Positions 1-64,000 of a DNA stretch of 64,000 nucleotides are shown here, in pieces. The DNA is taken from contig JAEUUG010000013.1 of NCBI GenBank assembly GCA_016787565.1, positions 62,001 to 126,000 on the forward strand. The letters are read 5' to 3'. The notes under the pieces were generated by a model, which ran no database searches, was not told the origin of the DNA, and saw only the letters and a program-made list of their open reading frames with translations. Every line of letters begins with the position of its first letter. The stretch's first letter is position 1. This DNA comes from Cyclobacteriaceae bacterium (GTDB lineage: Bacteria > Bacteroidota > Bacteroidia > Cytophagales > Cyclobacteriaceae). Position numbers and translations under genes: made by a program.

Positions 1-2888
1 ATATCAGTTAAGGTTTGATCATTGTAGTCTTTGTATTTAAGATACCTTTTTTTTAGTTCCGGGAGTTGAGCAATCAGATCGTGCTTCAAAGCATACGGAT
101 AAATTTTGTCACCGATTACTTTACCAAAAATGTGCTCAATACTACCATTGTTATCAAAGTCGTTAACAAAGAGAACAATTGGGCTCTCCGGTGACGCCTT
201 GAATCGAGAATTAAGACCATGATTCCCCAGAACATAATCAACATCACCATCCCCATCAATATCTGTCTGAACAATGGTATTCCACCAACCCGTGTAAGTA
301 TTGAGTCGTAATTTTTCAGTAAGGCGCTTTAATTTACCGTTGGTATTCTCAAACAACTCAATGGCCATCCACTCTCCAACAATTATAAGGTCATCATCTT
401 TATCGTTATCATAATCAGTCCAGATGGCATCTGTAATCATACCTAGATTTTTCAATGATGGAGCCACTTCTTCTGTTGCATCGTAAAAATTACCATTCCC
501 ATCATTTTTATATACAATACCATTAGCAGGCAAACCATAGCTAAACGGTATTGCTCGTTCACCTACAAAAAGATCAAGGTCGCCATCCTTATCAAAATCA
601 GCTGCAACAACAGTTGCCGTAACATTGAAGTGATTTCCAAAGGCGGGCTGCCGCGAACGTGCAAAACCACCATGACCGTTGTTAATGTACAGTCGATCGG
701 TCAGTTCATGTGAGCCAAAGGAAAACTCATTTCCACCACTGGCCACAAAAAGATCCATATCCTGATCATTGTCAACATCCAAAAAAATAGCATCCACGTC
801 CTCGAATCGATTGTCTTCATCAAAAACAGCAATTTTCTGCCTTAGAAATTTTCCGGAGGGTTCTTGCAAAAATAGAGTTCCTGCCTGGCCTCGCGCTCCT
901 CCAATATATACATCCTCAAGTCCATCCAGATTAACATCAGCAACAGCAAGATGTGGCCCTAAAGTGGATAGCATGTGAAAAGTCAACCGGTCGCGATCAA
1001 AGTCGACAAACTCATTCTCTTGATGTTTGAATGGAAAAATACTTTGTTGTGTGATATCCTCAAAAAAAATCGAGTTGCTATTTTCGGGGTTAAGGTTATC
1101 TTCCCTTACAGAGCTTTCCTGATTGATCGCTAATGTTTGATCGGCATTAACATGCTGTAAGACCGTTACCGAATGATCGGGCCATGTTATTTTCAAAACA
1201 TCAATAACCTCATGATTTCCCAATCCCACAACAATGGATGGATCCATGGAAGACTGGAAGCCGCGAGTCGGCATCTGTTCCATAAAAAATGTATCCTCAC
1301 CAGTCTGTATTTCCACACGGGAACCAACAGCATGTGTATTTAACCCTTTGCCTACCAAACTGAGTTTGATGTAATGATGATTTGGAATAATACTCCGGCT
1401 CCTATTTTGATAAATATGGGCTGCCTCATTTACATTATTCACAATAAGGTCCAACGCACCATCATTATCAAGATCCGCATAGGCTGAACCATTGGAGTGT
1501 ACCGGGTCGCCCAACCCCCATTCAATAGCCATGTCCCTGAACGTAAGATTATGCTGATTCTGGAATGCAAAATTGGGAACTGAGGTAACTGGAATGGGAT
1601 CAACCAATGCCTTATAATCAACACCTTTACGGCTGATGATTTTCTTTACCGTATTTTCGTCCATAATAAAACTGAGGTAATCCAGATCAGTGATGTCCCG
1701 GTAAATTCCATTGGCAACAAATATGTCCTTATACCCATCGTTATCCATATCGAAAAAAAGTGCTCCCCAACTCCAGTCCGTTGCTTCTACACCAGCAAGT
1801 CTTCCTATTTCACTAAATGATCCATTGCCGTTATTGAGCTGAAGCATATTGCGGTTATACTGATAATGGTATCCGTTCTGCACATTGTATTTGAGTTTAT
1901 CCCAATTTTCAAAAGTGGTGACTTGCTTCAGTCTTTTTTCTTCCGCAGGAAGCATATCTGTGACAAAAATATCAAGCCAGCCATCGTTATTGATATCGGC
2001 CATATCAGCTCCCATAGAAGCCGCGCTAATAGAGTTCATGCTTGTTTCAAGCACCTCTTTAAAAGAACCGTTGTGTTGATTCAAATACAAATAGTCACGC
2101 TCAAAAAAATCATTTGAAACATAAATATCAGGCCAGTGATCATTGTTCACATCACCAACAGTAACACCTAGTCCGAAACCAATAACGCTTCCATAAATAC
2201 CAGCCGCTTCACTCACATCGGTAAATGATTTCCCATCATTCCGAAAAAGTTTATCACCACCCACTGAATCTCGCTTATCACGGATGTTTTGCATGAGGTT
2301 GAAACTTCCGATGGCCTGAAAGGAATTATTAAGGAGATACATATCCAAATCACCATCCTGATCATAATCAAAAAACGCAGCGTGTGTCGAGTAGCCTCTG
2401 TCCGCTAATCCATATTCCTCGGCCCGCTCTGTAAACGTCAGGTCACCATTATTAATAAATAATTCATTTTGCTTATTATCATTTTTGATATCCCCTGAAT
2501 TACAGACATAAATATCCAGCAAGTTATCGCCATTAATGTCAGCTATCGCTACACCAGTACTCCAGGCACGTGATCCGGCAACCCCTGCTTTCTCTGTAAT
2601 GTCCTCAAACTGAAAGTTTCCCTTATTTAGGTACAACCGATTCTTACCCTGATTGCTGGTGAAATATAAATCCGTTAATCCATCATTGTTAAAATCGCCT
2701 GCACCAACTCCACCACCATTATAAAAATTGCGATAGGTATAAATATTGAAGCTCTCATCAAACACCAGATCATTCCTGAAATCAACCCCGGTTTGTGCGG
2801 GATCGAGTCTGATAAAAAGTGTTTGCTTCTTTTCTGTTGAGCAGGAATTTAAAAGTGATATCAAAAAAATAAAGGCACCAATGCGCAT
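1..2888 (-). CDS. FG-GAP/VCBS repeat lipoprotein with ASPIC-UnbV region, 3' end outside window
   Basis: The frame is open from an ATG at 2888 to the window edge (962 codons). It begins with a lipoprotein signal (MRIGAFIFLISLLNSC), so the mature protein should be lipid-anchored. The body is rich in calcium-binding-type FG-GAP/VCBS motifs such as DFNNDGLTDLYF and DINGDNLLDIYV, which build beta-propellers, and a middle segment resembles ASPIC/UnbV. It is a clear paralog of the protein at 3479-6805: the openings (YRNFYNGGGVGAGD versus YRNFYNGAGVALGD) and the last visible residues align, so about 140 residues are missing. The gene follows the small lipoprotein gene after 2 bp and lies at the distal end of the susE-like/susC/susD operon. 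A cell-surface binding or adhesive role in glucan use is inferred; no enzyme motif is visible. Confidence 0.85.
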   Translation of the reverse strand, partial: MRIGAFIFLISLLNSCSTEKKQTLFIRLDPAQTGVDFRNDLVFDESFNIYTYRNFYNGGGVGAGDFNNDGLTDLYFTSNQGKNRLYLNKGNFQFEDITEKAGVAGSRAWSTGVAIADINGDNLLDIYVCNSGDIKNDNKQNELFINNGDLTFTERAEEYGLADRGYSTHAAFFDYDQDGDLDMYLLNNSFQAIGSFNLMQNIRDKRDSVGGDKLFRNDGKSFTDVSEAAGIYGSVIGFGLGVTVGDVNNDHWPDIYVSNDFFERDYLYLNQHNGSFKEVLETSMNSISAASMGADMADINNDGWLDIFVTDMLPAEEKRLKQVTTFENWDKLKYNVQNGYHYQYNRNMLQLNNGNGSFSEIGRLAGVEATDWSWGALFFDMDNDGYKDIFVANGIYRDITDLDYLSFIMDENTVKKIISRKGVDYKALVDPIPVTSVPNFAFQNQHNLTFRDMAIEWGLGDPVHSNGSAYADLDNDGALDLIVNNVNEAAHIYQNRSRSIIPNHHYIKLSLVGKGLNTHAVGSRVEIQTGEDTFFMEQMPTRGFQSSMDPSIVVGLGNHEVIDVLKITWPDHSVTVLQHVNADQTLAINQESSVREDNLNPENSNSIFFEDITQQSIFPFKHQENEFVDFDRDRLTFHMLSTLGPHLAVADVNLDGLEDVYIGGARGQAGTLFLQEPSGKFLRQKIAVFDEDNRFEDVDAIFLDVDNDQDMDLFVASGGNEFSFGSHELTDRLYINNGHGGFARSRQPAFGNHFNVTATVVAADFDKDGDLDLFVGERAIPFSYGLPANGIVYKNDGNGNFYDATEEVAPSLKNLGMITDAIWTDYDNDKDDDLIIVGEWMAIELFENTNGKLKRLTEKLRLNTYTGWWNTIVQTDIDGDGDVDYVLGNHGLNSRFKASPESPIVLFVNDFDNNGSIEHIFGKVIGDKIYPYALKHDLIAQLPELKKRYLKYKDYNDQTLTD

Positions 2889-2890
2889 GA

Positions 2891-3466
2891 CTACTCTTCA
2901 GGTTTATCTTTAGTTTTTTCTACCTCCAACAGATTTGTAAAATCTGCATGTACGATGGAAATATTTTTCTTGAACAACCTGATTCTACGGTTTCCATCTA
3001 CCTTAATCCAAACAACTTTCGATCCGTCTTTATTTTTCATTTCAACGAATCCATCACCGTACCATTTTTCATAAAGTTGTTTGACCTCCATCAGTAAGGT
3101 ATCGGCAGAAAGCTCCTGATTCCAGGGTGCCCAACTCTGATACGAAAATTCTACTGGCATACTAGTAATTTTATCATCCTTGAAGTCAGGATAAAACCAC
3201 ATGAATGTTTTATCCTTCATTAAGGTTGAATCCACCTGATATTGAACAGATAAGTTTCCCGGCCCTTGCATGATGGTGCCTTTTTTGTTGAGCTCCCAAC
3301 AATGAGTAAAGAAATCCTTTCTCGTCATACCGAAGTGAAGGTCAAGGAACAGGCTATCATAACGAACATTTTTGGCTAACTCCTTAGCAACCATTTTTTC
3401 ATAATCAGATTTACATCCCAACAGTAAAGCCGAAAGAACAACCACTAAAAATCTAACTTTCTTCAT
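2891..3466 (-). CDS. small lipoprotein between two FG-GAP paralogs
   Basis: This 191-residue protein begins with a lipoprotein signal ending LLLGCKSD. I do not recognise the family. The mature part is mixed alpha/beta, with YRTSLFLDLHFGMTRKDFF-like and KWYGDGFVEMKNKDGSKVVWIKVDGNRRIRLFKK-like stretches (abbreviated here from memory of the translation: the visible core motifs are LHFGMTRKDFF and DGNRRIRLF). It has no membrane segment beyond the signal and no catalytic motif I can name. The gene sits 12 bp after the upstream FG-GAP gene and 2 bp before the next one, so it is almost certainly co-transcribed. Being placed between two paralogs suggests that it works with them at the outer membrane, but that is inference. 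Confidence 0.75.
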   Translation of the reverse strand: MKKVRFLVVVLSALLLGCKSDYEKMVAKELAKNVRYDSLFLDLHFGMTRKDFFTHCWELNKKGTIMQGPGNLSVQYQVDSTLMKDKTFMWFYPDFKDDKITSMPVEFSYQSWAPWNQELSADTLLMEVKQLYEKWYGDGFVEMKNKDGSKVVWIKVDGNRRIRLFKKNISIVHADFTNLLEVEKTKDKPEE

Positions 3467-3478
3467 GTCGATATTGTG

Positions 3479-6400
3479 CTATTTATTTGATTTAAAAACC
3501 TTAAGACTACTACTATTTACCAGAAATAATACATGATCTCTCCCCGATAAGTTAATACCTTTTATATCCCTGACTTCACCTGAAACCTGTAAGCCCGAAA
3601 AAGCTGTAGGTACTACTTCAAAGTTTGCCGATCCATTCCCCATTAGAAGAAGGCTTTGTGATGCGTCTTGAATCCCCCATTCGGGCTTCGCCAGATATTC
3701 ATTACCTCCGACTATCAAATCAAGGTACTTATCCTGATTAAAGTCCATCACAAGAATAGAATAAATTTTTGAATACTGTGCTTCAAAAGGAAGTGGAATC
3801 ATTTCAAAATTCATCCCTTTCCGATTTATAAAAACACAACTGCTCATGTAATTCGCTTCGAATCTTTTTACCTTCCGGATCACATCGTTTGAAAAAAGGT
3901 CAGATAAGGATTTATCCTTATAAGAATCATATGTTGGAAATCGTTTTCGCAAGGTTGGAATTTGCTTGGTAATATCCCCATACATCGCCAACGGATAATC
4001 TTTACTACCAACAACTTCACAAAGGAGTTGCTCCTCCACACCATTTCCATCCAAGTCTCCCACAATCATCGAACCTAAAATCCGATCACTAAAGTGATTA
4101 TTCAGGCCTGCATTTCCCAATACAAAGTCAGGATATCCATCACCATTGAAATCACCAGTTTCGATAGTATTCCATAACCCCGAATATTCGGTCATTCCAT
4201 GGTTGGACATTCGCCTAAAATGGCCCTGATCATAAACAAAAATTTCGATACCCATCCAATGACCACATACTACTACATCCAGGTCACCATCCTGATCCAC
4301 ATCAGCAAGAGCCGCATCGGTCAGCAATCCAATTGTACTGAATGCAGGAGCATAATCTTGCGTAACATCGATCAAATAACCCTCACCCGAATTTAATAAC
4401 AAACGGAGACCAACAGGCTTGCCATATTGAAAAGGAATAAAAGAACTGCCAACTAACAAATCTGTTTTACCATCACGATTAAAATCAAGAGTCTTTACAA
4501 ATGAGTGGCTTTCTGGCATGCCTTGAGGCATTATAAAATTTTCCACTTTTCGAAAAACACCGGAACCTGAATTCAGATAAACTCGGTCTTTCAATTGATA
4601 AGAACCTTCTGAGAAATTGTTTCCTCCACTGGTTACAAAGAGATCAGGATAACCATCGCTATTAAAATCAAAAAAAACAGCATCTGTATCTTCCGATGCT
4701 TTATCTGCCTCAAATAAAATGGTGTTGGTTGTTGAGAGGGTGAAGCCCTTTTCACGACTTTGAAGCCATAAAGTACCTGGAAACCCTGCCCTTCCGCCAA
4801 TGTAGATATCATCTAATGAATCGTTGTTAACATCCGCAATAGCCAGTTTTGAGCCACGATTGGAAAATCCTTCAAACAATAACCGATCACGATTGAAGTC
4901 AATAAATGAAGAACCTTTGCTGATGTATTCACTTAGCCCAACTTCGGTTCGCTCAAAATATTTTTTAATTGCTTGCTCAGCCAAGCATGGTACTGATTTC
5001 AGGACAGCCTTATTTAAGACAATCAATGTATTTTTCTCGACTCCCTTCAAACAAGTGCAGGTAAGGTCAGGCCAGCGAATCATCACAGAATCAATGTTTG
5101 TTACTTCACCTAACCCGATGTGGATTTTGGGATCTACGGAAGATAAATAGCCTCTGCCTGGCGACTGCTCCGTATAAAACCGTTTATCATCACAATAGAC
5201 TGTTATCTGCGCACCGGTAGCATAAATATTTCGTGTTGTATCCTGAAACTGAAGTTGAAGAAATCCATTCCTGTCAGAAACTAAATGGTTCTTATAGACC
5301 GATGCAGGTTTGTTGATATTATTCACTACCAGATCAAGCGCACCATCATTGTCCAGATCACCATAAGCTGCACCATTGGAAAAAGTCAATTCTGACAGGC
5401 CTACTTCTGTTGCCACATTGTTAAACCTATTCTCAGAAAGGTTTTTAAACAGAAAATTCTGAACAGGTTCTGATGGCATACTATTAATAAGTTTAATAAG
5501 TATGGCCGAATCATAAACAAAATCCTTTCGCTCCAAAATGGAGGGAGCAAAGAAGTTAACATAATCCTGATCGAGCAGATCGCGACCGATACCATTGGCC
5601 ACAAAAATATCTTTGTATCCATCATTGTCGTAATCAAAAATAAGCGCACCCCAACTCCAGTCTGTAGCATGCACTCCTGCAAAGCGACCAATTTCACTAA
5701 AACTCACCTGAGTTGTATCATCCGGCAAGGGGCCATTGTTCAGTTGCAATATATTTCGGTTAAACTGGTGATGATAGCCGTGGCTGACATTCTCAATATA
5801 TTTATCAAAGTTCTCGAATGCAATTTTTGTTTTGATCCTGCTCAGTGTGGCTGGCAGCATGTCAGTCACAAAAATTTCAGGGTAGGTATCGTTGTTTAAA
5901 TCGGCTATATCTGCACCCATAGACCCTAAACTGATTTCGCGAATATATTTTTCTAATGATTCTTCGAATTTTCCATTCTGCAAATTGATATAGAGATAGT
6001 CTCGTTCAAAAAAATCATTCGAAACAAAAATATCGGGCCAACCATCTTTATTCACATCCGCAACAGAGACTCCAAGCCCATATCCAATGGCACTACCGTA
6101 AATCCCAGCCTCCTTGCTTACATCCGAGAATTTAGTCCCGTCATTCCGGTAAAGTTTATTCCCACCAAAAGGATCGCGGATTTCTCGCTGTCCTTCCCGC
6201 AAATCAAAAATTCCAACAGATCTATTCGAGTTATTGAGAAGATAAAAATCGAGATCACCATCTTTATCGTAATCAAAAAAAACGGAGTGAACAGAAAGGC
6301 CTTGGTCTGAAACTCCCCACTCAACCGATTGCTCGCTAAAAGTCAAATCCCCATTATTCATGAATAATTCATTGTGCCGAACACCTTTCATGGGAGGTCC

Positions 6401-6805
6401 GCTCTTGCAAACAAATAGATCGAGAAAGCCATCACCATTTACATCGGCAAACGATACTCCTGTCGACCATGTGTCGGGGCAGGCAACTCCGGCTTTAACT
6501 GTAATATCTTCAAATGTAAAGTTCCCTTTGTTGAGGTAAAGCTTGTTGCTCACTTGATTCCCACTAAAATATATATCCAGTAAACCATCATTGTTGATGT
6601 CTCCAAGCGCTACACCAGCTCCATTGTAAAAATTCCGGAAGGTATAAGGGTTTATAATGTTGTCATATGCCAACGTATTGCTGAAAGTAATCCCGGTTTT
6701 TGTAGGAGAAGTAAGTTGAAATGGGGTGACTTTCTGTTCACTCTTCTTACATCCAGTAAAAAAAATAAAAAAAACAAAACCAAGAACAAAATCTAATCGC
6801 ACCAT
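3479..6805 (-). CDS. FG-GAP/VCBS repeat lipoprotein with ASPIC/UnbV domain (CRTAC1-like)
   Basis: This 1108-residue protein has a lipoprotein signal ending FFTGCKK. FG-GAP/VCBS motifs with Asp/Asn-rich calcium loops (DINNDGLLDIYF, DVNGDGFLDLFV, DYDKDGDLDFYL and many more) fill residues 60-520 and 640-1080. Between them, at about 530-600, lies an ASPIC/UnbV-type segment (EQSPGRGYLSSVDPKIHIGLG, then IDSVMIRWPD). Such proteins are common in Bacteroidota next to SusC/SusD pairs and are thought to be surface-exposed propellers; their exact function is not settled. The gene begins 75 bp after susD, beyond a hairpin that may reduce read-through. It is a full-length paralog of the gene at 1-2888. Confidence 0.9.
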   Translation of the reverse strand: MVRLDFVLGFVFFIFFTGCKKSEQKVTPFQLTSPTKTGITFSNTLAYDNIINPYTFRNFYNGAGVALGDINNDGLLDIYFSGNQVSNKLYLNKGNFTFEDITVKAGVACPDTWSTGVSFADVNGDGFLDLFVCKSGPPMKGVRHNELFMNNGDLTFSEQSVEWGVSDQGLSVHSVFFDYDKDGDLDFYLLNNSNRSVGIFDLREGQREIRDPFGGNKLYRNDGTKFSDVSKEAGIYGSAIGYGLGVSVADVNKDGWPDIFVSNDFFERDYLYINLQNGKFEESLEKYIREISLGSMGADIADLNNDTYPEIFVTDMLPATLSRIKTKIAFENFDKYIENVSHGYHHQFNRNILQLNNGPLPDDTTQVSFSEIGRFAGVHATDWSWGALIFDYDNDGYKDIFVANGIGRDLLDQDYVNFFAPSILERKDFVYDSAILIKLINSMPSEPVQNFLFKNLSENRFNNVATEVGLSELTFSNGAAYGDLDNDGALDLVVNNINKPASVYKNHLVSDRNGFLQLQFQDTTRNIYATGAQITVYCDDKRFYTEQSPGRGYLSSVDPKIHIGLGEVTNIDSVMIRWPDLTCTCLKGVEKNTLIVLNKAVLKSVPCLAEQAIKKYFERTEVGLSEYISKGSSFIDFNRDRLLFEGFSNRGSKLAIADVNNDSLDDIYIGGRAGFPGTLWLQSREKGFTLSTTNTILFEADKASEDTDAVFFDFNSDGYPDLFVTSGGNNFSEGSYQLKDRVYLNSGSGVFRKVENFIMPQGMPESHSFVKTLDFNRDGKTDLLVGSSFIPFQYGKPVGLRLLLNSGEGYLIDVTQDYAPAFSTIGLLTDAALADVDQDGDLDVVVCGHWMGIEIFVYDQGHFRRMSNHGMTEYSGLWNTIETGDFNGDGYPDFVLGNAGLNNHFSDRILGSMIVGDLDGNGVEEQLLCEVVGSKDYPLAMYGDITKQIPTLRKRFPTYDSYKDKSLSDLFSNDVIRKVKRFEANYMSSCVFINRKGMNFEMIPLPFEAQYSKIYSILVMDFNQDKYLDLIVGGNEYLAKPEWGIQDASQSLLLMGNGSANFEVVPTAFSGLQVSGEVRDIKGINLSGRDHVLFLVNSSSLKVFKSNK

Positions 6806-6832
6806 GTGAAATCATCTCAATTGTAAAATTAA

Positions 6833-6856
6833 AAAGGAAGACAAATGTCTTCCTTT
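6833..6856 (-). terminator. hairpin between susD and the FG-GAP genes
   Basis: Two 11-base arms (6833-6843 and 6846-6856) are perfectly complementary around a 2-base gap. Read on the minus strand, the second arm is followed by a T-rich stretch (CCTTTTTAATTTT). It lies between the susD stop and the start of the FG-GAP gene at 6805. It may be an intrinsic terminator that lets only part of the transcription pass, lowering expression of the distal genes. Confidence 0.6.
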
Positions 6857-6880
6857 CTAATTTATTATTTGCAACAAAAA

Positions 6881-8386
6881 TTAATATCCCGGATTCTGAA
6901 CAAGATCAGGATTTACCTGAATTTGCCCCTGAGGAATTGGAAATAAATTTTTGGAAGCTGCTGAAACAGGCTTCTCCCACCATGCATCATTGTACTTGCC
7001 AAAACGTATGAGATCAGAGCGTCTGTAACCCTCAGCAAACATCTCACGACCGCGTTCTGCTAATAGTGCATCTGCTGTTAGTGTTGCTAATGGATTACCA
7101 GCCCAGGACCGTGCTCTAACCTGATTTACCAAGTCAAGAGCTTCAGTGCTGCTTGCATTTAACCTCCATAGTGCCTCTGCTCTCATCAACAGGATATCAC
7201 CATAGCGAAAAATCGGAAAATCATTACTTAAATCAGGACTTGTCCCTAATTGAAATTCAAATTTACCTATACGAACACCAGCCTGACGCAAACTATTTGG
7301 AAACAGTTGGTTGATTTCAGGTGTGTAGGTGAGCGGGGCTCCATCTGGATCAGTAGGCTCAAAACTTAAATCAGTCAACCGTACACCCGTGGAGGAAAAC
7401 TGTGGACCTGCCAAAAAGCTTCCAATGCGCTTATCTGCTGGATCAAAGGAATTATAAAATTCCTCCAATGAAGCATAACCATTCCAGGGTTGTTGTTGCA
7501 AATTAAAAGTCGCCTGACTTGAATAATGTAGGGTCATCTGCGGCATGTTAAATCCTACTCCATTGTTCTTATCATAATTGATAACAAAGATATTCTCTTT
7601 TGAACCCGCATTTTCTGTCTTAAAGTTATCCAGAAAGTTTGGCTCTAAAGAGTAAAGACCTCCGTCAATTATTGCCTTACACGCATCTGCAGCTTTTTGC
7701 CATTCAGGTGTTCCTTTATAGACACCTGCGTTCAGATAAAGCTTTGCAAGGATAGCTTGCGCAACATAATAATTAACAGTTGCATAGGTTTTAGTCTGAT
7801 TGAGGTTATCAATATTATCCAATACACTTGATTCGATGAAGGCATAAATCTCCTGTCTGGTTTTGGTTGGTGGTGTAGGGTCTGTATCCGTTTCCAAAAT
7901 AATCGGCACGTTACCATATGCATCAATGAGCCATAGATAAACCATCGCCCGCAATACCTCAAGTTCTGAGCGCAAGAGTTCGCTTGAACCAAAATTTTTC
8001 AATAGGTTATTGATCGTTCCGATAGCGCTATAGCAATATCCCCAGCCATTACCTATTGATTGCTCCGATGGAAGGTAATTGTGTTGGTGTGTTCTTATCC
8101 ACTGCCCACCATCTTCCCAGTCAGCACCCTTATGCGTAATAGCCATTTCATCGGAAGCCACCTCATGCATAGACCAAAGCGAGTTGTGGGCTCCCCACGT
8201 TCCAACCAAGGGTTTATAGGCACCTACTGCAAATGCTTGAAGCGCAGTCGGATCAGTTGTGCTTAGTGCGACATCATTAGGAATTTCATCAAAAATTTCC
8301 TGATCGGGTGCTTCACAACCTGTAACGGCCATGAAAACAACGATCAATGCTGCAATAAAATTATTTCTAGTATTTCGCATATTCAT
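6881..8386 (-). CDS. susD: SusD/RagB-type outer-membrane glycan-binding lipoprotein
   Basis: This 501-residue protein starts with a lipoprotein signal (lipobox VTGC at about residue 24). It has the usual SusD layout: a helical TPR-like N-terminal half and a C-terminal RagB/SusD part ending in the frequent motif IPQGQIQVNPDLVQNPGY. The segment FRYGDILLMRAEALWRLN is a family signature. SusD proteins bind oligosaccharide at the cell surface and lie as a lid on the SusC channel. The ATG lies 2 bp after the susC stop, so translation is probably coupled. With GH13 and GH31 enzymes and a SusE/F-like protein nearby, the ligand is probably starch or maltodextrin; that is inference from context. Confidence 0.95.
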   Translation of the reverse strand: MNMRNTRNNFIAALIVVFMAVTGCEAPDQEIFDEIPNDVALSTTDPTALQAFAVGAYKPLVGTWGAHNSLWSMHEVASDEMAITHKGADWEDGGQWIRTHQHNYLPSEQSIGNGWGYCYSAIGTINNLLKNFGSSELLRSELEVLRAMVYLWLIDAYGNVPIILETDTDPTPPTKTRQEIYAFIESSVLDNIDNLNQTKTYATVNYYVAQAILAKLYLNAGVYKGTPEWQKAADACKAIIDGGLYSLEPNFLDNFKTENAGSKENIFVINYDKNNGVGFNMPQMTLHYSSQATFNLQQQPWNGYASLEEFYNSFDPADKRIGSFLAGPQFSSTGVRLTDLSFEPTDPDGAPLTYTPEINQLFPNSLRQAGVRIGKFEFQLGTSPDLSNDFPIFRYGDILLMRAEALWRLNASSTEALDLVNQVRARSWAGNPLATLTADALLAERGREMFAEGYRRSDLIRFGKYNDAWWEKPVSAASKNLFPIPQGQIQVNPDLVQNPGY

Positions 8387-8388
8387 TT

Positions 8389-11361
8389 TTATTTAATCTT
8401 CAAACTAACTCCAAGTGTAAACGTACGTGTCGTGAAGTACGTATTTCTACGTTCAAGACCAGGAGCTAAACTCGCTGTAAAGCGATCTCCATTCTCAGAA
8501 TCACTATATCGAACTTCAGGGTCAATACCCGTATAGTTTGTAATAGTCAACAGATTTTGACCGGTAGCATAGATCCTTACATTAGAAAAAATATCACCCT
8601 TAGTTGGTAAGTTGTAACCAAGTGAGAGGTTATCCAAGCGAATGAATGATGCATCTTCAACATATAAGGAAGAGAAGGTTGGCGGAGATGTAACATATGG
8701 AGTTTTATCTGTTACAACGCTGTTCCATGTGTTTGAACCCGGATCTCTATTTTCGTAAAAACCTCTATAAGAGTTGTAAAGATCATGTCCAAATGCACCT
8801 CTGAAGACAAAGCTTAAATCCCAATTCTTGTAACTAAAGTTATTGGTAAAACCAAATTCACCATCGGGCAAGCCATTTCCCACAACAACGAAGTCATTGG
8901 GATTTGTGGTAGACAATACGTATGCACCGTTCTCATCAATTCCTCTGAAAATCGGTCCGTACATATTTCCCAATGTCTGGCCAGGAATATTGCGAATGAT
9001 TTCATTGTTGTTTTGGCCTGGTGAGCCAGGAGTTGCTAAACGCAATTCAGCAGGACCTAAATCTCCAATTCTGAAGGACTCAATATTTGCTTTTTGGTAG
9101 AATGTAAAATTGAAACTTGGCGTCCAGTTTACAGGTCCAAGTTTTACATTGCTATACGATGCTGAAAACTCAAATCCGGAAGATGTGATCGTTCCAATAT
9201 TCGCCCATGCAAAACCAACTACGTTAGCTGGTGAATTGATCGGATCAAATGGATTCGGAGCCCCTGTAGGGATATTGACACCATAAAGCAAATCACTGAT
9301 ATCGCGGGTATAATATTCCATAGAACCCGAAAGTCTTCCGTCAAACAAACCAAAATCAACACCGAAGTTTAATTCTTTCTTCGTTTCCCACTTCAACGTT
9401 GGATTTGGATCTCTTAATTGTCTTAAACTTACATACTGATCACCAGAGGTTAATGGATCGCCATCAAAGTCAAGAATTCCGCCTGGTCCAAAAGATGCAA
9501 TTGCCAAATTAGAGGCAGGCGGAAGGTTACCCGTTACTCCGTATGATGCACGAACTTTTAAAGTACTTACAGGGCCCATCGAAAATAAGTCTGTCAACTG
9601 AACACCTGCACTTACTGCAGGAAATATTCCTGATTTCTCATTTTCACCAAACCCACTAAAGGACTCGCTCCGCACACTTGCAGATAAGAAATACGTGCCT
9701 TTGTAGTTTAAATTCACACGGCCAAAGGTGGATCGGAGAACATCCTCGGATGCATAACTTGAAGCTTCTGTATTGCTGCCATTCCGAATGGCTCCAAAGT
9801 CTATTCCATTAAAGCCAGTGTAGTCATAGAGAAACTGACGTGTTTGTACAGCAAACCCTTCAAAAGATTGCTTTTGGTCAGCAAAGCCGAGTAAGAATTC
9901 GGTATTTAAATCACCAAATCCTTTAGCATACTTCGCAGTAGCTTCAATCAATCGTCTGCTATTGTCGTAAGTATCTCTTCTAGCCTGTCCCAATGAACCT
10001 GCTCCGGTTACTAAATCTTTTTTACTCCAATACGACCCATTTAAGCCAGTTTCCTTATCAGTAGAATAATTAACAGCCAATGTCAGGTTATCAATCAAAT
10101 CGTATTCAACCCGATAATTGGTTAAGGTATTCTTTCTTTCTCCAACAAACTGCTGCTGTTTGGAAAGCGCTACTGGATTGTAAAAATCAAACAACGGACG
10201 TTGGAAATAACCTCCATTGGCATCATCAGGGGCTCCCTCAAAAACAGGGGCAGTAGGATTGTAAATTACGGCATAGCGAAATGCCGATAAGTTGATCGAT
10301 TCTTGATCTCTGTCGTTGTGGGTAAGTCCGAGGGTAAGTCGCAATTTTCCATTGATTGCGTTGTGTGAAACAGAAAGCCTGGTGTTTAAACGTTGAAAAT
10401 TTACACCTTTCACAATACCCTGATTATCACGATAGTTTACAGCACCTCTAAAAGAAGTGTTTCCTGAACCACCTTCAACGGAAATATTTTGCGTTAGGGA
10501 ACTGCCATTCTGTGTTAATTCATCAAACCAGTTTGTGCTGGTTCCAAAATCTGTTCCTCCTCTGTTGACAAATTCCTCAGGACTCAAAACATCGATTTTA
10601 TTAGCCACCTGATCGATGCTTACGAAACCATTGTAATTTATATTGGCATAACTACCCTTTCCAGACTTTCCTGATTTGGTTGTAATCAAAATTACACCAC
10701 TTGAACCGCGGGCACCGTAAATAGCAGCGGCAGATCCATCTTTCAAAACATCCATCGATGCAATGTCATTGGGATCAACGTTATCTAATGAGGCACCTAC
10801 GATACCGTCTATTACGACAAGTGGTTCTGAATTTCCACCAAAAGTAGTAATACCACGTAATCGCAACGTTGGTGATTGGTTAGGGTCCCCACCTGGGCGA
10901 ACAACTGACAAACCAGCAACTTTACCTGCAATAAGAGAGGCAGGGCTCGTTACGTTACCGGTATTGAATTGGTCGGCACTAACACTGGCAACAGCACTTG
11001 TAATTTCTTTCTTCTGTTGTGTTCCGTAACCAATAACCACCACTTCTGATAGTGCTCGTATATCGGATTCGAGGGCAACATTAATGTTAGTTTGATTTCC
11101 AACAACAATTTCTTGCGAAGTAAATCCCACAAAAGAAAATACCAACGTGGCATTGTTGCCTACACTAATTGTGTAGTTACCATCTGAATCAGCAACAGCG
11201 CCATTATTAGTACCTTTTTCCAAAATATTTACACCGGGCAGGGCGCTCCCATCATCCCCCGAGGTAACTTTACCCGTAACAGATTTCTGTGCAAAGGCAA
11301 CCGAAGTTCCCAAGAACAGGAAAAGTGCTACGAAACGTATTATAAAGTAAAACTTATTCAT
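8389..11361 (-). CDS. susC: SusC/RagA-type TonB-linked outer-membrane transporter
   Basis: This 990-residue protein has a signal peptide (to about residue 24, ending SVAFA), a carboxypeptidase-regulatory-like beta-sandwich (VTGKVTSGDDGSALPGVNI, residues 27-105), a TonB-dependent plug with the SusC signature (DVLKDGSAAAIYGARGSSGVILITTK) at about 200-230, and a long beta-barrel ending in TFTLGVSLKIK. It imports oligosaccharides across the outer membrane with TonB energy and the SusD lid. It starts 14 bp after the SusE-like gene and ends 2 bp before susD, so the three genes form one operon. Length and layout are normal for the family. Confidence 0.96.
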   Translation of the reverse strand: MNKFYFIIRFVALFLFLGTSVAFAQKSVTGKVTSGDDGSALPGVNILEKGTNNGAVADSDGNYTISVGNNATLVFSFVGFTSQEIVVGNQTNINVALESDIRALSEVVVIGYGTQQKKEITSAVASVSADQFNTGNVTSPASLIAGKVAGLSVVRPGGDPNQSPTLRLRGITTFGGNSEPLVVIDGIVGASLDNVDPNDIASMDVLKDGSAAAIYGARGSSGVILITTKSGKSGKGSYANINYNGFVSIDQVANKIDVLSPEEFVNRGGTDFGTSTNWFDELTQNGSSLTQNISVEGGSGNTSFRGAVNYRDNQGIVKGVNFQRLNTRLSVSHNAINGKLRLTLGLTHNDRDQESINLSAFRYAVIYNPTAPVFEGAPDDANGGYFQRPLFDFYNPVALSKQQQFVGERKNTLTNYRVEYDLIDNLTLAVNYSTDKETGLNGSYWSKKDLVTGAGSLGQARRDTYDNSRRLIEATAKYAKGFGDLNTEFLLGFADQKQSFEGFAVQTRQFLYDYTGFNGIDFGAIRNGSNTEASSYASEDVLRSTFGRVNLNYKGTYFLSASVRSESFSGFGENEKSGIFPAVSAGVQLTDLFSMGPVSTLKVRASYGVTGNLPPASNLAIASFGPGGILDFDGDPLTSGDQYVSLRQLRDPNPTLKWETKKELNFGVDFGLFDGRLSGSMEYYTRDISDLLYGVNIPTGAPNPFDPINSPANVVGFAWANIGTITSSGFEFSASYSNVKLGPVNWTPSFNFTFYQKANIESFRIGDLGPAELRLATPGSPGQNNNEIIRNIPGQTLGNMYGPIFRGIDENGAYVLSTTNPNDFVVVGNGLPDGEFGFTNNFSYKNWDLSFVFRGAFGHDLYNSYRGFYENRDPGSNTWNSVVTDKTPYVTSPPTFSSLYVEDASFIRLDNLSLGYNLPTKGDIFSNVRIYATGQNLLTITNYTGIDPEVRYSDSENGDRFTASLAPGLERRNTYFTTRTFTLGVSLKIK

Positions 11362-11375
11362 AGTAGATTATTTAG

Positions 11376-12047
11376 TTATTTAAAAGAGTATTTTCCTGTG
11401 GAAATATCGATGGTTATCGTGTAGGTTCCCGGAGTGACTGTAATATTGTCACCGTCTTGAGTTCCTGTACCCTCCGGAAAAGCAGTCCCACCCCAATTAA
11501 CAGCCCAATCATCGTCAGCTCTAAATTTAACCTGTCCCGTACCTATCGTATAATTAGGTAAAGTATAGACATCCGGATCGGTTGCACTTTTGGTTAAGTT
11601 CACATCACTTCCCCATCCACCAACAGCATCACCTATAATCCCTACAGAACCAACAACTTTAAAAGCGGTGGTATCAGCAGCTTCATTACCGTTAGTATCT
11701 TCAGCCAATAGCACGAGTTTATAAGAACCGCTTTCTAATGACAGTGCTTCTGTCACTTCGGTTATAACCCCGCTAACAGTTAAAGGTCCCTCTTCAACGA
11801 TTTCGTCATCACTGTCTAAAATCTGATACGAAGCTAGTTTAAGCGGTGAACTTGAAATACTGGAGACTGCCCCATCAGAAAACTTAACCTTGAGATTAAA
11901 GGAAGATGAGGTGACATTAACCGGCTTAATAACATCAATTGCCGGAGGCGAATCAAAGATCGTAACATCCGCATTCCCATTGTCGCACGATTGCAACATC
12001 AGGAATCCCGCTGCCAGGATCAAAAACGAAAAAACACTTCTTTTCAT
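11376..12047 (-). CDS. SusE/SusF-like alpha-glucan-binding lipoprotein
   Basis: This 223-residue protein has a lipoprotein signal (LMLQSC). Residues 30-125 resemble an Ig-like/SusE N-terminal domain. The C-terminal 95 residues carry the pattern of SusE/SusF starch-binding modules (VKFRADDDWAVNWGG, then GTYTITIDISTGKYSF). SusE/F proteins hold starch at the cell surface. It has only one such module, whereas SusE and SusF of Bacteroides have two or three. It is the first gene of its operon, ahead of susC, whereas susE normally follows susD. The start at 12047 puts the lipobox at a normal distance. Confidence 0.82.
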   Translation of the reverse strand: MKRSVFSFLILAAGFLMLQSCDNGNADVTIFDSPPAIDVIKPVNVTSSSFNLKVKFSDGAVSSISSSPLKLASYQILDSDDEIVEEGPLTVSGVITEVTEALSLESGSYKLVLLAEDTNGNEAADTTAFKVVGSVGIIGDAVGGWGSDVNLTKSATDPDVYTLPNYTIGTGQVKFRADDDWAVNWGGTAFPEGTGTQDGDNITVTPGTYTITIDISTGKYSFK

Positions 12048-12582
12048 TTGTTTGGGTTTAAAGGTTAACTAAAAAATAAAATTGCGTTTTGAGAGAATTT
12101 TATAACCTTAAATGTAGTCAGTTTGACATCAATAATTAGCATAAAAACATCAAAAAAATTGCCCCAATCGAGCGCGCAAACGTTTGCGTAAACTTAATTA
12201 CCATTAACGTATTTTTAACATTTATCAACACTTTGGAACACAAACCTAAGCTCATCCTCAATTCCTTGAAAGAATAGGTCATTGGCTTAATAAATCTGAA
12301 TAGACTATTTAATGAAACTTTAAAGCGACCTTTTTCCGTTTCGGATTTGTCTTTGAAAAACCAAACCATAATCTATTGCTAGCTAAACGCCTCAAGCCTC
12401 AGATAAATGGTCTGAGTTGTAGGGTAAAGCGTAATTGTAAGAAAAGTAAAATTTAATTATGGTTCAGGATACGTGTCACAATCATCCCGAAAAGTAAGAA
12501 TACCCAGAGGGGTTAAAGAAATCACTATCAACAACTCTTGTGGTGTAGCCGAAAACATCCAACTCATAAGAAGGTCATCTTT
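12048..12582. other. 535-bp gene-free region upstream of the susE-like/susC/susD operon
   Basis: No open frame here looks like a gene; short frames at 12136-12369 (minus) and 12473-12682 (plus) have no recognisable protein character. The part nearest the operon holds a LacI-type operator (12175-12188) and a possible promoter (12151-12180). From about 12200 to 12582 I see A+T-rich sequence with no clear terminator after the amylase gene that ends at 12583. Confidence 0.6.
12151..12188 (-). promoter_or_regulatory. LacI-type operator over the -33 box of the susE-like/susC/susD promoter
   Basis: A perfect 14-base palindrome, CGCAAACGTTTGCG, occupies 12175-12188. It has the central CG typical of LacI-family operators. 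Read on the minus strand, the TTTG inside it (12180-12177) could be the -33 box; 18 bp downstream lies TTTTTTTG (12158-12151), which matches the -7 consensus TAnnTTTG at all but one fixed position. Transcription would begin near 12144, giving a leader of about 97 bases. The operator is well supported; the promoter assignment is weaker. Confidence 0.65.
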
Positions 12583-15408
12583 TCATCGCTTGATCACTTT
12601 AAAGCGCTGTATCCCCTTATTTTGTTTTACTTCCAATATATATAATCCCGGGGGCATTGAACTTATATCCCATTCGTTGTAATGTAACGCTTTGGGTGCA
12701 TGCACTGTGCCATTCAAGGAGATCATTTGAATATGGTGGATTGCGTCTTCAGACTCTATTGTCAGAATATGATCCACAGGATTCGGATAAACCAGCATCG
12801 TGAGCTCGCGTGCCTCCTCGACATCCGTGATGATCTCATTGGCTATCTGGACATCTGTGAACATTTTGTATTCACCAGGCTGAAGTGTCATTGAGACAGA
12901 GTTACCAGTCACTGAAAGTGATGAACCGTAAGCATAATAATTAAACCAATTTCCAGTATGCGGGAAACTTACATTTACATTTTTCTCCACCACATCAAAG
13001 TTGACCACTACAACAACATTCATTTCAGCTGCAGAAGTTGGTGTTGCCGTATAGGGGGAACTCTTCAGAATTAGTTGTTTGACCGATGCTGTTCCAATAA
13101 ATACCGTTGCATCTCCAGCCGAAAAAACTGGATACGTCTTACGAAGTCTGTTGAGGTCACTGACAATATCAAACAAACGTTGCCTTGCTGCCTCATCCTT
13201 GTATGACCACTTGATTGGTTTCGGGTCAAGCCGGCATTCGTTATTTACTGACCCATTGGTACAGTGGTTAATACTAAAGTCATATCCCAATTCCTCGAAT
13301 TGCCATAGCATTTTTGGACCAGGAACGGTAAGAAAATAGACAAAGGCTGCTTGCGCCCTGCTTAAAGCAACATTTTTATTTTTAATAGAATAACTACCAC
13401 TGGAATTTCCGGATTTAATACTATTGTACATCATGCGCTCTTCATCGTGACTCTCCATGTATCCGATTAAGTGAGGATAGTTCCATCCTCTGGTCTTATG
13501 ATAAACTGAACTTACGTCAGACCCATCGGTAAACCCTGCGGCATTTTGTAAGTAAGCATGATTCAAATTTCCCCAAACCATCATTCCCTTACCTTGATCC
13601 GCCTTATATTCTGCTAATTCTTTTTCCTCTTGATTTTGAGCAAAATGTTCCAAAATGACATAGGCATCAGGTGAGTGCTCCCAAATCTTGTCTGCCATTC
13701 TTTTGAGAATAGCTATGCGTGAAGCATCATAAGCACTCCATGCACCAACATTGTCCGGATTGTTTGTCTGCGTGAATCCTTTTGATAAATCAAACCTATA
13801 TCCATCTACTTTATATTCATTTATCCAATAATGGGTGATGGTATCCAAATAAGCCTTTGTATAAGGGCTTTCATGATTCATGTCGTAAAAAACGTTGAAC
13901 GGGTGAGTGGCAGAAACATTGAACCATTTGTTCTGCAGCGTTGGCTTTGATGTTGAAAAATCAAAATCCATCATTACATAAGGGTTTGGCATATCCTGAT
14001 GATTCAAGGCAATGTCCAGGATGACGGCAATTCCATTGGCATGGCATTGGTCCACAAATTCCTTGAATTTATTTTTAGTACCGTAATATTTATCTGGTGC
14101 AAACATAAAAGTTGGGTTGTAACCCCAGCTTTCGTTGCCGTTGAATTCCATAATGGGCATTAATTCAATAGCATTGATTCCTAACCGCTTCAAATAGTTT
14201 AGTGTATCAATAAGGGTTTGATAATTCCGGTTATTCGAATCAAAATAGTCACGCAGCAGGAGTTCGTAAACAACAAGGTTCGATTTTGCGGGTTTCTCAA
14301 AATTTGTCACTGTCCACGGATAGGAAGCCTGATTGGTTTGGAAAACAGAAACCCTGTTATAGTACCATTCTGGATTTAACGCTTTCTGAGGGTATGTTTT
14401 AAGGTTGGGGTAAGTTGTAGCAGGTATGTATTGATCAGAGGGATCTAATATCTTATCAGCATATGGATCGGCAAGCTTTAACTTTTGATCAACAAGATAC
14501 TGGAAGCCATACTCTTCTCCGGAGGTTAACCCGGAAATCGTCAACCAAAAATACTCTCCATCACGGTTCATCAGGTTCTCGCCCAGCACATTCCAATTCG
14601 TAAAATCTCCAAATGCATAAACAGAAGTTTTACCTGGAGCCCATAGACACAACGTAACTTTAGTAGGGTCACTAGATAAATAATTAATACCAGGAACAAT
14701 TCCAGTGGGCCTAGGCAAGACGGGACTTGCCATATTTACAAGAAATTGAAAGGAAACTTCTTTAATACTTGTTCCAGAAGTTGCCTTAATAACTACATTG
14801 GATGTGCCTGCTGCTGCAGCAACCAGATAATCAAATAAATAATTTGTAATGCCAGATTGAACATTTTTTAATACTCCATCTACTCGAAGTTCAAAATCGG
14901 CAGCCTCTGGAGTCTCTGCTTCAATTGAAATAGATTCTCCAACTGTAACAAAAAATGGTGACTGTGTTGGTTTGAGCAACTTCACATCAAAGGTTCCATT
15001 CCAAAATGATGTAACGAAATCGGATGTCTGCCCATCCGCCCAACTCTGACCCTTCAATAAAATACCCAAGGTGCTTTCGGATGAAATACTGGTTGTGAAA
15101 AAGTCTGACGGAGTAAAGACAAGGGTAAAGTATGTCCTTCCGTCAACAATAGATTTTGTAAATCTGGCAGGTATTGCGGCAGATGTAGCCGGATTGATAT
15201 TATATTTTGCGTCAATGTTCTTTCCCGGAATCCAAACCCAAGCATACGCTTCTGCCAGGTTAGCAAGAGCTGTTCCGGTTACATCATACCGAACTGTAAC
15301 TTGAGTATCATGTTTGAAAAACGATGGTGAAATGAGTGGGTCTGCAGCCTTCGCCTTATCAGGAAACAGTAATGTACAAATAGTAAAAATTAGTATAAAT
15401 CTCCCCAT
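12583..15408 (-). CDS. GH13 alpha-amylase/pullulanase-type enzyme with T9SS C-terminal sorting domain
   Basis: A secreted alpha-glucan hydrolase of 941 residues. The start is placed at the ATG at 15408, which gives a clean signal peptide (MGRFILIFTICTLLFPDKAKA); an upstream TTG at 15423 is in frame. Beta-rich N-terminal domains are followed by a CBM48-like region at about 235-335 (VTLCLWAPGKTSVYAFGDF). The GH13 barrel has its four motifs: DIALNH, GYRFDLSKG (nucleophile Asp540), VILEHFAQ (acid Glu587) and MESHDEER (Asp655), so it should be active. Residues from about 873 (VYPNPVDH to the end, FKVIKR) form a type A T9SS sorting domain, so it is exported by type IX secretion and probably surface-attached or released. 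An operator-promoter lies about 100 bp upstream. Confidence 0.93.
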   Translation of the reverse strand: MGRFILIFTICTLLFPDKAKAADPLISPSFFKHDTQVTVRYDVTGTALANLAEAYAWVWIPGKNIDAKYNINPATSAAIPARFTKSIVDGRTYFTLVFTPSDFFTTSISSESTLGILLKGQSWADGQTSDFVTSFWNGTFDVKLLKPTQSPFFVTVGESISIEAETPEAADFELRVDGVLKNVQSGITNYLFDYLVAAAAGTSNVVIKATSGTSIKEVSFQFLVNMASPVLPRPTGIVPGINYLSSDPTKVTLCLWAPGKTSVYAFGDFTNWNVLGENLMNRDGEYFWLTISGLTSGEEYGFQYLVDQKLKLADPYADKILDPSDQYIPATTYPNLKTYPQKALNPEWYYNRVSVFQTNQASYPWTVTNFEKPAKSNLVVYELLLRDYFDSNNRNYQTLIDTLNYLKRLGINAIELMPIMEFNGNESWGYNPTFMFAPDKYYGTKNKFKEFVDQCHANGIAVILDIALNHQDMPNPYVMMDFDFSTSKPTLQNKWFNVSATHPFNVFYDMNHESPYTKAYLDTITHYWINEYKVDGYRFDLSKGFTQTNNPDNVGAWSAYDASRIAILKRMADKIWEHSPDAYVILEHFAQNQEEKELAEYKADQGKGMMVWGNLNHAYLQNAAGFTDGSDVSSVYHKTRGWNYPHLIGYMESHDEERMMYNSIKSGNSSGSYSIKNKNVALSRAQAAFVYFLTVPGPKMLWQFEELGYDFSINHCTNGSVNNECRLDPKPIKWSYKDEAARQRLFDIVSDLNRLRKTYPVFSAGDATVFIGTASVKQLILKSSPYTATPTSAAEMNVVVVVNFDVVEKNVNVSFPHTGNWFNYYAYGSSLSVTGNSVSMTLQPGEYKMFTDVQIANEIITDVEEARELTMLVYPNPVDHILTIESEDAIHHIQMISLNGTVHAPKALHYNEWDISSMPPGLYILEVKQNKGIQRFKVIKR

Positions 15409-15470
15409 AGCGGAATCTATCAATTAGGTTAACTTGAAGCAAAGTAGCAACGAGGGCTTAGGAATCAGAG

Positions 15471-15517
15471 CAAAGTGTAACATATAACTCAGGAAACAAA
15501 ACCGCAATCGATTGCGG
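15471..15517 (-). promoter_or_regulatory. operator-promoter for the T9SS amylase gene
   Basis: The perfect 16-base palindrome CCGCAATCGATTGCGG at 15502-15517 is a LacI-type operator with central CG. On the minus strand TTTG (15500-15497) adjoins it and is followed after 17 bp by TACACTTTG (15479-15471). This is a -7-like box with one extra base in its spacer, and the TTTG-to-TTTG distance equals that of the promoter upstream of the second GH13 gene. A regulator bound here would cover the -33 region. Confidence 0.6.
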
Positions 15518-15530
15518 TTTTGTTTCCTGA
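15489..15530. repeat. 42-bp perfect palindrome centred on the amylase operator
   Basis: Every base from 15489 to 15509 pairs with its partner from 15530 down to 15510, giving a 21-base-pair perfect inverted repeat with no spacer. The middle 16 bases are the operator. The outer arms (AGGAAACAAAA and its complement) have no equivalent at the other operators. It starts 56 bp after the stop codon of the upstream GH13 gene, so as RNA it could form a strong hairpin and end that transcript. Confidence 0.85.
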
Positions 15531-15585
15531 AAATTCATATTTCCGGAAATTCTATAAATCCCTGTTTGTATTCAAAACCCTTCAT

Positions 15586-17280
15586 TCATTTAAAAATCAG
15601 GGACTCCATTGGACTTAGTGTTAGGTTCTTTTGAACAATCCGTTCAGTCTTCGTTAACATATCTGCATGCTTACCCAGAAGCTGTTTCGGTGCTGTAAAT
15701 GAAGACTCTTTGGAAGAACTCAAATTAATAATAACCCAGATGGTTTCCTTTTCTCCAATATTTTCCACCACCCATACATCCTCATTGTCTACTGGGTAGT
15801 ATCGAATTTCGGTTGGGCTTAATAAGGCAGGATTTTCATTACGAACCCGAATCAACCTTTTATAATGATGTAGCAGAGAATTCTCATTATCAATCTGCGA
15901 TTCTACAGATTTGCCTTTCCCTTGAATGCTCTTCCAATAATCACCCCACCAACCCGAATGATTAGTATTCCAGGGGAACCACTGGCCTTGATCCAACCAA
16001 AAGTTTCCTGTTGAATTAAACCCGGAATAGTTATCCTCAGACCACTGCATTATAGCTCGTCTGTATTGATCGTCACCAGTTTTAAATTGGGTCATACCTA
16101 TTTCCTCACCATAATAGATGTAAACTGTTCCTGGAGTAGTCAGAAGCAGACTTGCGGCAATTTTCGCCTTACTCTCATCATCTTCCAGAGTGAACATGAT
16201 CCGATTTTGATCATGATTGGTCAAGAACGGAGAAAAGTATTGGAGTGGTGCCGCAGCAATTCGATTTTGTAAATTCATCCATAAGTTTTCTCTATTCTGA
16301 GTAAGTGAACCTGAGCTCAACGTTCCAAAATCTGCAGATTTTGAAGCCTGCTTATTAAGAATATCAATCATTACATAACCAAAATCAAAATCAAAAGCAG
16401 CATCCAAACCATTGCCGCCATCCCTGTATCTTCCTACAATATCTAAACCAGTCCAGGCTTCGCCAACGAGTAATGCATCGGGTTTTATTGATTTAACATA
16501 CTGAGCAAAATTTCCCCAGAAATCTATTGTGCTTTTTGTATCTGCTTGAAGCGGATAAGGACCTTCTTCAATAGCATATCGAACAGCATCCAATCTGAAA
16601 CCATCTACACCTTTAGATAACCAAAAGCTTGCTAGTTTATGTAATTCATCAACAACAACTGATTGAGTAAGATTTAAATCAGGTTGGGAACTTCCGAAAG
16701 CCCCATAGTAGTATGCCCTTCTTGTATTATTCCAATGCCAAACAGATTCAGGCTCAACCGCTGATGACCAAGGCTTACCCCATCCGGCAGGTATTTCATC
16801 TTGCCAGATAAAATAATCTTCAAAGCCAGCCTCCCTCCCTGATGATTTGATGAACCAATCATGTTGATCAGAAATATGGTTTAAAACCAAATCCAGAATT
16901 ACTTTAATTCCCCGATTATGTGACGCTTGAATAAAATTTTCAAAATCTGACATGGTACCATAATCAGACTCAACTTTATAAAAATCTTTAAAGTCGTAGC
17001 CATGATATGATGGTGCTTCAAAAATCGGAGTCAACCAGATTCCATTGATACCTAGGTCCTTCAAGTAATCTAACCTGCTGATCATTCCCCGAAAATCGCC
17101 ACTTCCATCGCCATCAGCATCCTGAAAAGATCGAGGCCAGATTTCATAAAAAATGGCTTTGTTCCACCATAACGATGAGCTATCCATGGAAACGAGTGAA
17201 TAATAATTTGGCGAATTGTCTTTTTGGGAGCACCCAACAGTACAAATCAGAGCGATTGACAGCCAAAAAGAAAACTTCAT
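15586..17280 (-). CDS. GH13 alpha-glucosidase/alpha-amylase lipoprotein
   Basis: This 564-residue protein starts at the ATG at 17280; an in-frame TTG 6 bases upstream is less likely. It has a lipoprotein signal ending CTVGCSQK. The GH13 barrel begins IFYEIWPRSFQDADGDGSGDFRG, the calcium-loop signature of oligo-1,6-glucosidase/neopullulanase-like enzymes. Catalytic residues are visible: DGFRLDAVR (Asp231), VGEAWTG (Glu274) and TNHDQNR (Asp357), with region I as LDLVLNH. The C-terminal 90 residues form the usual beta domain. It probably cleaves maltodextrins at the outer membrane or in the periplasm. The gene is divergent from the LacI gene, and its promoter overlaps an operator. Confidence 0.93.
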   Translation of the reverse strand: MKFSFWLSIALICTVGCSQKDNSPNYYSLVSMDSSSLWWNKAIFYEIWPRSFQDADGDGSGDFRGMISRLDYLKDLGINGIWLTPIFEAPSYHGYDFKDFYKVESDYGTMSDFENFIQASHNRGIKVILDLVLNHISDQHDWFIKSSGREAGFEDYFIWQDEIPAGWGKPWSSAVEPESVWHWNNTRRAYYYGAFGSSQPDLNLTQSVVVDELHKLASFWLSKGVDGFRLDAVRYAIEEGPYPLQADTKSTIDFWGNFAQYVKSIKPDALLVGEAWTGLDIVGRYRDGGNGLDAAFDFDFGYVMIDILNKQASKSADFGTLSSGSLTQNRENLWMNLQNRIAAAPLQYFSPFLTNHDQNRIMFTLEDDESKAKIAASLLLTTPGTVYIYYGEEIGMTQFKTGDDQYRRAIMQWSEDNYSGFNSTGNFWLDQGQWFPWNTNHSGWWGDYWKSIQGKGKSVESQIDNENSLLHHYKRLIRVRNENPALLSPTEIRYYPVDNEDVWVVENIGEKETIWVIINLSSSKESSFTAPKQLLGKHADMLTKTERIVQKNLTLSPMESLIFK

Positions 17281-17352
17281 ATTCAAATTTTTATTGTAAA
17301 GTGGAAAAATAGTCTATCAAATCGTTAAAACATTTTGGTTATCATAAAAAAT

Positions 17353-17391
17353 CAAATATACTCGTTCTGAAAAGCATTCAATCGTTTGCGG
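17353..17391 (-). promoter_or_regulatory. promoter of the GH13 lipoprotein gene with operator over -33
   Basis: On the minus strand TATATTTG (17360-17353) is a perfect TAnnTTTG -7 box. TTG at 17381-17379 lies 18 bp upstream of it and is part of the operator-like site CAATCGTTTGCGG (17379-17391), which keeps one full half-site and a weakened second half. Transcription would start near 17346, leaving a leader of about 65 bases. This is one of the better promoter matches in the window. Confidence 0.65.
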
Positions 17392-17406
17392 TTTACCGAA
17401 ATAATA

Positions 17407-17447
17407 GCGCAACTGTTTGCGGTGCTTCTGCAATTGTTATAAACTTG
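17407..17447 (+). promoter_or_regulatory. autoregulated promoter of the LacI-type gene
   Basis: The operator GCGCAACTGTTTGCGG (17407-17422) includes TTTG at 17416-17419. Twenty bases downstream lies TAAACTTG (17440-17447), one mismatch from TAnnTTTG. The box ends 4 bases before the ATG at 17452, so the mRNA would have almost no leader. The regulator would repress its own gene by covering -33. Confidence 0.6.
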
Positions 17448-17451
17448 TAGC

Positions 17452-18504
17452 ATGAAATACAATCAGGTTACCATTAAAGACATCGCCCGTGAATTGGGCA
17501 TATCTCCTTCAACTGTTTCCCGAGCCCTCAAAGATCATCCTGACATAAGCCCTGAAACTAAAAAGGCAGTAAATGAACTGGCCACGAAATTGAACTACCA
17601 GCCGAATATTGTAGCGCTTAGTTTACGGCAAAGTAAAACCAATACCTTGGGCATTATCATCCCAGAACTCGTTCACTTCTTCTTCTCTACCGTAATTAGC
17701 GGAATTGAAGATGTGGCGTATAGCGCGGGCTATAATGTTATTATAACCCAATCAAACGAGTCTCTCCAGCGTGAAAAATCTGATATCAAAGCGCTCTTTA
17801 ATAGTCGGGTAGATGGCATGCTCATTTCGATTTCGCGCGAAACAAACAACTTCGAACATATTGAAAGCATTCTGGCTAAGGGTGTGCCGATGGTCTTCTT
17901 TGATCGTGTATATGAGAATATCAACTCAAGTAAAGTAATTGTTGACGACTTAAGTGGTGCAAAAGAAGCTACCCAACACCTCATTGATCAAGGATGTGTG
18001 CGCATTGCCCATTTGGAAGGTCCTCCAAATCTCGACATCACTAAACAACGCCTGGAAGGTTATGTACAGGCACTCACTGAAAACAAAGTTCCGGTTAACA
18101 AAGATTACATTGTTTCTTGTCCGCTCGGCACCATTGAAGAAGGCAAGATGGCTACTGAGAAATTACTGGCCATGAAAAATCCTCCGGATGCTATTTTCGC
18201 TACGAACGATCCTGCCGCCATGGGTGCTATGCAGGCCATTAAAGAAGCAGGACTTAAAATTCCGAAAGACATCGCTATTGTTGGTTTTAGTAACTGGTTC
18301 TTTAGCGCTCTTCTTGATCCACCATTAACTTCTGTTGATCAGCCCGGATTTGAAATGGGCCAGGAAGCTGCTAAACTTCTTATCCGTCATATTGAAATGA
18401 AGTCGAAAGATTCGGATGTTGAACCGCCAGCAGAAACTAAAATATTGAAAACACGACTTATTGTTCGCGAATCATCCCTGAAAAAAGGAAAAACGAAAAA
18501 GTAA
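17452..18504 (+). CDS. LacI-family transcriptional regulator of the alpha-glucan locus
   Basis: This 350-residue protein has a LacI helix-turn-helix at residues 5-26 (TIKDIARELGISPSTVSRALKDH), a hinge-helix region at about 50-60 (PNIVALSLRQSKT), and a periplasmic-binding-protein-like sugar-sensing domain (GIIIPELVHFFFSTVISGIED, then IFATNDPAAMGAMQAIKEAG and VGFSNW) up to about 340. LacI proteins bind palindromes with a central CG, which matches the sites around this gene. It is divergent from the GH13 lipoprotein gene and lies upstream of the GH31/MFS/esterase genes. It probably senses maltose, maltodextrin or a breakdown product; the sequence does not show which. Confidence 0.95.
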   Translation: MKYNQVTIKDIARELGISPSTVSRALKDHPDISPETKKAVNELATKLNYQPNIVALSLRQSKTNTLGIIIPELVHFFFSTVISGIEDVAYSAGYNVIITQSNESLQREKSDIKALFNSRVDGMLISISRETNNFEHIESILAKGVPMVFFDRVYENINSSKVIVDDLSGAKEATQHLIDQGCVRIAHLEGPPNLDITKQRLEGYVQALTENKVPVNKDYIVSCPLGTIEEGKMATEKLLAMKNPPDAIFATNDPAAMGAMQAIKEAGLKIPKDIAIVGFSNWFFSALLDPPLTSVDQPGFEMGQEAAKLLIRHIEMKSKDSDVEPPAETKILKTRLIVRESSLKKGKTKK

Positions 18505-18532
18505 GTACGCGCTATACCCTTATCAAAAATGT

Positions 18533-18561
18533 CCTGCACCTGAACGTGTGGGATTTTTTTT
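18533..18561 (+). terminator. intrinsic terminator after the LacI gene
   Basis: Arms at 18533-18539 (CCTGCAC) and 18546-18552 (GTGTGGG) pair with two G-U wobbles and are followed by A and eight T residues. It lies about 30 bp after the stop codon. Confidence 0.6.
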
Positions 18562-18615
18562 GCCAGAAAGCAATCTGAAAAAGTCTTTGACACTTTGCAT
18601 TCTGACTAATTAATT

Positions 18616-18669
18616 GTTACAGGTTGCTGGTTCCAAGCACACAAAAACCTGAAGCCAGCAACCTGCAAC
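18616..18669. repeat. 15-bp inverted repeat between the LacI and GH31 genes
   Basis: Bases 18616-18630 pair with 18655-18669 with a single mismatch, around a 24-base loop. No T-run follows on the plus strand, so a simple terminator is unlikely. The rest of the 331-bp gap (18505-18835) holds the LacI-gene terminator and the GH31 operator-promoter; I see no gene in it. Confidence 0.6.
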
Positions 18670-18745
18670 TTTCGAAATCAAGGTTTGCTGGACAACATAT
18701 TTCATCCTGAACTTTCAATCAGGACAGAGATAAACCAACTGGAAA

Positions 18746-18789
18746 CCGCAATCGATTTCTGATTTTTGAGCGTGTACTTATTAGGTTTG
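18746..18789 (+). promoter_or_regulatory. operator and promoter of the GH31/MFS/esterase operon
   Basis: CCGCAATCGATTTC (18746-18759) matches the operator at 15502-15517 over its first 12 bases and is degenerate in the last part of the second half. Downstream lies TAGGTTTG (18782-18789), a perfect -7 box. The -33 box expected 18-21 bp upstream falls at the end of the operator (TTTCTG), a poor match. The arrangement mirrors the other units of this locus. Confidence 0.5.
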
Positions 18790-18835
18790 TTCAGCTATCT
18801 TAGCTTTACTTGAACATCAAACCAATTCGTCTATA

Positions 18836-21247
18836 ATGCCGGTAAAATCAAACACATCGATAAGTCAAAGTCTTGGTAATCTAACCTCCTGGAAGAAAGA
18901 ACCTTCAGGGCTATCCGGTAAAACCGATCAGGAAAACTTTAGAATAGTATTTTATAATGATAGCATTGCCCGAATAAGCATTACCCGGCACGAACTGTTT
19001 GATGATTTCTCCTATTCTGTAATCGCAGCGGCACCATTGAGTGATTATCCTGTAACTGAATCAGAACACGAACTTGTTATCGAAACCGGTACGCTCATTC
19101 TTAAAGTTCAAAAAAATCCAGTGCGGTTTTCGTTCCTCAACCTAAACCATCAGATAATAAACGAAGATGACTCAGCCTTTGGAACCTCCTGGAGCGGAGA
19201 CCAGGTAACAACGTATAAAAAACTTCAGGAAGGCGAACGGTTTATCGGCCTGGGTGAAAAAACCGGCCCACTCGACAGAAGAGGCGCTGGCTACATCAAC
19301 TGGAACACTGATAATTTTGCCTATATAAAAGACGCTGATCCGCTTTACTCATCGACACCCTTTTACATCGGCATCCATCACAACCTGGCATACGGAATTT
19401 TCTTCGACAATACGTATAAATCATTCTTCAACTTCGGTGCTTCCAACAATCGCTTCTCAAGCTTTGCGGCCGATGCGGGTGACATGAATTATTATTTCAT
19501 CTATGGAGAAACCGCAGGCGAAATCATTCAACACTATACACACCTCACGGGAAGAACTCCTGTTCCACCGTTGTGGAGCATTGGGTATCAGCAATGCCGC
19601 TACAGCTATTATCCCGATAAAGAAGTACTAAGTGTGGCACGAACGTTCCGCGAAAAAGAAATTCCTGCGGATGTCATTGTTTTCGACATCCATTATATGG
19701 ATAAGTATAAAATTTTTACCTGGAACCAACGTGATTTTCCCAATCCAAAAGCACTGCTTGAAGAACTTAAGCAAATGGGATTTCACCTGGTGGTCATGTG
19801 CGACCCGGGCATTAAAGTAGAAGAAGGTTACAAAACGTACGATGACGGAGTAAAAGAAAACGTCTTCATTACCTATCCGGATGGTACCAAGTATACAGGT
19901 CAGGTGTGGCCGGGTTGGTGCCACTTCCCCGACTTTACCAATCCCAAAACACGGCAATGGTGGAAAGAACAGTTTCAGGATTATGTGAACATTGGTGTAG
20001 ATGGATTCTGGAATGATATGAATGAAATTGCCACTTGGGGTAACATGCTGCCTGAAAATATAGAAATGGATTTTGAAGGAAATAAATCCAGCATACGGAG
20101 GGGGAGAAATATCTACGGCTTTCAGATGGCACGCAGTACCTACGAAGGCACCAAAGCACTATTGAAAGGCAAGCGCCCTTTTAACCTGACGCGCTCGGCT
20201 TTCTCGGGCATTCAGCGTTATGCTGCGGTATGGACAGGCGATAATGTTGCCTATGATGAACACATGATGCTGGGTGTGCGTATGGTGAACAGCATGGGCC
20301 TGACGGGAATGGCTTTTGCCGGATATGATGTTGGTGGATTTGTGGGTGATGCCAACAAGCAACTTTTTGCACGCTGGGTATCCCTCGGTGCGCTGTCACC
20401 TTTTTTTCGTGGGCATTCCATGATCAACAGCCGTGACTCCGAACCGTGGTCGTATGGTGAAGAGATAGAACAAATTTCAAGAAACTACATTCGGTTTCGC
20501 TACCAGTTAATGCCCTATATCTACTCACTCTTTTACGAGGCATCACAAAGCGGAATTCCGGTACAACGATCGTTGGCCATTGACTACACGCATGATCCTA
20601 AAATCTACGATGGTCAGTTTCAACATCAATACTTGTTCGGTCCCTCCTTGTTGGTTTGCCCTGTAGAAAGCTTTAAAGAGTTTGTGAAAGTCTATTTGCC
20701 ATTTGGCGATTGGTACTATCTCTATAACGGAAAGCAATATGGTGGAAATACGGAGGTGATTATTGAATGCCCGATGCACAAATTACCTGTCTTTGTTAAA
20801 GGTGGTGCTATTATTCCCATGCAAGTGGCAAAATCCAACACAAGTGAAAAAACGGATGTTCTTATTCTTCATGTTTATGCCGGAAAGGATCTTACTTCCT
20901 TTGTCCAGTATGAAGATGATGGAACTAGTTTCAACTATGAGAATGGCGAGTTTCTCAAGCGAACAATAGAACACAAATCAGCTGAGCGAAAATTAGTTTT
21001 GAATGCATGTGAAGGAAATTTTAACTCCTCTTTCAAAACCTTGAAAATAGTATTTCATGGATTAGAATACGCTCCACAAACAGTAAACGTCAATGGTCAG
21101 GCAATCGGTCTTCGCCCTGATGTCAACCGTTTTTTTGCAGGTCTTGAAAAGTATGATCCAATCCACGATCCCGAGCCTGCACCCGAAGAACCTGTTCATA
21201 TTGCTGAAACTTCTTACCTAACTCAAGAAATTATTGTAACCTGGTAA
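18836..21247 (+). CDS. GH31 alpha-glucosidase
   Basis: This 803-residue enzyme has the full GH31 layout: an N-terminal beta domain (1-230), then the catalytic barrel. Motifs include WSIGYQQCRYSYYPDKEVL at the barrel start, DGFWNDMNE with nucleophile Asp394, and WTGDN with acid Asp469. FRGHSMINSRDSEPW and the C-terminal beta domains follow. It releases glucose from the non-reducing ends of maltodextrins. I see no convincing signal peptide (the start is MPVKSNTSISQSLG), so it is probably cytoplasmic and acts after import by the MFS proteins. It is the first gene of an operon; the next gene begins 2 bp after its stop. Confidence 0.94.
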   Translation: MPVKSNTSISQSLGNLTSWKKEPSGLSGKTDQENFRIVFYNDSIARISITRHELFDDFSYSVIAAAPLSDYPVTESEHELVIETGTLILKVQKNPVRFSFLNLNHQIINEDDSAFGTSWSGDQVTTYKKLQEGERFIGLGEKTGPLDRRGAGYINWNTDNFAYIKDADPLYSSTPFYIGIHHNLAYGIFFDNTYKSFFNFGASNNRFSSFAADAGDMNYYFIYGETAGEIIQHYTHLTGRTPVPPLWSIGYQQCRYSYYPDKEVLSVARTFREKEIPADVIVFDIHYMDKYKIFTWNQRDFPNPKALLEELKQMGFHLVVMCDPGIKVEEGYKTYDDGVKENVFITYPDGTKYTGQVWPGWCHFPDFTNPKTRQWWKEQFQDYVNIGVDGFWNDMNEIATWGNMLPENIEMDFEGNKSSIRRGRNIYGFQMARSTYEGTKALLKGKRPFNLTRSAFSGIQRYAAVWTGDNVAYDEHMMLGVRMVNSMGLTGMAFAGYDVGGFVGDANKQLFARWVSLGALSPFFRGHSMINSRDSEPWSYGEEIEQISRNYIRFRYQLMPYIYSLFYEASQSGIPVQRSLAIDYTHDPKIYDGQFQHQYLFGPSLLVCPVESFKEFVKVYLPFGDWYYLYNGKQYGGNTEVIIECPMHKLPVFVKGGAIIPMQVAKSNTSEKTDVLILHVYAGKDLTSFVQYEDDGTSFNYENGEFLKRTIEHKSAERKLVLNACEGNFNSSFKTLKIVFHGLEYAPQTVNVNGQAIGLRPDVNRFFAGLEKYDPIHDPEPAPEEPVHIAETSYLTQEIIVTW

Positions 21248-21249
21248 CC

Positions 21250-22533
21250 ATGCTGGACATTCAGAAGAAATTCACTCAATCATTTTTTGTACTGCTGAGC
21301 CTTCCCGCCACGGCAATGGGTTTTGCACTCTGCATTCAGATTTCAGCATTGAGCTGGATACTCTCTACCCAATACAAACTCGACATTCATGAAGTCGGCA
21401 TTGTCTGGGCGGCAGGGCCCTTGGCAGGAATCGTTGGCCAGGTGCTGATAGGCATCATTAGCGATAAAGTGTGGTTTTGGGGTGGACGAAGGAGACCTTT
21501 TATTTTGATTGGTGGAACGTTGGCAGCCCTGGCTTTACTGGCGTTGCCAAACCTGGGTGTCATCAGCAGTGCTTCCGGTATCAGTATTTTTTTCATCGCC
21601 ATCATGATTGCTACTACGCTCGACATTGCAATTAACATAAGCTTCAACCCCACCCGATCAATCATTGCCGATGTAACGCCAGAGGGTGAACAACGCACAA
21701 AGGGCTATACCTGGATGCAGACCATCTCTGGCATGTTTGGTGTGTTGGCGTATGTGATTGGCGCATTTCTCGGCAACTACAACCTCATCTACCTTGGTAT
21801 TTTTCTGGTGCTGTTCTTTTCATTGCTCCCACCCTTCTTCATCAAGGAGCCTGAGCAGTTAAATGAAAGTTTCACTCCCGATCAGATCAATGCACCGAAA
21901 ATCACGGTTAGCTACAACCAACTGTACAGAATTTACTTTGCGCATGCGTTCTGCTGGCTGGGGGTACAAACCATGTTTGTCTACATCTACGCATTCATCA
22001 AAAATGAAATGGTACCGATGTCGGATGAAGGCGTAGGCCAGGTCATTGCCATTGCGTTTGCTGTGTTGAATACTGTTGGATTTATTCTCCCTGCATTAAT
22101 ACTGGAACCCCTTGCGAAAAAAAATGGTCGCGTAAAAGTTCATGCCCTCTGCATGGGTGTGATGGCGCTTGGCTATGGTGCAATCCTATTCTTAGGTACA
22201 ACACCAATGCTGTTGTATATCTTCATGGGTGTGGTAGGTATCGGCTGGGCCGCTACCGTAAGCTTACCCTTTGCTATTATGACAGAAAAAGTAGACAAAA
22301 CAAAAATGGGACTCTTCATGGGCATATTCAACTTATCCATTGTGATACCTCAACTCATTGTGAGCTTCGGATTTGGCAGCATCATTCAGGCTGCTGAAAA
22401 CAAAAATGTCATTTTCATCATCAGCGGAATATCGTTGGCTATCTCCGCCATTTTGTGGACTTTCGTACAAGAGCATGCAGTGAAGAAAACTGATGCCAGG
22501 GATCATTATCCCGAATTTTCAAAAACACACTAA
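21250..22533 (+). CDS. MFS sugar transporter (SLC45/GPH-like), first of a tandem pair
   Basis: This 427-residue inner-membrane protein has about 12 hydrophobic segments. The loop GGRRRPFILIGG after the second segment is the RxGRR-type signature of SLC45-like disaccharide transporters, and NISFNPTRSIIADVTPEGEQRTKGYTWMQ is typical of the same group. It probably imports maltose or maltodextrin into the cytoplasm by proton symport; the substrate is inferred from context. It starts 2 bp after the GH31 gene and ends 6 bp before a second, clearly different MFS gene. Confidence 0.9.
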   Translation: MLDIQKKFTQSFFVLLSLPATAMGFALCIQISALSWILSTQYKLDIHEVGIVWAAGPLAGIVGQVLIGIISDKVWFWGGRRRPFILIGGTLAALALLALPNLGVISSASGISIFFIAIMIATTLDIAINISFNPTRSIIADVTPEGEQRTKGYTWMQTISGMFGVLAYVIGAFLGNYNLIYLGIFLVLFFSLLPPFFIKEPEQLNESFTPDQINAPKITVSYNQLYRIYFAHAFCWLGVQTMFVYIYAFIKNEMVPMSDEGVGQVIAIAFAVLNTVGFILPALILEPLAKKNGRVKVHALCMGVMALGYGAILFLGTTPMLLYIFMGVVGIGWAATVSLPFAIMTEKVDKTKMGLFMGIFNLSIVIPQLIVSFGFGSIIQAAENKNVIFIISGISLAISAILWTFVQEHAVKKTDARDHYPEFSKTH

Positions 22534-22539
22534 CATCAC

Positions 22540-23895
22540 ATGAGTACTACAGCATCATCTCTTCAGAAGCCACGCATGAGTTTTTGGCAAATCTGGAATA
22601 TGAGTTTCGGATTTTTTGGAATTCAATTTGGATTCGCACTTCAAAATGGAAACGCCTCCAGAATTCTTACCTCCTTCGGTGCAGATGTTGAACATCTCTC
22701 CTGGTTTTGGCTGGCAGCTCCCTTAACGGGGATGATCATCCAACCCATCATCGGATATTACAGTGATCATACATGGACCTCGTTGGGAAGACGAAGACCA
22801 TACTTTCTGGCAGGCGCCATACTTGCCTCCTCAGCATTGCTATTCATGCCAAACGCTGCTATTCTCGCCAGCATACTCCCCCCACTCTATGTGGGTGCCG
22901 GAATTCTCATGATTATGGATGCCTCTTTCAATGTAGCTATGGAACCCTTCCGCGCACTCGTGGCTGATTTGCTTCCTTCTGATCAGCGTACGCTGGGTTT
23001 TTCCATTCAAACTTTTTTAATCGGACTGGGTGCCGTTGTAGGATCATGGCTACCGTACATCTTCGCTAATTTTTTTGGAATCCAAAATCCGAATTTAGCA
23101 GCGGGTGAAATTCCAATCGAAGTTAAACTCTCCTTTTATGTCGGAGCCTTTGTTTTTCTGGTTGCTATTTTATGGACAGTCATCACCACCAAAGAGTTTC
23201 CACCAGACGAATACAATAAAGCGGACTACGAAAAGAACCCATCCAAAAAAGGTTTATCCCAGATCATCAGCGATTTTCGGGGGATGCCCAAGACGATGAA
23301 ACAACTTGGACTGGTTCAATTCTTTTCATGGTTTGCGTTGTTCTCGATGTGGGTGTTCACAAGCCGCGCTGTCGCAACCCATGTGTATGGCCTCTCACCA
23401 GATGACATAACTTCCAAAACATATCAGGATGCTGGTAACTGGGTTGGAATTATCTTCGGAGTATACAACGGTATCTCCGCTATCTATGCTTTATTTCTTC
23501 CAGCCATCGCCTTAAAATTGGGAAGGAAATTAACGCACGCCATATCCCTGGCAGCTGGTGGCTTTGGCTTGATTTCAATCTACTTCATTCACGACCCAAT
23601 GCTGCTGTTGTTCTCTATGATTGGCGTTGGAATGGCCTGGGCTAGTATATTGGCAATGCCCTATGCAATTCTTGCCGGAGCTATCCCCTCTCATAAAATG
23701 GGTATCTACATGGGGGTATTTAATTTCTTTATTACGCTGCCGCAAATAGTCAATGGCATTGTTGGTGGACCGATCGTGAAACATTTTTATAACTCAAATG
23801 CCATTTACAGTTTGGTAATGGCCGGTGTATTCCTGCTGATCGCAGCTTTCTGTGTCCGATTTGTTGAGGATAAAGATGATATCGTTAAAACATGA
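22540..23895 (+). CDS. MFS sugar transporter (SLC45/GPH-like), second of a tandem pair
   Basis: This 451-residue protein has about 12 membrane segments. It has the same loop signature (LGRRRPYFLAGA) and the matching MDASFNVAMEPFRALVADLLPSDQRTLGFSIQ motif. It shares these family motifs with the preceding MFS protein but differs over most of its length, and it carries a longer extramembrane segment near the middle (KEFPPDEYNKADYEKNPSKKG). Its stop codon overlaps the start of the esterase gene by 4 bases (ATGA), which implies translational coupling. It may have a different sugar specificity from its neighbour or pair with it; the sequence does not decide. Confidence 0.9.
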   Translation: MSTTASSLQKPRMSFWQIWNMSFGFFGIQFGFALQNGNASRILTSFGADVEHLSWFWLAAPLTGMIIQPIIGYYSDHTWTSLGRRRPYFLAGAILASSALLFMPNAAILASILPPLYVGAGILMIMDASFNVAMEPFRALVADLLPSDQRTLGFSIQTFLIGLGAVVGSWLPYIFANFFGIQNPNLAAGEIPIEVKLSFYVGAFVFLVAILWTVITTKEFPPDEYNKADYEKNPSKKGLSQIISDFRGMPKTMKQLGLVQFFSWFALFSMWVFTSRAVATHVYGLSPDDITSKTYQDAGNWVGIIFGVYNGISAIYALFLPAIALKLGRKLTHAISLAAGGFGLISIYFIHDPMLLLFSMIGVGMAWASILAMPYAILAGAIPSHKMGIYMGVFNFFITLPQIVNGIVGGPIVKHFYNSNAIYSLVMAGVFLLIAAFCVRFVEDKDDIVKT

Positions 23896-24968
23896 GGTTT
23901 GTTCTTTTTTTTATCTGTGCCATTCATTCCGTTCTACTTTTCAGTCAGGATTACAAAAGCTTTACGCAGACCATCCAAAAGCTTAAAAAAACATCAACCG
24001 CAGAAGAAGCTAACAGCTTATGGACTGAGCTAACATCAAAAGAAGCTATTCCCCTGACCTATAAAGATTCTGTTGCCTTTTTGTATAAGGGTGAAGCCAC
24101 GTCTGTTATGTGGGTGGGCGATTTTAATGAATGGGGATCGAATGCGCAACGCAACAAAAAAGGGGAACGCATTGTAAATACCGACATCTGGTTGCTGAAA
24201 GCATCTTTTCCCGAAGATGCACGGCTGGATTATAAAATCGTTATAAACGAAACAAACTGGATATTGGATCCTCTGAATCCTGATCAGCAGTGGTCAGGTG
24301 TTGGTGGCGGAAGCCCTAACTCCGAATTGCGCATGCCCCAATGGAAAGAAGATCCTGTTACCACCGCTCCACTTCAAGGTGTTAAACCCGGCAGACTTGA
24401 AAAAGATATTCTTTACTTCAGCAAATTACAGGGGTACCAGGTTTCTTATTCTGTGTACCTTCCGCACGGCTATTCATCAAATTCAGTTTACCCAATAATT
24501 TATGTTACTGATGGTTACGAGTACATGCATGAGCAGATGGGAAACATGATTATCGTTTTGAATAATCTGATTCACCTGCAAAAAATACAACCCATTATTG
24601 CCGTATTCATCGATCATCGTGAACCGGCTGATCGCTCCAATAACAGAAGAATGCCCGAACTCGCCATGAATGAAAAATTTCTTTCTTTCATAACAAAGGA
24701 GCTTATTCCTCTGGTTGAAAAGAAGTATACCGTCTCGACAGATCCTGGTCAACGGGCCATCATCGGAACATCCATGGGTGGACTCGCTTCTGCTTATATA
24801 GCCTTTTCAAAACCTGAATTCTTCGGATTGGCGGGAATTCAGTCGCCAGCGTTCTGGTTTAAGCCAGAGATTTATTCGCTTTGCGAAAATCTGCAGACTC
24901 CACCCATAAAAAAACCTTTATGTCAACCGGTAAAATTTTTGACACCGAGGAAGGAAGTCGAAAAATGA
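23892..24968 (+). CDS. CBM48-esterase (enterochelin-esterase/Esterase-D-like), interrupted by a frameshift
   Basis: The open frame gives 358 residues: a signal peptide (to about residue 19, LLFSQ), a CBM48/E-set domain at 45-145 (TSVMWVGDFNEWGSN) and an alpha/beta-hydrolase esterase domain from about 165, with the nucleophile elbow GTSMGG (Ser294). After PPIKK the frame runs into an unrelated tail and stops at 24966-24968. The true C-terminus, with the catalytic His, continues in the -1 frame from 24914 to 25090. One extra A in the A7 run, or a -1 shift there, would give a normal 399-residue enzyme. Relatives remove acyl groups from sugars or act on glucan-linked esters; the substrate here is unknown. 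It is the last gene of the GH31 operon. Confidence 0.85.
   Translation: MRFVLFFICAIHSVLLFSQDYKSFTQTIQKLKKTSTAEEANSLWTELTSKEAIPLTYKDSVAFLYKGEATSVMWVGDFNEWGSNAQRNKKGERIVNTDIWLLKASFPEDARLDYKIVINETNWILDPLNPDQQWSGVGGGSPNSELRMPQWKEDPVTTAPLQGVKPGRLEKDILYFSKLQGYQVSYSVYLPHGYSSNSVYPIIYVTDGYEYMHEQMGNMIIVLNNLIHLQKIQPIIAVFIDHREPADRSNNRRMPELAMNEKFLSFITKELIPLVEKKYTVSTDPGQRAIIGTSMGGLASAYIAFSKPEFFGLAGIQSPAFWFKPEIYSLCENLQTPPIKKPLCQPVKFLTPRKEVEK
24908..24914 (+). other. A7 run forming a canonical -1 slippery heptamer
   Basis: In the reading frame of the esterase these bases are read A AAA AAA after AT, the X XXY YYZ form of a -1 frameshift site. Slipping back one base lets the next codon be ACC and restores the conserved sequence TFMSTGKIFDTEEGSRK. 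I did not find a convincing pseudoknot downstream by eye. Confidence 0.6.
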
Positions 24969-25090
24969 AAAGTCTGCTGGACAAAAATGCATGCACATAT
25001 CAGTATGTTGAGGTGAATCAGGGACACTCATGGGGTAATTGGCGTGATCTGATTGATGATATGTTGATTTATTTTTTCGGGTTCAAGTGA
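24914..25090 (+). pseudogene. C-terminal part of the esterase in the -1 frame
   Basis: These 58 codons encode TFMSTGKIFDTEEGSRKMK through VNQGHSWGNWRDLIDDMLIYFFGFK. This is the standard end of Esterase-D-type enzymes, including the catalytic His in GHSW (residue 379 of the joined protein). Its conservation shows either a recent mutation, a sequencing error, or continued use through frameshifting. Confidence 0.8.
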
Positions 25091-25138
25091 TTAAATTGGG
25101 CACTTAATTTGAATAGAACCCAAAAGATCAACTATAAA

Positions 25139-26281
25139 ATGATGAACCTTAGAAACTTACTGGCCCTGGCATCAATAGCATTACTGGCATCCTGCAGTTC
25201 CGGTAAAAAAGCCTATGAACGTGGAAACTATTACGAAGCCGTGATGAGATCTGTAGCAAAACTCAGGCAAAATCCGGATCACGCCAAATCATTGGAAGCA
25301 TTGAAGAATTCATATCCAATGGCGGTGGAGTACTTTGAAAGCCAGGCAAAAAACGAAATCGCCTCGAATTCGAACTATAAATGGAAAAATGCAATTGACT
25401 CATACAATCAAATCAACACCATGTATGAAGCAATCCGCCAGTGCCCTGGTTGCTTAACGGTTGTGAAAAGTCCCAAAAATTATTATTCGGAAATCGCTCC
25501 ACTCAAGGAGAAAGCTGCCGAAGAGAGCTATACAGCTGGTATCAATTCGCTGATGAAGGGTACACGGGAGGATGCCAAACGCGCCTACTTTAACTTTGCA
25601 GATGCCCAAAGTTACGTGCCTGGTTATAAAGATGTGGTGGAATACTTGGATAAATCTAAATTTGAAGCCACCGTTAAAGTTATTATTGAGCAAATCCCAG
25701 TTCCGAATCGATATAATTTAAGTGGTGGATTTTTTCAGGATAAAGTAGAAGAGTTCGTTCATAACAACTATACCGATCGGGGATTTGTTAAATTTTATAC
25801 TCCGGAAGAGGCGCGGGCGGTTAATCTTCCTTTTGCCGACCAGATCATGCGGATTCAATTTGATGACTTCACGGTAGGCAATACAATTTTAAAGGAGAAA
25901 GAAGAGACTGTATCGAAAGACAGTGTAAAAGTTGGAGAAGCAAAGGTTGATGGCAAAACTGTGCCCGTATACAATACCGTAAAGGCAAAATTCACAACCT
26001 ACCGTAAGGAAGTACTGTCTGCAGGTTTGCTCAGCATGGTCATTGTTGATGCAAAAACAAACGGTGTACTTTCACATAAAAAATTTAGTGGTGAATATGT
26101 GTGGTTCAGTACATGGGCTAGGTTCAATGGGGATGACCGTGCACTGAGTGACCAACAACTCGCCCTTTGCAAACAAAGGGAAACACAACCCCCCGTGGCA
26201 CAGGATTTATTCCTGGAGTTTACCCGCCCTATTTACAACCAGCTCATACCCGCTATTAAAGGGTTCTACCAGAACTACTAG
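25139..26281 (+). CDS. lipoprotein of unknown function with TPR-like helices
   Basis: About 380 residues. The ATG at 25139 is preferred over an in-frame TTG at 25109 because it places a normal lipoprotein signal (NLLALASIALLASCSS) at the N-terminus. The first 180 residues are helical and TPR-like (AYERGNYYEAVMRSVAKLRQNPDHAKSLEAL). The C-terminal half is mixed alpha/beta (VIIEQIPVPNRYNLSGGFFQDKVEEFV) and ends near LIPAIKGFYQNY. I do not recognise a characterised family, though the layout is that of Bacteroidota outer-membrane lipoproteins. It begins about 50 bp after the esterase C-terminus, and a strong terminator follows. Confidence 0.8.
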   Translation: MMNLRNLLALASIALLASCSSGKKAYERGNYYEAVMRSVAKLRQNPDHAKSLEALKNSYPMAVEYFESQAKNEIASNSNYKWKNAIDSYNQINTMYEAIRQCPGCLTVVKSPKNYYSEIAPLKEKAAEESYTAGINSLMKGTREDAKRAYFNFADAQSYVPGYKDVVEYLDKSKFEATVKVIIEQIPVPNRYNLSGGFFQDKVEEFVHNNYTDRGFVKFYTPEEARAVNLPFADQIMRIQFDDFTVGNTILKEKEETVSKDSVKVGEAKVDGKTVPVYNTVKAKFTTYRKEVLSAGLLSMVIVDAKTNGVLSHKKFSGEYVWFSTWARFNGDDRALSDQQLALCKQRETQPPVAQDLFLEFTRPIYNQLIPAIKGFYQNY

Positions 26282-26305
26282 ACGAAATACTATATGCATC
26301 AACAG

Positions 26306-26336
26306 AAAATCCCCATATAGCCAAAGGGGATTTTTT
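26306..26336 (+). terminator. intrinsic terminator
   Basis: Nine-base arms (26306-26314, 26326-26334) with a GGGG/CCCC core are followed by T residues. It ends the transcript of the lipoprotein gene and possibly of the GH31 operon. Confidence 0.8.
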
Positions 26337-26413
26337 GTTTTCCAGACGACAATACCAGTAAACTTCTTAAACCATTTGGCTTACATTAAGGTTTACATAA
26401 CAAAGCTTCGTAT

Positions 26414-27067
26414 ATGTATAAAACCTATTCAATGGCCGCTTTTCTGATCCTTCTGGTTGTCGGTATCTCCTGCGGTCAAAGAACAAAAGAAAAAAACACA
26501 ACGATTATGATACCTGAAACCTCAGCTAAAAGCAGTTTAGAATTGGCCACCTTCGGATCGGGATGCTTTTGGTGCACAGAAGCTATATTTCAGAATATTG
26601 ATGGCGTTGAACTGGTGGAGTCAGGGTACTCCGGAGGTAGGGTAAAGAACCCCACCTACCGGGAAGTTTGCAGCGGACTAACCGGTCATGCTGAAGTAAT
26701 TCAGGTTCATTATGATCCCGCAAAAGTAGCATTCGAGGAACTCCTGGAAATATTCTGGAAGACACATGACCCAACCACACTGAACCGCCAAGGCGCAGAT
26801 ATTGGAACACAATATCGATCGGTTGTCTTCTATCATAACGAAAATCAGAAAAAGTTGGCAGAAGAATACAAGTCAAAACTCGATGAGTCCGGAGCTTTTG
26901 ATAAGCCAATTGTAACAGAGATCAGTCCATTCAATATTTTCTATAAGGCGGAAGATTACCATCAAAACTACTACAACCTGAATGGAAGTGCGCCTTACTG
27001 TTCCTACGTTATTCAACCTAAACTTGAAAAGTTCAGGAAGGTGTTTCAGGAAAAATTAAAAAAATAA
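26414..27067 (+). CDS. msrA: peptide-methionine (S)-S-oxide reductase, lipoprotein form
   Basis: This 217-residue protein reduces the S-epimer of methionine sulfoxide in proteins. The catalytic motif GCFWC is at residues 50-54 with nucleophile Cys51. The family sequences YSGG, GHAEVIQVHYDP, FWKTHDPTTLNRQGADIGTQYRS and AEDYHQNYY are all present. The N-terminal extension is a lipoprotein signal (LLVVGISCG), so the enzyme acts outside the cytoplasm. A lipoprotein MsrB lies 2.8 kb away on the same strand, which suggests a matched pair for repair of envelope proteins. Confidence 0.96.
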   Translation: MYKTYSMAAFLILLVVGISCGQRTKEKNTTIMIPETSAKSSLELATFGSGCFWCTEAIFQNIDGVELVESGYSGGRVKNPTYREVCSGLTGHAEVIQVHYDPAKVAFEELLEIFWKTHDPTTLNRQGADIGTQYRSVVFYHNENQKKLAEEYKSKLDESGAFDKPIVTEISPFNIFYKAEDYHQNYYNLNGSAPYCSYVIQPKLEKFRKVFQEKLKK

Positions 27068-27153
27068 GCAACGTCAATGCAACCTGTAAACCATCCTGTC
27101 GTTATATCCACAAGAGTAGAGTAATTCTTCTCATAGGTTTAGGTTTAGGTAAC

Positions 27154-27182
27154 AAAAAAGCCCAGAGACGCTGGGCTTTTTT
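27154..27182. terminator. bidirectional terminator between msrA and the sensor gene
   Basis: Perfect 12-base arms (27154-27165 and 27171-27182) begin with A6 and end with T6 around a 5-base loop. It therefore works for both converging genes. Confidence 0.9.
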
Positions 27183-27202
27183 GCTTTTCTTTTAACGCTG
27201 TA

Positions 27203-29143
27203 TCAAGCCTTCATTTCATATGCAATTTCCATTACCTTAACCACTTCACCCGAACGATTCTTTATCGGAGAGAAGTTTGATCGTACAGAAATCACCTCTC
27301 CCTTTCTGTTCAGACGTTTGTAAATTCCTTTCTTGGGGTAACCCGCAGCAAGATCTTTCCAGAACTGCCTAAACTCTTCCGTATTTCTTTCTTCCTTGGT
27401 AGCGAACATCCGATGGTGTTCACCGATCACTTCATCCTGTGTATATCCGAATAGATCAAGGAAATTGCTATTAACCTTGGCAACCGTACCATCCGTGCTG
27501 TAATCCGCAACGGCAAGGGCACCGTGAATAGCAACCATGGTACTCTCCGTCTCTGCCTGGCTACGCTGCATCTCTTCCTGGGTGGCCTGAAGCTCTTCCA
27601 TATTCTGACGCATCTCCTCCTCCTGAGCCCTCATTTGTTCTGTCATCTCCTGTGATTCTTCCAGCAATCGCTGAGTACGAGCATTAATCTTAACAGCCGA
27701 TATGGTAGAGGCAATACTCTCGGCAATTTTCTGAACAAATTCTATTTCGAAGTCCTTAAAAGATGAGAAGGATGCCACTTCCACAACACCAAAGATCTGC
27801 TCATTAACTTTCAGCGGAACGATGAGAACACTTGTTGGATTAGCATCACCTAAGCCAGATGTTATGCGTACATAATTTTGGGGTACTTCTGTCAGGTAAA
27901 TAAGATCACCTTCCTGCCACGCCTGACCTGCTAAGCCTTCTCCACGATGAATTTGCTGATTAAGAAATTTCTTTTTATCCCACGCATAACATGATTTCAT
28001 GGACATCGTTTGCTCACCCTCATCCTGATCATCCATGATATAAAGTGCACCCTGGTTCGCCTTTAAATACTTCACAAGGTTTCCAATTATTTCATCGGAT
28101 AGCTTTAACAGATCACTATTGTTTGTCCGCAAAATTTCTCCAAACTTAGCCATTCCTTCAGTTGCCCAATTACGCTTCTTATCATCCTCAGCAACTTTTG
28201 CTAGATTGCTTCTCATGTTAAGCAGTGCGTTGCCCAACACATCATGTTCACTCAAGGGTTTGAAGTCACTGGAATAGTTTCCATTACCAATATTCTCTGC
28301 AAAGAGTGTTGTACCCTTTAGCCCGGTTACCAGGTTATCCATAGCGAGCGCCATGTCACCAATTTCATCGTTGCTGAATTTGGCCTGCTTTTCTTCCACC
28401 AATTCTCCACGACCAAGTTTCACCACAATATTTTTCAAGAAGGTAACGGGCTTGGTTATAGAGCGAAGCAGGTAAATAGCACTCACCAATGCAATAGCAA
28501 GAAAAATTCCTCCGAGTATCAGGGTTAAATTCTTAAGCTGTTTGATAGAAGAGATTACTTCAACATCCGACTGACTGGTTACTTCCCCCTGTTTTTGGGC
28601 CAATACATTTAACCGCTCAATTAGGTCGTTTGTAATTGGAATAACTTCACTCTCAATAGAATTTTCAGCCATAAACTTAACGGTAGGATCTTCATAGTTC
28701 TCGAAGCTCTGTAAATTGGCCATGATCGATTCCTGCTGTATGGTAACCAATTCATCGAACTTCAGAAATACGGTATCCATTTGAAGTTTCTGATTCTGAT
28801 CCCAATTGTCGGAAAGGGAAACGATTTGTTTCCGAAGGGCAGGATAGTCATCATTCTGAAGCTTTCGCAACGCATCCTTATCCTCTGTATTGGTTTGCAA
28901 ATAAACCCAGTTCGTAACCAGCATTCTGGATCGCGTAACCAACAATATAAATTCGTTGATGGCATCTTTGGATGGCCGGTAATTATCACGGGAATTCTTG
29001 ACCACCGTGTCAATTGCATTGCCGTTTCCAAAGATTATGGAAACAACAATTATGAACAACGCAATCAGGATAATGAAACTGCCTAAAATCTTGTTACCGA
29101 TGGTCAGGCGAAAACGAAACTTACTTTTAACTGTTTCTTGCAT
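27203..29143 (-). CDS. membrane sensor protein with HAMP, GAF and PAS domains but no output domain
   Basis: This 646-residue protein has membrane segments at about 17-38 and 208-230 flanking a helical periplasmic sensor region. They are followed by a HAMP domain (RSITKPVTFLKNIVVKLGRGE, about 228-285), a GAF domain (about 330-490; GALYIMDDQ, LIVPLKVNEQIFGVVEVAS), a Gln/Glu-rich coiled coil (RAQEEEMRQNMEELQATQEEM, about 505-535) and a C-terminal PAS domain ending at the stop. No histidine kinase, GGDEF, EAL or chemotaxis signalling domain is present, so it must act through a partner. It starts 7 bp after a YfiR-like gene, probably in one transcript. Confidence 0.88.
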   Translation of the reverse strand: MQETVKSKFRFRLTIGNKILGSFIILIALFIIVVSIIFGNGNAIDTVVKNSRDNYRPSKDAINEFILLVTRSRMLVTNWVYLQTNTEDKDALRKLQNDDYPALRKQIVSLSDNWDQNQKLQMDTVFLKFDELVTIQQESIMANLQSFENYEDPTVKFMAENSIESEVIPITNDLIERLNVLAQKQGEVTSQSDVEVISSIKQLKNLTLILGGIFLAIALVSAIYLLRSITKPVTFLKNIVVKLGRGELVEEKQAKFSNDEIGDMALAMDNLVTGLKGTTLFAENIGNGNYSSDFKPLSEHDVLGNALLNMRSNLAKVAEDDKKRNWATEGMAKFGEILRTNNSDLLKLSDEIIGNLVKYLKANQGALYIMDDQDEGEQTMSMKSCYAWDKKKFLNQQIHRGEGLAGQAWQEGDLIYLTEVPQNYVRITSGLGDANPTSVLIVPLKVNEQIFGVVEVASFSSFKDFEIEFVQKIAESIASTISAVKINARTQRLLEESQEMTEQMRAQEEEMRQNMEELQATQEEMQRSQAETESTMVAIHGALAVADYSTDGTVAKVNSNFLDLFGYTQDEVIGEHHRMFATKEERNTEEFRQFWKDLAAGYPKKGIYKRLNRKGEVISVRSNFSPIKNRSGEVVKVMEIAYEMKA

Positions 29144-29150
29144 AGCTAGG

Positions 29151-29654
29151 TTATATCGAAATGGCGAGTCTACTCAGATCTGTCGAAGCCTTTAGATTCT
29201 GCCTTGACATGGATGTTTGATTAAGTTCGAAGGCTAATTTACCATCTTTAACGATAAAATTGATATTACTACCCTTTGCTCCCAGTCCAGGCTCTTCCGT
29301 AATCACTAAAATAGATTGGGTATTAACTTTATCCAATACATCTGCGAGTTGGCTGGATTTATTTGCTGAGACAAACAAAATATTAGCCTTTCGGATATCA
29401 CCAATGCCATTGATTTTAGTGACTTTAATGGCTCTGCCTTCTCCCACTTTTTTTGATTGGGCCATATCTTTCAAATCATTTATAATGGGGGAATCGCCTA
29501 ATACCAGAATCTCAAAATCTCCCTGATTATAAGCATCCGGCCACTGAACATACCGGGTAAAACTAAAAATAAAAACCGATTGATACTTCTGTGTCTGAGC
29601 TTCGACAAACTGGAATCCGAAAAGTAAGAGGATGAATAAAGTGGTCTTTTTCAT
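29151..29654 (-). CDS. YfiR/DUF4154-family periplasmic protein
   Basis: This 167-residue protein starts at the ATG at 29654, because upstream in-frame codons precede the signal peptide (MKKTTLFILLLFGFQFVEAQ). The mature part shows the YfiR/DUF4154 pattern: an N-terminal FIFSFTRYVQWP, a central FEILVLGDSP, and a C-terminal NINFIVKDGKLAFELN. In Pseudomonas, YfiR is a periplasmic repressor of the membrane diguanylate cyclase YfiN. Here the next gene is a HAMP-GAF-PAS sensor, so it may control that protein from the periplasm. Confidence 0.85.
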   Translation of the reverse strand: MKKTTLFILLLFGFQFVEAQTQKYQSVFIFSFTRYVQWPDAYNQGDFEILVLGDSPIINDLKDMAQSKKVGEGRAIKVTKINGIGDIRKANILFVSANKSSQLADVLDKVNTQSILVITEEPGLGAKGSNINFIVKDGKLAFELNQTSMSRQNLKASTDLSRLAISI

Positions 29655-29851
29655 GGTTAGGTAATAATACGTTTTCTTTAAAAAGCCTCCAAAATTATGG
29701 TCATTCATATCACAAAAAGTTTTAAAAATCAGGAATTCCTGACGTTGTGGGGATATGGCAATAACTTAGCCAATTTTGTCAGCTCCACGACCCGATTACC
29801 AAAACCTAATGCCTCCTTTTGTAGTTAGTTGTGTTATAGAATTAAGATACT

Positions 29852-30340
29852 ATGCTAAAATTTAATCTGATTTTTTTCCTTGCTGTGACTTCACTTCTGC
29901 CGGCCTGTTCTCAACAAAAGAATTCATCCGATGCAAAGCCTAATCCGGTCTTCCTCCAGAAATCAGATGCTGATTGGAAAAAGGAGCTCACCTCCATGCA
30001 ATATCATGTGCTCCGTGAAAAAGGAACGGAGCGTGCCTTCACTGGTGCTTATTGGAATAACAATGAAAAAGGGGATTACCACTGTGCCGGATGCCATCAG
30101 AAACTATTCAGCTCAGAAACAAAATTTGAAAGTGGATCGGGCTGGCCCAGCTTTTATAAACCAGTGCTTGAAGCTGCCGTTATTATCGGCACTGACCGCA
30201 GTTACGGCATGGTTCGCGATGAGGTTGTTTGCAGCCGCTGTGGCGGACACCTGGGCCACGTCTTTCCGGACGGTCCCAAACCAACGGGACTCCGTTATTG
30301 TATGAATTCGGCAGCGCTTACCTTCGAAAAAGAACCTTAG
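29852..30340 (+). CDS. msrB: peptide-methionine (R)-S-oxide reductase, lipoprotein form
   Basis: This 162-residue protein has a lipoprotein signal (LLPACSQQ). The SelR/MsrB domain is complete: two CxxC zinc pairs (CAGC and CSRC), the substrate motif [15 protein letters not shown], and RYCMNSAAL with the catalytic Cys. It reduces the R-epimer of methionine sulfoxide. With the lipoprotein MsrA nearby, both epimers can be repaired in the envelope. Confidence 0.96.
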
Positions 30341-30403
30341 CGATAAATTCAGGGGTTTTTTTTCCGGCAGAAAGCAAGTAACTTATCCAAAACATTGTTG
30401 CTT

Positions 30404-31261
30404 ATGTGCCGTCTACTTGCCTACATGGGAACTCCCATCGTTATTGATAAACTCCTCTACCAACCCAAAAATTCGCTCATCAATCAAAGCATTAGCGCCA
30501 AGGAATTGGAAGAACCTTTAAATGGTGATGGTTTTGGAATAGGGTGGTATGTTCCTGAAATTAATTATGAGCCGGTAACATTCGTATCGGTGTACCCGGC
30601 CTGGAATAACCGCAACCTCAGAAACCTGGCACCTAAGGTAAAAACGGATTGCTTTATAGCCCATGTCAGAGCGGCTAGTGTTGGCGATGTATCAGAATCG
30701 AATTGCCATCCTTTTCAATACAAGAATCTGATGATGATGCATAATGGAGGAGTCGAAAATTTTGGTGCCATCAAACGACATATACGCCAACCGCTGTCGG
30801 ATGAACTCTATAACTGGATCAAGGGCCAAACCGATTCCGAACATATCTTCGCATACCTCTTGAATCAACTTCTCACAAATGAGCATGACGTGGTTAGTGC
30901 TGAGGCTGTGGTGGAGGCCTTTGAAAAGACTTTCGCCTCCCTGAAGCACATGATGAAGGTGAACGGTATTGATGAACCGGCCTACCTGAATATGGTTGTT
31001 ACCAATGGATTATTTGTGGTGGCGACACGCTACGTCACTGATCCGAGCGAAGAGCCGTTAACGCTTTACCATTCTGAGGGAAGCCGGTTTATTGTAGAAG
31101 ATGGTATTACTCAACTCACAGCTCCAGCTGATGATGATCAGGCCGTTCTGGTAGTTTCTGAAAAACTTACGGACGACAAAGACTGGACCATGATCCCAAA
31201 AAATCATTTTGTAATTGTGGATAAATCCCTGAATGTAAGGGTGAGGCCCATTCAGGCCTAG
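30404..31261 (+). CDS. class II glutamine amidotransferase (YafJ/EgtC-like)
   Basis: The start is at 30404 because class II amidotransferases use Cys2 as nucleophile, and this ATG gives MCRLLAYMG; an in-frame TTG upstream would bury it. The protein has 285 residues. Family motifs are NGDGFGIGWY, AHVRAAS, CHPF and MMHNGGV. It resembles stand-alone YafJ/EgtC-type enzymes, which hydrolyse glutamine or a gamma-glutamyl amide. No ergothioneine genes are nearby, so the substrate is unknown. Confidence 0.9.
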   Translation: MCRLLAYMGTPIVIDKLLYQPKNSLINQSISAKELEEPLNGDGFGIGWYVPEINYEPVTFVSVYPAWNNRNLRNLAPKVKTDCFIAHVRAASVGDVSESNCHPFQYKNLMMMHNGGVENFGAIKRHIRQPLSDELYNWIKGQTDSEHIFAYLLNQLLTNEHDVVSAEAVVEAFEKTFASLKHMMKVNGIDEPAYLNMVVTNGLFVVATRYVTDPSEEPLTLYHSEGSRFIVEDGITQLTAPADDDQAVLVVSEKLTDDKDWTMIPKNHFVIVDKSLNVRVRPIQA

Positions 31262-31323
31262 AATGATCTAAACGTGCGCAATAATTCAATTTAATGCTTA
31301 AGTTTCGCATCTAATATAATTTT

Positions 31324-32529
31324 GTGCAGTACGATATCATTATTGTTGGTGGTGGTGCTGTAGGCTTGGCCACAGCACTCCAAATCCTTGAGAAAAATCC
31401 TTCATCGAAAGTATTGGTCATTGAAAAAGAGCCGGGAGTTGCCCGTCATCAAACCGGCAACAACAGTGGGGTTATTCATTCTGGTTTGTACTATAAACCC
31501 GGGAGTTTAAAAGCTAAAAATTGTATTCACGGATATCACTTATTAATCGACTTCTGTAAGCACAACGAGGTTCCTTTCGAGTTGTGTGGTAAAATTGTAG
31601 TGGCCACCGAACCGGGTGAACTACCATTACTGAAAACACTTTTCGAACGTGGCCGGCAAAACGGACTTCAAAATCTGAAATTGCTTAACCCTTCCGAACT
31701 ACGGGAACATGAGCCGCACGTTGCGGGCATCGCTGGAATTTTTGTGCCGCAAACCGGAATTGTTGATTATAAAGTAGTTGCCGAGAAGTATGCAGAACGC
31801 ATTCAAAACCTGGGTGGAACTATCGCTCTCGGAGAAAAAGTGATCGATGTTCAACTCGGAACCGAGGTAGTTGTGGCAACCCAAAAATCAACCTACAGCG
31901 GCAAACTGATGATCAACTGTGCAGGTCTCTATTCAGACAAAATAGCCAGACTAACTTCACCCCACATCGATGTTAAAGTGATTCCCTTTCGTGGTGAATA
32001 TTATAAGTTGAAAAAAGAGAAAGAATACCTTGTGAAGAACCTTATATATCCTGTTCCGGACCCCAATTTTCCATTTTTGGGAGTCCATTTTACCCGAATG
32101 GCAAAAGGCGGTGTAGAGGCGGGACCAAATGCTGTGCTTGCATTTAAGCGCGAAGGATATAAAAAGACCGATATCAACATAGCAGAATTGGGGGAATCTC
32201 TGGCTTGGCCGGGCTTTCAAAAAGTAGCCTATAAATATTGGAAAACAGGCTTCGGTGAAATGTACCGCTCATTCTCCAAGGCTGCTTTTACAAAAGCCTT
32301 ACAAAAACTGCTGCCCGAAATACAAGAGGGTGATCTTGAGCATGGTGGTTCCGGAGTGCGGGCACAAGCATGCGATCGTACAGGTGGCTTGGTTGATGAC
32401 TTTTTAATTATTGAAGAACAGCATGTGATCAACATCTGTAATGCGCCTTCTCCTGCGGCCACATCATCCTTGTCAATTGGCGAAACTGTTGCAACACGCG
32501 CCTTGCAAAAACTTGGACTCACTCTTTAA
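31324..32529 (+). CDS. lhgO: L-2-hydroxyglutarate oxidase
   Basis: This 401-residue FAD enzyme of the DAO family has the dinucleotide-binding motif IIVGGGAVGLATAL at the N-terminus. The LhgO signatures ARHQTGNNSGVIHSGLYY, PQTGIVDY and PFRGEYYKL and a C-terminal GSGVRAQACD are present. It oxidises L-2-hydroxyglutarate to 2-oxoglutarate at the membrane. The start codon is GTG, and no in-frame ATG lies nearby upstream. Length is normal. Confidence 0.95.
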   Translation: MQYDIIIVGGGAVGLATALQILEKNPSSKVLVIEKEPGVARHQTGNNSGVIHSGLYYKPGSLKAKNCIHGYHLLIDFCKHNEVPFELCGKIVVATEPGELPLLKTLFERGRQNGLQNLKLLNPSELREHEPHVAGIAGIFVPQTGIVDYKVVAEKYAERIQNLGGTIALGEKVIDVQLGTEVVVATQKSTYSGKLMINCAGLYSDKIARLTSPHIDVKVIPFRGEYYKLKKEKEYLVKNLIYPVPDPNFPFLGVHFTRMAKGGVEAGPNAVLAFKREGYKKTDINIAELGESLAWPGFQKVAYKYWKTGFGEMYRSFSKAAFTKALQKLLPEIQEGDLEHGGSGVRAQACDRTGGLVDDFLIIEEQHVINICNAPSPAATSSLSIGETVATRALQKLGLTL

Positions 32530-32590
32530 GAAAGTTATGAAAATTAGGAGTAGTTATTCAACCTGCTCCCTAGGAAGATTTTCCTATGAA

Positions 32591-32620
32591 TTGTCATCCT
32601 CTCGCGATTGTGTATTTTTG
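32591..32620 (+). promoter_or_regulatory. strong Bacteroidota promoter for the ThiF/MoeB-rhodanese gene
   Basis: TTG (32591-32593), 19 bp, then TATTTTTG (32613-32620) match the Bacteroidota consensus at every fixed position. The -7 box ends 5 bases before the ATG at 32626, so the mRNA is probably leaderless or nearly so. Confidence 0.65.
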
Positions 32621-32625
32621 ATTGC

Positions 32626-33780
32626 ATGACGGGGCTAACGAACGATGAAGTAAAACGCTACGGCCGGCACCTCGTTTTGGAGGAATTTGGCCTGAAAAAT
32701 CAACTCAGACTAAAAGGCTCCAGTGTGCTAGTGATTGGCGCTGGCGGACTAGGATCTCCTGTCTTACTTTACCTTGCCGCAGCTGGTATTGGTACATTGG
32801 GCGTGGTCGATGATGACGTTGTGGATCTTTCCAATTTGCAACGCCAGGTTCTTTTCACGACAAAGGATATCGGAAAGAATAAAGCTGAAGCAGCCATTCA
32901 AAAACTTTATTCACTTAACCCCTTACTTCAGTACGTCAGTTATCCATTCAAGATTATTTCGGATAATGCGATGGACATCATCAGGAACTACGATGTTGTA
33001 ATCGATGGCAGTGATAACTTTCCTACACGCTATCTCGTGAACGATTGTTGTGTATTATTGGACAAGCCTCTGGTGTACGGATCCATTTTAAAGTTTGAAG
33101 GGCAGCTTTCCGTATTCAATCTAAAGAGAAGTGATGGTCAATATAGTTGCAACTACCGCGATTTATTTCCTGACCCACCCCTCCCAAACAGTGTTCCGAA
33201 TTGTGAACAAGCCGGGGTGATTGGTGCACTGGCAGGTATTATCGGCAGCATGCAGGCTAATGAAGCCATTAAAATAATTTGTGGCACGGATCAAACACTT
33301 CATGATAAACTGATGATCCTGGATAGCACATCCATGCAACAAGTCATTATTCAAATTAAAAATCACAATGCCCGAAATCGCATAAAAAACCTTATCGATT
33401 ATGAAGATTTTTGTGGTGTAAGTCACAATAAAAATAAATCTTTGGAAAGTAAACCCATGGCTATGAAAGAAATCACCGTTCAGGAACTACAGAAGCTTCA
33501 GAAATCAGGAGCTGATTTTCAATTGATTGATGTTCGTGAACCACACGAATTTGATATTTGTAACCTCAATGGCGAATTAATACCACAGGGAGAAATTCCG
33601 CACAGTGTTGATCGGATATCTCGCAATAAGCAGGTCGTAATACACTGCCGGAGCGGTGCCCGCAGCGGTAACATGGTTCAATGGCTTGAGAAAAATCACG
33701 GATTCGAAAACCTCTATAACCTTAAAGGAGGCATATTAGCATGGGCCAAGGAAGTTGACCCGTCTATGCCAACCTATTAA
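32626..33780 (+). CDS. ThiF/MoeB/HesA adenylyltransferase fused to a rhodanese domain
   Basis: This 384-residue protein starts at the ATG at 32626. Residues 1-245 form an E1-like adenylating domain (VLVIGAGGLGSPVLLYLAAAGIG for ATP, then DLSNLQRQVLF, DGSDNFPTRYLVND). Residues 285-384 form a rhodanese domain with active Cys in VVIHCRSGARS. Such fusions activate the C-terminus of a sulfur-carrier protein (ThiS or MoaD type) and supply sulfur for thiamine, molybdopterin or related synthesis. The zinc-binding CxxC pairs of MoeB are incomplete (SCNYRDLFP in place of CYRC). No carrier gene is nearby, so the pathway is open. Confidence 0.92.
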   Translation: MTGLTNDEVKRYGRHLVLEEFGLKNQLRLKGSSVLVIGAGGLGSPVLLYLAAAGIGTLGVVDDDVVDLSNLQRQVLFTTKDIGKNKAEAAIQKLYSLNPLLQYVSYPFKIISDNAMDIIRNYDVVIDGSDNFPTRYLVNDCCVLLDKPLVYGSILKFEGQLSVFNLKRSDGQYSCNYRDLFPDPPLPNSVPNCEQAGVIGALAGIIGSMQANEAIKIICGTDQTLHDKLMILDSTSMQQVIIQIKNHNARNRIKNLIDYEDFCGVSHNKNKSLESKPMAMKEITVQELQKLQKSGADFQLIDVREPHEFDICNLNGELIPQGEIPHSVDRISRNKQVVIHCRSGARSGNMVQWLEKNHGFENLYNLKGGILAWAKEVDPSMPTY

Positions 33781-33809
33781 TTAATTGTTATGCGATAAGC
33801 TTCATGATA

Positions 33810-34988
33810 TTACTTAGAGGCAGCAATAGCTTGCTCAACATCATCAATAATATCACTCACATCCTCAAGTCCGACAGCAATTCGGATTAAACCGGGTTTG
33901 ATGCCCACAGCCGCACGTTCTTCTTCGGTTAACTTCGAGTGTGTTGTTGATGCCGGGTGAATTGCAATGGTTCGGGTGTCACCAAGATTGGGCGAATGTG
34001 ATATCATGGATAACGCATTCAGGAATTTTCTTCCCTGATCGAGTCCCCCTTTTATTTCGAACGTTACCAATCCACCTCCAAGCTTCATTTGCTTTTTTGC
34101 CAATGCATGATGGGGATGCGACTCCAGAAATGGATATTTCACTTTCAGTACCTCAGCATTTGCCTCTAAATATTTTGCTAACGCCATCGCATTCTGGCAG
34201 TGTCGCTCCATCCGAACAGCTAATGTCTCCAGACTCTTTGATAGAACCCATGCATTGAAAGGAGACATGGAAGGTCCGGTGTGCCTTGTAAAAAACCTAA
34301 CCTCTTTAATTAATTCTTTTGTTCCTAAAACAGCACCACCAATAACACGCCCCTGGCCGTCCATGAATTTTGTGGCGGAGTGTGTTACAATGTGCGCACC
34401 CCATTTCACAGGATTTTGCAAGTACGGAGTAGCAAAACAGTTATCAACATTCAGGATCAGGTTATGCTTCTTTGCCAGTTTTCCGAGCCACTCCAGGTCA
34501 ATAATATCCAACGCAGGATTGGAAGGTGTTTCAACAAAAATCATCCGCGTGTTGGGTTGAATTTTTGCCTCCCATATATCCGGTTCTGTGATATCGGCAT
34601 AGCTGTGCGAAATACCGAAACGTGGAAATATTGTATTCAATATCTGATGAGTTGATCCGAAAACCGAACGACATGCCAGTATATGGTCGCCTGATCTCAA
34701 CAAGGCAGCCATACTACTGTACATGGCTGCCATACCCGAAGCGGTAGCAACACCATCCTCCGTGCCTTCCATCTGACAGAGCTTATCGATAAACTCGTTG
34801 GTGTTGGGATTGGAATAACGGCTATAAATGTTGCCGGAAATTTCATCAGCAAACATGGCCCTTGCTTGCTCTGCGTCATCAAAGACAAAACTGGAGGTCA
34901 GATAAAGTGGTACGGAATGCTCACGAAAAGGTGTGCGCTCATGCTGATTGCGGATGGCATCCGTTTCAAAGTTTCTTTTCTTCTTCAT
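33810..34988 (-). CDS. metZ: O-succinylhomoserine/O-acetylhomoserine sulfhydrylase-type PLP enzyme
   Basis: This 392-residue enzyme belongs to the Cys/Met metabolism PLP family. The PLP Lys is in SATKFMDGQGR. NIYSRYSNPN, ASGMAAMYS, ETPSNP, NVDNCFATPYLQNP and a C-terminal IHPASTTHSKL are all family motifs. The sequence is closest in character to MetZ, which adds sulfide to O-succinylhomoserine to make homocysteine; a gamma-synthase or MET17-type role is possible. It begins 2 bp after the OsmC-like gene, in an operon with an SSS symporter. Confidence 0.88.
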   Translation of the reverse strand: MKKKRNFETDAIRNQHERTPFREHSVPLYLTSSFVFDDAEQARAMFADEISGNIYSRYSNPNTNEFIDKLCQMEGTEDGVATASGMAAMYSSMAALLRSGDHILACRSVFGSTHQILNTIFPRFGISHSYADITEPDIWEAKIQPNTRMIFVETPSNPALDIIDLEWLGKLAKKHNLILNVDNCFATPYLQNPVKWGAHIVTHSATKFMDGQGRVIGGAVLGTKELIKEVRFFTRHTGPSMSPFNAWVLSKSLETLAVRMERHCQNAMALAKYLEANAEVLKVKYPFLESHPHHALAKKQMKLGGGLVTFEIKGGLDQGRKFLNALSMISHSPNLGDTRTIAIHPASTTHSKLTEEERAAVGIKPGLIRIAVGLEDVSDIIDDVEQAIAASK

Positions 34989-34990
34989 TG

Positions 34991-35410
34991 TTAGGGAATG
35001 ATTTCAACGCTATAGGTAACCTTCGCAGTTTTTTCAAGTGTTTTGGCTACAGAACAATATTTTTCGACCGATAACGCAACGGCTTTATTGGCCTTATCGC
35101 TATCCAGATTTCCATACAAACGAAAGTGGGCATGAACTTCGGTATACAGAGACGGAACCGCGTCCCTTTCCCGCTCACCGGTAACGGTAATCTTGATATC
35201 ACGAAGGTCTTGCTTTTGTTTTTTTAAAATACTAATCACATCAATTGAGCTACAGCCTCCCATGGCGGCAAGGAGTAATTGCATCGGGCGCATACCCTGA
35301 TTCGTTCCTCCGATATCGGGCGAAGCATCAATATGAACAGCGTTACCCTGTTCATTCACAGCCTCGATATGGAACGCTTCATTTAACCGACTAAGTTCTA
35401 TTTTTATCAT
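34991..35410 (-). CDS. OsmC-family protein
   Basis: This 139-residue protein starts at the ATG at 35410, which lies inside the end of the SSS gene; the genes overlap by about 20 bases. It contains the OsmC pattern GMRPMQLLLAAMGGCSSIDVISIL with the conserved Cys of the peroxidase site and a second Cys in SVEKYCSVAKTL. OsmC-like proteins reduce organic hydroperoxides with a thiol. Placed directly before metZ, it may protect or serve sulfur metabolism; that is inference. Confidence 0.88.
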   Translation of the reverse strand: MIKIELSRLNEAFHIEAVNEQGNAVHIDASPDIGGTNQGMRPMQLLLAAMGGCSSIDVISILKKQKQDLRDIKITVTGERERDAVPSLYTEVHAHFRLYGNLDSDKANKAVALSVEKYCSVAKTLEKTAKVTYSVEIIP

Positions 35411-36794
35411 ATTCAATATTCTCTTTATTCGGCCAGGTTAAACTTCCTGCCACCATAGCCACCATACTAACGAATAGTGCAGGCACCAGACTAGGCCATG
35501 ATGTATCATAAACCTCAAAGATAATCCAAGTAAGCATACCGAGTATCATTGAAAGCATCGCCCCTGTATTGCTGGCGCGTCTCCAATACAAACCAAAAAC
35601 CAACGGAGCAAAAAGTGATACTAAACTAAGTATGGACGACTCCCCTACCAGCTCATAAATATTTGAGCGAAGGCAAGCCATGATGGTTGCCAGTACACTA
35701 AAAAGCAATACCGATATTTTGGTAAGAATTAGAAATTGCTTGTCTGAAAAACGAGTTGATGCCAGTGGCTTAATTATGTTCTCGGAGAAAATTGCAGCCG
35801 GAGCCAGTATAGCCGAACTTGTTGTACTCATGATGGCAGATAAGAGCGATCCGAAGAACAAAATCTGGATTGGCATAGCAGTATGCGCCAGTACCATGTT
35901 TGGCAAAGTCAGTTGCGTATCTCCACTTACCTGAGCCGGGTACAAATGCTTGGTGCAAAGGCTGATGAATAGCGGCAACATGGCAATGGTAAGGTACATC
36001 CCTGCCGCAATATAACACGACCACACAGCTGTTTTAGCAGAACCCGATGACATGGCTCGTTGAAAGACATCTTGTGAAGGAATTGAACCAAGACCTAATA
36101 CCGACCATGCCGCGAAATATAAAACGATCTCTTTTATTTCCATTTTTGGAAAAAACCGGAAATCAGATGAGGGCACTTCTTTTAAGATCACATCCACCCC
36201 TCCTGCTTTATTGGCCAGAATAATAGCCAAAACCAAGAGACCAGCTATGATGATAATGCTTTGAACAAAATCAGTAATAGAAATAGCCCACATTCCTCCA
36301 ACATAGGTATACAATGTAACAATACAGGCACTGATCACCACACCTTGCCAAACCGCCATTCCGGTAAGGACATTGAGGATCAAACCCATGGCCACGAGTT
36401 GAGCCGCGATGTATCCGATGTAAGGTGGAGCAAGAAAAATACTGGCTGTTAATTCCGTTTTTTTGCCAAAGCGGATTTTAAAAAAATCCCCGAGGGTCAA
36501 CAGGTTCATGGTGTACAAACGCCTCGCAAAAAACATCCCGAAAAGTACAAGACACAGAGCCGCACCAAACGGGTCCTCAATAACATTATACAAACCACCT
36601 TTTAAAAATTCTGATGAGGCCCCGAAAACCGTTTCGGAGCCAAACCATGTCGCAAATAAAGCGGCCGAACTCAAAACGATTGGTAAACTTCGGCCGGCTA
36701 ACATATAATCGCCAGAAGTTTTAACTCTCCGGGATGCCCAGAATCCTATCAATACCGTGACTACGAGGTAAAGAATAATTGATAGTAGTAGCAA
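35391..36794 (-). CDS. sodium:solute symporter (SSS family)
   Basis: This 467-residue membrane protein has about 13 hydrophobic segments. The core SSS motifs are visible: GDYMLAGRSLP, SAALFATWFGSETVFGASSEFLKGG, and IPSQDVFQRAMSSGSAKTAVWSC. The reading frame has no ATG between the last upstream stop and the first membrane segment, so I use the TTG at 36794. The substrate cannot be read from sequence; co-transcription with an OsmC-like gene and metZ hints at an amino acid or sulfur compound. Confidence 0.88.
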   Translation of the reverse strand: MLLLSIILYLVVTVLIGFWASRRVKTSGDYMLAGRSLPIVLSSAALFATWFGSETVFGASSEFLKGGLYNVIEDPFGAALCLVLFGMFFARRLYTMNLLTLGDFFKIRFGKKTELTASIFLAPPYIGYIAAQLVAMGLILNVLTGMAVWQGVVISACIVTLYTYVGGMWAISITDFVQSIIIIAGLLVLAIILANKAGGVDVILKEVPSSDFRFFPKMEIKEIVLYFAAWSVLGLGSIPSQDVFQRAMSSGSAKTAVWSCYIAAGMYLTIAMLPLFISLCTKHLYPAQVSGDTQLTLPNMVLAHTAMPIQILFFGSLLSAIMSTTSSAILAPAAIFSENIIKPLASTRFSDKQFLILTKISVLLFSVLATIMACLRSNIYELVGESSILSLVSLFAPLVFGLYWRRASNTGAMLSMILGMLTWIIFEVYDTSWPSLVPALFVSMVAMVAGSLTWPNKENIEYDKNRT

Positions 36795-36867
36795 TGCCGC
36801 AGTAGGGTTTAGAAAGAAAACATTAAAAGTAAAGCGGCAAAATTATCCGAACAAGAATTCGAAGCGG

Positions 36868-37758
36868 TTATTTATTCTTCTTTGTCTGAAATGTTCGGGT
36901 CACATTAAACCCAAGATGGATATCCCCATCAAAAAAATTATCCCGCGTCTCGGTGATAAATGCGCGTTCAGTCAAACCAATCGCATTGGTGATGAGCAAT
37001 TGAAAAACGTGCCCTCCAGTTTCAAGGTCTATGCCTAACCCCAGGGAGTTATAGTAGGGAGCGTTCTCTTGTATCGATACATTGTAATAGTACTCACTCG
37101 TCAGCGCCATACTTTTCGTAATCTTCAACCTTCCACCGAAACCCAGTGCAAACTGATTATTTTTTTCGATCGACTGATCAACAGCATTCTTATGCACATA
37201 CGAAGGCATTATTTGCAGTGAGATTTTAGAATTAAACTTGCGGGCAATAAGTAACTGCGTTGTATAGGCAAGCCTGTCAATCGTTTCGAAACCATCCACA
37301 GCATCTTCTTTCTTTGGTGAGGCTTTGTAGGCCATGCCACCCAAGATTGTAACGGTTACCGGAAAATCAGCAGATCCGCTTTTTTGCTTCAACAATTTGA
37401 ACTTAAGATAACCATCAAGTGTCTTATCAACTGAATTGCGACCTATACTGGCGCTTAGGTTATCGGATATACCATAGTCAAGTCCCAGGCGTACATACGC
37501 CTGATCAAGTCCCCATAATTCATACGCTCCCTGGTTCATGGCACCAAAGCGATGTTGAAAGATAAACTCCAAGGTATGTTTAGGTTTTGATTCAACGGTA
37601 TGACCATTTACCAGCCGTGTGCCGTTAAATGTTTGAAAGGTTTTCTGCGTCTTCCGCTTTTGACTTTGCTCCAACTCTTTCAATAAATCCTCTTGCGCCA
37701 TAAGGATCGTGGTCGTAGCCATAATGCTAAAAATCAATACTAACTTCTTCATATACAT
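36868..37758 (-). CDS. DUF5777-family beta-barrel protein
   Basis: This 296-residue protein has a signal peptide (MKKLVLIFSIMATTTILMAQ) and alternating polar and nonpolar strands ending in an aromatic-containing strand (GFNVTRTFQ), as in small outer-membrane barrels. It matches the Bacteroidota DUF5777 group (HTLEFIFQHRFGAMNQGAYELWGLDQAYVRLGLDYGISDNLS). An ATG at 37752 is an alternative start. It is the last gene of an operon with a YceI-like protein and a cytochrome-like lipoprotein. Confidence 0.85.
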   Translation of the reverse strand: MYMKKLVLIFSIMATTTILMAQEDLLKELEQSQKRKTQKTFQTFNGTRLVNGHTVESKPKHTLEFIFQHRFGAMNQGAYELWGLDQAYVRLGLDYGISDNLSASIGRNSVDKTLDGYLKFKLLKQKSGSADFPVTVTILGGMAYKASPKKEDAVDGFETIDRLAYTTQLLIARKFNSKISLQIMPSYVHKNAVDQSIEKNNQFALGFGGRLKITKSMALTSEYYYNVSIQENAPYYNSLGLGIDLETGGHVFQLLITNAIGLTERAFITETRDNFFDGDIHLGFNVTRTFQTKKNK

Positions 37759-37784
37759 TTGTTGTAAGGGGATGTATTCGAAAT

Positions 37785-38318
37785 TTATTGAGCCTTGTAG
37801 CTTACAAGCACGGATACTTCAACTTGCTCAGCAATATTTTGCCACAGTAATTTGGGAATAGTAATTCTATAATTTTCTAACGTTACTGAGAATTTTGATT
37901 TCAGTATAAGTTTTTCGCCTGATCTTTCAATGGTACCAGGCACCTCTACCTTACGCGTAACTCCGTGAATAGTGAGTTGACCATTGGCTGTAACCGATTG
38001 TTGTTTTTCAACCAGCGGATCGTAGCCGATTAGTTTACCCTGAAAGGTTGATGTCGGATACTTATCAGACTCCAGGTACTTCTCATTAAAATGTTCCTGC
38101 ATTAATGCCTTCGGAAAACGGAATTCAGATATCGGTATGGAAAAAACCAACTCATGGGTGATTGAATTAAAAATACTGCCCACCTTTTTATTTTCAGCAG
38201 CAATATCCTCAATTGCTGCATGCGAAAAGAATGAAACTGTTCCTTTGTCAGCTATGTACTTTTGAGCAACTCCCCAATAGCTTTGAATACAGAAAATAAT
38301 TAGTAGTGCGTTTCTCAT
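37785..38318 (-). CDS. YceI-family periplasmic protein
   Basis: This 177-residue protein has a signal peptide ending WGVAQ and a lipocalin-like YceI domain. Diagnostic features are GTVSFFSHAAIEDIAAEN, FPKALMQEHFNEKYLESDKYP, a GQLTIHGVTRKVEVPG strand pair, and the terminal VEVSVLVSYKA. YceI proteins bind isoprenoid chains or related lipids in the periplasm. It lies 26 bp upstream of the DUF5777 gene and 4 bp after the cytochrome-like gene. Confidence 0.92.
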   Translation of the reverse strand: MRNALLIIFCIQSYWGVAQKYIADKGTVSFFSHAAIEDIAAENKKVGSIFNSITHELVFSIPISEFRFPKALMQEHFNEKYLESDKYPTSTFQGKLIGYDPLVEKQQSVTANGQLTIHGVTRKVEVPGTIERSGEKLILKSKFSVTLENYRITIPKLLWQNIAEQVEVSVLVSYKAQ

Positions 38319-38322
38319 GGCA

Positions 38323-38697
38323 TTAATTATTAATCGATGCCCCCTGCTCTACCCAACAAACAAGCAGCGTAATCTGCTGTTGACTGATACTTCCCGTTAG
38401 AGGCATTTTTTGATTATCGGTCTCCGGAAGCGTTACTCTTCTTTTCACCTCATCTGAATTATTTTGAAGAGCAGTGGGAATGTTCCAGTTTTTCTCGGCT
38501 CCAAGTGTACCGTCATGACATCCGGTAATGGAACAGTTAGCGCTAATGATCTGCCTGATCTGAAGTTCATAACTGATCTCGTCTACTGTTGAGCATTCCA
38601 CCGTTGGTGCCGGGAAATCATGATCAACACAAGAGATGACAAAGCCAATCAACAGAATAAAAGTAGAACTGGTGTGCCGAGCTAAACGTCTTACCAT
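38323..38697 (-). CDS. cytochrome-c-like lipoprotein with a CX4CH site
   Basis: This 124-residue protein starts at the ATG at 38697. It has a lipoprotein signal (LIGFVISC) and one haem-type motif written CSITGCH, which has four residues between the cysteines instead of two. NQKMPLTG further on could supply the Met ligand, as in KMP motifs of small cytochromes. CX4CH sites occur in some Bacteroidota cytochrome-like proteins; haem binding here is likely but not certain. It is the first gene of the YceI/DUF5777 operon. Confidence 0.8.
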   Translation of the reverse strand: MVRRLARHTSSTFILLIGFVISCVDHDFPAPTVECSTVDEISYELQIRQIISANCSITGCHDGTLGAEKNWNIPTALQNNSDEVKRRVTLPETDNQKMPLTGSISQQQITLLVCWVEQGASINN

Positions 38698-38769
38698 GAG
38701 CAGCGAGTTGGTTTGCAATCAGGACGGAAAAATGCACAAAAAGAGTTGCCCGAAAGTAGTGACAGTCGT

Positions 38770-38836
38770 AAAATAATAATCCCCCGAAGTCCTGGACCCC
38801 GGGGGATTATTTTGTCTATAGTTGGCTTTAATCTGT
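38770..38836 (-). ncRNA. structured small-RNA-like element, copy A
   Basis: On the minus strand the element begins with a conserved 24-base segment (38836-38813) and continues into a hairpin with perfect 11-base arms (38811-38801 and 38785-38775) and a U-rich tail. The loop contains the conserved AAGTYCTSGAC pattern (plus-strand reading). The -7-like box TACCTTTC lies just upstream (38846-38839), but the -33 position reads TGG, so this copy's promoter is weak. It could be a small RNA or part of a leader before the cytochrome/YceI operon. Confidence 0.4.
38813..38836. repeat. 24-bp direct repeat, copy A
   Basis: Identical at all 24 positions to 38988-39011, at a distance of 175 bp. Both copies are followed on the plus side by AAAGGTA at nearly the same spacing and preceded by related hairpins. 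Confidence 0.9.
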
Positions 38837-38944
38837 CAGAAAGGTATTAACCGCTATGAAATTGACCACATTAAATTCGATAATAGGGAAGAAATGTGTG
38901 ATGGAATAGCAAAACAGGGAGGTGAGGCAATACGGAAGGCCCAG

Positions 38945-39011
38945 AAATTGAAAATCCCCCTAAGTTCTCGACAAAGGGGGAATTTCATGTCTATAGTTGG
39001 CTTTAATCTGT
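38945..39011 (-). ncRNA. structured small-RNA-like element, copy B, with strong promoter
   Basis: This has the same layout as copy A: the identical 24-base segment (39011-38988), then a hairpin with arms 38986-38976 and 38960-38950 (one mismatch), the conserved loop pattern, and a U-rich end. Upstream on the minus strand are TTG (39043-39041), 19 bp, and TACCTTTA (39021-39014), a good Bacteroidota promoter with one mismatch. Transcription would start at about 39008 and could end near 38945, giving an RNA of roughly 65 bases. Confidence 0.45.
38988..39011. repeat. 24-bp direct repeat, copy B
   Basis: Second copy of the 24-bp repeat at 38813-38836. The 140 bases between the units are not similar apart from the hairpin regions, so selection has kept only the structured part. 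Confidence 0.9.
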
Positions 39012-39013
39012 TT

Positions 39014-39051
39014 TAAAGGTACAAAAAAAATCTTTCGAAGCAACCGTTTGC
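39014..39051 (-). promoter_or_regulatory. promoter of copy B with a LacI-like site over -33
   Basis: GCAACCGTTTGC at 39040-39051 matches the core GCAANNGNTTGC of the operators 20 kb away. On the minus strand its TTGC end supplies the -33 TTG (39043-39041), followed after 19 bp by TACCTTTA (39021-39014). The same operator-on--33 geometry is seen in the alpha-glucan locus. The flanking bases differ from those operators, so binding by that particular LacI protein is uncertain. Confidence 0.4.
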
Positions 39052-39076
39052 AGAAAATTTGCTTAGAAACTGAATT

Positions 39077-39268
39077 TTAAAGGACTTTTCTGGGGACTGT
39101 ATCGCTTGAAAGACTATCCAACGGAAGGTAATTTTGCTGAATTCTTTCCTTTAACTGAGGCTTTGAGCCGGGAAAAGTGGTTCGTTTACTGATATCAAAA
39201 CTCACCCAGATCAGTAGGCATAAGAAGAAAAAAAAGAGTCCTATAAAAATCTTTTTTGAAGTCTTCAT
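39077..39268 (-). CDS. 63-residue single-span membrane protein
   Basis: The N-terminal KKIFIGLFFFFLCLLIWVSF is one membrane segment, and about 40 hydrophilic residues follow. It starts 3 bp after the stop of the large transporter gene, so it is translated from the same mRNA. I do not recognise it. Its position suggests that it is an accessory subunit of that transporter. Confidence 0.65.
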   Translation of the reverse strand: MKTSKKIFIGLFFFFLCLLIWVSFDISKRTTFPGSKPQLKERIQQNYLPLDSLSSDTVPRKVL

Positions 39269-39271
39269 ACC

Positions 39272-42200
39272 TTAAATATACTCCATGATCTTATCAGCCA
39301 ACTTCACATTGTCGGATAGTAACTCATAAAACTGATCCTTACTGAATTTAAGAATAACAACGTCTGACTTGGCACGCAGGAGATTGGTATTTAAAAAATT
39401 CGGATGCGCTAACATCTCGCCAATAAATTGACCCTCGGTAAAAACAGCCAGGCGCTCTCCCTGTTGATAGAAATCAACTGTTCCTGAAACGATGACGTAA
39501 AAATTATTGTTGGATTTTTCGTCCAACATCAGGGTATCATGCTCGGGTAAACGAACCTCCTGACTAAGGTCGGCCAAGTGGGATAACGTAATACCTGGAA
39601 TGGCTTCAAAAACTTTTATTCTTTGAAAGAACAAAACCCTTTCAAAGGTTGTCATGCGCTTGGATTGAATGATGACTTCATCCAATTCACGTCTTGCAGC
39701 CTCACCAAGCCTGCGCGTATTTTTCGTATAAACGTCTTCACCAATCTGATGAAGTGCCCAGGCCGAAACCTCCCGAATCAATAAATCTGGATTAAAAAGC
39801 TGAGCAATCAGATCCATCTTGAAATCGCCAATTTTCAAAATTCCAATCTGGAAGAGCACACAAGCTTTTGTCCAGCGGTTAGATTGGGTAAAGTCCCGAT
39901 TGATTAGAAACTTCAGAACAAGATTATCATCGAGTTTTACCCGTGGGTAAAAGGCATCCAGTCTGCTAATTTTGTCAGCGTCAGAAATATCATCGAGGAT
40001 GGGAATAACACGTTGTTTCAGTTGTTCCGACAAAAAAACGTCCAGCAACTCAATGGCATACGTTATACCCTCGGTGGTACCGCTATCAATATTTTCTTTT
40101 ACCAACTGAATGGAGCGGGTGTCATAAAGCATGGCCAACAACATGTAAATGTGCTCAATATCATTTTGTATTTCCCAACGAAGTGAGCTTTTAATCTGTT
40201 CGCTAAACCCATCATTGCCAATTTCCTGAACGGCACTCAGGTTCCACCGAATATCTGCGATATCCGCTTCAATCGCGTACTTAATGCGCGTTATCTGAGA
40301 AATGCCGGCTTTAAAACCTGCCTCTCCCAAAGACAATAGAACTTGCGAAACAACAACCTTATTAGGATAATCAATTTTTCCCCACAGCAACTCTCTTGCT
40401 TTCTGTCCACCGATTCTACCCATCACCTGAATAATTTTCAGCATGGCCTGTGAATTCTGTCCGCTTCTATAAAAAGCAGATTCCAACGCTGGCAATGTCT
40501 CCGCTCCAATTTGGGTTAGCGCATTCATGGCCTGGTTACTAAAGGCTGGATTAGCAAGATTCGAAATCAGTGCATTTGTTACTTCAGCGTTATGCTTCTT
40601 GACTGATGTTTTAATAGCTGTATTTCGTACTTTCGGATCTGGATCGTTTAAAAGCTCCATCAAAAAAGATGTGCATTCTTCGCGAGAAGTGTGTAACAAT
40701 AGTTCTGCAGCATATTGACGATCGTTGGCAAGTACAGACCGGGTAAGTTTTTGTATCCTGGCTTTCGTAATATCACCACCGTTATCAATAATTAATTGTA
40801 AGTCAACTTTACTCAATATACTTTTATCACCTGCCCCTTCTCCTACCTTGTTCTCATCAATCCGAATAACGTATTGATCCGAAACAGAGAGTCCCTTTAA
40901 TTCATTTAAGCGTTCCTGACCATAGTGTCGTGTTGCTTCATCCTCATTTCGCATGAGGGCGTTGATCCATCCCGGAACTTGTGATGCATTAATTTTTTCC
41001 AAGAGTTTAAAAGAAAAAACAGCTTTTTGTGATGCCGGAGTAATCAGCATTTGTTCAAGTTTTGAGGTAATTAACGCGAATCCTTTTTCGAGTTTTTCCT
41101 GATCGCCTTCTGTGCTTTCCAACTTCATCCGGATCTTGTTCCGATAACCATTGTACATGCGGTTAACGACAATAAAATACAATCCGGCCAACGCAATCAA
41201 CAGTACGGATATATAAACAATATTGAAGAATGGAAGGAATGCAAAACCAAAGATCATGAGACCCGCGATAAACCTGGCACTCTCATTTACAATTCCCTCA
41301 ACCTTCGACTGGATATTAAACCTTAGCCGGCTATCGAGGGGAATGAAGAATAACTTAAAGACTGGATTTTCCAGCGATTCACGGAGTGTCCAGTTAAACA
41401 TTCGGCTAATGGCAACAAACAAGAAAAAATAGATAAATCCAGTGGGCGAAGTTTGCTTATCAAATCCAAAAAAACCACCGGAAATAATAGCACCCAGGGA
41501 GAACACACCAACCACAATCGGTAGTATGAAGAGGGAGATTCGAAGTCCGTAATTTCCAATAACGCGGTTGTTTACAAACGTCTGCATGATCAAGCTCAGG
41601 CCATAAACGGCTCCGGTAAAAAAAGAGTTGAAGTTTGTAAGTTCACGCTCATCGGTGTATTGCTCTTTTATAACTTCCTGAAACGTATACTGACTAAAAA
41701 CAAACATCACCATGGAAACCAACAGAAAAAAGGAAAGCATACCGATATAGCGGTCGCTGAAAACATTTCTAAGGTTGGTTTCGCGCCTGACTTCTTTTCC
41801 GAATTCGCGGGGATCATTTTTTACCAGGGCGAAAGAATTTGAAATAATAAAAAGCAGAATGGAGACAATGAAAATGCTGAAGGCACAAAGCAGGAGATAA
41901 TTTGTTGTATCGGGAATCAGTTCCGTAGTTAAGGGAATCACAATTAAGGTGGCCAAAATAGCTGCTATCAATTGGCCGGTATCAATCCAGCCGATAATTC
42001 TCTTCGATTGTCGGAAATTAAACAAGCGACCAAATACCCCCCAATAACTCAGCAATAAAACGGCCGTCATCGGACCCGTCATGCAGTACATGGTAAAAAT
42101 GAAAAAGTTATGCCACTCCGGATTCCCGTAATGCAATAACCAATACGCACCGAGCGAAAAGGATGAGATTAGAATAACACTCACTAACGCTAGCGTTGTA

Positions 42201-42436
42201 AATTTTACCCAGTTCTGAAAAAAGGAGAATAAGGCAGTCGTGATGATCCCCAATCCACCGGCAATAAGAAATGCTTTTGTTAATTGATCACCCATCCGGT
42301 TAAGGAAGAGTGAGTCTGCTGTTACCTGATAGGTGGCGATAAATACACCCATAAAGAACCCGGTTGCCAGCATGAGTACAACCTGTTTCTGTTCCTGGGT
42401 TTTTACTTGTAATGCTTCAACAAAACGATTTGCCAT
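39272..42436 (-). CDS. ATP/ADP-translocase-like transporter fused to HEAT repeats and a cyclic-nucleotide-binding domain
   Basis: This 1054-residue protein has three parts. Residues 1-430 form about 12 membrane segments with the character of NTT/ATP-ADP translocases (KTQEQKQVVLMLATGFFMGVF, then PTGFIYFFLFVAISRMFNWTLRESLENPVFKLFF). Residues 440-920 are helical HEAT-like repeats (LLNDPDPKVRNTAIKTSVKK; QVMGRIGGQKARELLW). The end, from about 930, is a cNMP-binding domain (LPEHDTLMLDEKSNNNFYVIVSGTVDFYQQGERLAVFTEGQFIGEML). The combination suggests a transport protein whose activity or interactions respond to a cyclic nucleotide; the transported substrate is not known. A terminator lies just upstream of its start, so it has its own promoter. 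Confidence 0.88.
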   Translation of the reverse strand: MANRFVEALQVKTQEQKQVVLMLATGFFMGVFIATYQVTADSLFLNRMGDQLTKAFLIAGGLGIITTALFSFFQNWVKFTTLALVSVILISSFSLGAYWLLHYGNPEWHNFFIFTMYCMTGPMTAVLLLSYWGVFGRLFNFRQSKRIIGWIDTGQLIAAILATLIVIPLTTELIPDTTNYLLLCAFSIFIVSILLFIISNSFALVKNDPREFGKEVRRETNLRNVFSDRYIGMLSFFLLVSMVMFVFSQYTFQEVIKEQYTDERELTNFNSFFTGAVYGLSLIMQTFVNNRVIGNYGLRISLFILPIVVGVFSLGAIISGGFFGFDKQTSPTGFIYFFLFVAISRMFNWTLRESLENPVFKLFFIPLDSRLRFNIQSKVEGIVNESARFIAGLMIFGFAFLPFFNIVYISVLLIALAGLYFIVVNRMYNGYRNKIRMKLESTEGDQEKLEKGFALITSKLEQMLITPASQKAVFSFKLLEKINASQVPGWINALMRNEDEATRHYGQERLNELKGLSVSDQYVIRIDENKVGEGAGDKSILSKVDLQLIIDNGGDITKARIQKLTRSVLANDRQYAAELLLHTSREECTSFLMELLNDPDPKVRNTAIKTSVKKHNAEVTNALISNLANPAFSNQAMNALTQIGAETLPALESAFYRSGQNSQAMLKIIQVMGRIGGQKARELLWGKIDYPNKVVVSQVLLSLGEAGFKAGISQITRIKYAIEADIADIRWNLSAVQEIGNDGFSEQIKSSLRWEIQNDIEHIYMLLAMLYDTRSIQLVKENIDSGTTEGITYAIELLDVFLSEQLKQRVIPILDDISDADKISRLDAFYPRVKLDDNLVLKFLINRDFTQSNRWTKACVLFQIGILKIGDFKMDLIAQLFNPDLLIREVSAWALHQIGEDVYTKNTRRLGEAARRELDEVIIQSKRMTTFERVLFFQRIKVFEAIPGITLSHLADLSQEVRLPEHDTLMLDEKSNNNFYVIVSGTVDFYQQGERLAVFTEGQFIGEMLAHPNFLNTNLLRAKSDVVILKFSKDQFYELLSDNVKLADKIMEYI

Positions 42437-42460
42437 AGATTAATACCAAATATAAAAATA

Positions 42461-42495
42461 AAAAACCGGCCTGATCATGATCAAAGCCGGTTTTT
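42461..42495 (-). terminator. terminator after ompH
   Basis: Arms AAAAACCGGC (42461-42470) and GCCGGTTTTT (42486-42495) are perfectly complementary and end in a T-run on either strand. The loop contains the 12-base palindrome TGATCATGATCA. It lies 20 bp after the ompH stop. Confidence 0.9.
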
Positions 42496-42514
42496 AAAAT
42501 TTCAACGAGAGAAG

Positions 42515-43141
42515 TTATTTCTTTTTGGCTGTGCTATCCGCCTTCACACCAGTAGGATTTTTATCTTTTTTATATTCTTCGTTAAGCCCTGTAATCACTT
42601 CCTGTGTTATATCTAAAGCTTCGCCTCCGTAAAGGACATCGCTGGTTGGATCATACTTCAGAACAATTTGGATTCCTTTCTCAGCACCATACTGCTTCAA
42701 ATAGGCGGTTACACGATCATAAAGTTCTTTATTTAACCTCGCTTCCTCTTCCATCAATTGTTGTGTAAGACTTTGCTGATAGAGTTGAAGATTTTGCTGC
42801 TTTTTGCCCAGATCTTCCTCAACGGCTTTAACCTGACTCAAGGTCATTGTGTTAACGTTGCGTTGGTAATTCGTGATTTCATTTTGGAGCCCGAGAGCTC
42901 GGTTGCGATACTCTTGCTCCAGTTTTTTGGACTTAGCTTCCAGCACTACACGATTTGCATCCAAAAAAGCATAATTTTTTGTGAGTGAATCGGAGTGAAC
43001 AAAAGCAATTTTTAATTCCGATGCCATTGAACCTGCAGCGTCCGTAACGGTTTCTGTTTTATGACCGCTAAAGTGCAGGTAATACAACACTCCTACTGCA
43101 ACCAGCAGTACGATGTTCAGGATAAGGGACAAATTCTTCAT
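42515..43141 (-). CDS. OmpH/Skp-family periplasmic chaperone
   Basis: This 208-residue protein has an N-terminal membrane segment or uncleaved signal (LSLILNIVLLVAVGVLYYL), then KIAFVHSDSLTKNYAFLD, typical of OmpH. A long alpha-helical hairpin follows (residues 65-160, rich in Gln, Glu and Lys), and a small beta end (GIQIVLKYDPTSDVLYGGEALDITQEVI) that is the family signature. Skp holds unfolded outer-membrane proteins in the periplasm. The Lys-rich C-terminal tail is unremarkable. Confidence 0.9.
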   Translation of the reverse strand: MKNLSLILNIVLLVAVGVLYYLHFSGHKTETVTDAAGSMASELKIAFVHSDSLTKNYAFLDANRVVLEAKSKKLEQEYRNRALGLQNEITNYQRNVNTMTLSQVKAVEEDLGKKQQNLQLYQQSLTQQLMEEEARLNKELYDRVTAYLKQYGAEKGIQIVLKYDPTSDVLYGGEALDITQEVITGLNEEYKKDKNPTGVKADSTAKKK

Positions 43142-43226
43142 TATCTAAAATCAGGTTTAGGGCGCAAATATACTTTTAAAGTTGAAAGTTTAAACTTTTG
43201 AGTTCCGGAAAGTGGATTGGATCAAA

Positions 43227-43787
43227 TTATTCTGATTCGTCTTCCGTTTGAAAGGAGTACAAGGTCGGGTCTAAGGCCAGATTGCCGCCATTATAGTCAG
43301 TGATGAATTTTTCAATGATTGATGGCGTGATGGTGTCTGCGTGAAGGCTTACATCCAGACTGACTCCGAAATCAACATGCTCATCGAAATCGATGTGCTC
43401 TTTTACTTTTACGCTTTCCTCCTCCTCTAGTTCCATGATTACTTCCGCCATGTAAAGACCTATTTCTTCCTCCAGCGGATCTAATGTTTCCATGTTTCCG
43501 TTTTCATCCTCATCAAAGGTAATTTTTTTGTATTGCGGAAAATGCTGCGCAGCCCGATGTTCTGCAATCTCAAACATTTCACTTTCATGCTCCAGCCGTA
43601 AAGTATACATAACAGCATCGTAGATGACTTCTTTGCCTTCAAATTTTCCAACGAAATAGAAATGAGCATATTCATCTGTCATTTCATCCTCATCATCTAA
43701 GACATAATTTTTTCCGGACGCCTGAATTCTGGTGCGGTACTCCTCTATTGTTTGGGAATCAAATCCTGTATTCGTTGCCTTCGACAT
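43227..43787 (-). CDS. acidic conserved-type protein of unknown function
   Basis: This 186-residue protein is strongly acidic, with clusters such as DDEDEMTDEY, DEDENGNMETLDPLEEE and MELEEEESV. It has no signal peptide or membrane segment, so it is cytoplasmic. The segment HFYFVGKFEGKEVIYDAVMYTLRLEHESEMFEIAEHRA looks like a folded core. I do not recognise the family. It is transcribed toward ompH and follows the gamma carbonic anhydrase gene. Confidence 0.75.
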   Translation of the reverse strand: MSKATNTGFDSQTIEEYRTRIQASGKNYVLDDEDEMTDEYAHFYFVGKFEGKEVIYDAVMYTLRLEHESEMFEIAEHRAAQHFPQYKKITFDEDENGNMETLDPLEEEIGLYMAEVIMELEEEESVKVKEHIDFDEHVDFGVSLDVSLHADTITPSIIEKFITDYNGGNLALDPTLYSFQTEDESE

Positions 43788-43863
43788 AATTGATTAAGGT
43801 AAAAATAATTGTTCAACATACTGGTAGTTCCCAGCCATTTCTTTCAAAGTAGTTGGGTTAAAA

Positions 43864-44376
43864 CTATTTCTTGAACCACTCAGCATACATAGGATAATTT
43901 CTGGCTGTCCGCTGGATAACAGCGCGCATTTCGCCACCAATATCTTTGATCCGTTTAGCTGGCATGCCTGCATAAATGCTGCCCGGTTCAACGCGGGTAC
44001 CAGACAAAACAACAGCACCAGCTGCGATAATTGAATTCGAACCGATTATGGCATCGTCCATAATAATGGCCCCCATCCCCACCAAAACATCATCTTCGAT
44101 CGTGCAACCATGAACAATAGCATTGTGGGCAATCGACACATTATTTCCGATTGTAGTTTTGGATTTCTGGTACGTACAATGAATAATAGCCCCATCCTGA
44201 ATGTTGGTATTATTTCCGATAGTGATGGTATGAACATCTCCCCGCACAACCGCATTAAACCAAACCGTGCAGTTATCGCCCATGTTCACTTCTCCAACAA
44301 CCACGGCATTGTCAGCCAAAAAACAATTCGCTCCAAACTTGGGCATAAACCCTCTGACTTCTTTAATTATCGGCAT
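43864..44376 (-). CDS. gamma-carbonic-anhydrase-family protein
   Basis: This 170-residue protein is built of hexapeptide repeats for a left-handed beta-helix (NCTVWFNAVVRGDVHTITIGNNTNIQDGAIIH). The three zinc-ligand histidines of the family appear in the expected contexts: IIHCTY, SIAHNAIVHG (two). RGD in VVRGDVH matches the conserved Arg/Asp pair. It probably hydrates CO2 or has a related acyl-type role; activity of such short bacterial members is often unproven. Confidence 0.92.
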   Translation of the reverse strand: MPIIKEVRGFMPKFGANCFLADNAVVVGEVNMGDNCTVWFNAVVRGDVHTITIGNNTNIQDGAIIHCTYQKSKTTIGNNVSIAHNAIVHGCTIEDDVLVGMGAIIMDDAIIGSNSIIAAGAVVLSGTRVEPGSIYAGMPAKRIKDIGGEMRAVIQRTARNYPMYAEWFKK

Positions 44377-44474
44377 TATTTATCCTGTTAGCGTGAAACA
44401 GGTGCAATCTAATTAACACAAGCTAATTCCATATTAATGCATGACAATATGTCATTTTAAAATACTAAAAATTG

Positions 44475-44482
44475 TATTTTTG
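44475..44482 (+). promoter_or_regulatory. -7 box upstream of miaB
   Basis: TATTTTTG matches TAnnTTTG perfectly and would start transcription near 44488. I found no TTG at the proper -33 distance. The position favours the ATG at 44503 over the GTG at 44494 as the miaB start. Confidence 0.4.
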
Positions 44483-44502
44483 CGACCTGATTAGTGAAAG
44501 AA

Positions 44503-45960
44503 ATGGAGAACTTGATTAATGATATTGGGATTCTGGACCAAGCTGAGCATGAAGCGTGTGAGACTGTCCATATCTCAAAAGATCAACATACCGGCAAAAG
44601 CCGAAAGCTTTACATAGAAAGTTACGGTTGTCAGATGAATTTCTCTGATAGTGAAATTGTTGCGTCTATTCTTCAAGAAGACGGGTTTGACACAACTTCC
44701 GATATCTACCAGGCAGATGTTATTTTCCTAAACACATGTTCCATACGCGAGAAAGCAGAACAGACTGTTCGCCACAGGCTGATGCACTTCAACGGCTTGA
44801 AGCGAAAAAAACCTGAGTTACTGGTCGGTGTACTGGGCTGCATGGCTGAACGCCTTAAAGCTAAATTATTGGAAGAAGAAAGAATTGTTGACTTGGTAGC
44901 GGGTCCGGATGCTTACCGTGATTTACCAAAGCTCATTGCGCAGGTAGATGATGGTCAAAAAGCCATTAACACTTTCTTGTCCCGTGACGAAACCTATGCC
45001 GACATTAGCCCTGTGCGCCTGAATTCCAATGGGGTGACAGCCTTTATTTCGATTATGAGGGGTTGCGACAACATGTGCTCATTCTGTGTTGTTCCCTTTA
45101 CCCGCGGACGTGAGCGCAGCCGTAACCCTGAATCCATATTGGCTGAAGCAAACGATCTTTTTAAGCGGGGTTATCGTGAGGTGACTTTACTTGGACAGAA
45201 CGTTGATTCTTACAAGTGGAGCCCGGAAGAAAACAGCAAATTATGGATTGAAAAAAAGGGAATAGACCAGGTTGTAAACTTTGCCAATCTGCTGGAAATG
45301 GTGGCGCTGATCCATCCCGATTTAAGGGTACGCTTCTCAACATCTCACCCGAAGGATATTACAGACGAGGTACTCCACACAATGGCCCGTCATGAAAATA
45401 TCTGCAAGTACATTCATCTTCCCGTTCAAAGCGGGAACACCCGCATACTGGAATTAATGAATCGCGGCTATTCACGCGAATGGTACCTCGATAAGGTACT
45501 GAAAATCAAAACAATTTTAGGTGATGAGTGCGGCATCTCTTCTGATATGATAACCGGATTTTGCTCCGAAACAGAAGATGAGCATCAGGATACGCTAACG
45601 CTGATGGACGAAGTGCAATATGACTTCGCCTACATGTTCTTTTACTCGGAGAGACCTGGCACCCTGGCGGAGAAAAAACTGAAAGATGACATCAGCCTTG
45701 ATACCAAAAAACGAAGATTGGACGAGATCGTTTCGAAGCAAAGAAGCCATTCATTTCTTCGAAACAAACTGGACGTGGGTAAAGTACACAAGGTACTGAT
45801 TGAAGGTGTTTCAAAACGATCAGAAGATTACCTGCAAGGAAGAAACACCACCAATAAAGTAATCGTATTTCCAAAAGAGAATTTTAAAATTGGCCAGTAT
45901 GTTACCGTACTGGTACATGAATGCACAGGAGGAACATTAATTGGAAAAGTTGTAGGATAA
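44503..45960 (+). CDS. miaB: tRNA-2-methylthio-N6-dimethylallyladenosine synthase
   Basis: This 485-residue radical-SAM methylthiotransferase modifies A37 of tRNAs that read UNN codons. The start is set at the ATG giving MENLINDIG, as in Bacteroidota relatives. An N-terminal UPF0004 domain carries the conserved Cys residues ([24 protein letters not shown]). The radical-SAM motif is [18 protein letters not shown], and a C-terminal TRAM domain ends the protein. The next gene, a sigma-54 activator, starts 4 bp after its stop; miaB is the first gene of the lptE/secG cluster. Confidence 0.97.
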
Positions 45961-45964
45961 GGAT

Positions 45965-47224
45965 ATGGCCATTACAGATTCTGAGATTCAAAGTGTAAAG
46001 CAACGTTTTGGCATCATGGGAAGCTCGCCCTTGCTCAACAATGCTGTGCGTGTAGCCATGCAGGTTGCGCCTACCGATATGTCGGTATTGATAACAGGTG
46101 AAAGCGGAAGTGGTAAGGAATCCTTCTCCAAAATCATTCACCACATCAGCCCGCGAAAGCATGGACAATTCATTGCGATTAACTGTGGATCGATTCCAGA
46201 GGGTACAATAGATTCTGAATTATTCGGTCACGAAAAAGGATCGTTTACAGGGGCGCATGAAGCGCGAAAGGGTTATTTTGAAGTTACCAATGGAGGCACT
46301 ATTTTTTTGGATGAGATTGGAGAAATGCCCCTGGGAACGCAGGCCCGGCTGCTCCGGGTGCTCGAAAATGGCGAGTTCCTTAAAGTAGGATCTTCAAAGG
46401 TGCAAAAGACGGATGTACGGGTAGTGGCCGCTACTAATGTTAACCTGATGAAGAATGTTGAAGATGGAAAGTTCCGGGAAGATTTATACTACAGGCTAAG
46501 TACTGTACCCATCTTTGTACCCCCTCTTCGGGAACGTGGAAAAGATGTTGAGTTGCTGTTTAGAAAGTTTGCATCCGACTTCGCGGAAAAATACAAGGTG
46601 AAGCCTATTGCCTTAACGGAAAACGCAAAGGAAGTTTTGCTCAAGTATCGCTTTCCGGGCAATATACGCCAGCTGAAAAATCTGGTAGAACAAATCTCCG
46701 TTCTCTCAACAGAACAGAAAGAAATAGACAGTGAGGCACTTCAGCGCTACCTGCCCAAAGAAAACAGTTTACCAGCATTGTATCACCATCCATCTTCCGA
46801 AAAAGAAACATTGTCTGAAAGAGATATTCTCTATAAGGTTCTCTTTGATATGAAAAAGGATGTGGTTGATCTTAAAAAAATTGTGCTTGACTTACTGAAT
46901 AATCCAGGCACCCAAGCCGGACAACTCATCAAAGAAAATCCAGGACTCTTTGATGGTCTGCATGGTGAAACTACAGATACAACAAATGAGCCCGTTGTGC
47001 TCAATCTGCCGCAAAATTCCACCGATGATAATCACCTTGAGGAAATCCAGGATATTTCGCACGAAACAGAAGATGAATCTTTATCGATAGAAAAAAAGGA
47101 GAAAGAACTTATCCTGCGGGCCTTACGCAAGAACAACAACAAGCGGAAATATGCGGCACGCGATTTGGGCATCTCCGAACGCACACTCTATCGAAAAATA
47201 AAACAGTACGAACTTGAAGAATAA
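45965..47224 (+). CDS. sigma-54-dependent activator without a sensory domain
   Basis: This 419-residue AAA+ activator has Walker A GESGSGKE at residues 45-52, the sigma-54 contact loop GSFTGA (92-97; the common form is GAFTGA) and Walker B FLDE (114-117). A Fis-type DNA-binding helix-turn-helix (KRKYAARDLGISERTLYRKIKQYE) closes the C-terminus. There is no receiver, PAS or GAF domain before the AAA+ part. A long, poorly conserved linker (about 255-375) rich in acidic residues separates it from the DNA-binding end. It must be controlled by its level or by a partner. It lies between miaB and lptE, possibly linking envelope status to sigma-54 genes. Confidence 0.94.
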   Translation: MAITDSEIQSVKQRFGIMGSSPLLNNAVRVAMQVAPTDMSVLITGESGSGKESFSKIIHHISPRKHGQFIAINCGSIPEGTIDSELFGHEKGSFTGAHEARKGYFEVTNGGTIFLDEIGEMPLGTQARLLRVLENGEFLKVGSSKVQKTDVRVVAATNVNLMKNVEDGKFREDLYYRLSTVPIFVPPLRERGKDVELLFRKFASDFAEKYKVKPIALTENAKEVLLKYRFPGNIRQLKNLVEQISVLSTEQKEIDSEALQRYLPKENSLPALYHHPSSEKETLSERDILYKVLFDMKKDVVDLKKIVLDLLNNPGTQAGQLIKENPGLFDGLHGETTDTTNEPVVLNLPQNSTDDNHLEEIQDISHETEDESLSIEKKEKELILRALRKNNNKRKYAARDLGISERTLYRKIKQYELEE

Positions 47225-47756
47225 TCGCATACACAAGAAAACATGGCTGATTGTATTCGTGTGGGCAGGGTGTTTAATCGTTCCCGTTTCCTGCGGAGTT
47301 TACTCGTTCAGCGGTGCTGCCACCAATGCTAAAACCATTTCAATTGCCGAGTTTTATAATGATGCAGATTTGGGCCCGGCTAACATGGGACAAACATTCA
47401 CAAATGATATCAAAAACTATTTCATTCAAAACTCAAGCCTGACCGTGGTTGTTGAAGAAGGTGAACTTCAACTCGATGGTGAGATCAGCGATTTCAGGTT
47501 GACACCCATTGCACCAACTTCAACTGGAGATCCAAGTCAAAATTATAACGCTTCATCTACCCGGCTTACCATAACGGTAAAAGCAACTTATGTCAATACA
47601 TTGGATAATGCTTTGAGTTTCAAGGACAAGACCTTTTCATTCTATAAAGACTTCTCCAACGACCTTAACATCACGGATGTGGAGGAGCAATATACCAAAG
47701 AGATATTTCAACGGATCATCAACGATATCTACAACGCGTCAGTGGCTAATTGGTAA
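47214..47756 (+). CDS. lptE: LptE-family LPS-assembly lipoprotein
   Basis: This 180-residue protein has a lipoprotein signal (AGCLIVPVSCGVYSFSGA). The mature part shows the Bacteroidota LptE pattern: ISIAEFYNDADLGPANMGQTFTNDIKNYF, LDGEISDF, and a C-terminal amphipathic helix (EEQYTKEIFQRIINDIYNASVANW). LptE plugs and helps assemble the LptD channel that inserts LPS. It starts at a TTG that overlaps the end of the sigma-54 activator gene by 11 bases; no in-frame ATG precedes the signal. Confidence 0.88.
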   Translation: MKNNRIHKKTWLIVFVWAGCLIVPVSCGVYSFSGAATNAKTISIAEFYNDADLGPANMGQTFTNDIKNYFIQNSSLTVVVEEGELQLDGEISDFRLTPIAPTSTGDPSQNYNASSTRLTITVKATYVNTLDNALSFKDKTFSFYKDFSNDLNITDVEEQYTKEIFQRIINDIYNASVANW

Positions 47757-47788
47757 ATTTTACTATTTTTACCTAAGCCAATTTGTTT

Positions 47789-48718
47789 GTGGATAAATAT
47801 CACTTTAACAGCTTACTACAACGCCTCTCCAATAGTTCTGTTGAAGATGCCCAAACTATATTGACATTAAAATCTGATTTCCCTTACAGTCAACTCCTTC
47901 ACGCACTATCCGCCCGAGTAAGTAAAGACCACAGCTTAAGTCAACAACAACTGGAACTTCAATTGGCCGCAGTTTATGCTAACGACCGGGCTGTATTAAA
48001 GGAAATAATGACCAAAAGCTTTTCTGAAGAACTGATTGTTGAAAATTATCAGGATGTAAAGGAATATGTAAAGGGAGAATTAAAGGAGACTAAGAGTTTA
48101 ACTCAAGAAACGGATATTCAAGAGTCTTCAACGGATTTGGCTGATGAACTGATTCATGATCTCGAGAAACTCCATGAGTCCAGGTTGAAGTTTGAAATGC
48201 TCTTCGGAGGGGTAGAAGCTCCTACTAATACTACACTTGAAAAAATTCAGGGCACCGAAGATCCGCATGGACGCAAATCCAAAAAAGAAAGAATCAAGGA
48301 ACTGGCCAGGGCTATTCAGAACAAACCTGAAGAACCATTAAAAACTGAAACAGGCCAAAAACCGAAAAAGCAACAGCCTCAAGTTGATTCTCTAATCGAA
48401 GAAATTAAGACAACCAAAGAGGAAATTATTCCGGCAGGAGAAAAGCAGAAAGAGCAATTGCACATCATCGAGCAGTTCATAAAGATTCAACCTAGTATCG
48501 TTAACACAAAAGAAAAGCAGGCCGCTATTCCCCCGGGTGATTTATCCACGATTAAAAGTGGAGAGTTCAGTGATAACATCGTATCGGAAACACTCGTTGA
48601 AATTTTGCTTAAGCAAGGAAAAAAGGAAAAGGCCGTTGAGGTTTTAAAGAAGCTGATTTGGAAGTTTCCACAAAAAAAGGCTTACTTTGCGGCTCAAATT
48701 GAAGAACTTAAGAAGTAA
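47789..48718 (+). CDS. hypothetical protein between lptE and secG
   Basis: About 310 residues, with possible starts at the GTG at 47789 or the TTG at 47783. The first 100 residues are helical (YHFNSLLQRLSNSSVEDAQTILTLKSDFPYSQLLHALSARV). A charged, low-complexity middle (residues 120-260) is rich in Lys, Glu and Gln. The C-terminal 45 residues look like one TPR-type helical pair (LVEILLKQGKKEKAVEVLKKLIWKFPQKKAYFAAQIEELKK). There is no signal peptide. I recognise only the position, which is occupied by a similar protein in related clusters; the function is unknown. Confidence 0.8.
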   Translation: MDKYHFNSLLQRLSNSSVEDAQTILTLKSDFPYSQLLHALSARVSKDHSLSQQQLELQLAAVYANDRAVLKEIMTKSFSEELIVENYQDVKEYVKGELKETKSLTQETDIQESSTDLADELIHDLEKLHESRLKFEMLFGGVEAPTNTTLEKIQGTEDPHGRKSKKERIKELARAIQNKPEEPLKTETGQKPKKQQPQVDSLIEEIKTTKEEIIPAGEKQKEQLHIIEQFIKIQPSIVNTKEKQAAIPPGDLSTIKSGEFSDNIVSETLVEILLKQGKKEKAVEVLKKLIWKFPQKKAYFAAQIEELKK

Positions 48719-48721
48719 GCT

Positions 48722-49066
48722 ATGTATCCATTAGTAATCAGTCTCATTATATTTTTCGCGGTATTATTGGTTTTGGTGATTTTGGCCCAAAATTCAAAAG
48801 GTGGTGGCTTATCCAGCCAATTTGGTGGTTCAGGCGCAAGCAATATCATTGGTGTTAAGAAAACAGGTGATTTATTAGAGAAATTGACATGGAGCTTTGT
48901 AGTAGCTATTATGGTTTTGGCCCTATCTACGCACTTTATTGCCGAAACCGGAAGAGGTACAACAAACGAAATACTTGATAAGGCAAGTGAGCAGGCTGCT
49001 CCCATGCTTCCTGATGCAGGTTTGAATCTTGGTTCGGACCCAGCAGCATCGGACACTGCTAAATAA
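48722..49066 (+). CDS. secG: preprotein translocase subunit SecG
   Basis: This 114-residue inner-membrane protein has two membrane segments (LVISLIIFFAVLLVLVILAQ and LTWSFVVAIMVLALSTHF). The SecG loop NSKGGGLSSQFGGSGASNIIGVKKTGDLLEKLTW lies between them. The C-terminal 35 residues are a soluble tail. SecG assists SecYE in protein export. It lies 3 bp after the hypothetical gene, and a terminator follows. Confidence 0.97.
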   Translation: MYPLVISLIIFFAVLLVLVILAQNSKGGGLSSQFGGSGASNIIGVKKTGDLLEKLTWSFVVAIMVLALSTHFIAETGRGTTNEILDKASEQAAPMLPDAGLNLGSDPAASDTAK

Positions 49067-49086
49067 GAAATAGAAATTTCAGACGA

Positions 49087-49114
49087 AAAGGCATCCATAG
49101 GGATGCCTTTTTTT
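49087..49114 (+). terminator. terminator after secG
   Basis: Perfect 10-base arms (49087-49096, 49101-49110) enclose a 4-base loop and end in seven T residues. It closes the miaB-secG operon. Confidence 0.92.
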
Positions 49115-49264
49115 GTTCCGTCTTTCCGAAAGAATTGTTGATCCCTAAACATAGCATAGCTGCGTTTAGACTACGCGCAGACATTGGCATGCGATCCCAA
49201 ACCTTCCTGCAACGCCTTATCTCGTGCCGTCATAACACGTAGCTATTAGTTGTGGATCATCAAC

Positions 49265-49303
49265 AAAAAAAGCGAGGTTACCTGGGTAGCCTCGCTTTTT
49301 TTT
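49265..49303. terminator. bidirectional terminator between secG and the H1-like gene
   Basis: Arms 49271-49281 and 49286-49296 pair with a single wobble, and flanking A and T runs make it usable on both strands. On the minus strand it follows the H1-like gene by 15 bp. The rest of 49111-49317 shows no gene. Confidence 0.85.
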
Positions 49304-49317
49304 AGTTTAAATTACAA

Positions 49318-49494
49318 TCAGGCTTTGTTCTTCACCTCTTGAACCTCTGCTCTGATTGCCTGAGCAATGTTTTTAAGATCTTGCATGCCTTTTCTGACAC
49401 GCGTTCCAGCTGCGCTGTTTCCTTTATTATAGAACTTGTCAATATCACCTTCGAGTGATGCTATCAGGTTTTTAAGCTCTTCAAATTTTTGCAT
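49318..49494 (-). CDS. histone H1-like small DNA-binding protein
   Basis: A 58-residue protein (start ATG at 49494, stop 49320-49318). It begins MQKFEELKNLIASLEGDIDKFY and contains the Bacteroidota H1-like core GTRVRKGMQDLKNIAQAIR. It is rich in Lys, Gln and Glu and fully alpha-helical in character. Such proteins coat DNA and are among the more abundant small proteins of the phylum. It has its own terminator downstream. It is too short for most ORF cut-offs, which is why it is easily missed. Confidence 0.88.
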   Translation of the reverse strand: MQKFEELKNLIASLEGDIDKFYNKGNSAAGTRVRKGMQDLKNIAQAIRAEVQEVKNKA

Positions 49495-49579
49495 TGTATT
49501 AAGTTTTAAGATTTAAAAAATTAGTTTCTACCGCCAATTTAATCAAAAACCGTTAAAATATACCAGAAATGCGTTTTTT

Positions 49580-50836
49580 TTACATTCCCTTGGTTACACT
49601 AACCAGTGCTTCTTCACGGTAAAAACCACTGTCTAATTTTACCTTCAGCTTAGAGAAGGCACTTAATGTCTCCTCAACGTCTGCTAGTGTATGGGATGCT
49701 GTTGGTATAATCCTGAACATGATAACATCCTTAGGAACAACAGGATAGATCACCACAGAACAAAATATATTGTAATTCTCACGAAGATCCATCGCCATAT
49801 TTGCGGCCTCACCTACACCTCCTTTAAACAAAACCGGAGTAACTGGTGAGGTGGTTGTTCCGATATTAAATCCACGTTCGCGCAAACCATTTTGCATAGC
49901 ATTCACAATCTTCCAAAGATTTTCTTTTAGTTCAGGCTGGGTACGGAGCAACTCCAAACGCTTTAAACCGCCAACCACTAGCGGCATAGGCAAGCTCTTA
50001 GCATAAATCTGGGAGCGCACACTATAACGCAAGTACTTGATAATCTTTTTATCACCTGCAACGAAAGCCCCAATGCTGGCCATCGATTTAGCAAAGGTTG
50101 AGAAATACAGATCAATCTGATCCTGAACGCCCTGCTCCTCACCTGTTCCGGCACCTGTTTTTCCCATCGTTCCGAATCCGTGGGCATCATCTACAAAAAG
50201 ACGGAAATTATATTTCTTCTTCAGTTCTACCACACCTTTCAAATCTCCCTGCTTTCCTGACATTCCAAAAACACCCTCGGTAATGACCAGAATTCCACCA
50301 CCAGTCTCATCGGCAAGTTTGGTTGCTCGCTGAAGTTGTTTCTCGAGGCTGTCCATATCGTTGTGGCCATACACAAAACGCTTTCCAATATGCAGACGAA
50401 CACCATCGATAATACAAGCATGTGATTCAGCATCATAAACAATAACATCCTTTCGATCAACGAGCGCATCAATAATCGATACAACGCCCTGATAACCAAA
50501 ATTGAGAAGCATTACATCCTCTTTCTTTTCAAACTCAGCCAACTGACGCTCCAGCTCAAGGTGATTTTTCGAGTTGCCTGACATCATACGTGCGCCCATA
50601 GGCAATCCCAAACCGTATTGTGCAGCGGCCTCTGCATCCGCTTTGCGAACTTCCGGATGATTGGCAAGGCCCAGGTAATTGTTCAAGCTCCAGTTCAGCA
50701 CTTCCTTTCCGTTGAATTTCATGCGGGGACCAATCTCTCCTTCAAGCTTTGGGAAGAAGAAATAATCATCAGGAAGGTGTGAATACTTGGCCAGCGGACC
50801 GGCCTCCATTTTCAGTTTTTCGAATAAATCTACCAT
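49580..50836 (-). CDS. alpha-oxoamine synthase, serine/cysteate fatty-acyltransferase type
   Basis: This 418-residue PLP enzyme of the 2-amino-3-oxoacid/8-amino-7-oxononanoate synthase superfamily contains the LNWSLNNYLGLANHPEV, GLPMGARMMSGNSKNHLELE, VDDAHGFGTMGKTGAG and FSTFAKSMASIGAFVAG motifs; the last holds the PLP Lys. In Bacteroidota this type condenses an acyl thioester with serine (sphingolipids) or cysteate (sulfonolipids), with loss of CO2. The sequence alone does not decide between them. No sphingolipid partner gene is adjacent. It stands alone, 120 bp from the divergent accC gene. Confidence 0.88.
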   Translation of the reverse strand: MVDLFEKLKMEAGPLAKYSHLPDDYFFFPKLEGEIGPRMKFNGKEVLNWSLNNYLGLANHPEVRKADAEAAAQYGLGLPMGARMMSGNSKNHLELERQLAEFEKKEDVMLLNFGYQGVVSIIDALVDRKDVIVYDAESHACIIDGVRLHIGKRFVYGHNDMDSLEKQLQRATKLADETGGGILVITEGVFGMSGKQGDLKGVVELKKKYNFRLFVDDAHGFGTMGKTGAGTGEEQGVQDQIDLYFSTFAKSMASIGAFVAGDKKIIKYLRYSVRSQIYAKSLPMPLVVGGLKRLELLRTQPELKENLWKIVNAMQNGLRERGFNIGTTTSPVTPVLFKGGVGEAANMAMDLRENYNIFCSVVIYPVVPKDVIMFRIIPTASHTLADVEETLSAFSKLKVKLDSGFYREEALVSVTKGM

Positions 50837-50962
50837 TGATCAGTTGATTAAAATTGCGGCAAAAATAAAGAAAAAACAGCTCACAAACGCAGAAATGCCA
50901 AAACCAATGTTAGCTTGGCTGGTCACCAAATAATCGTTAGCATTGCATTTTAGCCACTTGTC

Positions 50963-52459
50963 ATGCCGAAGATCAAAAAAATTGTGGTCGCCAATCGTGG
51001 CGAGATTGCATTGCGTGTAATGCGAAGCGCCCGTGAAATGGGTATTGAAACGGTTGCCGTTTATAGCGAGGCTGACCGTGGATCATTGCACGTTCGGTAT
51101 GCCGATGAAGCAGTGTGTATTGGTCCTCCTCCATCTTCTGAATCCTATTTGCAAATCGATAAAATCATTGATGCTGCGCTACAAACGAAGGCAGATGCCA
51201 TTCATCCCGGTTACGGCTTCCTGTCAGAAAATGAAGATTTTGCCAGCCGGGTGGAAGCAGAAGGTTTGTTGTTTATTGGTCCATCGGCCGGTGCCATTGA
51301 ATTGATGGGGAGCAAACTGGCAGCTAAGGCAGCTGTTGCAAAGTTCAATGTTCCCTTGGTACCCGGAACATCGGAGCCAATTACAAATGTAGTAAAAGCA
51401 AAAAAAATCGCGGCTGAAATTGGCTACCCTATTCTGATTAAGGCGAGTGCTGGCGGTGGTGGAAAAGGGATGCGGGTTGTAGATGATGAAACTTCCTTTC
51501 AGGAGCAGATGGAACGCGCAGTAAGTGAAGCGACCTCAGCTTTTGGCGATGGATCTGTTTTCATTGAGAAGTACATCACCAAACCACGTCATATTGAATT
51601 TCAGATTTTTGGCGACAAGCACGGGAATGTTGTCCACCTTTTTGAACGAGAATGTTCCATTCAACGCAGGCATCAAAAAGTTGTAGAGGAAGCTCCGTCT
51701 TCCATTCTGACGCCCGAAAAACGTGAAGCCATGGGTCAGGCTGCCATCAATGTTGCCAAAGCGTGTGGATATTATGGAGCCGGCACTGTGGAATTCATTC
51801 TGGATGAAGACTTGCGTTTCTACTTTCTTGAAATGAACACCCGTCTGCAGGTTGAGCATCCGGTAACAGAACAAATTACAGGCATCGACCTGGTGAAATT
51901 GCAAATACAAGTTGCAGAAGGTGAAAAATTACCTTTCGAGCAAGGTGATCTGAAGATCAATGGACATGCTGTTGAAATCAGAGTATATGCCGAAGACCCA
52001 TCCAATAACTTTTTACCGGATATCGGCAATCTGAAAACCTATAGGCGACCTCAAGGAAATGGCATTCGTGTTGATGACGGATTTGAGCAAGGTATGGACA
52101 TTCCGTTTTACTATGACCCCATGATTGCCAAACTCATTTGCCATGCCGAAACCCGAAGTGATGCTATCGAAAAAATGATTCGTGCCATTGACGAATATGA
52201 AATTACAGGATTGGAAACAACACTGGGTTTTTGCAGGTTTGTGATGAGGCACGATGCCTTCCGGTCAGGAAAGTTTGATACCCGGTTTGTCGAGAATTAT
52301 TTTACACCAGCAGTATTGCTTCCAACAGCCGTACCCGAAGAAGAAAGGATTGCTGCAGCATTGGGTGCACTTTTATTAAATGGTCGCGATAAAATTTCCT
52401 CATCCGTACAATCAGTACCTCAACTTACCACCAGTAAGTGGAAGAAGAACAGACTTTAG
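50963..52459 (+). CDS. accC: biotin carboxylase subunit of acetyl-CoA carboxylase
   Basis: This 498-residue enzyme is complete: N-terminal biotin-carboxylase domain (KIVVANRGEIALRVMRSARE), ATP-grasp with KASAGGGGKGMRVV and ERECSIQRRHQKVVEEAPS, the EMNTRLQVEHPVTEQITG catalytic loop and the C-terminal lid. It carboxylates biotin carried by AccB. No accB is adjacent. A second gene (DUF1015) starts 15 bp downstream, probably in the same transcript. Confidence 0.95.
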   Translation: MPKIKKIVVANRGEIALRVMRSAREMGIETVAVYSEADRGSLHVRYADEAVCIGPPPSSESYLQIDKIIDAALQTKADAIHPGYGFLSENEDFASRVEAEGLLFIGPSAGAIELMGSKLAAKAAVAKFNVPLVPGTSEPITNVVKAKKIAAEIGYPILIKASAGGGGKGMRVVDDETSFQEQMERAVSEATSAFGDGSVFIEKYITKPRHIEFQIFGDKHGNVVHLFERECSIQRRHQKVVEEAPSSILTPEKREAMGQAAINVAKACGYYGAGTVEFILDEDLRFYFLEMNTRLQVEHPVTEQITGIDLVKLQIQVAEGEKLPFEQGDLKINGHAVEIRVYAEDPSNNFLPDIGNLKTYRRPQGNGIRVDDGFEQGMDIPFYYDPMIAKLICHAETRSDAIEKMIRAIDEYEITGLETTLGFCRFVMRHDAFRSGKFDTRFVENYFTPAVLLPTAVPEEERIAAALGALLLNGRDKISSSVQSVPQLTTSKWKKNRL

Positions 52460-52474
52460 AATCGAGTACACTAC

Positions 52475-53776
52475 ATGGCAGAAATTTTACCTATCCGATC
52501 CTGGCGCTATAACCAGGATCTCGCCAGTCGAATTGATGAACTTACCTCTCCGCTTTTTGATGTGGTCTCAGAAAAACAGCGGAAGTCCCTGTATCAAAAT
52601 CAATTTAACAGCATCCATCTCTCTGTACCGGAAGCTCCTGAAGCCGCAACCCGTGCATCAAATCTGCTCCGGGAGTGGAAGCAAACTGGAATAATTCAAC
52701 AAGATAAGTTACCGGGTATATACGTTTACTACCAATACTTCAAACTTGCTGGTGTAGCCAAGGAGTTTTGCAGAAAGGGTTTCATATGTCATATCCGCAC
52801 ATACAACTGGGAAGAAAAAGTTATTCTCAGACACGAGAATACAATACCAAAGGCTGTGAACGACAGAATTGACTTGCTGGAAAAAACCGAATTGCATGTC
52901 AGTCCGACTCATGGATTATACACCGATGCAACCCATACGCTTGAAAAATACATGGACGAGGCGGTTCAGTATCCGCTATATGAAACGGAAGACTATCAGG
53001 GAGTACGTGATGTACTGGCTGTTATTCAGGATGCCCATGTGATTCAAAAGTTCTTAGACCTCATGCAAGAAAAGACAATCATTCTGGCAGATGGTCATCA
53101 CCGGTATGAAGGTTCACTGTTGTATAAACAAAAAAAACGCAGGGCCAATCCAAATCACACTGGCAAAGAAGGATATAATTATCACCTGATGTTTCTGACA
53201 AATACGGAATCGGACGATCTGAAGATATTACCAACACATCGCTTGATCAGAAATGTTGCTGATTTCGATGAACAAAAAATTATCAAAGCACTGGAAGAAA
53301 ATTTCATCCTTAAGCCAGTTGAAGATGCGGCTACACTAAATGAAATCATAGTAGGTAAGCAATGGGCTTTTGGTTTATTATTTAAAGACAATGCCTATAA
53401 GGTCCGGTTAAAGCCGGAGTCACTTACAAAACTAAAGTGGCCATTCCCAAAGGAAGTAAAAGAACTTGACCTGACGGTAATGCATTACTTCATCATTGAA
53501 AAGGTATTGGGTATTCCCGGTAAGGAACAGCGTCAATCAGAAAAGATTGATTTCGACAGAAGCTTTAGTGATTGCCTGAAGAAAGTACTTCAGGGTGATG
53601 TCCAACTGGCTATCATTACCAATGAAATCTCCATCGAAGAAGTTAAGCGTGTTTGTCACAGTGGCTTTACTATGCCGCAGAAGTCTACCTACTTCTATCC
53701 TAAAGTGATATGCGGCTTCTTGTTCAGCTCCGTTCAGGAAAAAGAATTTAAAACTCCGATTTTCTCACCATTTTGA
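52475..53776 (+). CDS. DUF1015-family protein
   Basis: This 433-residue protein carries the family's ILPIRSWRYNQDL start and the central LADGHHRYEGSLLYKQ motif. There is no signal peptide. Members are sometimes described as related to HTH or kinase-like folds, but no activity is established. It follows accC by 15 bp and is 12 bp from maf, so the three genes form one operon. Confidence 0.9.
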   Translation: MAEILPIRSWRYNQDLASRIDELTSPLFDVVSEKQRKSLYQNQFNSIHLSVPEAPEAATRASNLLREWKQTGIIQQDKLPGIYVYYQYFKLAGVAKEFCRKGFICHIRTYNWEEKVILRHENTIPKAVNDRIDLLEKTELHVSPTHGLYTDATHTLEKYMDEAVQYPLYETEDYQGVRDVLAVIQDAHVIQKFLDLMQEKTIILADGHHRYEGSLLYKQKKRRANPNHTGKEGYNYHLMFLTNTESDDLKILPTHRLIRNVADFDEQKIIKALEENFILKPVEDAATLNEIIVGKQWAFGLLFKDNAYKVRLKPESLTKLKWPFPKEVKELDLTVMHYFIIEKVLGIPGKEQRQSEKIDFDRSFSDCLKKVLQGDVQLAIITNEISIEEVKRVCHSGFTMPQKSTYFYPKVICGFLFSSVQEKEFKTPIFSPF

Positions 53777-53788
53777 TTGCTTTTGTTT

Positions 53789-54355
53789 ATGACCATAGAT
53801 CAACCCATCATCCTGGCATCAGGCTCGCCCCGGAGACAATACCTGATGAAAGAAGCCGGTTTCAACTTTACCGTTGAAAAGCCTGATGTAGACGAATCGT
53901 TTCCATCAGATATGCCCGTAGAGCAGGTGGCAAAATATCTGGCGTTGAAAAAGGCAGAGTCCTTCAGACCCAACATAAAAAACGAGATTGTTGTCACGGC
54001 TGATACCGTGGTTATTCTGAACAATATCATTCTGAACAAACCAGTAGATCGTGCCGAAGCCATTGAAATGCTGTCGGCACTTTCCGGTCACACACACCGC
54101 GTCATGACCGGAGTTTGCATGGTTTCAAAAGAAAAGGAAGAAAGCTTTGATGATACGACCGAAGTAACCTTCAAAAAACTCACTGCACAGGAGATTGCTT
54201 ATTACGTTGATGTCTATAAACCATATGACAAAGCCGGAGCCTACGGAGCGCAGGATTTTATTGGCATGATCGCGATCGAAAAAATAATTGGCTCATACTT
54301 TAACGTCATGGGCCTGCCAATTCACAAGGTATATACTCACCTTAAGAACTGGTAA
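53789..54355 (+). CDS. maf: Maf-family nucleotide pyrophosphatase
   Basis: This 188-residue protein starts at the ATG at 53789. The Maf signature ASGSPRRQYLMKEAGF begins at residue 8; VTADTVVIL with the catalytic Asp and YDKAGAYGAQD follow. It hydrolyses dTTP/UTP and modified pyrimidine nucleotides, acting as a house-cleaning enzyme. Length and motifs are complete. Confidence 0.94.
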   Translation: MTIDQPIILASGSPRRQYLMKEAGFNFTVEKPDVDESFPSDMPVEQVAKYLALKKAESFRPNIKNEIVVTADTVVILNNIILNKPVDRAEAIEMLSALSGHTHRVMTGVCMVSKEKEESFDDTTEVTFKKLTAQEIAYYVDVYKPYDKAGAYGAQDFIGMIAIEKIIGSYFNVMGLPIHKVYTHLKNW

Positions 54356-54397
54356 AGAAGAATATGTGACTTTACCATATCTTAATACGAAAAAGGT

Positions 54398-55216
54398 TTA
54401 CGGTAAAAGTTTCTGCAAAGCCTGTTGCATCCTCGATTCATCAGATCCAAGTTTATCCCTGCCCAACTTTCCAGTTGTATAGATATTCGGAAGGTGATGG
54501 ATAAGATTCCGTTCAAATTCAGAAATACAGATTACCTTTTTCATTCCACAATGCTGATAGATATCGGTATTGACCTTCGGTATGGTTCTGTAGTGATCAT
54601 TACCGTAAAACCGGACAAAGTTTCCATGCATCATTTTGATCCGTTTGAGTTGTTCTTTGGAAATTAGAAAACACGACTGATTCAGATTAGTGAAATGTGC
54701 AAACTTCTTTCCGGAATATTCTTCTACGGAATCAAAATCCCAATCATAATTGCCGTGATAAGCCGGGTAATAAAAACCCGATGCATCATCAAATTCTTCA
54801 TACTGAATCAATCCGGCAATCCTGTTTTCCGGAAGAATACGTTCATACTCGATAAAACTACTGATGTGATCCTCCAGCCACAAGTGATCATTCTCAGTAA
54901 AAATGAAATAATCATAATTTTCCGATTCCTGGTCGATTACCTGGCGGCAGGTCATCGGAAGGAGCTTGTAATCAAATACCTTTCCGTTCCACAAGCGTTT
55001 ATCAATCTTGAAGAACAGGTTGGAAATATCCCACTTCGTGTATCGCTCGATTACGTTTACACGGTCAATACCGGTAATGTCTGGAAGGGAAATATTCGAA
55101 TTGACAATAACAGTGATCTTATAGGCTTTAATTTCTTTGAGTGCAGTGACCACCTGTTGAAGGTATTTTTTCTGCTCCGATCCGAAATTTACGATTACGG
55201 CTAAGACGGTTTTCAT
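54398..55216 (-). CDS. glycosyltransferase-like protein (GT-A fold)
   Basis: This 272-residue protein begins KTVLAVIVNFGSEQKKYLQQVVTALKE, like family 2-type nucleotide-sugar-binding enzymes. The segment ENYDYFIFTENDHLWLEDHI is in the position of the metal-binding DxD motif. No membrane segment is seen. The family is not one I can name; a glycosyltransferase role is inferred from fold and from its neighbours, a divergent GT90, FkbM and GT2 set. Confidence 0.7.
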   Translation of the reverse strand: MKTVLAVIVNFGSEQKKYLQQVVTALKEIKAYKITVIVNSNISLPDITGIDRVNVIERYTKWDISNLFFKIDKRLWNGKVFDYKLLPMTCRQVIDQESENYDYFIFTENDHLWLEDHISSFIEYERILPENRIAGLIQYEEFDDASGFYYPAYHGNYDWDFDSVEEYSGKKFAHFTNLNQSCFLISKEQLKRIKMMHGNFVRFYGNDHYRTIPKVNTDIYQHCGMKKVICISEFERNLIHHLPNIYTTGKLGRDKLGSDESRMQQALQKLLP

Positions 55217-55352
55217 GAATAAGCAGCAAAGGTTAGTTTTGTAAAATTACTGAATTTGTATTCCAATATACTATGAATCAGTTGAGAACAAAATCAGCTC
55301 TAAATTCTTTAGCGCATATTTCTTCACTATTTTTGTTAGCCAATAACTGCAC

Positions 55353-56354
55353 ATGTTCGCAATAAAAAAACTATTCTTATCGCATAAAAACATTAAACTC
55401 TTTTACTACGCAGGGTGCATCTGGCGCGAACTGTACCCCAAATTTCTTTGCAGGCTTGTATTGAAGCAAAAACTTAAATCGATCGGTTCCTACGACCTCA
55501 ACTACATACACTATCGGCTTAATTATTACAATAAACTTACTGATAACGTTACGCTCGGGGAAAATGCCATTAAGCTTGAAGCCTTGAAAATGCCGAAGCG
55601 AAAGCGTGTCTATTATTTTGATGCCGTTGAATATACCCGCTTTTTCAACAATCAGTTAAAGGCAAGTTTTCTGTTTGGCGACATTACGCATGTGCCCGAT
55701 GAACCTTGCATCACGAAAAGCCGACCTGTTCAGGGCGACAATAGAAACTCAGTTATTCTGAAACTTGAAAAGTCAAGGCACTTCATGTTTGTGAAATATG
55801 ACATTCCATTTACCAGCAAAAAAAACATGTTGGTATGGAGAGGAGTAACGGGAAGCGCATCAGAAAACCGGCAGCATCGGATTAAATTCATGAACATGCA
55901 TTTCAACTCACCTCTTTGTGACCTGGGCAAAGTGGGTGGTGGCATGGGGCCAGATGAATGGATGAAGGGAAGACTAACCATTGATCAGCAGTTAGCGTAC
56001 AAATTCATTCTTTGCATAGAGGGCAATGATGTTGCCAGCAATTTAAAGTGGGTTATGTCTTCCAATTCACTTGCCGTAATGCCAAAACCAACGTATGAAA
56101 CCTGGTTTATGGAAGGCACACTAATTCCTGATTATCATTATGTCGCTATCCGCGAAGATTATTCAGACCTGGAAGAACGCATTTCGTACTATATCAACAA
56201 CCCGGAAAAGGCGTTGGAAATAGTTAAGAATGCACATGAATACATCGATCAATTCCGTGACAAAAAGCGGGAAGACTTATTGTCACTTTTGGTGCTGGAG
56301 AAATATTTCGTAAAAACCTGTCAGATGAAACCCCTTAGTGGGATAGAAATTTAA
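55353..56354 (+). CDS. GT90-family glycosyltransferase (CAP10/LpsA-like)
   Basis: This 333-residue protein has GT90 features: a central WRGVTGSASENRQHRIKFM motif (the conserved WRG...R of the family), FILCIEGNDVASNLKWVMSSNSLAVMPKPTYETWFMEG near residues 225-262, and a typical Arg-rich start. GT90 enzymes transfer xylose or other sugars in capsule, LPS and protein glycans. The first gene of a three-gene plus-strand cluster; the next gene is 22 bp downstream. Confidence 0.85.
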   Translation: MFAIKKLFLSHKNIKLFYYAGCIWRELYPKFLCRLVLKQKLKSIGSYDLNYIHYRLNYYNKLTDNVTLGENAIKLEALKMPKRKRVYYFDAVEYTRFFNNQLKASFLFGDITHVPDEPCITKSRPVQGDNRNSVILKLEKSRHFMFVKYDIPFTSKKNMLVWRGVTGSASENRQHRIKFMNMHFNSPLCDLGKVGGGMGPDEWMKGRLTIDQQLAYKFILCIEGNDVASNLKWVMSSNSLAVMPKPTYETWFMEGTLIPDYHYVAIREDYSDLEERISYYINNPEKALEIVKNAHEYIDQFRDKKREDLLSLLVLEKYFVKTCQMKPLSGIEI

Positions 56355-56376
56355 TACCTTTAATTTATTTTATTTT

Positions 56377-57258
56377 ATGAAAGCTTCTCTCTTTGAAAAA
56401 TTAATGGTTAGTAGAAAGAAACGACTGCAGCGATTGAAAAATAATGTTGTGAAGTATCTCTCCAGTCTTTCTGAGAATGAACTTAAAGAGGATCAAAAGC
56501 AGGTACTGCAATTTCTAACTAAAAATGATATAGCAGTATTTCCATACGAATTTACCCGCAAGTACAACCCTACCGATATACCACTTTTCTATGATACAGC
56601 CAGAAAGCTATTGTATACACCCTGGGAAGGTGGGAATCTGTATTATAAAAACGGAACCCAAAAAGAGAAAGCACAACGATACTTTAATAGTCTTCGACTG
56701 GAGCAGGATATACTCTCCCCTCACCGGTATTTAACAGAAGATTTTAATGTATTAGAGAATGATGTAATTGTTGACGTGGGTGCAGCAGAAGGGAATTTCT
56801 CCCTGAGTGTAATTGAGAAAGCAAAACACATATACTTATTTGAGCCGGAAAAAGATTGGGTGAAAGCATTGGAAGCTACGTTTGCTCCCTGGAAACATAA
56901 AGTAACCATTATACAGAAATTCATTTCGGATAAAACATCGGATAACAGCATCACACTCGATGACTATTTTAACAAGAATCAACTTATCAATTTTATTAAA
57001 GCTGATGTTGAAGGTGCAGAAGGGTCTCTACTACGAGGCGCTACTAATCTCATTCAGCGGCATAAAAATCTAAAAATAGCTGTAACCACATACCATAGCC
57101 AGGAGGACGCATTGCTACTGGAGTCAATAGTAAAAGAAGCTGGTTTTACCGCTTCGTTCTCTGATGGCTATATGCTCTTTTACTACGGCAAAGAAAATGT
57201 TGTGAAAGAACCGTACTTGCGTAAAGCAGTATTGCGGGCTGTTAAAAAGATCGGATAG
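56377..57258 (+). CDS. FkbM-family methyltransferase with long N-terminal extension
   Basis: This 293-residue protein has the SAM-binding core at about residues 128-250: VIVDVGAAEGNFSLSVIEKAKHIYLFEPE, then SITLDDYF and INFIKADVEGAEGSLLRGA, the FkbM signatures. The first 125 residues are helical and not part of the usual domain. FkbM enzymes O-methylate sugars or small molecules, here probably a surface-glycan sugar. Its stop overlaps the GTG of the GT2 gene by one base (TAGTG), so they are translationally coupled. Confidence 0.86.
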   Translation: MKASLFEKLMVSRKKRLQRLKNNVVKYLSSLSENELKEDQKQVLQFLTKNDIAVFPYEFTRKYNPTDIPLFYDTARKLLYTPWEGGNLYYKNGTQKEKAQRYFNSLRLEQDILSPHRYLTEDFNVLENDVIVDVGAAEGNFSLSVIEKAKHIYLFEPEKDWVKALEATFAPWKHKVTIIQKFISDKTSDNSITLDDYFNKNQLINFIKADVEGAEGSLLRGATNLIQRHKNLKIAVTTYHSQEDALLLESIVKEAGFTASFSDGYMLFYYGKENVVKEPYLRKAVLRAVKKIG

Positions 57259-58235
57259 TGACGTTATCTATTGTAATCGTAAACTTTCGTGGATGGAAAC
57301 GGCTGCGGCTTTGCCTCGAGTCCCTGCGTTGCCTTCAACAAGCCAACTTTACCTGGGAGGTTATCATCATTGACAACCAATCGAATGACAACCAACTACC
57401 TCAGTTCGAAGCAGATTTTCCTGAATTTAGTTTCTTTGAAAACGAAGGGAATTTTGGTTTTGCAAATGGATGTAATGTTGGTGCTTCTCATGCAACAGGT
57501 GAATTCATTTTCTTTCTAAACCCGGATACCACCTCCAGTCTTGATGCATTTCAACACTTGTTGGAAGTAGCTGATGAAAACCCTGACGTCACGATACTAA
57601 CCTGCCAGCAACTCAACGACAAGGGAAAGGATACAAAGCCCTATGGACTTTTTCTTCGCCCTGCCACACTAACAAGTTTGTTCAGAGCGATCTACCGCCT
57701 CTTACACAATACACTACCGGAAATTCAATTGAAATCCGGCCAATGGACGCAGTCGCCAGAATGGGTATCGGGTTCTGCTATTCTCATGAGAAGAAATGAT
57801 TTTACCAGGCTCCATGGCTGGTGTGAAGACTACTGGATGTATTTTGAAGATGCTGATTTATGTAAGCGCGTATGGGAAACCGGTGGGAAAATAGCTTTGT
57901 TAAATACAACCAAACTAACCCATAACCATGGTGGTGCCTCTCGAGTTAATAGTGTTACAAAAGCGCTAACAAAATCAGAAGTATTGATATCGCGACATGT
58001 TTACGTTAGCAAGCACTTCACCGGTATAAAACGGTCATTGATGCAAGCGTACCTGGTATTTGATAATCTTATCATCAGTCATTTACTGATCAGCCTTATT
58101 GGCGTAGTGCTCTTTTTTATTCCATCCATTAACGCCTACACAAAACTTTACAGGAATATTCTAACATACTATCGCCATGTAGTGGTAAACAAAACATGGC
58201 TCAGCCCACGCTCCGTGAATTTTAATCGTGTTTAG
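57258..58235 (+). CDS. family-2 glycosyltransferase
   Basis: This 325-residue protein starts at a GTG that overlaps the FkbM stop. It has a GT2 fold: LSIVIVNFRGWKRLRLCLESL, FLNPDTTSSLDAF with the DxD-type site, and CEDYWMYFEDADLCKRVWETG, typical of rhamnosyltransferase-like family members. A hydrophobic C-terminal stretch (ISHLLISLIGVVLFFIPSINAY) may anchor it to the membrane. It probably adds a sugar to a surface glycan with the GT90 and FkbM proteins. Confidence 0.9.
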   Translation: MTLSIVIVNFRGWKRLRLCLESLRCLQQANFTWEVIIIDNQSNDNQLPQFEADFPEFSFFENEGNFGFANGCNVGASHATGEFIFFLNPDTTSSLDAFQHLLEVADENPDVTILTCQQLNDKGKDTKPYGLFLRPATLTSLFRAIYRLLHNTLPEIQLKSGQWTQSPEWVSGSAILMRRNDFTRLHGWCEDYWMYFEDADLCKRVWETGGKIALLNTTKLTHNHGGASRVNSVTKALTKSEVLISRHVYVSKHFTGIKRSLMQAYLVFDNLIISHLLISLIGVVLFFIPSINAYTKLYRNILTYYRHVVVNKTWLSPRSVNFNRV

Positions 58236-58243
58236 TTCTTTCC

Positions 58244-58783
58244 TTATACCTTCTTATAAACTTCTTTGTAGAATGCAATGCTTCGCTCAATAATCGGCAA
58301 AGCTTGCTCCCTGCTTAAGAATTCATCCACCACAACCTTTTTATTTTCGAGCGTCTTATAGTTTTCGAAAAAGTGCTTTAGCTCCGCCAATATGTGCAGA
58401 GGCAAATCTTTAACATCATTGATATGGCTAACGCTGGGATCCTGCTCGGCTACAGCAATGATTTTATCATCGGCCTCACCGCGATCAATCATCTGCATTA
58501 CTCCGATAACTTTAGAAGGAATTAAACAACGGGGCACAACAGTAACCTGGGTCAAAACAACTACATCAAGCGGATCGTGATCCTCACCCAGCGTTTGCGG
58601 AATGAAGCCGTAGTTAAGCGGGTAATACATGGATGCATAAATTACGCGGTCCAGTTTAATTAATCCACTGTCTTTATCAATCTCATATTTTGCTCGTGAT
58701 CCTTTGGGAATTTCAATGATAGCATTGATGTGGCTGGGTGGATTATCCCCAATTGATACTTCATGCCAGGGATGTTTGACCAT
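58244..58783 (-). CDS. ppa: inorganic pyrophosphatase
   Basis: This 179-residue family I pyrophosphatase has the key motifs KYEIDKDSGLIKLDR, YPLNYGFIPQT and EDHDPLDVVVL, the last with the metal-binding Asp residues. It drives biosynthetic reactions by removing pyrophosphate. It is transcribed away from the efflux operon, from which a terminator separates it. Confidence 0.96.
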   Translation of the reverse strand: MVKHPWHEVSIGDNPPSHINAIIEIPKGSRAKYEIDKDSGLIKLDRVIYASMYYPLNYGFIPQTLGEDHDPLDVVVLTQVTVVPRCLIPSKVIGVMQMIDRGEADDKIIAVAEQDPSVSHINDVKDLPLHILAELKHFFENYKTLENKKVVVDEFLSREQALPIIERSIAFYKEVYKKV

Positions 58784-58808
58784 AGTTTTTTAAACAATAT
58801 TAATGAAA

Positions 58809-58835
58809 AAGCCCTCCGTTTGTATGGGAGGGCTT
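58809..58835 (-). terminator. terminator between ppa and the MacA-like gene
   Basis: Nine-base arms AAGCCCTCC (58809-58817) and GGAGGGCTT (58827-58835) with a 9-base loop lie 11 bp after the MacA-like stop. On the minus strand a T-rich tail (TTTTTCATTAAT) follows. Confidence 0.85.
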
Positions 58836-58845
58836 CTTCAGTGCC

Positions 58846-60225
58846 TTACTTTTTATCTTCTTCTTTTTTCTTTTGCCCAGTAGGCCTGATTTTCTCACCA
58901 TCTTTCAATCGCTTGGATACAACGAGGAAAGGTCCGGTTACAACCTCTGTGCTGTCTCCCACTCCGGATAATATCTCAATATTATCATAATCGCTGATTC
59001 CGGTTTTGACTTCTATCATTTTCGCTACACCCTTCTCATTTACAAATACAACAACTTTGTCTTCCTTCTTCTTCGCTCCTTTTTTCTCACTTCCTGATGT
59101 TGTCACGTTTGAATCATCAGCAGAATCACCCTCAACTACTTTCTTTTCATTTTCAGGGGCGCGTGTAGTGACCGCAGCCAATGGCAAAGACAATACATTA
59201 TCCTTTCTATTGGTAATGATGTCAACGCTGGCGGTCATGCCGGGCCGAAATGGGAACTTATTACCTGCGAGAACCAAATCCTGGTACGATGAACTCAGAA
59301 TGAGAATTCGAACTTCAAATTCTGTAATGGCATCGGAGGATACCTTGTCTTTCGCTGTGTTCGCAATCAATGTAACAATCCCTTTGAATTCTTTATTTTG
59401 ATTAGAGTATGCATCCACATCGATGATGGCAGTGTCACCCATATGTACCCGAACGATGTCGTTCTCATTTACATCTACACGAACCTCCATCTTATTCAAA
59501 TCGGCTATGCGGAGCATTTCAGTACCGGCCATAGTAGCCGTACCGACCACGCGTTCCCCGTTTTTAACAATAAGTTTAGAGACAATTCCATTCATAGGGG
59601 CCATCACGGCTGTCTTGCGGAAGTTCTCGCGTGCCTCACGAAGCGATGCCTCTGTGCTTTGAATAATATAACGGGCTGCTTCAACATTTTGCTTAGCAGC
59701 GGCTACATCGTTTTTGGCAACCTCATAGTTTTGCTTGGCAAGCTGCCAGTCGGCTTCTGAAATAACTTTTTCATTCCATAATCTTTCCTGGCGCTTAAAG
59801 TCCTGCTCAGCACGTGTGAATTGTGCCTCAGAACGTGATAAACTGGACTTCGACTGCTCCAGGTTTGCGCGCTGCTGACTTAAACCAGCTTCAGCACGCT
59901 CTAGTTGACTTTGCCATGTGTCAGGGCGAATTTTTACAAGGGTTTGTCCTCTTGCTACGGAATCACCTTCAGCAATCAGCAGTTCAATAATTTCGCCTGA
60001 AACTTCAGGTGCGATTTTAACTTCTGTAACGGGTTGAACTGTACCCGATGCACTTACTTTTTCAACGATGGAGGCACGCTTGGCTTTGGCCAACTCTACC
60101 TCCAGTTCCCGGGGTTTCCCGATCCAACCGAGTGATTTTGCCACCAACAAGAGTACAACTATCAGGATACCGCCTGCAATAAGATAAATGACCGTCTTAT
60201 TTGATTTTGCTTTTTGCTTTGCCAT
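58846..60225 (-). CDS. MacA/HlyD-family periplasmic adaptor
   Basis: This 459-residue protein has one N-terminal membrane anchor (VIYLIAGGILIVVLLLVAKSLGW), a lipoyl/biotinyl-type half (VKIAPEVSGEIIELLIAEGDSVARGQTLVKIRPD), a long coiled coil (residues 100-220) and a matching second half (AVMAPMNGIVSKLIVKNGERV), then beta domains. It resembles MacA and would join an inner-membrane pump to TolC. The gene is last in its operon. No ABC transporter or RND pump lies nearby, so its partner must be encoded elsewhere. Confidence 0.92.
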   Translation of the reverse strand: MAKQKAKSNKTVIYLIAGGILIVVLLLVAKSLGWIGKPRELEVELAKAKRASIVEKVSASGTVQPVTEVKIAPEVSGEIIELLIAEGDSVARGQTLVKIRPDTWQSQLERAEAGLSQQRANLEQSKSSLSRSEAQFTRAEQDFKRQERLWNEKVISEADWQLAKQNYEVAKNDVAAAKQNVEAARYIIQSTEASLREARENFRKTAVMAPMNGIVSKLIVKNGERVVGTATMAGTEMLRIADLNKMEVRVDVNENDIVRVHMGDTAIIDVDAYSNQNKEFKGIVTLIANTAKDKVSSDAITEFEVRILILSSSYQDLVLAGNKFPFRPGMTASVDIITNRKDNVLSLPLAAVTTRAPENEKKVVEGDSADDSNVTTSGSEKKGAKKKEDKVVVFVNEKGVAKMIEVKTGISDYDNIEILSGVGDSTEVVTGPFLVVSKRLKDGEKIRPTGQKKKEEDKK

Positions 60226-60236
60226 TAGTTCACGTA

Positions 60237-61688
60237 TTAAAATTCGATTGGTTTACCTTGATAAAAGTCGAGTATTTTCTTCTTGAAAATGAAATCGTAT
60301 TTGGCACGCGTCATATCAGACTTGGCCTGAAAAAGATCGTTCTCCGAAACTTGATACTCCACATAATTGGCTGCACCCAGTTCATACCGTTGCTTCATCA
60401 TGCGGAATGCTTCCTCGCGGGAATTCACCTGACGCTGAGAAGAGTTGTACGTTTTAGAAGCAGCCAGGGCATCATTATAAGCCGTTTCAACTGACTGACG
60501 AAGTTGGTTCTTTGTCTCCAATGAATTGATCTCAGCTTGCTGTGTGTTGATTTGCGCACGTTGGATACTGGATCGTGTTTGAAGCCCATTGAAAATCGGG
60601 ATGGATAAACTTAATGATACCGCCCTGAATACGTTGTCCTTAAACTGATCTATTCTGCCATAGCCATCTGTATATGTGCCGGTTGGAGTGCTCACATCCC
60701 TGAAAACCGGAGCGTTTGAACCCTGCACATAACCTATCTGCTGAGGTTGAATGTTTTCGCCACCATCGGTCACAAATCGATCAAAGTCTGAGGCACTTGA
60801 ATAATTGGTGGTGATATTTCCATTTAAACTTAATCGTGGATACAAATTCCCTTTGGCAGCTCGTAAACCGTGAACAGAGCTCTGAATTTTAAATTCCGCA
60901 CTTTTAATTTCCGGCATCACCTGCAGGGATGTTTGATAAATTTCTTCGCGCGAGGCGTCCAGCACCAGATCCTCAGCATTCAAAACAGGCACTTCAACAT
61001 CTAAATTGGTGGATGCTGGTATCAGCATGGCCTGCTTTAATTGCAAGAACGAGAGGTTCAATGCATTTTCCCTGTTAATAAGATTCAATTCATTGGTTGC
61101 AACTTGCGCATCGAGATTCAGTTCATCTGACTTTGGTAACGCCCCGGCCTCAACCTGCTTCTTTGTACGCTCATATTGTTGCTGACTTGAGTTAAGTTGA
61201 AGTTGAGCAGTCTGGTATAACTCTTTGTTAAAGACGACAGTCAGATAAAGCGTCACGATGTTGATCATCACATCGTTTTTGGTTTTAGCCAAGTCGTACT
61301 CTGATGCAGCTAACGTAGATTTTGATTGCTTCATGGTTTCTTGTATGCGCAATCCATTAAATAAGGTTACTGAACTCTGCAAGGCCAGGTTGTTTGAATT
61401 AATCTCCTGGGTTGTGAAAAGGTTAGTTACCGGGTTGATGGATCGACCCCAGTTATAACCATAGGTAGCGGACCCATTCAAGGTTGGAATCATGGCCGCA
61501 CGTGACTGATGTAAATCAACTTTACTAGTCTCAACGGTAAAGCCACTTCTTTTTATAGTAAGGCTGTTGGCCACAGCCTGATCCACACATTCCTTTAAGG
61601 TCCAAACCCGGCTTCCGGGAGGTCCATTTTGTGCGATTAAACTCGTTGATAGAATTGCAAGGAATACAACTAAGGTTACTCTTTTCAT
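60237..61688 (-). CDS. TolC-family outer-membrane efflux protein
   Basis: This 483-residue protein has a signal peptide (LAILSTSLIAQ) and two homologous halves of long helices and strands. The family features are WTLKECVDQAVANSLTIKR at the start, GSATYGYNWGRSINPVTNLFTTQ, and GLQTRSSIQRAQINTQQAEINSLETKNQLRQSVETAYNDA. It forms the outer-membrane exit duct for the adaptor encoded 11 bp downstream. The sdaAB gene lies 4 bp upstream. Confidence 0.94.
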   Translation of the reverse strand: MKRVTLVVFLAILSTSLIAQNGPPGSRVWTLKECVDQAVANSLTIKRSGFTVETSKVDLHQSRAAMIPTLNGSATYGYNWGRSINPVTNLFTTQEINSNNLALQSSVTLFNGLRIQETMKQSKSTLAASEYDLAKTKNDVMINIVTLYLTVVFNKELYQTAQLQLNSSQQQYERTKKQVEAGALPKSDELNLDAQVATNELNLINRENALNLSFLQLKQAMLIPASTNLDVEVPVLNAEDLVLDASREEIYQTSLQVMPEIKSAEFKIQSSVHGLRAAKGNLYPRLSLNGNITTNYSSASDFDRFVTDGGENIQPQQIGYVQGSNAPVFRDVSTPTGTYTDGYGRIDQFKDNVFRAVSLSLSIPIFNGLQTRSSIQRAQINTQQAEINSLETKNQLRQSVETAYNDALAASKTYNSSQRQVNSREEAFRMMKQRYELGAANYVEYQVSENDLFQAKSDMTRAKYDFIFKKKILDFYQGKPIEF

Positions 61689-61692
61689 GAAA

Positions 61693-62370
61693 TTAACGAT
61701 CTATATCCGGTACATAAATTACTTCTTTCACCCAGCTAAGACTCTGAATGTAGGCTAATGTTACAGGCTTAAGGCCTGAATCCATTTCAATAACAAGGCA
61801 AGCCAGATCATTCTTTCCTTTGCGGGAAACCGACATGGTAGCAATGTTACAATCATCATGTGCCAACACATTGGCAATAAAGGCAATGCTTCCACGAACA
61901 TCACTGGCAGTGATAATCATTGTATGCAGATTCGCACTGAAGTCGGCCTTAAACCCATTTACTTCAGCAATGTTAATTACTCCACCACCCTTGCTCTCAC
62001 CCACCACGTCAATGACTTTATTGCCTTTTTTCAGCGATAACCTGATCGTATTCGGATGAAGTGCTGAGGCGTTTCCGATAGACTTAAAATGATAAATGAG
62101 CCCCTCCTGCTGAGCAATTTCCAGTGCATCTTTAATTCGCTTATCATCAGTTTTAAAGTCCAGAAGACCAGCAATAATAGCCCTGTCGCTTCCATGACCT
62201 TCATAGGTACGGGCAAAGGAATTATAAAAAATGATTTCTGCTGAGTCGGGTCTACTTCCCAATAGTTTTAAGGCGGCTCGGGCAATCCTGACAACACCGG
62301 CTGTATGGGAACTGGATGGGCCGATCATAACCGGACCAATCATATCAAAAACACTGCTTTTTTCAGCCAT
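61693..62370 (-). CDS. sdaAB: L-serine ammonia-lyase, beta-subunit type
   Basis: This 225-residue protein starts at the ATG at 62370. It has the serine dehydratase beta motif FDMIGPVMIGPSSSHTAGVVRIAR and GHGSDRAIIAGLL, followed by an ACT-type regulatory domain at 145-215 (HTMIITASDVRGSIAFIANVL). It deaminates serine to pyruvate together with an iron-sulfur alpha subunit that is not in this window. It is the first gene of the transcript with tolC and the adaptor, an unexpected combination. Confidence 0.9.
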   Translation of the reverse strand: MAEKSSVFDMIGPVMIGPSSSHTAGVVRIARAALKLLGSRPDSAEIIFYNSFARTYEGHGSDRAIIAGLLDFKTDDKRIKDALEIAQQEGLIYHFKSIGNASALHPNTIRLSLKKGNKVIDVVGESKGGGVINIAEVNGFKADFSANLHTMIITASDVRGSIAFIANVLAHDDCNIATMSVSRKGKNDLACLVIEMDSGLKPVTLAYIQSLSWVKEVIYVPDIDR

Positions 62371-62457
62371 ACACGCTACAATACGCAATCTGTCGCGAAA
62401 AGGATATAATTGTTACAATAAATCAACATCAGGCAATAAAATTAGATTTTTCTGCTG

Positions 62458-62487
62458 TTGAAGTTTTAATACGTTCAACTATTTTTA
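62458..62487 (+). promoter_or_regulatory. promoter of the TPR/Cys-His protein gene
   Basis: TTG (62458-62460), 19 bp, and TATTTTTA (62480-62487; one mismatch to TAnnTTTG) match the Bacteroidota consensus. The ATG lies 22 bases after the -7 box. Confidence 0.5.
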
Positions 62488-62509
62488 CATCGAGCCCTGA
62501 TATAGCCGT

Positions 62510-64000
62510 ATGAACCGTTACCCCATACTAATCTCTTTTATTCTACTGATCTGCCTAAGATCGCCAGCGCAGGAACCCTTGGTTAGCTTTGATGATCTGA
62601 CGTTTAATTCAACTATTGAAAGAGATATCCTTACCAATCATTTTCTCAACAAAAAAACTGATCTCTTCCAACTATTTATGGCCAATGGAAGATTGCTTAA
62701 TGAAGCATCCCTATTGAAAGGTCAGCAGCGATTTTCCGATCATTTGAAGGAACTGGATCAAAAAACTGCAGCTATTAAGAAAAATGACAAGAAAATAAAA
62801 GTCATTTACACTGACATCCATCAGACATTTTTACAGAAATACGAAGAAGTAAACAGCTTTGAAGATGTTTTCTATAATGGTTACTACAATTGTGTTTCAG
62901 CAACCGCCTTATTTGGACTGGCCTTTAACCGGTTGTCTGTCCCGTATGCTATTAAAGAAGAACCAACGCATATCTATCTGATTGCTTACCCCAATTCGGA
63001 AAGAATCAGAGTTGAAACCACAACACCATCCCTCCTGTTAAAGCCAATCGATGAAACTTTCAAACAAAGTTTTGTTAACACGCTAAAAGCACAGAAAAGG
63101 ATAAGTGCGCAAGAATTTGCCAGCAAATCGACAAACAGTCTTTTTGATCAATACTACTTCGGCAATCAAATGGAACTGACCCTTTTTAACCTTGTCGGCA
63201 TTCAATATATGAACGATGCCATTGAGCAATATGAAGCAAAAAAGCCTGAACAGGCTTATATGCAATTAGAAAAGGCCTATTTATTTTACCCCTCTGAAAA
63301 AATTGTGTACATGCTCCTAATGGCAGGAACAACGGCACTTGAAGATCGGAAAGTGAAGGATGTTACTCATGCAACGTACCTTGGAAAGCTATCGAGGTTC
63401 AAAAATTATGGAATTACAAGTGATATCATTGTTGGTGAATTCAGCCTGGTGATTCATAAACTTCTTTTCGAAGAAGGGCAATTAGAGAAACTGAATAGCT
63501 ATCACACATCACTAAAGAAGGGAGTCTCCGATATTCAAACCAATGTTGAAATTGAATTCCTATATAACTTTGAACTGGGTAGGTATTATTATAATAATGC
63601 TAAATACAAAGAAGCACTTCCTTATTTCGAAACATGTATTGATCTGAAGCCAAACCACTTGGATGCCACTACCGGGTTCTTAAGTGCACTGAGCAGATCT
63701 CTGGATACTTCGCCCGGAAACAATCTTCAAATTATCAAATCATTGGAATCGTACGCTTCTCTACATCCCGGACTTCATCAAAATAATACCTTCAATAACA
63801 TGATGGCCACAACCAATTTAGTGCAGTTTACACAAGATTATGGATTTGATCGGGCTGCAGAAGGAGAACGGAATAAAGACCTTTTCGAAAGGTATATTGA
63901 AAAACATCCAGATCTTCCGCTGAACCATAATCTTATTGGACAGGCCTATTCGGTAGCTGCTGTTTACTATTTTAGAAAAGGCCAGACCGCCAAAGCAAAA
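62510..64000 (+). CDS. secreted TPR protein with a Cys/His transglutaminase-like segment, 3' end outside window
   Basis: 497 codons are visible from the ATG at 62510. A signal peptide (LLICLRSPAQ) leads to a segment that resembles the core of papain/transglutaminase-like proteins: YYNCVSATALFGLAFNRLSVPY, then EEPTHIYLIA. The Cys at about residue 127 and the His at about 158 are spaced as a catalytic pair. Behind it come TPR-like helical repeats (KPEQAYMQLEKAYLFYPSE; YYNNAKYKEALPYFETCIDLKPNHLDA). It may be a periplasmic or outer-membrane peptidase or an inactive relative; the third catalytic residue is not certain. Confidence 0.8.
   Translation, partial: MNRYPILISFILLICLRSPAQEPLVSFDDLTFNSTIERDILTNHFLNKKTDLFQLFMANGRLLNEASLLKGQQRFSDHLKELDQKTAAIKKNDKKIKVIYTDIHQTFLQKYEEVNSFEDVFYNGYYNCVSATALFGLAFNRLSVPYAIKEEPTHIYLIAYPNSERIRVETTTPSLLLKPIDETFKQSFVNTLKAQKRISAQEFASKSTNSLFDQYYFGNQMELTLFNLVGIQYMNDAIEQYEAKKPEQAYMQLEKAYLFYPSEKIVYMLLMAGTTALEDRKVKDVTHATYLGKLSRFKNYGITSDIIVGEFSLVIHKLLFEEGQLEKLNSYHTSLKKGVSDIQTNVEIEFLYNFELGRYYYNNAKYKEALPYFETCIDLKPNHLDATTGFLSALSRSLDTSPGNNLQIIKSLESYASLHPGLHQNNTFNNMMATTNLVQFTQDYGFDRAAEGERNKDLFERYIEKHPDLPLNHNLIGQAYSVAAVYYFRKGQTAKAK

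Follow-up and report, generated by a model that had tools for sequence, protein, structure and literature searches.

Programmed -1 frameshifting at an A_AAA_AAR heptamer is known from dnaX. It is also known from the IS1 and IS3 elements, in which A_AA.A_AA.A and A_AA.A_AA.G make up 72% of the heptamers according to the relevant section of PMC4066793, where some proven -1 frameshift sites are listed without a known stimulator. A second route to two products is slippage on poly-A, as in Citrobacter rodentium tssM1, where a run of 11 A gives ~20-25% slippage (the tssM1 account in PMC4256274), and in the Buchnera and Blochmannia cases cited in PMC5009743; the run length for slippage is put at ~9 or more A/T, varying among bacteria, in the passages on this point in PMC1088944. 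Frame transitions without such a use are described as singleton frameshifted genes, or recent frameshift pseudogenes, in the GeneTack study (PMC3711429), whose discussion of them expects sequencing errors, not true indels, behind homology-confirmed singletons, while regarding those near the 3' end as more likely true indels.

The gene analysed here lies in a window of 64,000 nucleotides (the whole stretch of DNA that was analysed, from a Cyclobacteriaceae bacterium). It shares with the IS1/IS3 sites of PMC4066793 the heptamer, its phase and the -1 direction, but its site is not conserved, no stimulatory structure was found and there is no mobile element. With the productive poly-A cases, as far as these sources describe them, it shares an A run, a short out-of-frame tail and an open alternative frame, but its run is 7 rather than 9 or more, and there is no evidence of use. 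With the singleton frameshifted genes, as characterised in the relevant part of PMC3711429, it shares a single homology-confirmed frame transition toward the 3' end and a site motif that is not conserved in relatives, and no difference was found. At the protein level, a PDB search with a homolog (L012, from Chryseosolibacter, order Cytophagales, the closest homolog with a name) returned feruloyl and enterochelin esterases (8bbp, 6rzn, 7b5v, 2b20), which are hydrolases of the same PF00756 type; the window gene differs from these in lacking its C-terminal part in frame.

An esterase gene with a frame break at an A7 run

The esterase is the last gene of the run GH31-MFS-MFS-esterase. The features of the locus are as follows.

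17452..18504, + strand: LacI-family regulator, upstream of the run (profile)
18836..21247, + strand: GH31 glycoside hydrolase, first of the run (profile)
21250..22533, + strand: second MFS sugar-transporter-type gene (profile)
22540..23895, + strand: MFS sugar-transporter-type gene, its stop overlapping the esterase start (ATGA) (profile)
23892..24968, + strand: 0-frame esterase ORF, 358 aa, 359 in the family table (ORF list, PF00756 profile)
24908..24914, + strand: A7 run, the frame-break site, read AT[A AAA AAA] CCT in the 0 frame
24914..25090, + strand: -1 continuation, the conserved C-terminus (frame comparison, profile, homologs)
24965..24968, + strand: ATGA overlap of the 0-frame stop and a -1-frame ATG (sequence, homolog alignment)

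Genes with alpha-amylase domains lie nearby, at 15586 and 12583, and the gene cluster is of alpha-glucan type, concerned with sugar use. The second of these ORFs (12583-15423, 946 aa) carries its alpha-amylase domain in two stretches, together with a Por secretion tail and a part resembling CBM48. The downstream neighbour of the esterase, at 25145-26281, encodes 378 aa that are lipoprotein-like by eye and matched nothing in Pfam or NCBIfam at E 0.001. A gene of this type (36-80% identity) and MsrA are both found downstream of the esterase in 11 of the 11 named-contig loci L012-L022, and GH31 and an MFS gene are found upstream in 10 of them, the remaining locus, L021, beginning inside the esterase.

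The N-terminus of the 0-frame ORF is hydrophobic by eye, and a profile search gave a weak Enterochelin_N-like match below its cut-off. The 0-frame protein covers PF00756 positions 7-158 of 251 (E 3e-24), scoring 86.6 bits against a cut-off of 22, and the -1 piece alone covers positions 202-250 (E 6e-4; 20.1 bits, slightly below the same cut-off). Since both sets of positions belong to PF00756, the two pieces are, as judged from the profile, one domain. The 0-frame part contains a GTSMGG motif, the Ser of which (codon 24771-24773) we take, from the motif, to be the nucleophile.

The original prediction placed the break exactly where A AAA AAA is read, and this proved correct: the A7 run stands in canonical A_AAA_AAA phase in the frame of the 0-frame ORF, that is, as an X_XXY_YYZ heptamer in the correct phase for -1 frameshifting, and the break is genuine in the sequence. 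After the run the 0 frame adds 17 unrelated residues and ends at TGA 24966-24968. The -1 frame, listed from TTG 24881 and stopping at 25088-25090, carries an Asp (codon 24941-24943) and a His within GHSWGNW (codon 25025-25027), each of which is found in 38 of 38 homologs. The claim that the -1 frame encodes the conserved C-terminus with the catalytic His is thereby upheld, although the catalytic role of the invariant Asp and His is presumed from family knowledge. Both residues lie beyond the break, so they are absent from the main product. In L012 the corresponding His, in GHSWGNWR, aligns with GHTWANWR of the feruloyl esterase 8bbp, whereas the invariant Asp has no Asp opposite it there. Read through in the -1 frame, the protein aligns nearly end to end with its homologs (65% over residues 5-397 with L012).

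The ATGA at 24965-24968 would mimic translational coupling were the frame break not known. We considered two separate genes, or translational coupling through the ATGA, and rejected both. The ATG corresponds to the conserved Met of the homologs (37/38), so that the overlap is an accident of ancestry, and the re-initiated 41-aa piece would be without the Asp.

The break site among homologs

The family was searched in 390 genomes including the organism's own, drawn evenly from a larger group, at E 1e-60. An esterase homolog was present in 82 of the 389 other genomes, giving 86 match rows, 29 of which had loci that were aligned, the others being counted from table entries only. Frames of 384-506 aa were open in 85 of the 86 rows (335 in G400), and no stop occurred inside the match in 85, the exception being G310. 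For the alignment, 47 loci from the combined searches yielded 38 distinct proteins once nine identical copies had been dropped; L010, L011 and L021 are partial.

All 38 distinct homologs cross the site in a single frame, one of them (L011, genome G040) being broken elsewhere in the gene. The usual pattern at the site is PP-[VI]-K-[IV]-[FY]-[ML]-[TS]-T-G, and 37 of the 38 have no residue matching the first Lys of the window's read-through (L007 has Ser) and are one residue shorter than that read-through. Six homologs have a longest A run of 5 at the site, 16 have 4 and 16 have less, and to the question whether A7 or A8 is usual among orthologs the answer is thus neither. At the A run the window exceeds its relatives by two bases. 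Since the homologs reach at most A5 and are one residue shorter, the change is a net two-base gain and not simply one lost base; a loss from A8 to A7 would require an earlier in-frame gain of a residue absent from 37 of the 38. The window's K-T-F at the site recurs in two homologs, L058 and L062, which suggests, as far as the alignment goes, that the Thr was inherited and that the surplus lies in the A run. L058 groups with the window in a clade of low support (0.568). Of the deletion or base loss in sequencing that had been proposed for this site, a recent mutation or an error thus stands, while the loss of a single base is not the simplest account.

Downstream of the break, the window matches 14 of the 15 columns that are common to at least 90% of the homologs, and its C-terminal identity exceeds its upstream identity by 0.058, a difference like that of the other homologs (mean 0.040, sd 0.042). 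No decay was seen downstream of the break in the comparison with 38 homologs. Old decay was rejected on these grounds, as the original prediction had argued from the intact downstream frame; and because the downstream part is without decay, the break is either young or false.

Proposed recoding, slippage and switching at the A7 run

Both programmed -1 frameshifting and transcriptional slippage had been offered as explanations. On such an account, -1 frameshifting at A_AAA_AAA, polymerase slippage or both would yield two forms of the esterase, one truncated and one full-length, each with its own role, a proposition that we regard as very improbable. The canonical phase of the heptamer and the -1 frame, intact to its natural stop, are in its favour, as are the measurements reported for E. 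coli in the relevant parts of two studies, in which A_AA.A_AA.A gives >0.10% frameshifting without stimulators (PMC4066793) and an A7 tract gives 0.39% insertion with the RNA polymerase (PMC6260861). However, the slip site and its two-frame layout were found in 0 of the 38 distinct homologs, and the sequence after the A7 run was no more stably folded than its shuffled versions (z 0.07 and 0.32, and -0.67 with upstream sequence included) in a test of structures other than pseudoknots. On these two grounds, programmed frameshifting was rejected. Moreover, the truncated form is without the two invariant residues, and a second role for it is not evident.

The frequency of the heptamer was assessed in a sample of 338 kb from the same genome, consisting of the window and 14 further stretches, with 248 ORFs of at least 150 aa taken from a mechanical list that includes antisense frames. 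A_AAA_AAA stands in phase in 42 of these ORFs, a frequency similar to that in two relatives (39 sites in 174 ORFs of G017 and 14 sites in 90 ORFs of G032), and the 41 others are without a recognised frame break. The three phases of A7 in these ORFs number 42, 35 and 43, so there is neither bias toward nor avoidance of the slippery phase. Because about one ORF in six has the heptamer, its presence at the break does not count as evidence for recoding; homopolymers attract indels and errors in any case.

Transcriptional slippage fares no better with a run of A7, which is below the known efficient runs. The productive poly-A sites described in the sections consulted of PMC1088944 and PMC4256274 have 9 or 11 A, against a criterion of ~9 or more A/T, and according to the corresponding part of PMC6260861 the bacterial polymerase requires 7 T or more, and a still longer run in the case of A. 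If the E. coli values apply, leaky slippage at A7 would likely still give a trace of full-length protein, ~0.1 to 1 percent. It could be envisaged that the lengthening was tolerated and that such leakage, whether at the ribosome, at the RNA polymerase or at both, supplies full-length esterase in small but useful amounts, making this a newborn recoding site and a two-product gene in this lineage only; we consider this, too, highly unlikely.

A7 is short for a contingency tract. The idea that the run is a hypermutable switch turning the esterase on and off draws on the homopolymer at the break and on the intact downstream frame, but the 248 ORFs hold 77 sense A7 runs, which makes such a run ordinary in this genome, and the run is absent from the 38 homologs. 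We therefore give phase variation hardly any credence.

Probable recent indel or possible sequencing error

The explanation that we prefer, and hold to be probable, is that an indel has recently arisen, in this lineage alone, in an esterase that is dispensable and belongs to an alpha-glucan-type cluster. A homolog-sized A run (at most 5) would have grown to A7, probably through slipped-strand mispairing during replication, the net +2 being equivalent to -1 modulo 3. Ribosomes would then leave the conserved frame at A7, add the unrelated residues and terminate at 24966-24968, and the main product, without the C-terminal alpha/beta-hydrolase part and its invariant Asp and His, should be inactive. 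We infer from the sequence that the break lies in the organism's DNA, beyond the assembly, that it is young and that the product is inactive. The marks of a frameshift pseudogene are found here, in that all 38 homologs are intact through the site and conserved residues are absent from the main product. The gene looks dispensable. The genome as a whole has 11 PF00756 matches, 9 of them above the cut-off and the window gene among them, and another PF00756 esterase might cover the function.

Breaks were also observed in other members of the family. In G310 the homolog (L095, G310:C12:34500-38300, positions 1268-2452, minus strand) aligns over nearly its full length with four in-frame stops (3 TAG, 1 TGA). 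The preceding MFS gene and the following gene of the 25145 type are both open; this copy is an independent pseudogene, unless its stops are in some way unusual. In the single-contig 9 Mb genome G040 the frame of the homolog (L009, 2103-2154, minus strand) breaks at about residue 130, in a G6 run or close to it, and hence at another position and another base than in the window. If these breaks are real, loss of the gene may recur independently, but they could themselves be errors; in either case, disrupted copies of the gene turn up repeatedly, with the damage at unrelated positions.

The same possibility applies to the window. If the true run has another, frame-keeping length, the esterase is intact and the break is a sequencing or assembly error, which we judge to be possible, if doubtful. 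An isolated break at a homopolymer without downstream decay is just what such an error would give; the upstream GH31 and MFS genes are kept in 10 of the 11 loci, and the expectation stated for singletons in PMC3711429 points the same way. The genome (4.06 Mb, 18 contigs) is just 89% complete, and neither reads nor a second genome of the species were found, in a genus search that covered one genome and a contig scan that may omit same-genome records. On the other hand, an error starting from a homolog-like state would need a two-base overcall in a short run, and with a one-base undercall the true gene would carry the residue that 37 of the 38 homologs are without.

The wider state of the assembly was examined by running a coding-potential model with shift states on the 338 kb and on three sets of relatives. 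It reported 30 shifts in the 338 kb, compared with 15 in 240 kb of G017, 7 in 120 kb of G032 and 8 in 178 kb of named loci. The distance from the shift to the old stop is 82 nt in the esterase; among the other shifts of the organism's own sample the largest is 46, and 21 are within 15 nt. Of these 29 other own shifts, eight doubtful ones were inspected: five are gene junctions, and three are model noise at gene ends, where the downstream frame has 25, 12 or 5 codons; the remaining 21 were judged by position alone, from the old stop lying within 15 nt of the shift. By position, 4 of the relatives' 30 shifts lie at least 45 nt before the old stop, and the relatives may hold frame breaks too. Of 148 simulated single-base losses placed at least 180 nt from ORF ends, the model reported 140, which is the fair figure for its sensitivity, as an earlier run giving 148/148 lacked a non-coding state and overstates the performance. 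A screen by homology only, over ~70 gene bins of the own sample, gave three events, namely the esterase, its antisense shadow and a match spanning the junction of two genes near 29149, and the reverse control, with the organism's own proteins against the relatives (~176 bins), gave one, in L017.

The esterase is thus the sole recognised break in 338 kb with 248 ORFs, despite 122 other A/T7 and 33 A/T8-9 runs. The run-length spectrum is like that of the relatives, and A/T8 runs, at 13.9 per 100 kb against 17.5, 9.2 and 8.4 in the three relative sets, are not depleted. General homopolymer or frame damage was rejected on this basis: the assembly is not generally frame-damaged, and a single local error is possible.

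The class of singleton frameshifts to which the esterase appears to belong has already been described, and the present case fits what the pertinent part of PMC3711429 says of it. For annotation, one frame-broken gene should be marked here rather than two, and beyond annotation the break has little significance. In a genome in which roughly every sixth ORF (42/248) carries the canonical slippery heptamer, finding it at a break says little in favour of recoding. Were the lengthened run instead tolerated through slippage, and were this reading true, the esterase would represent a recoding site at the beginning of its evolution.
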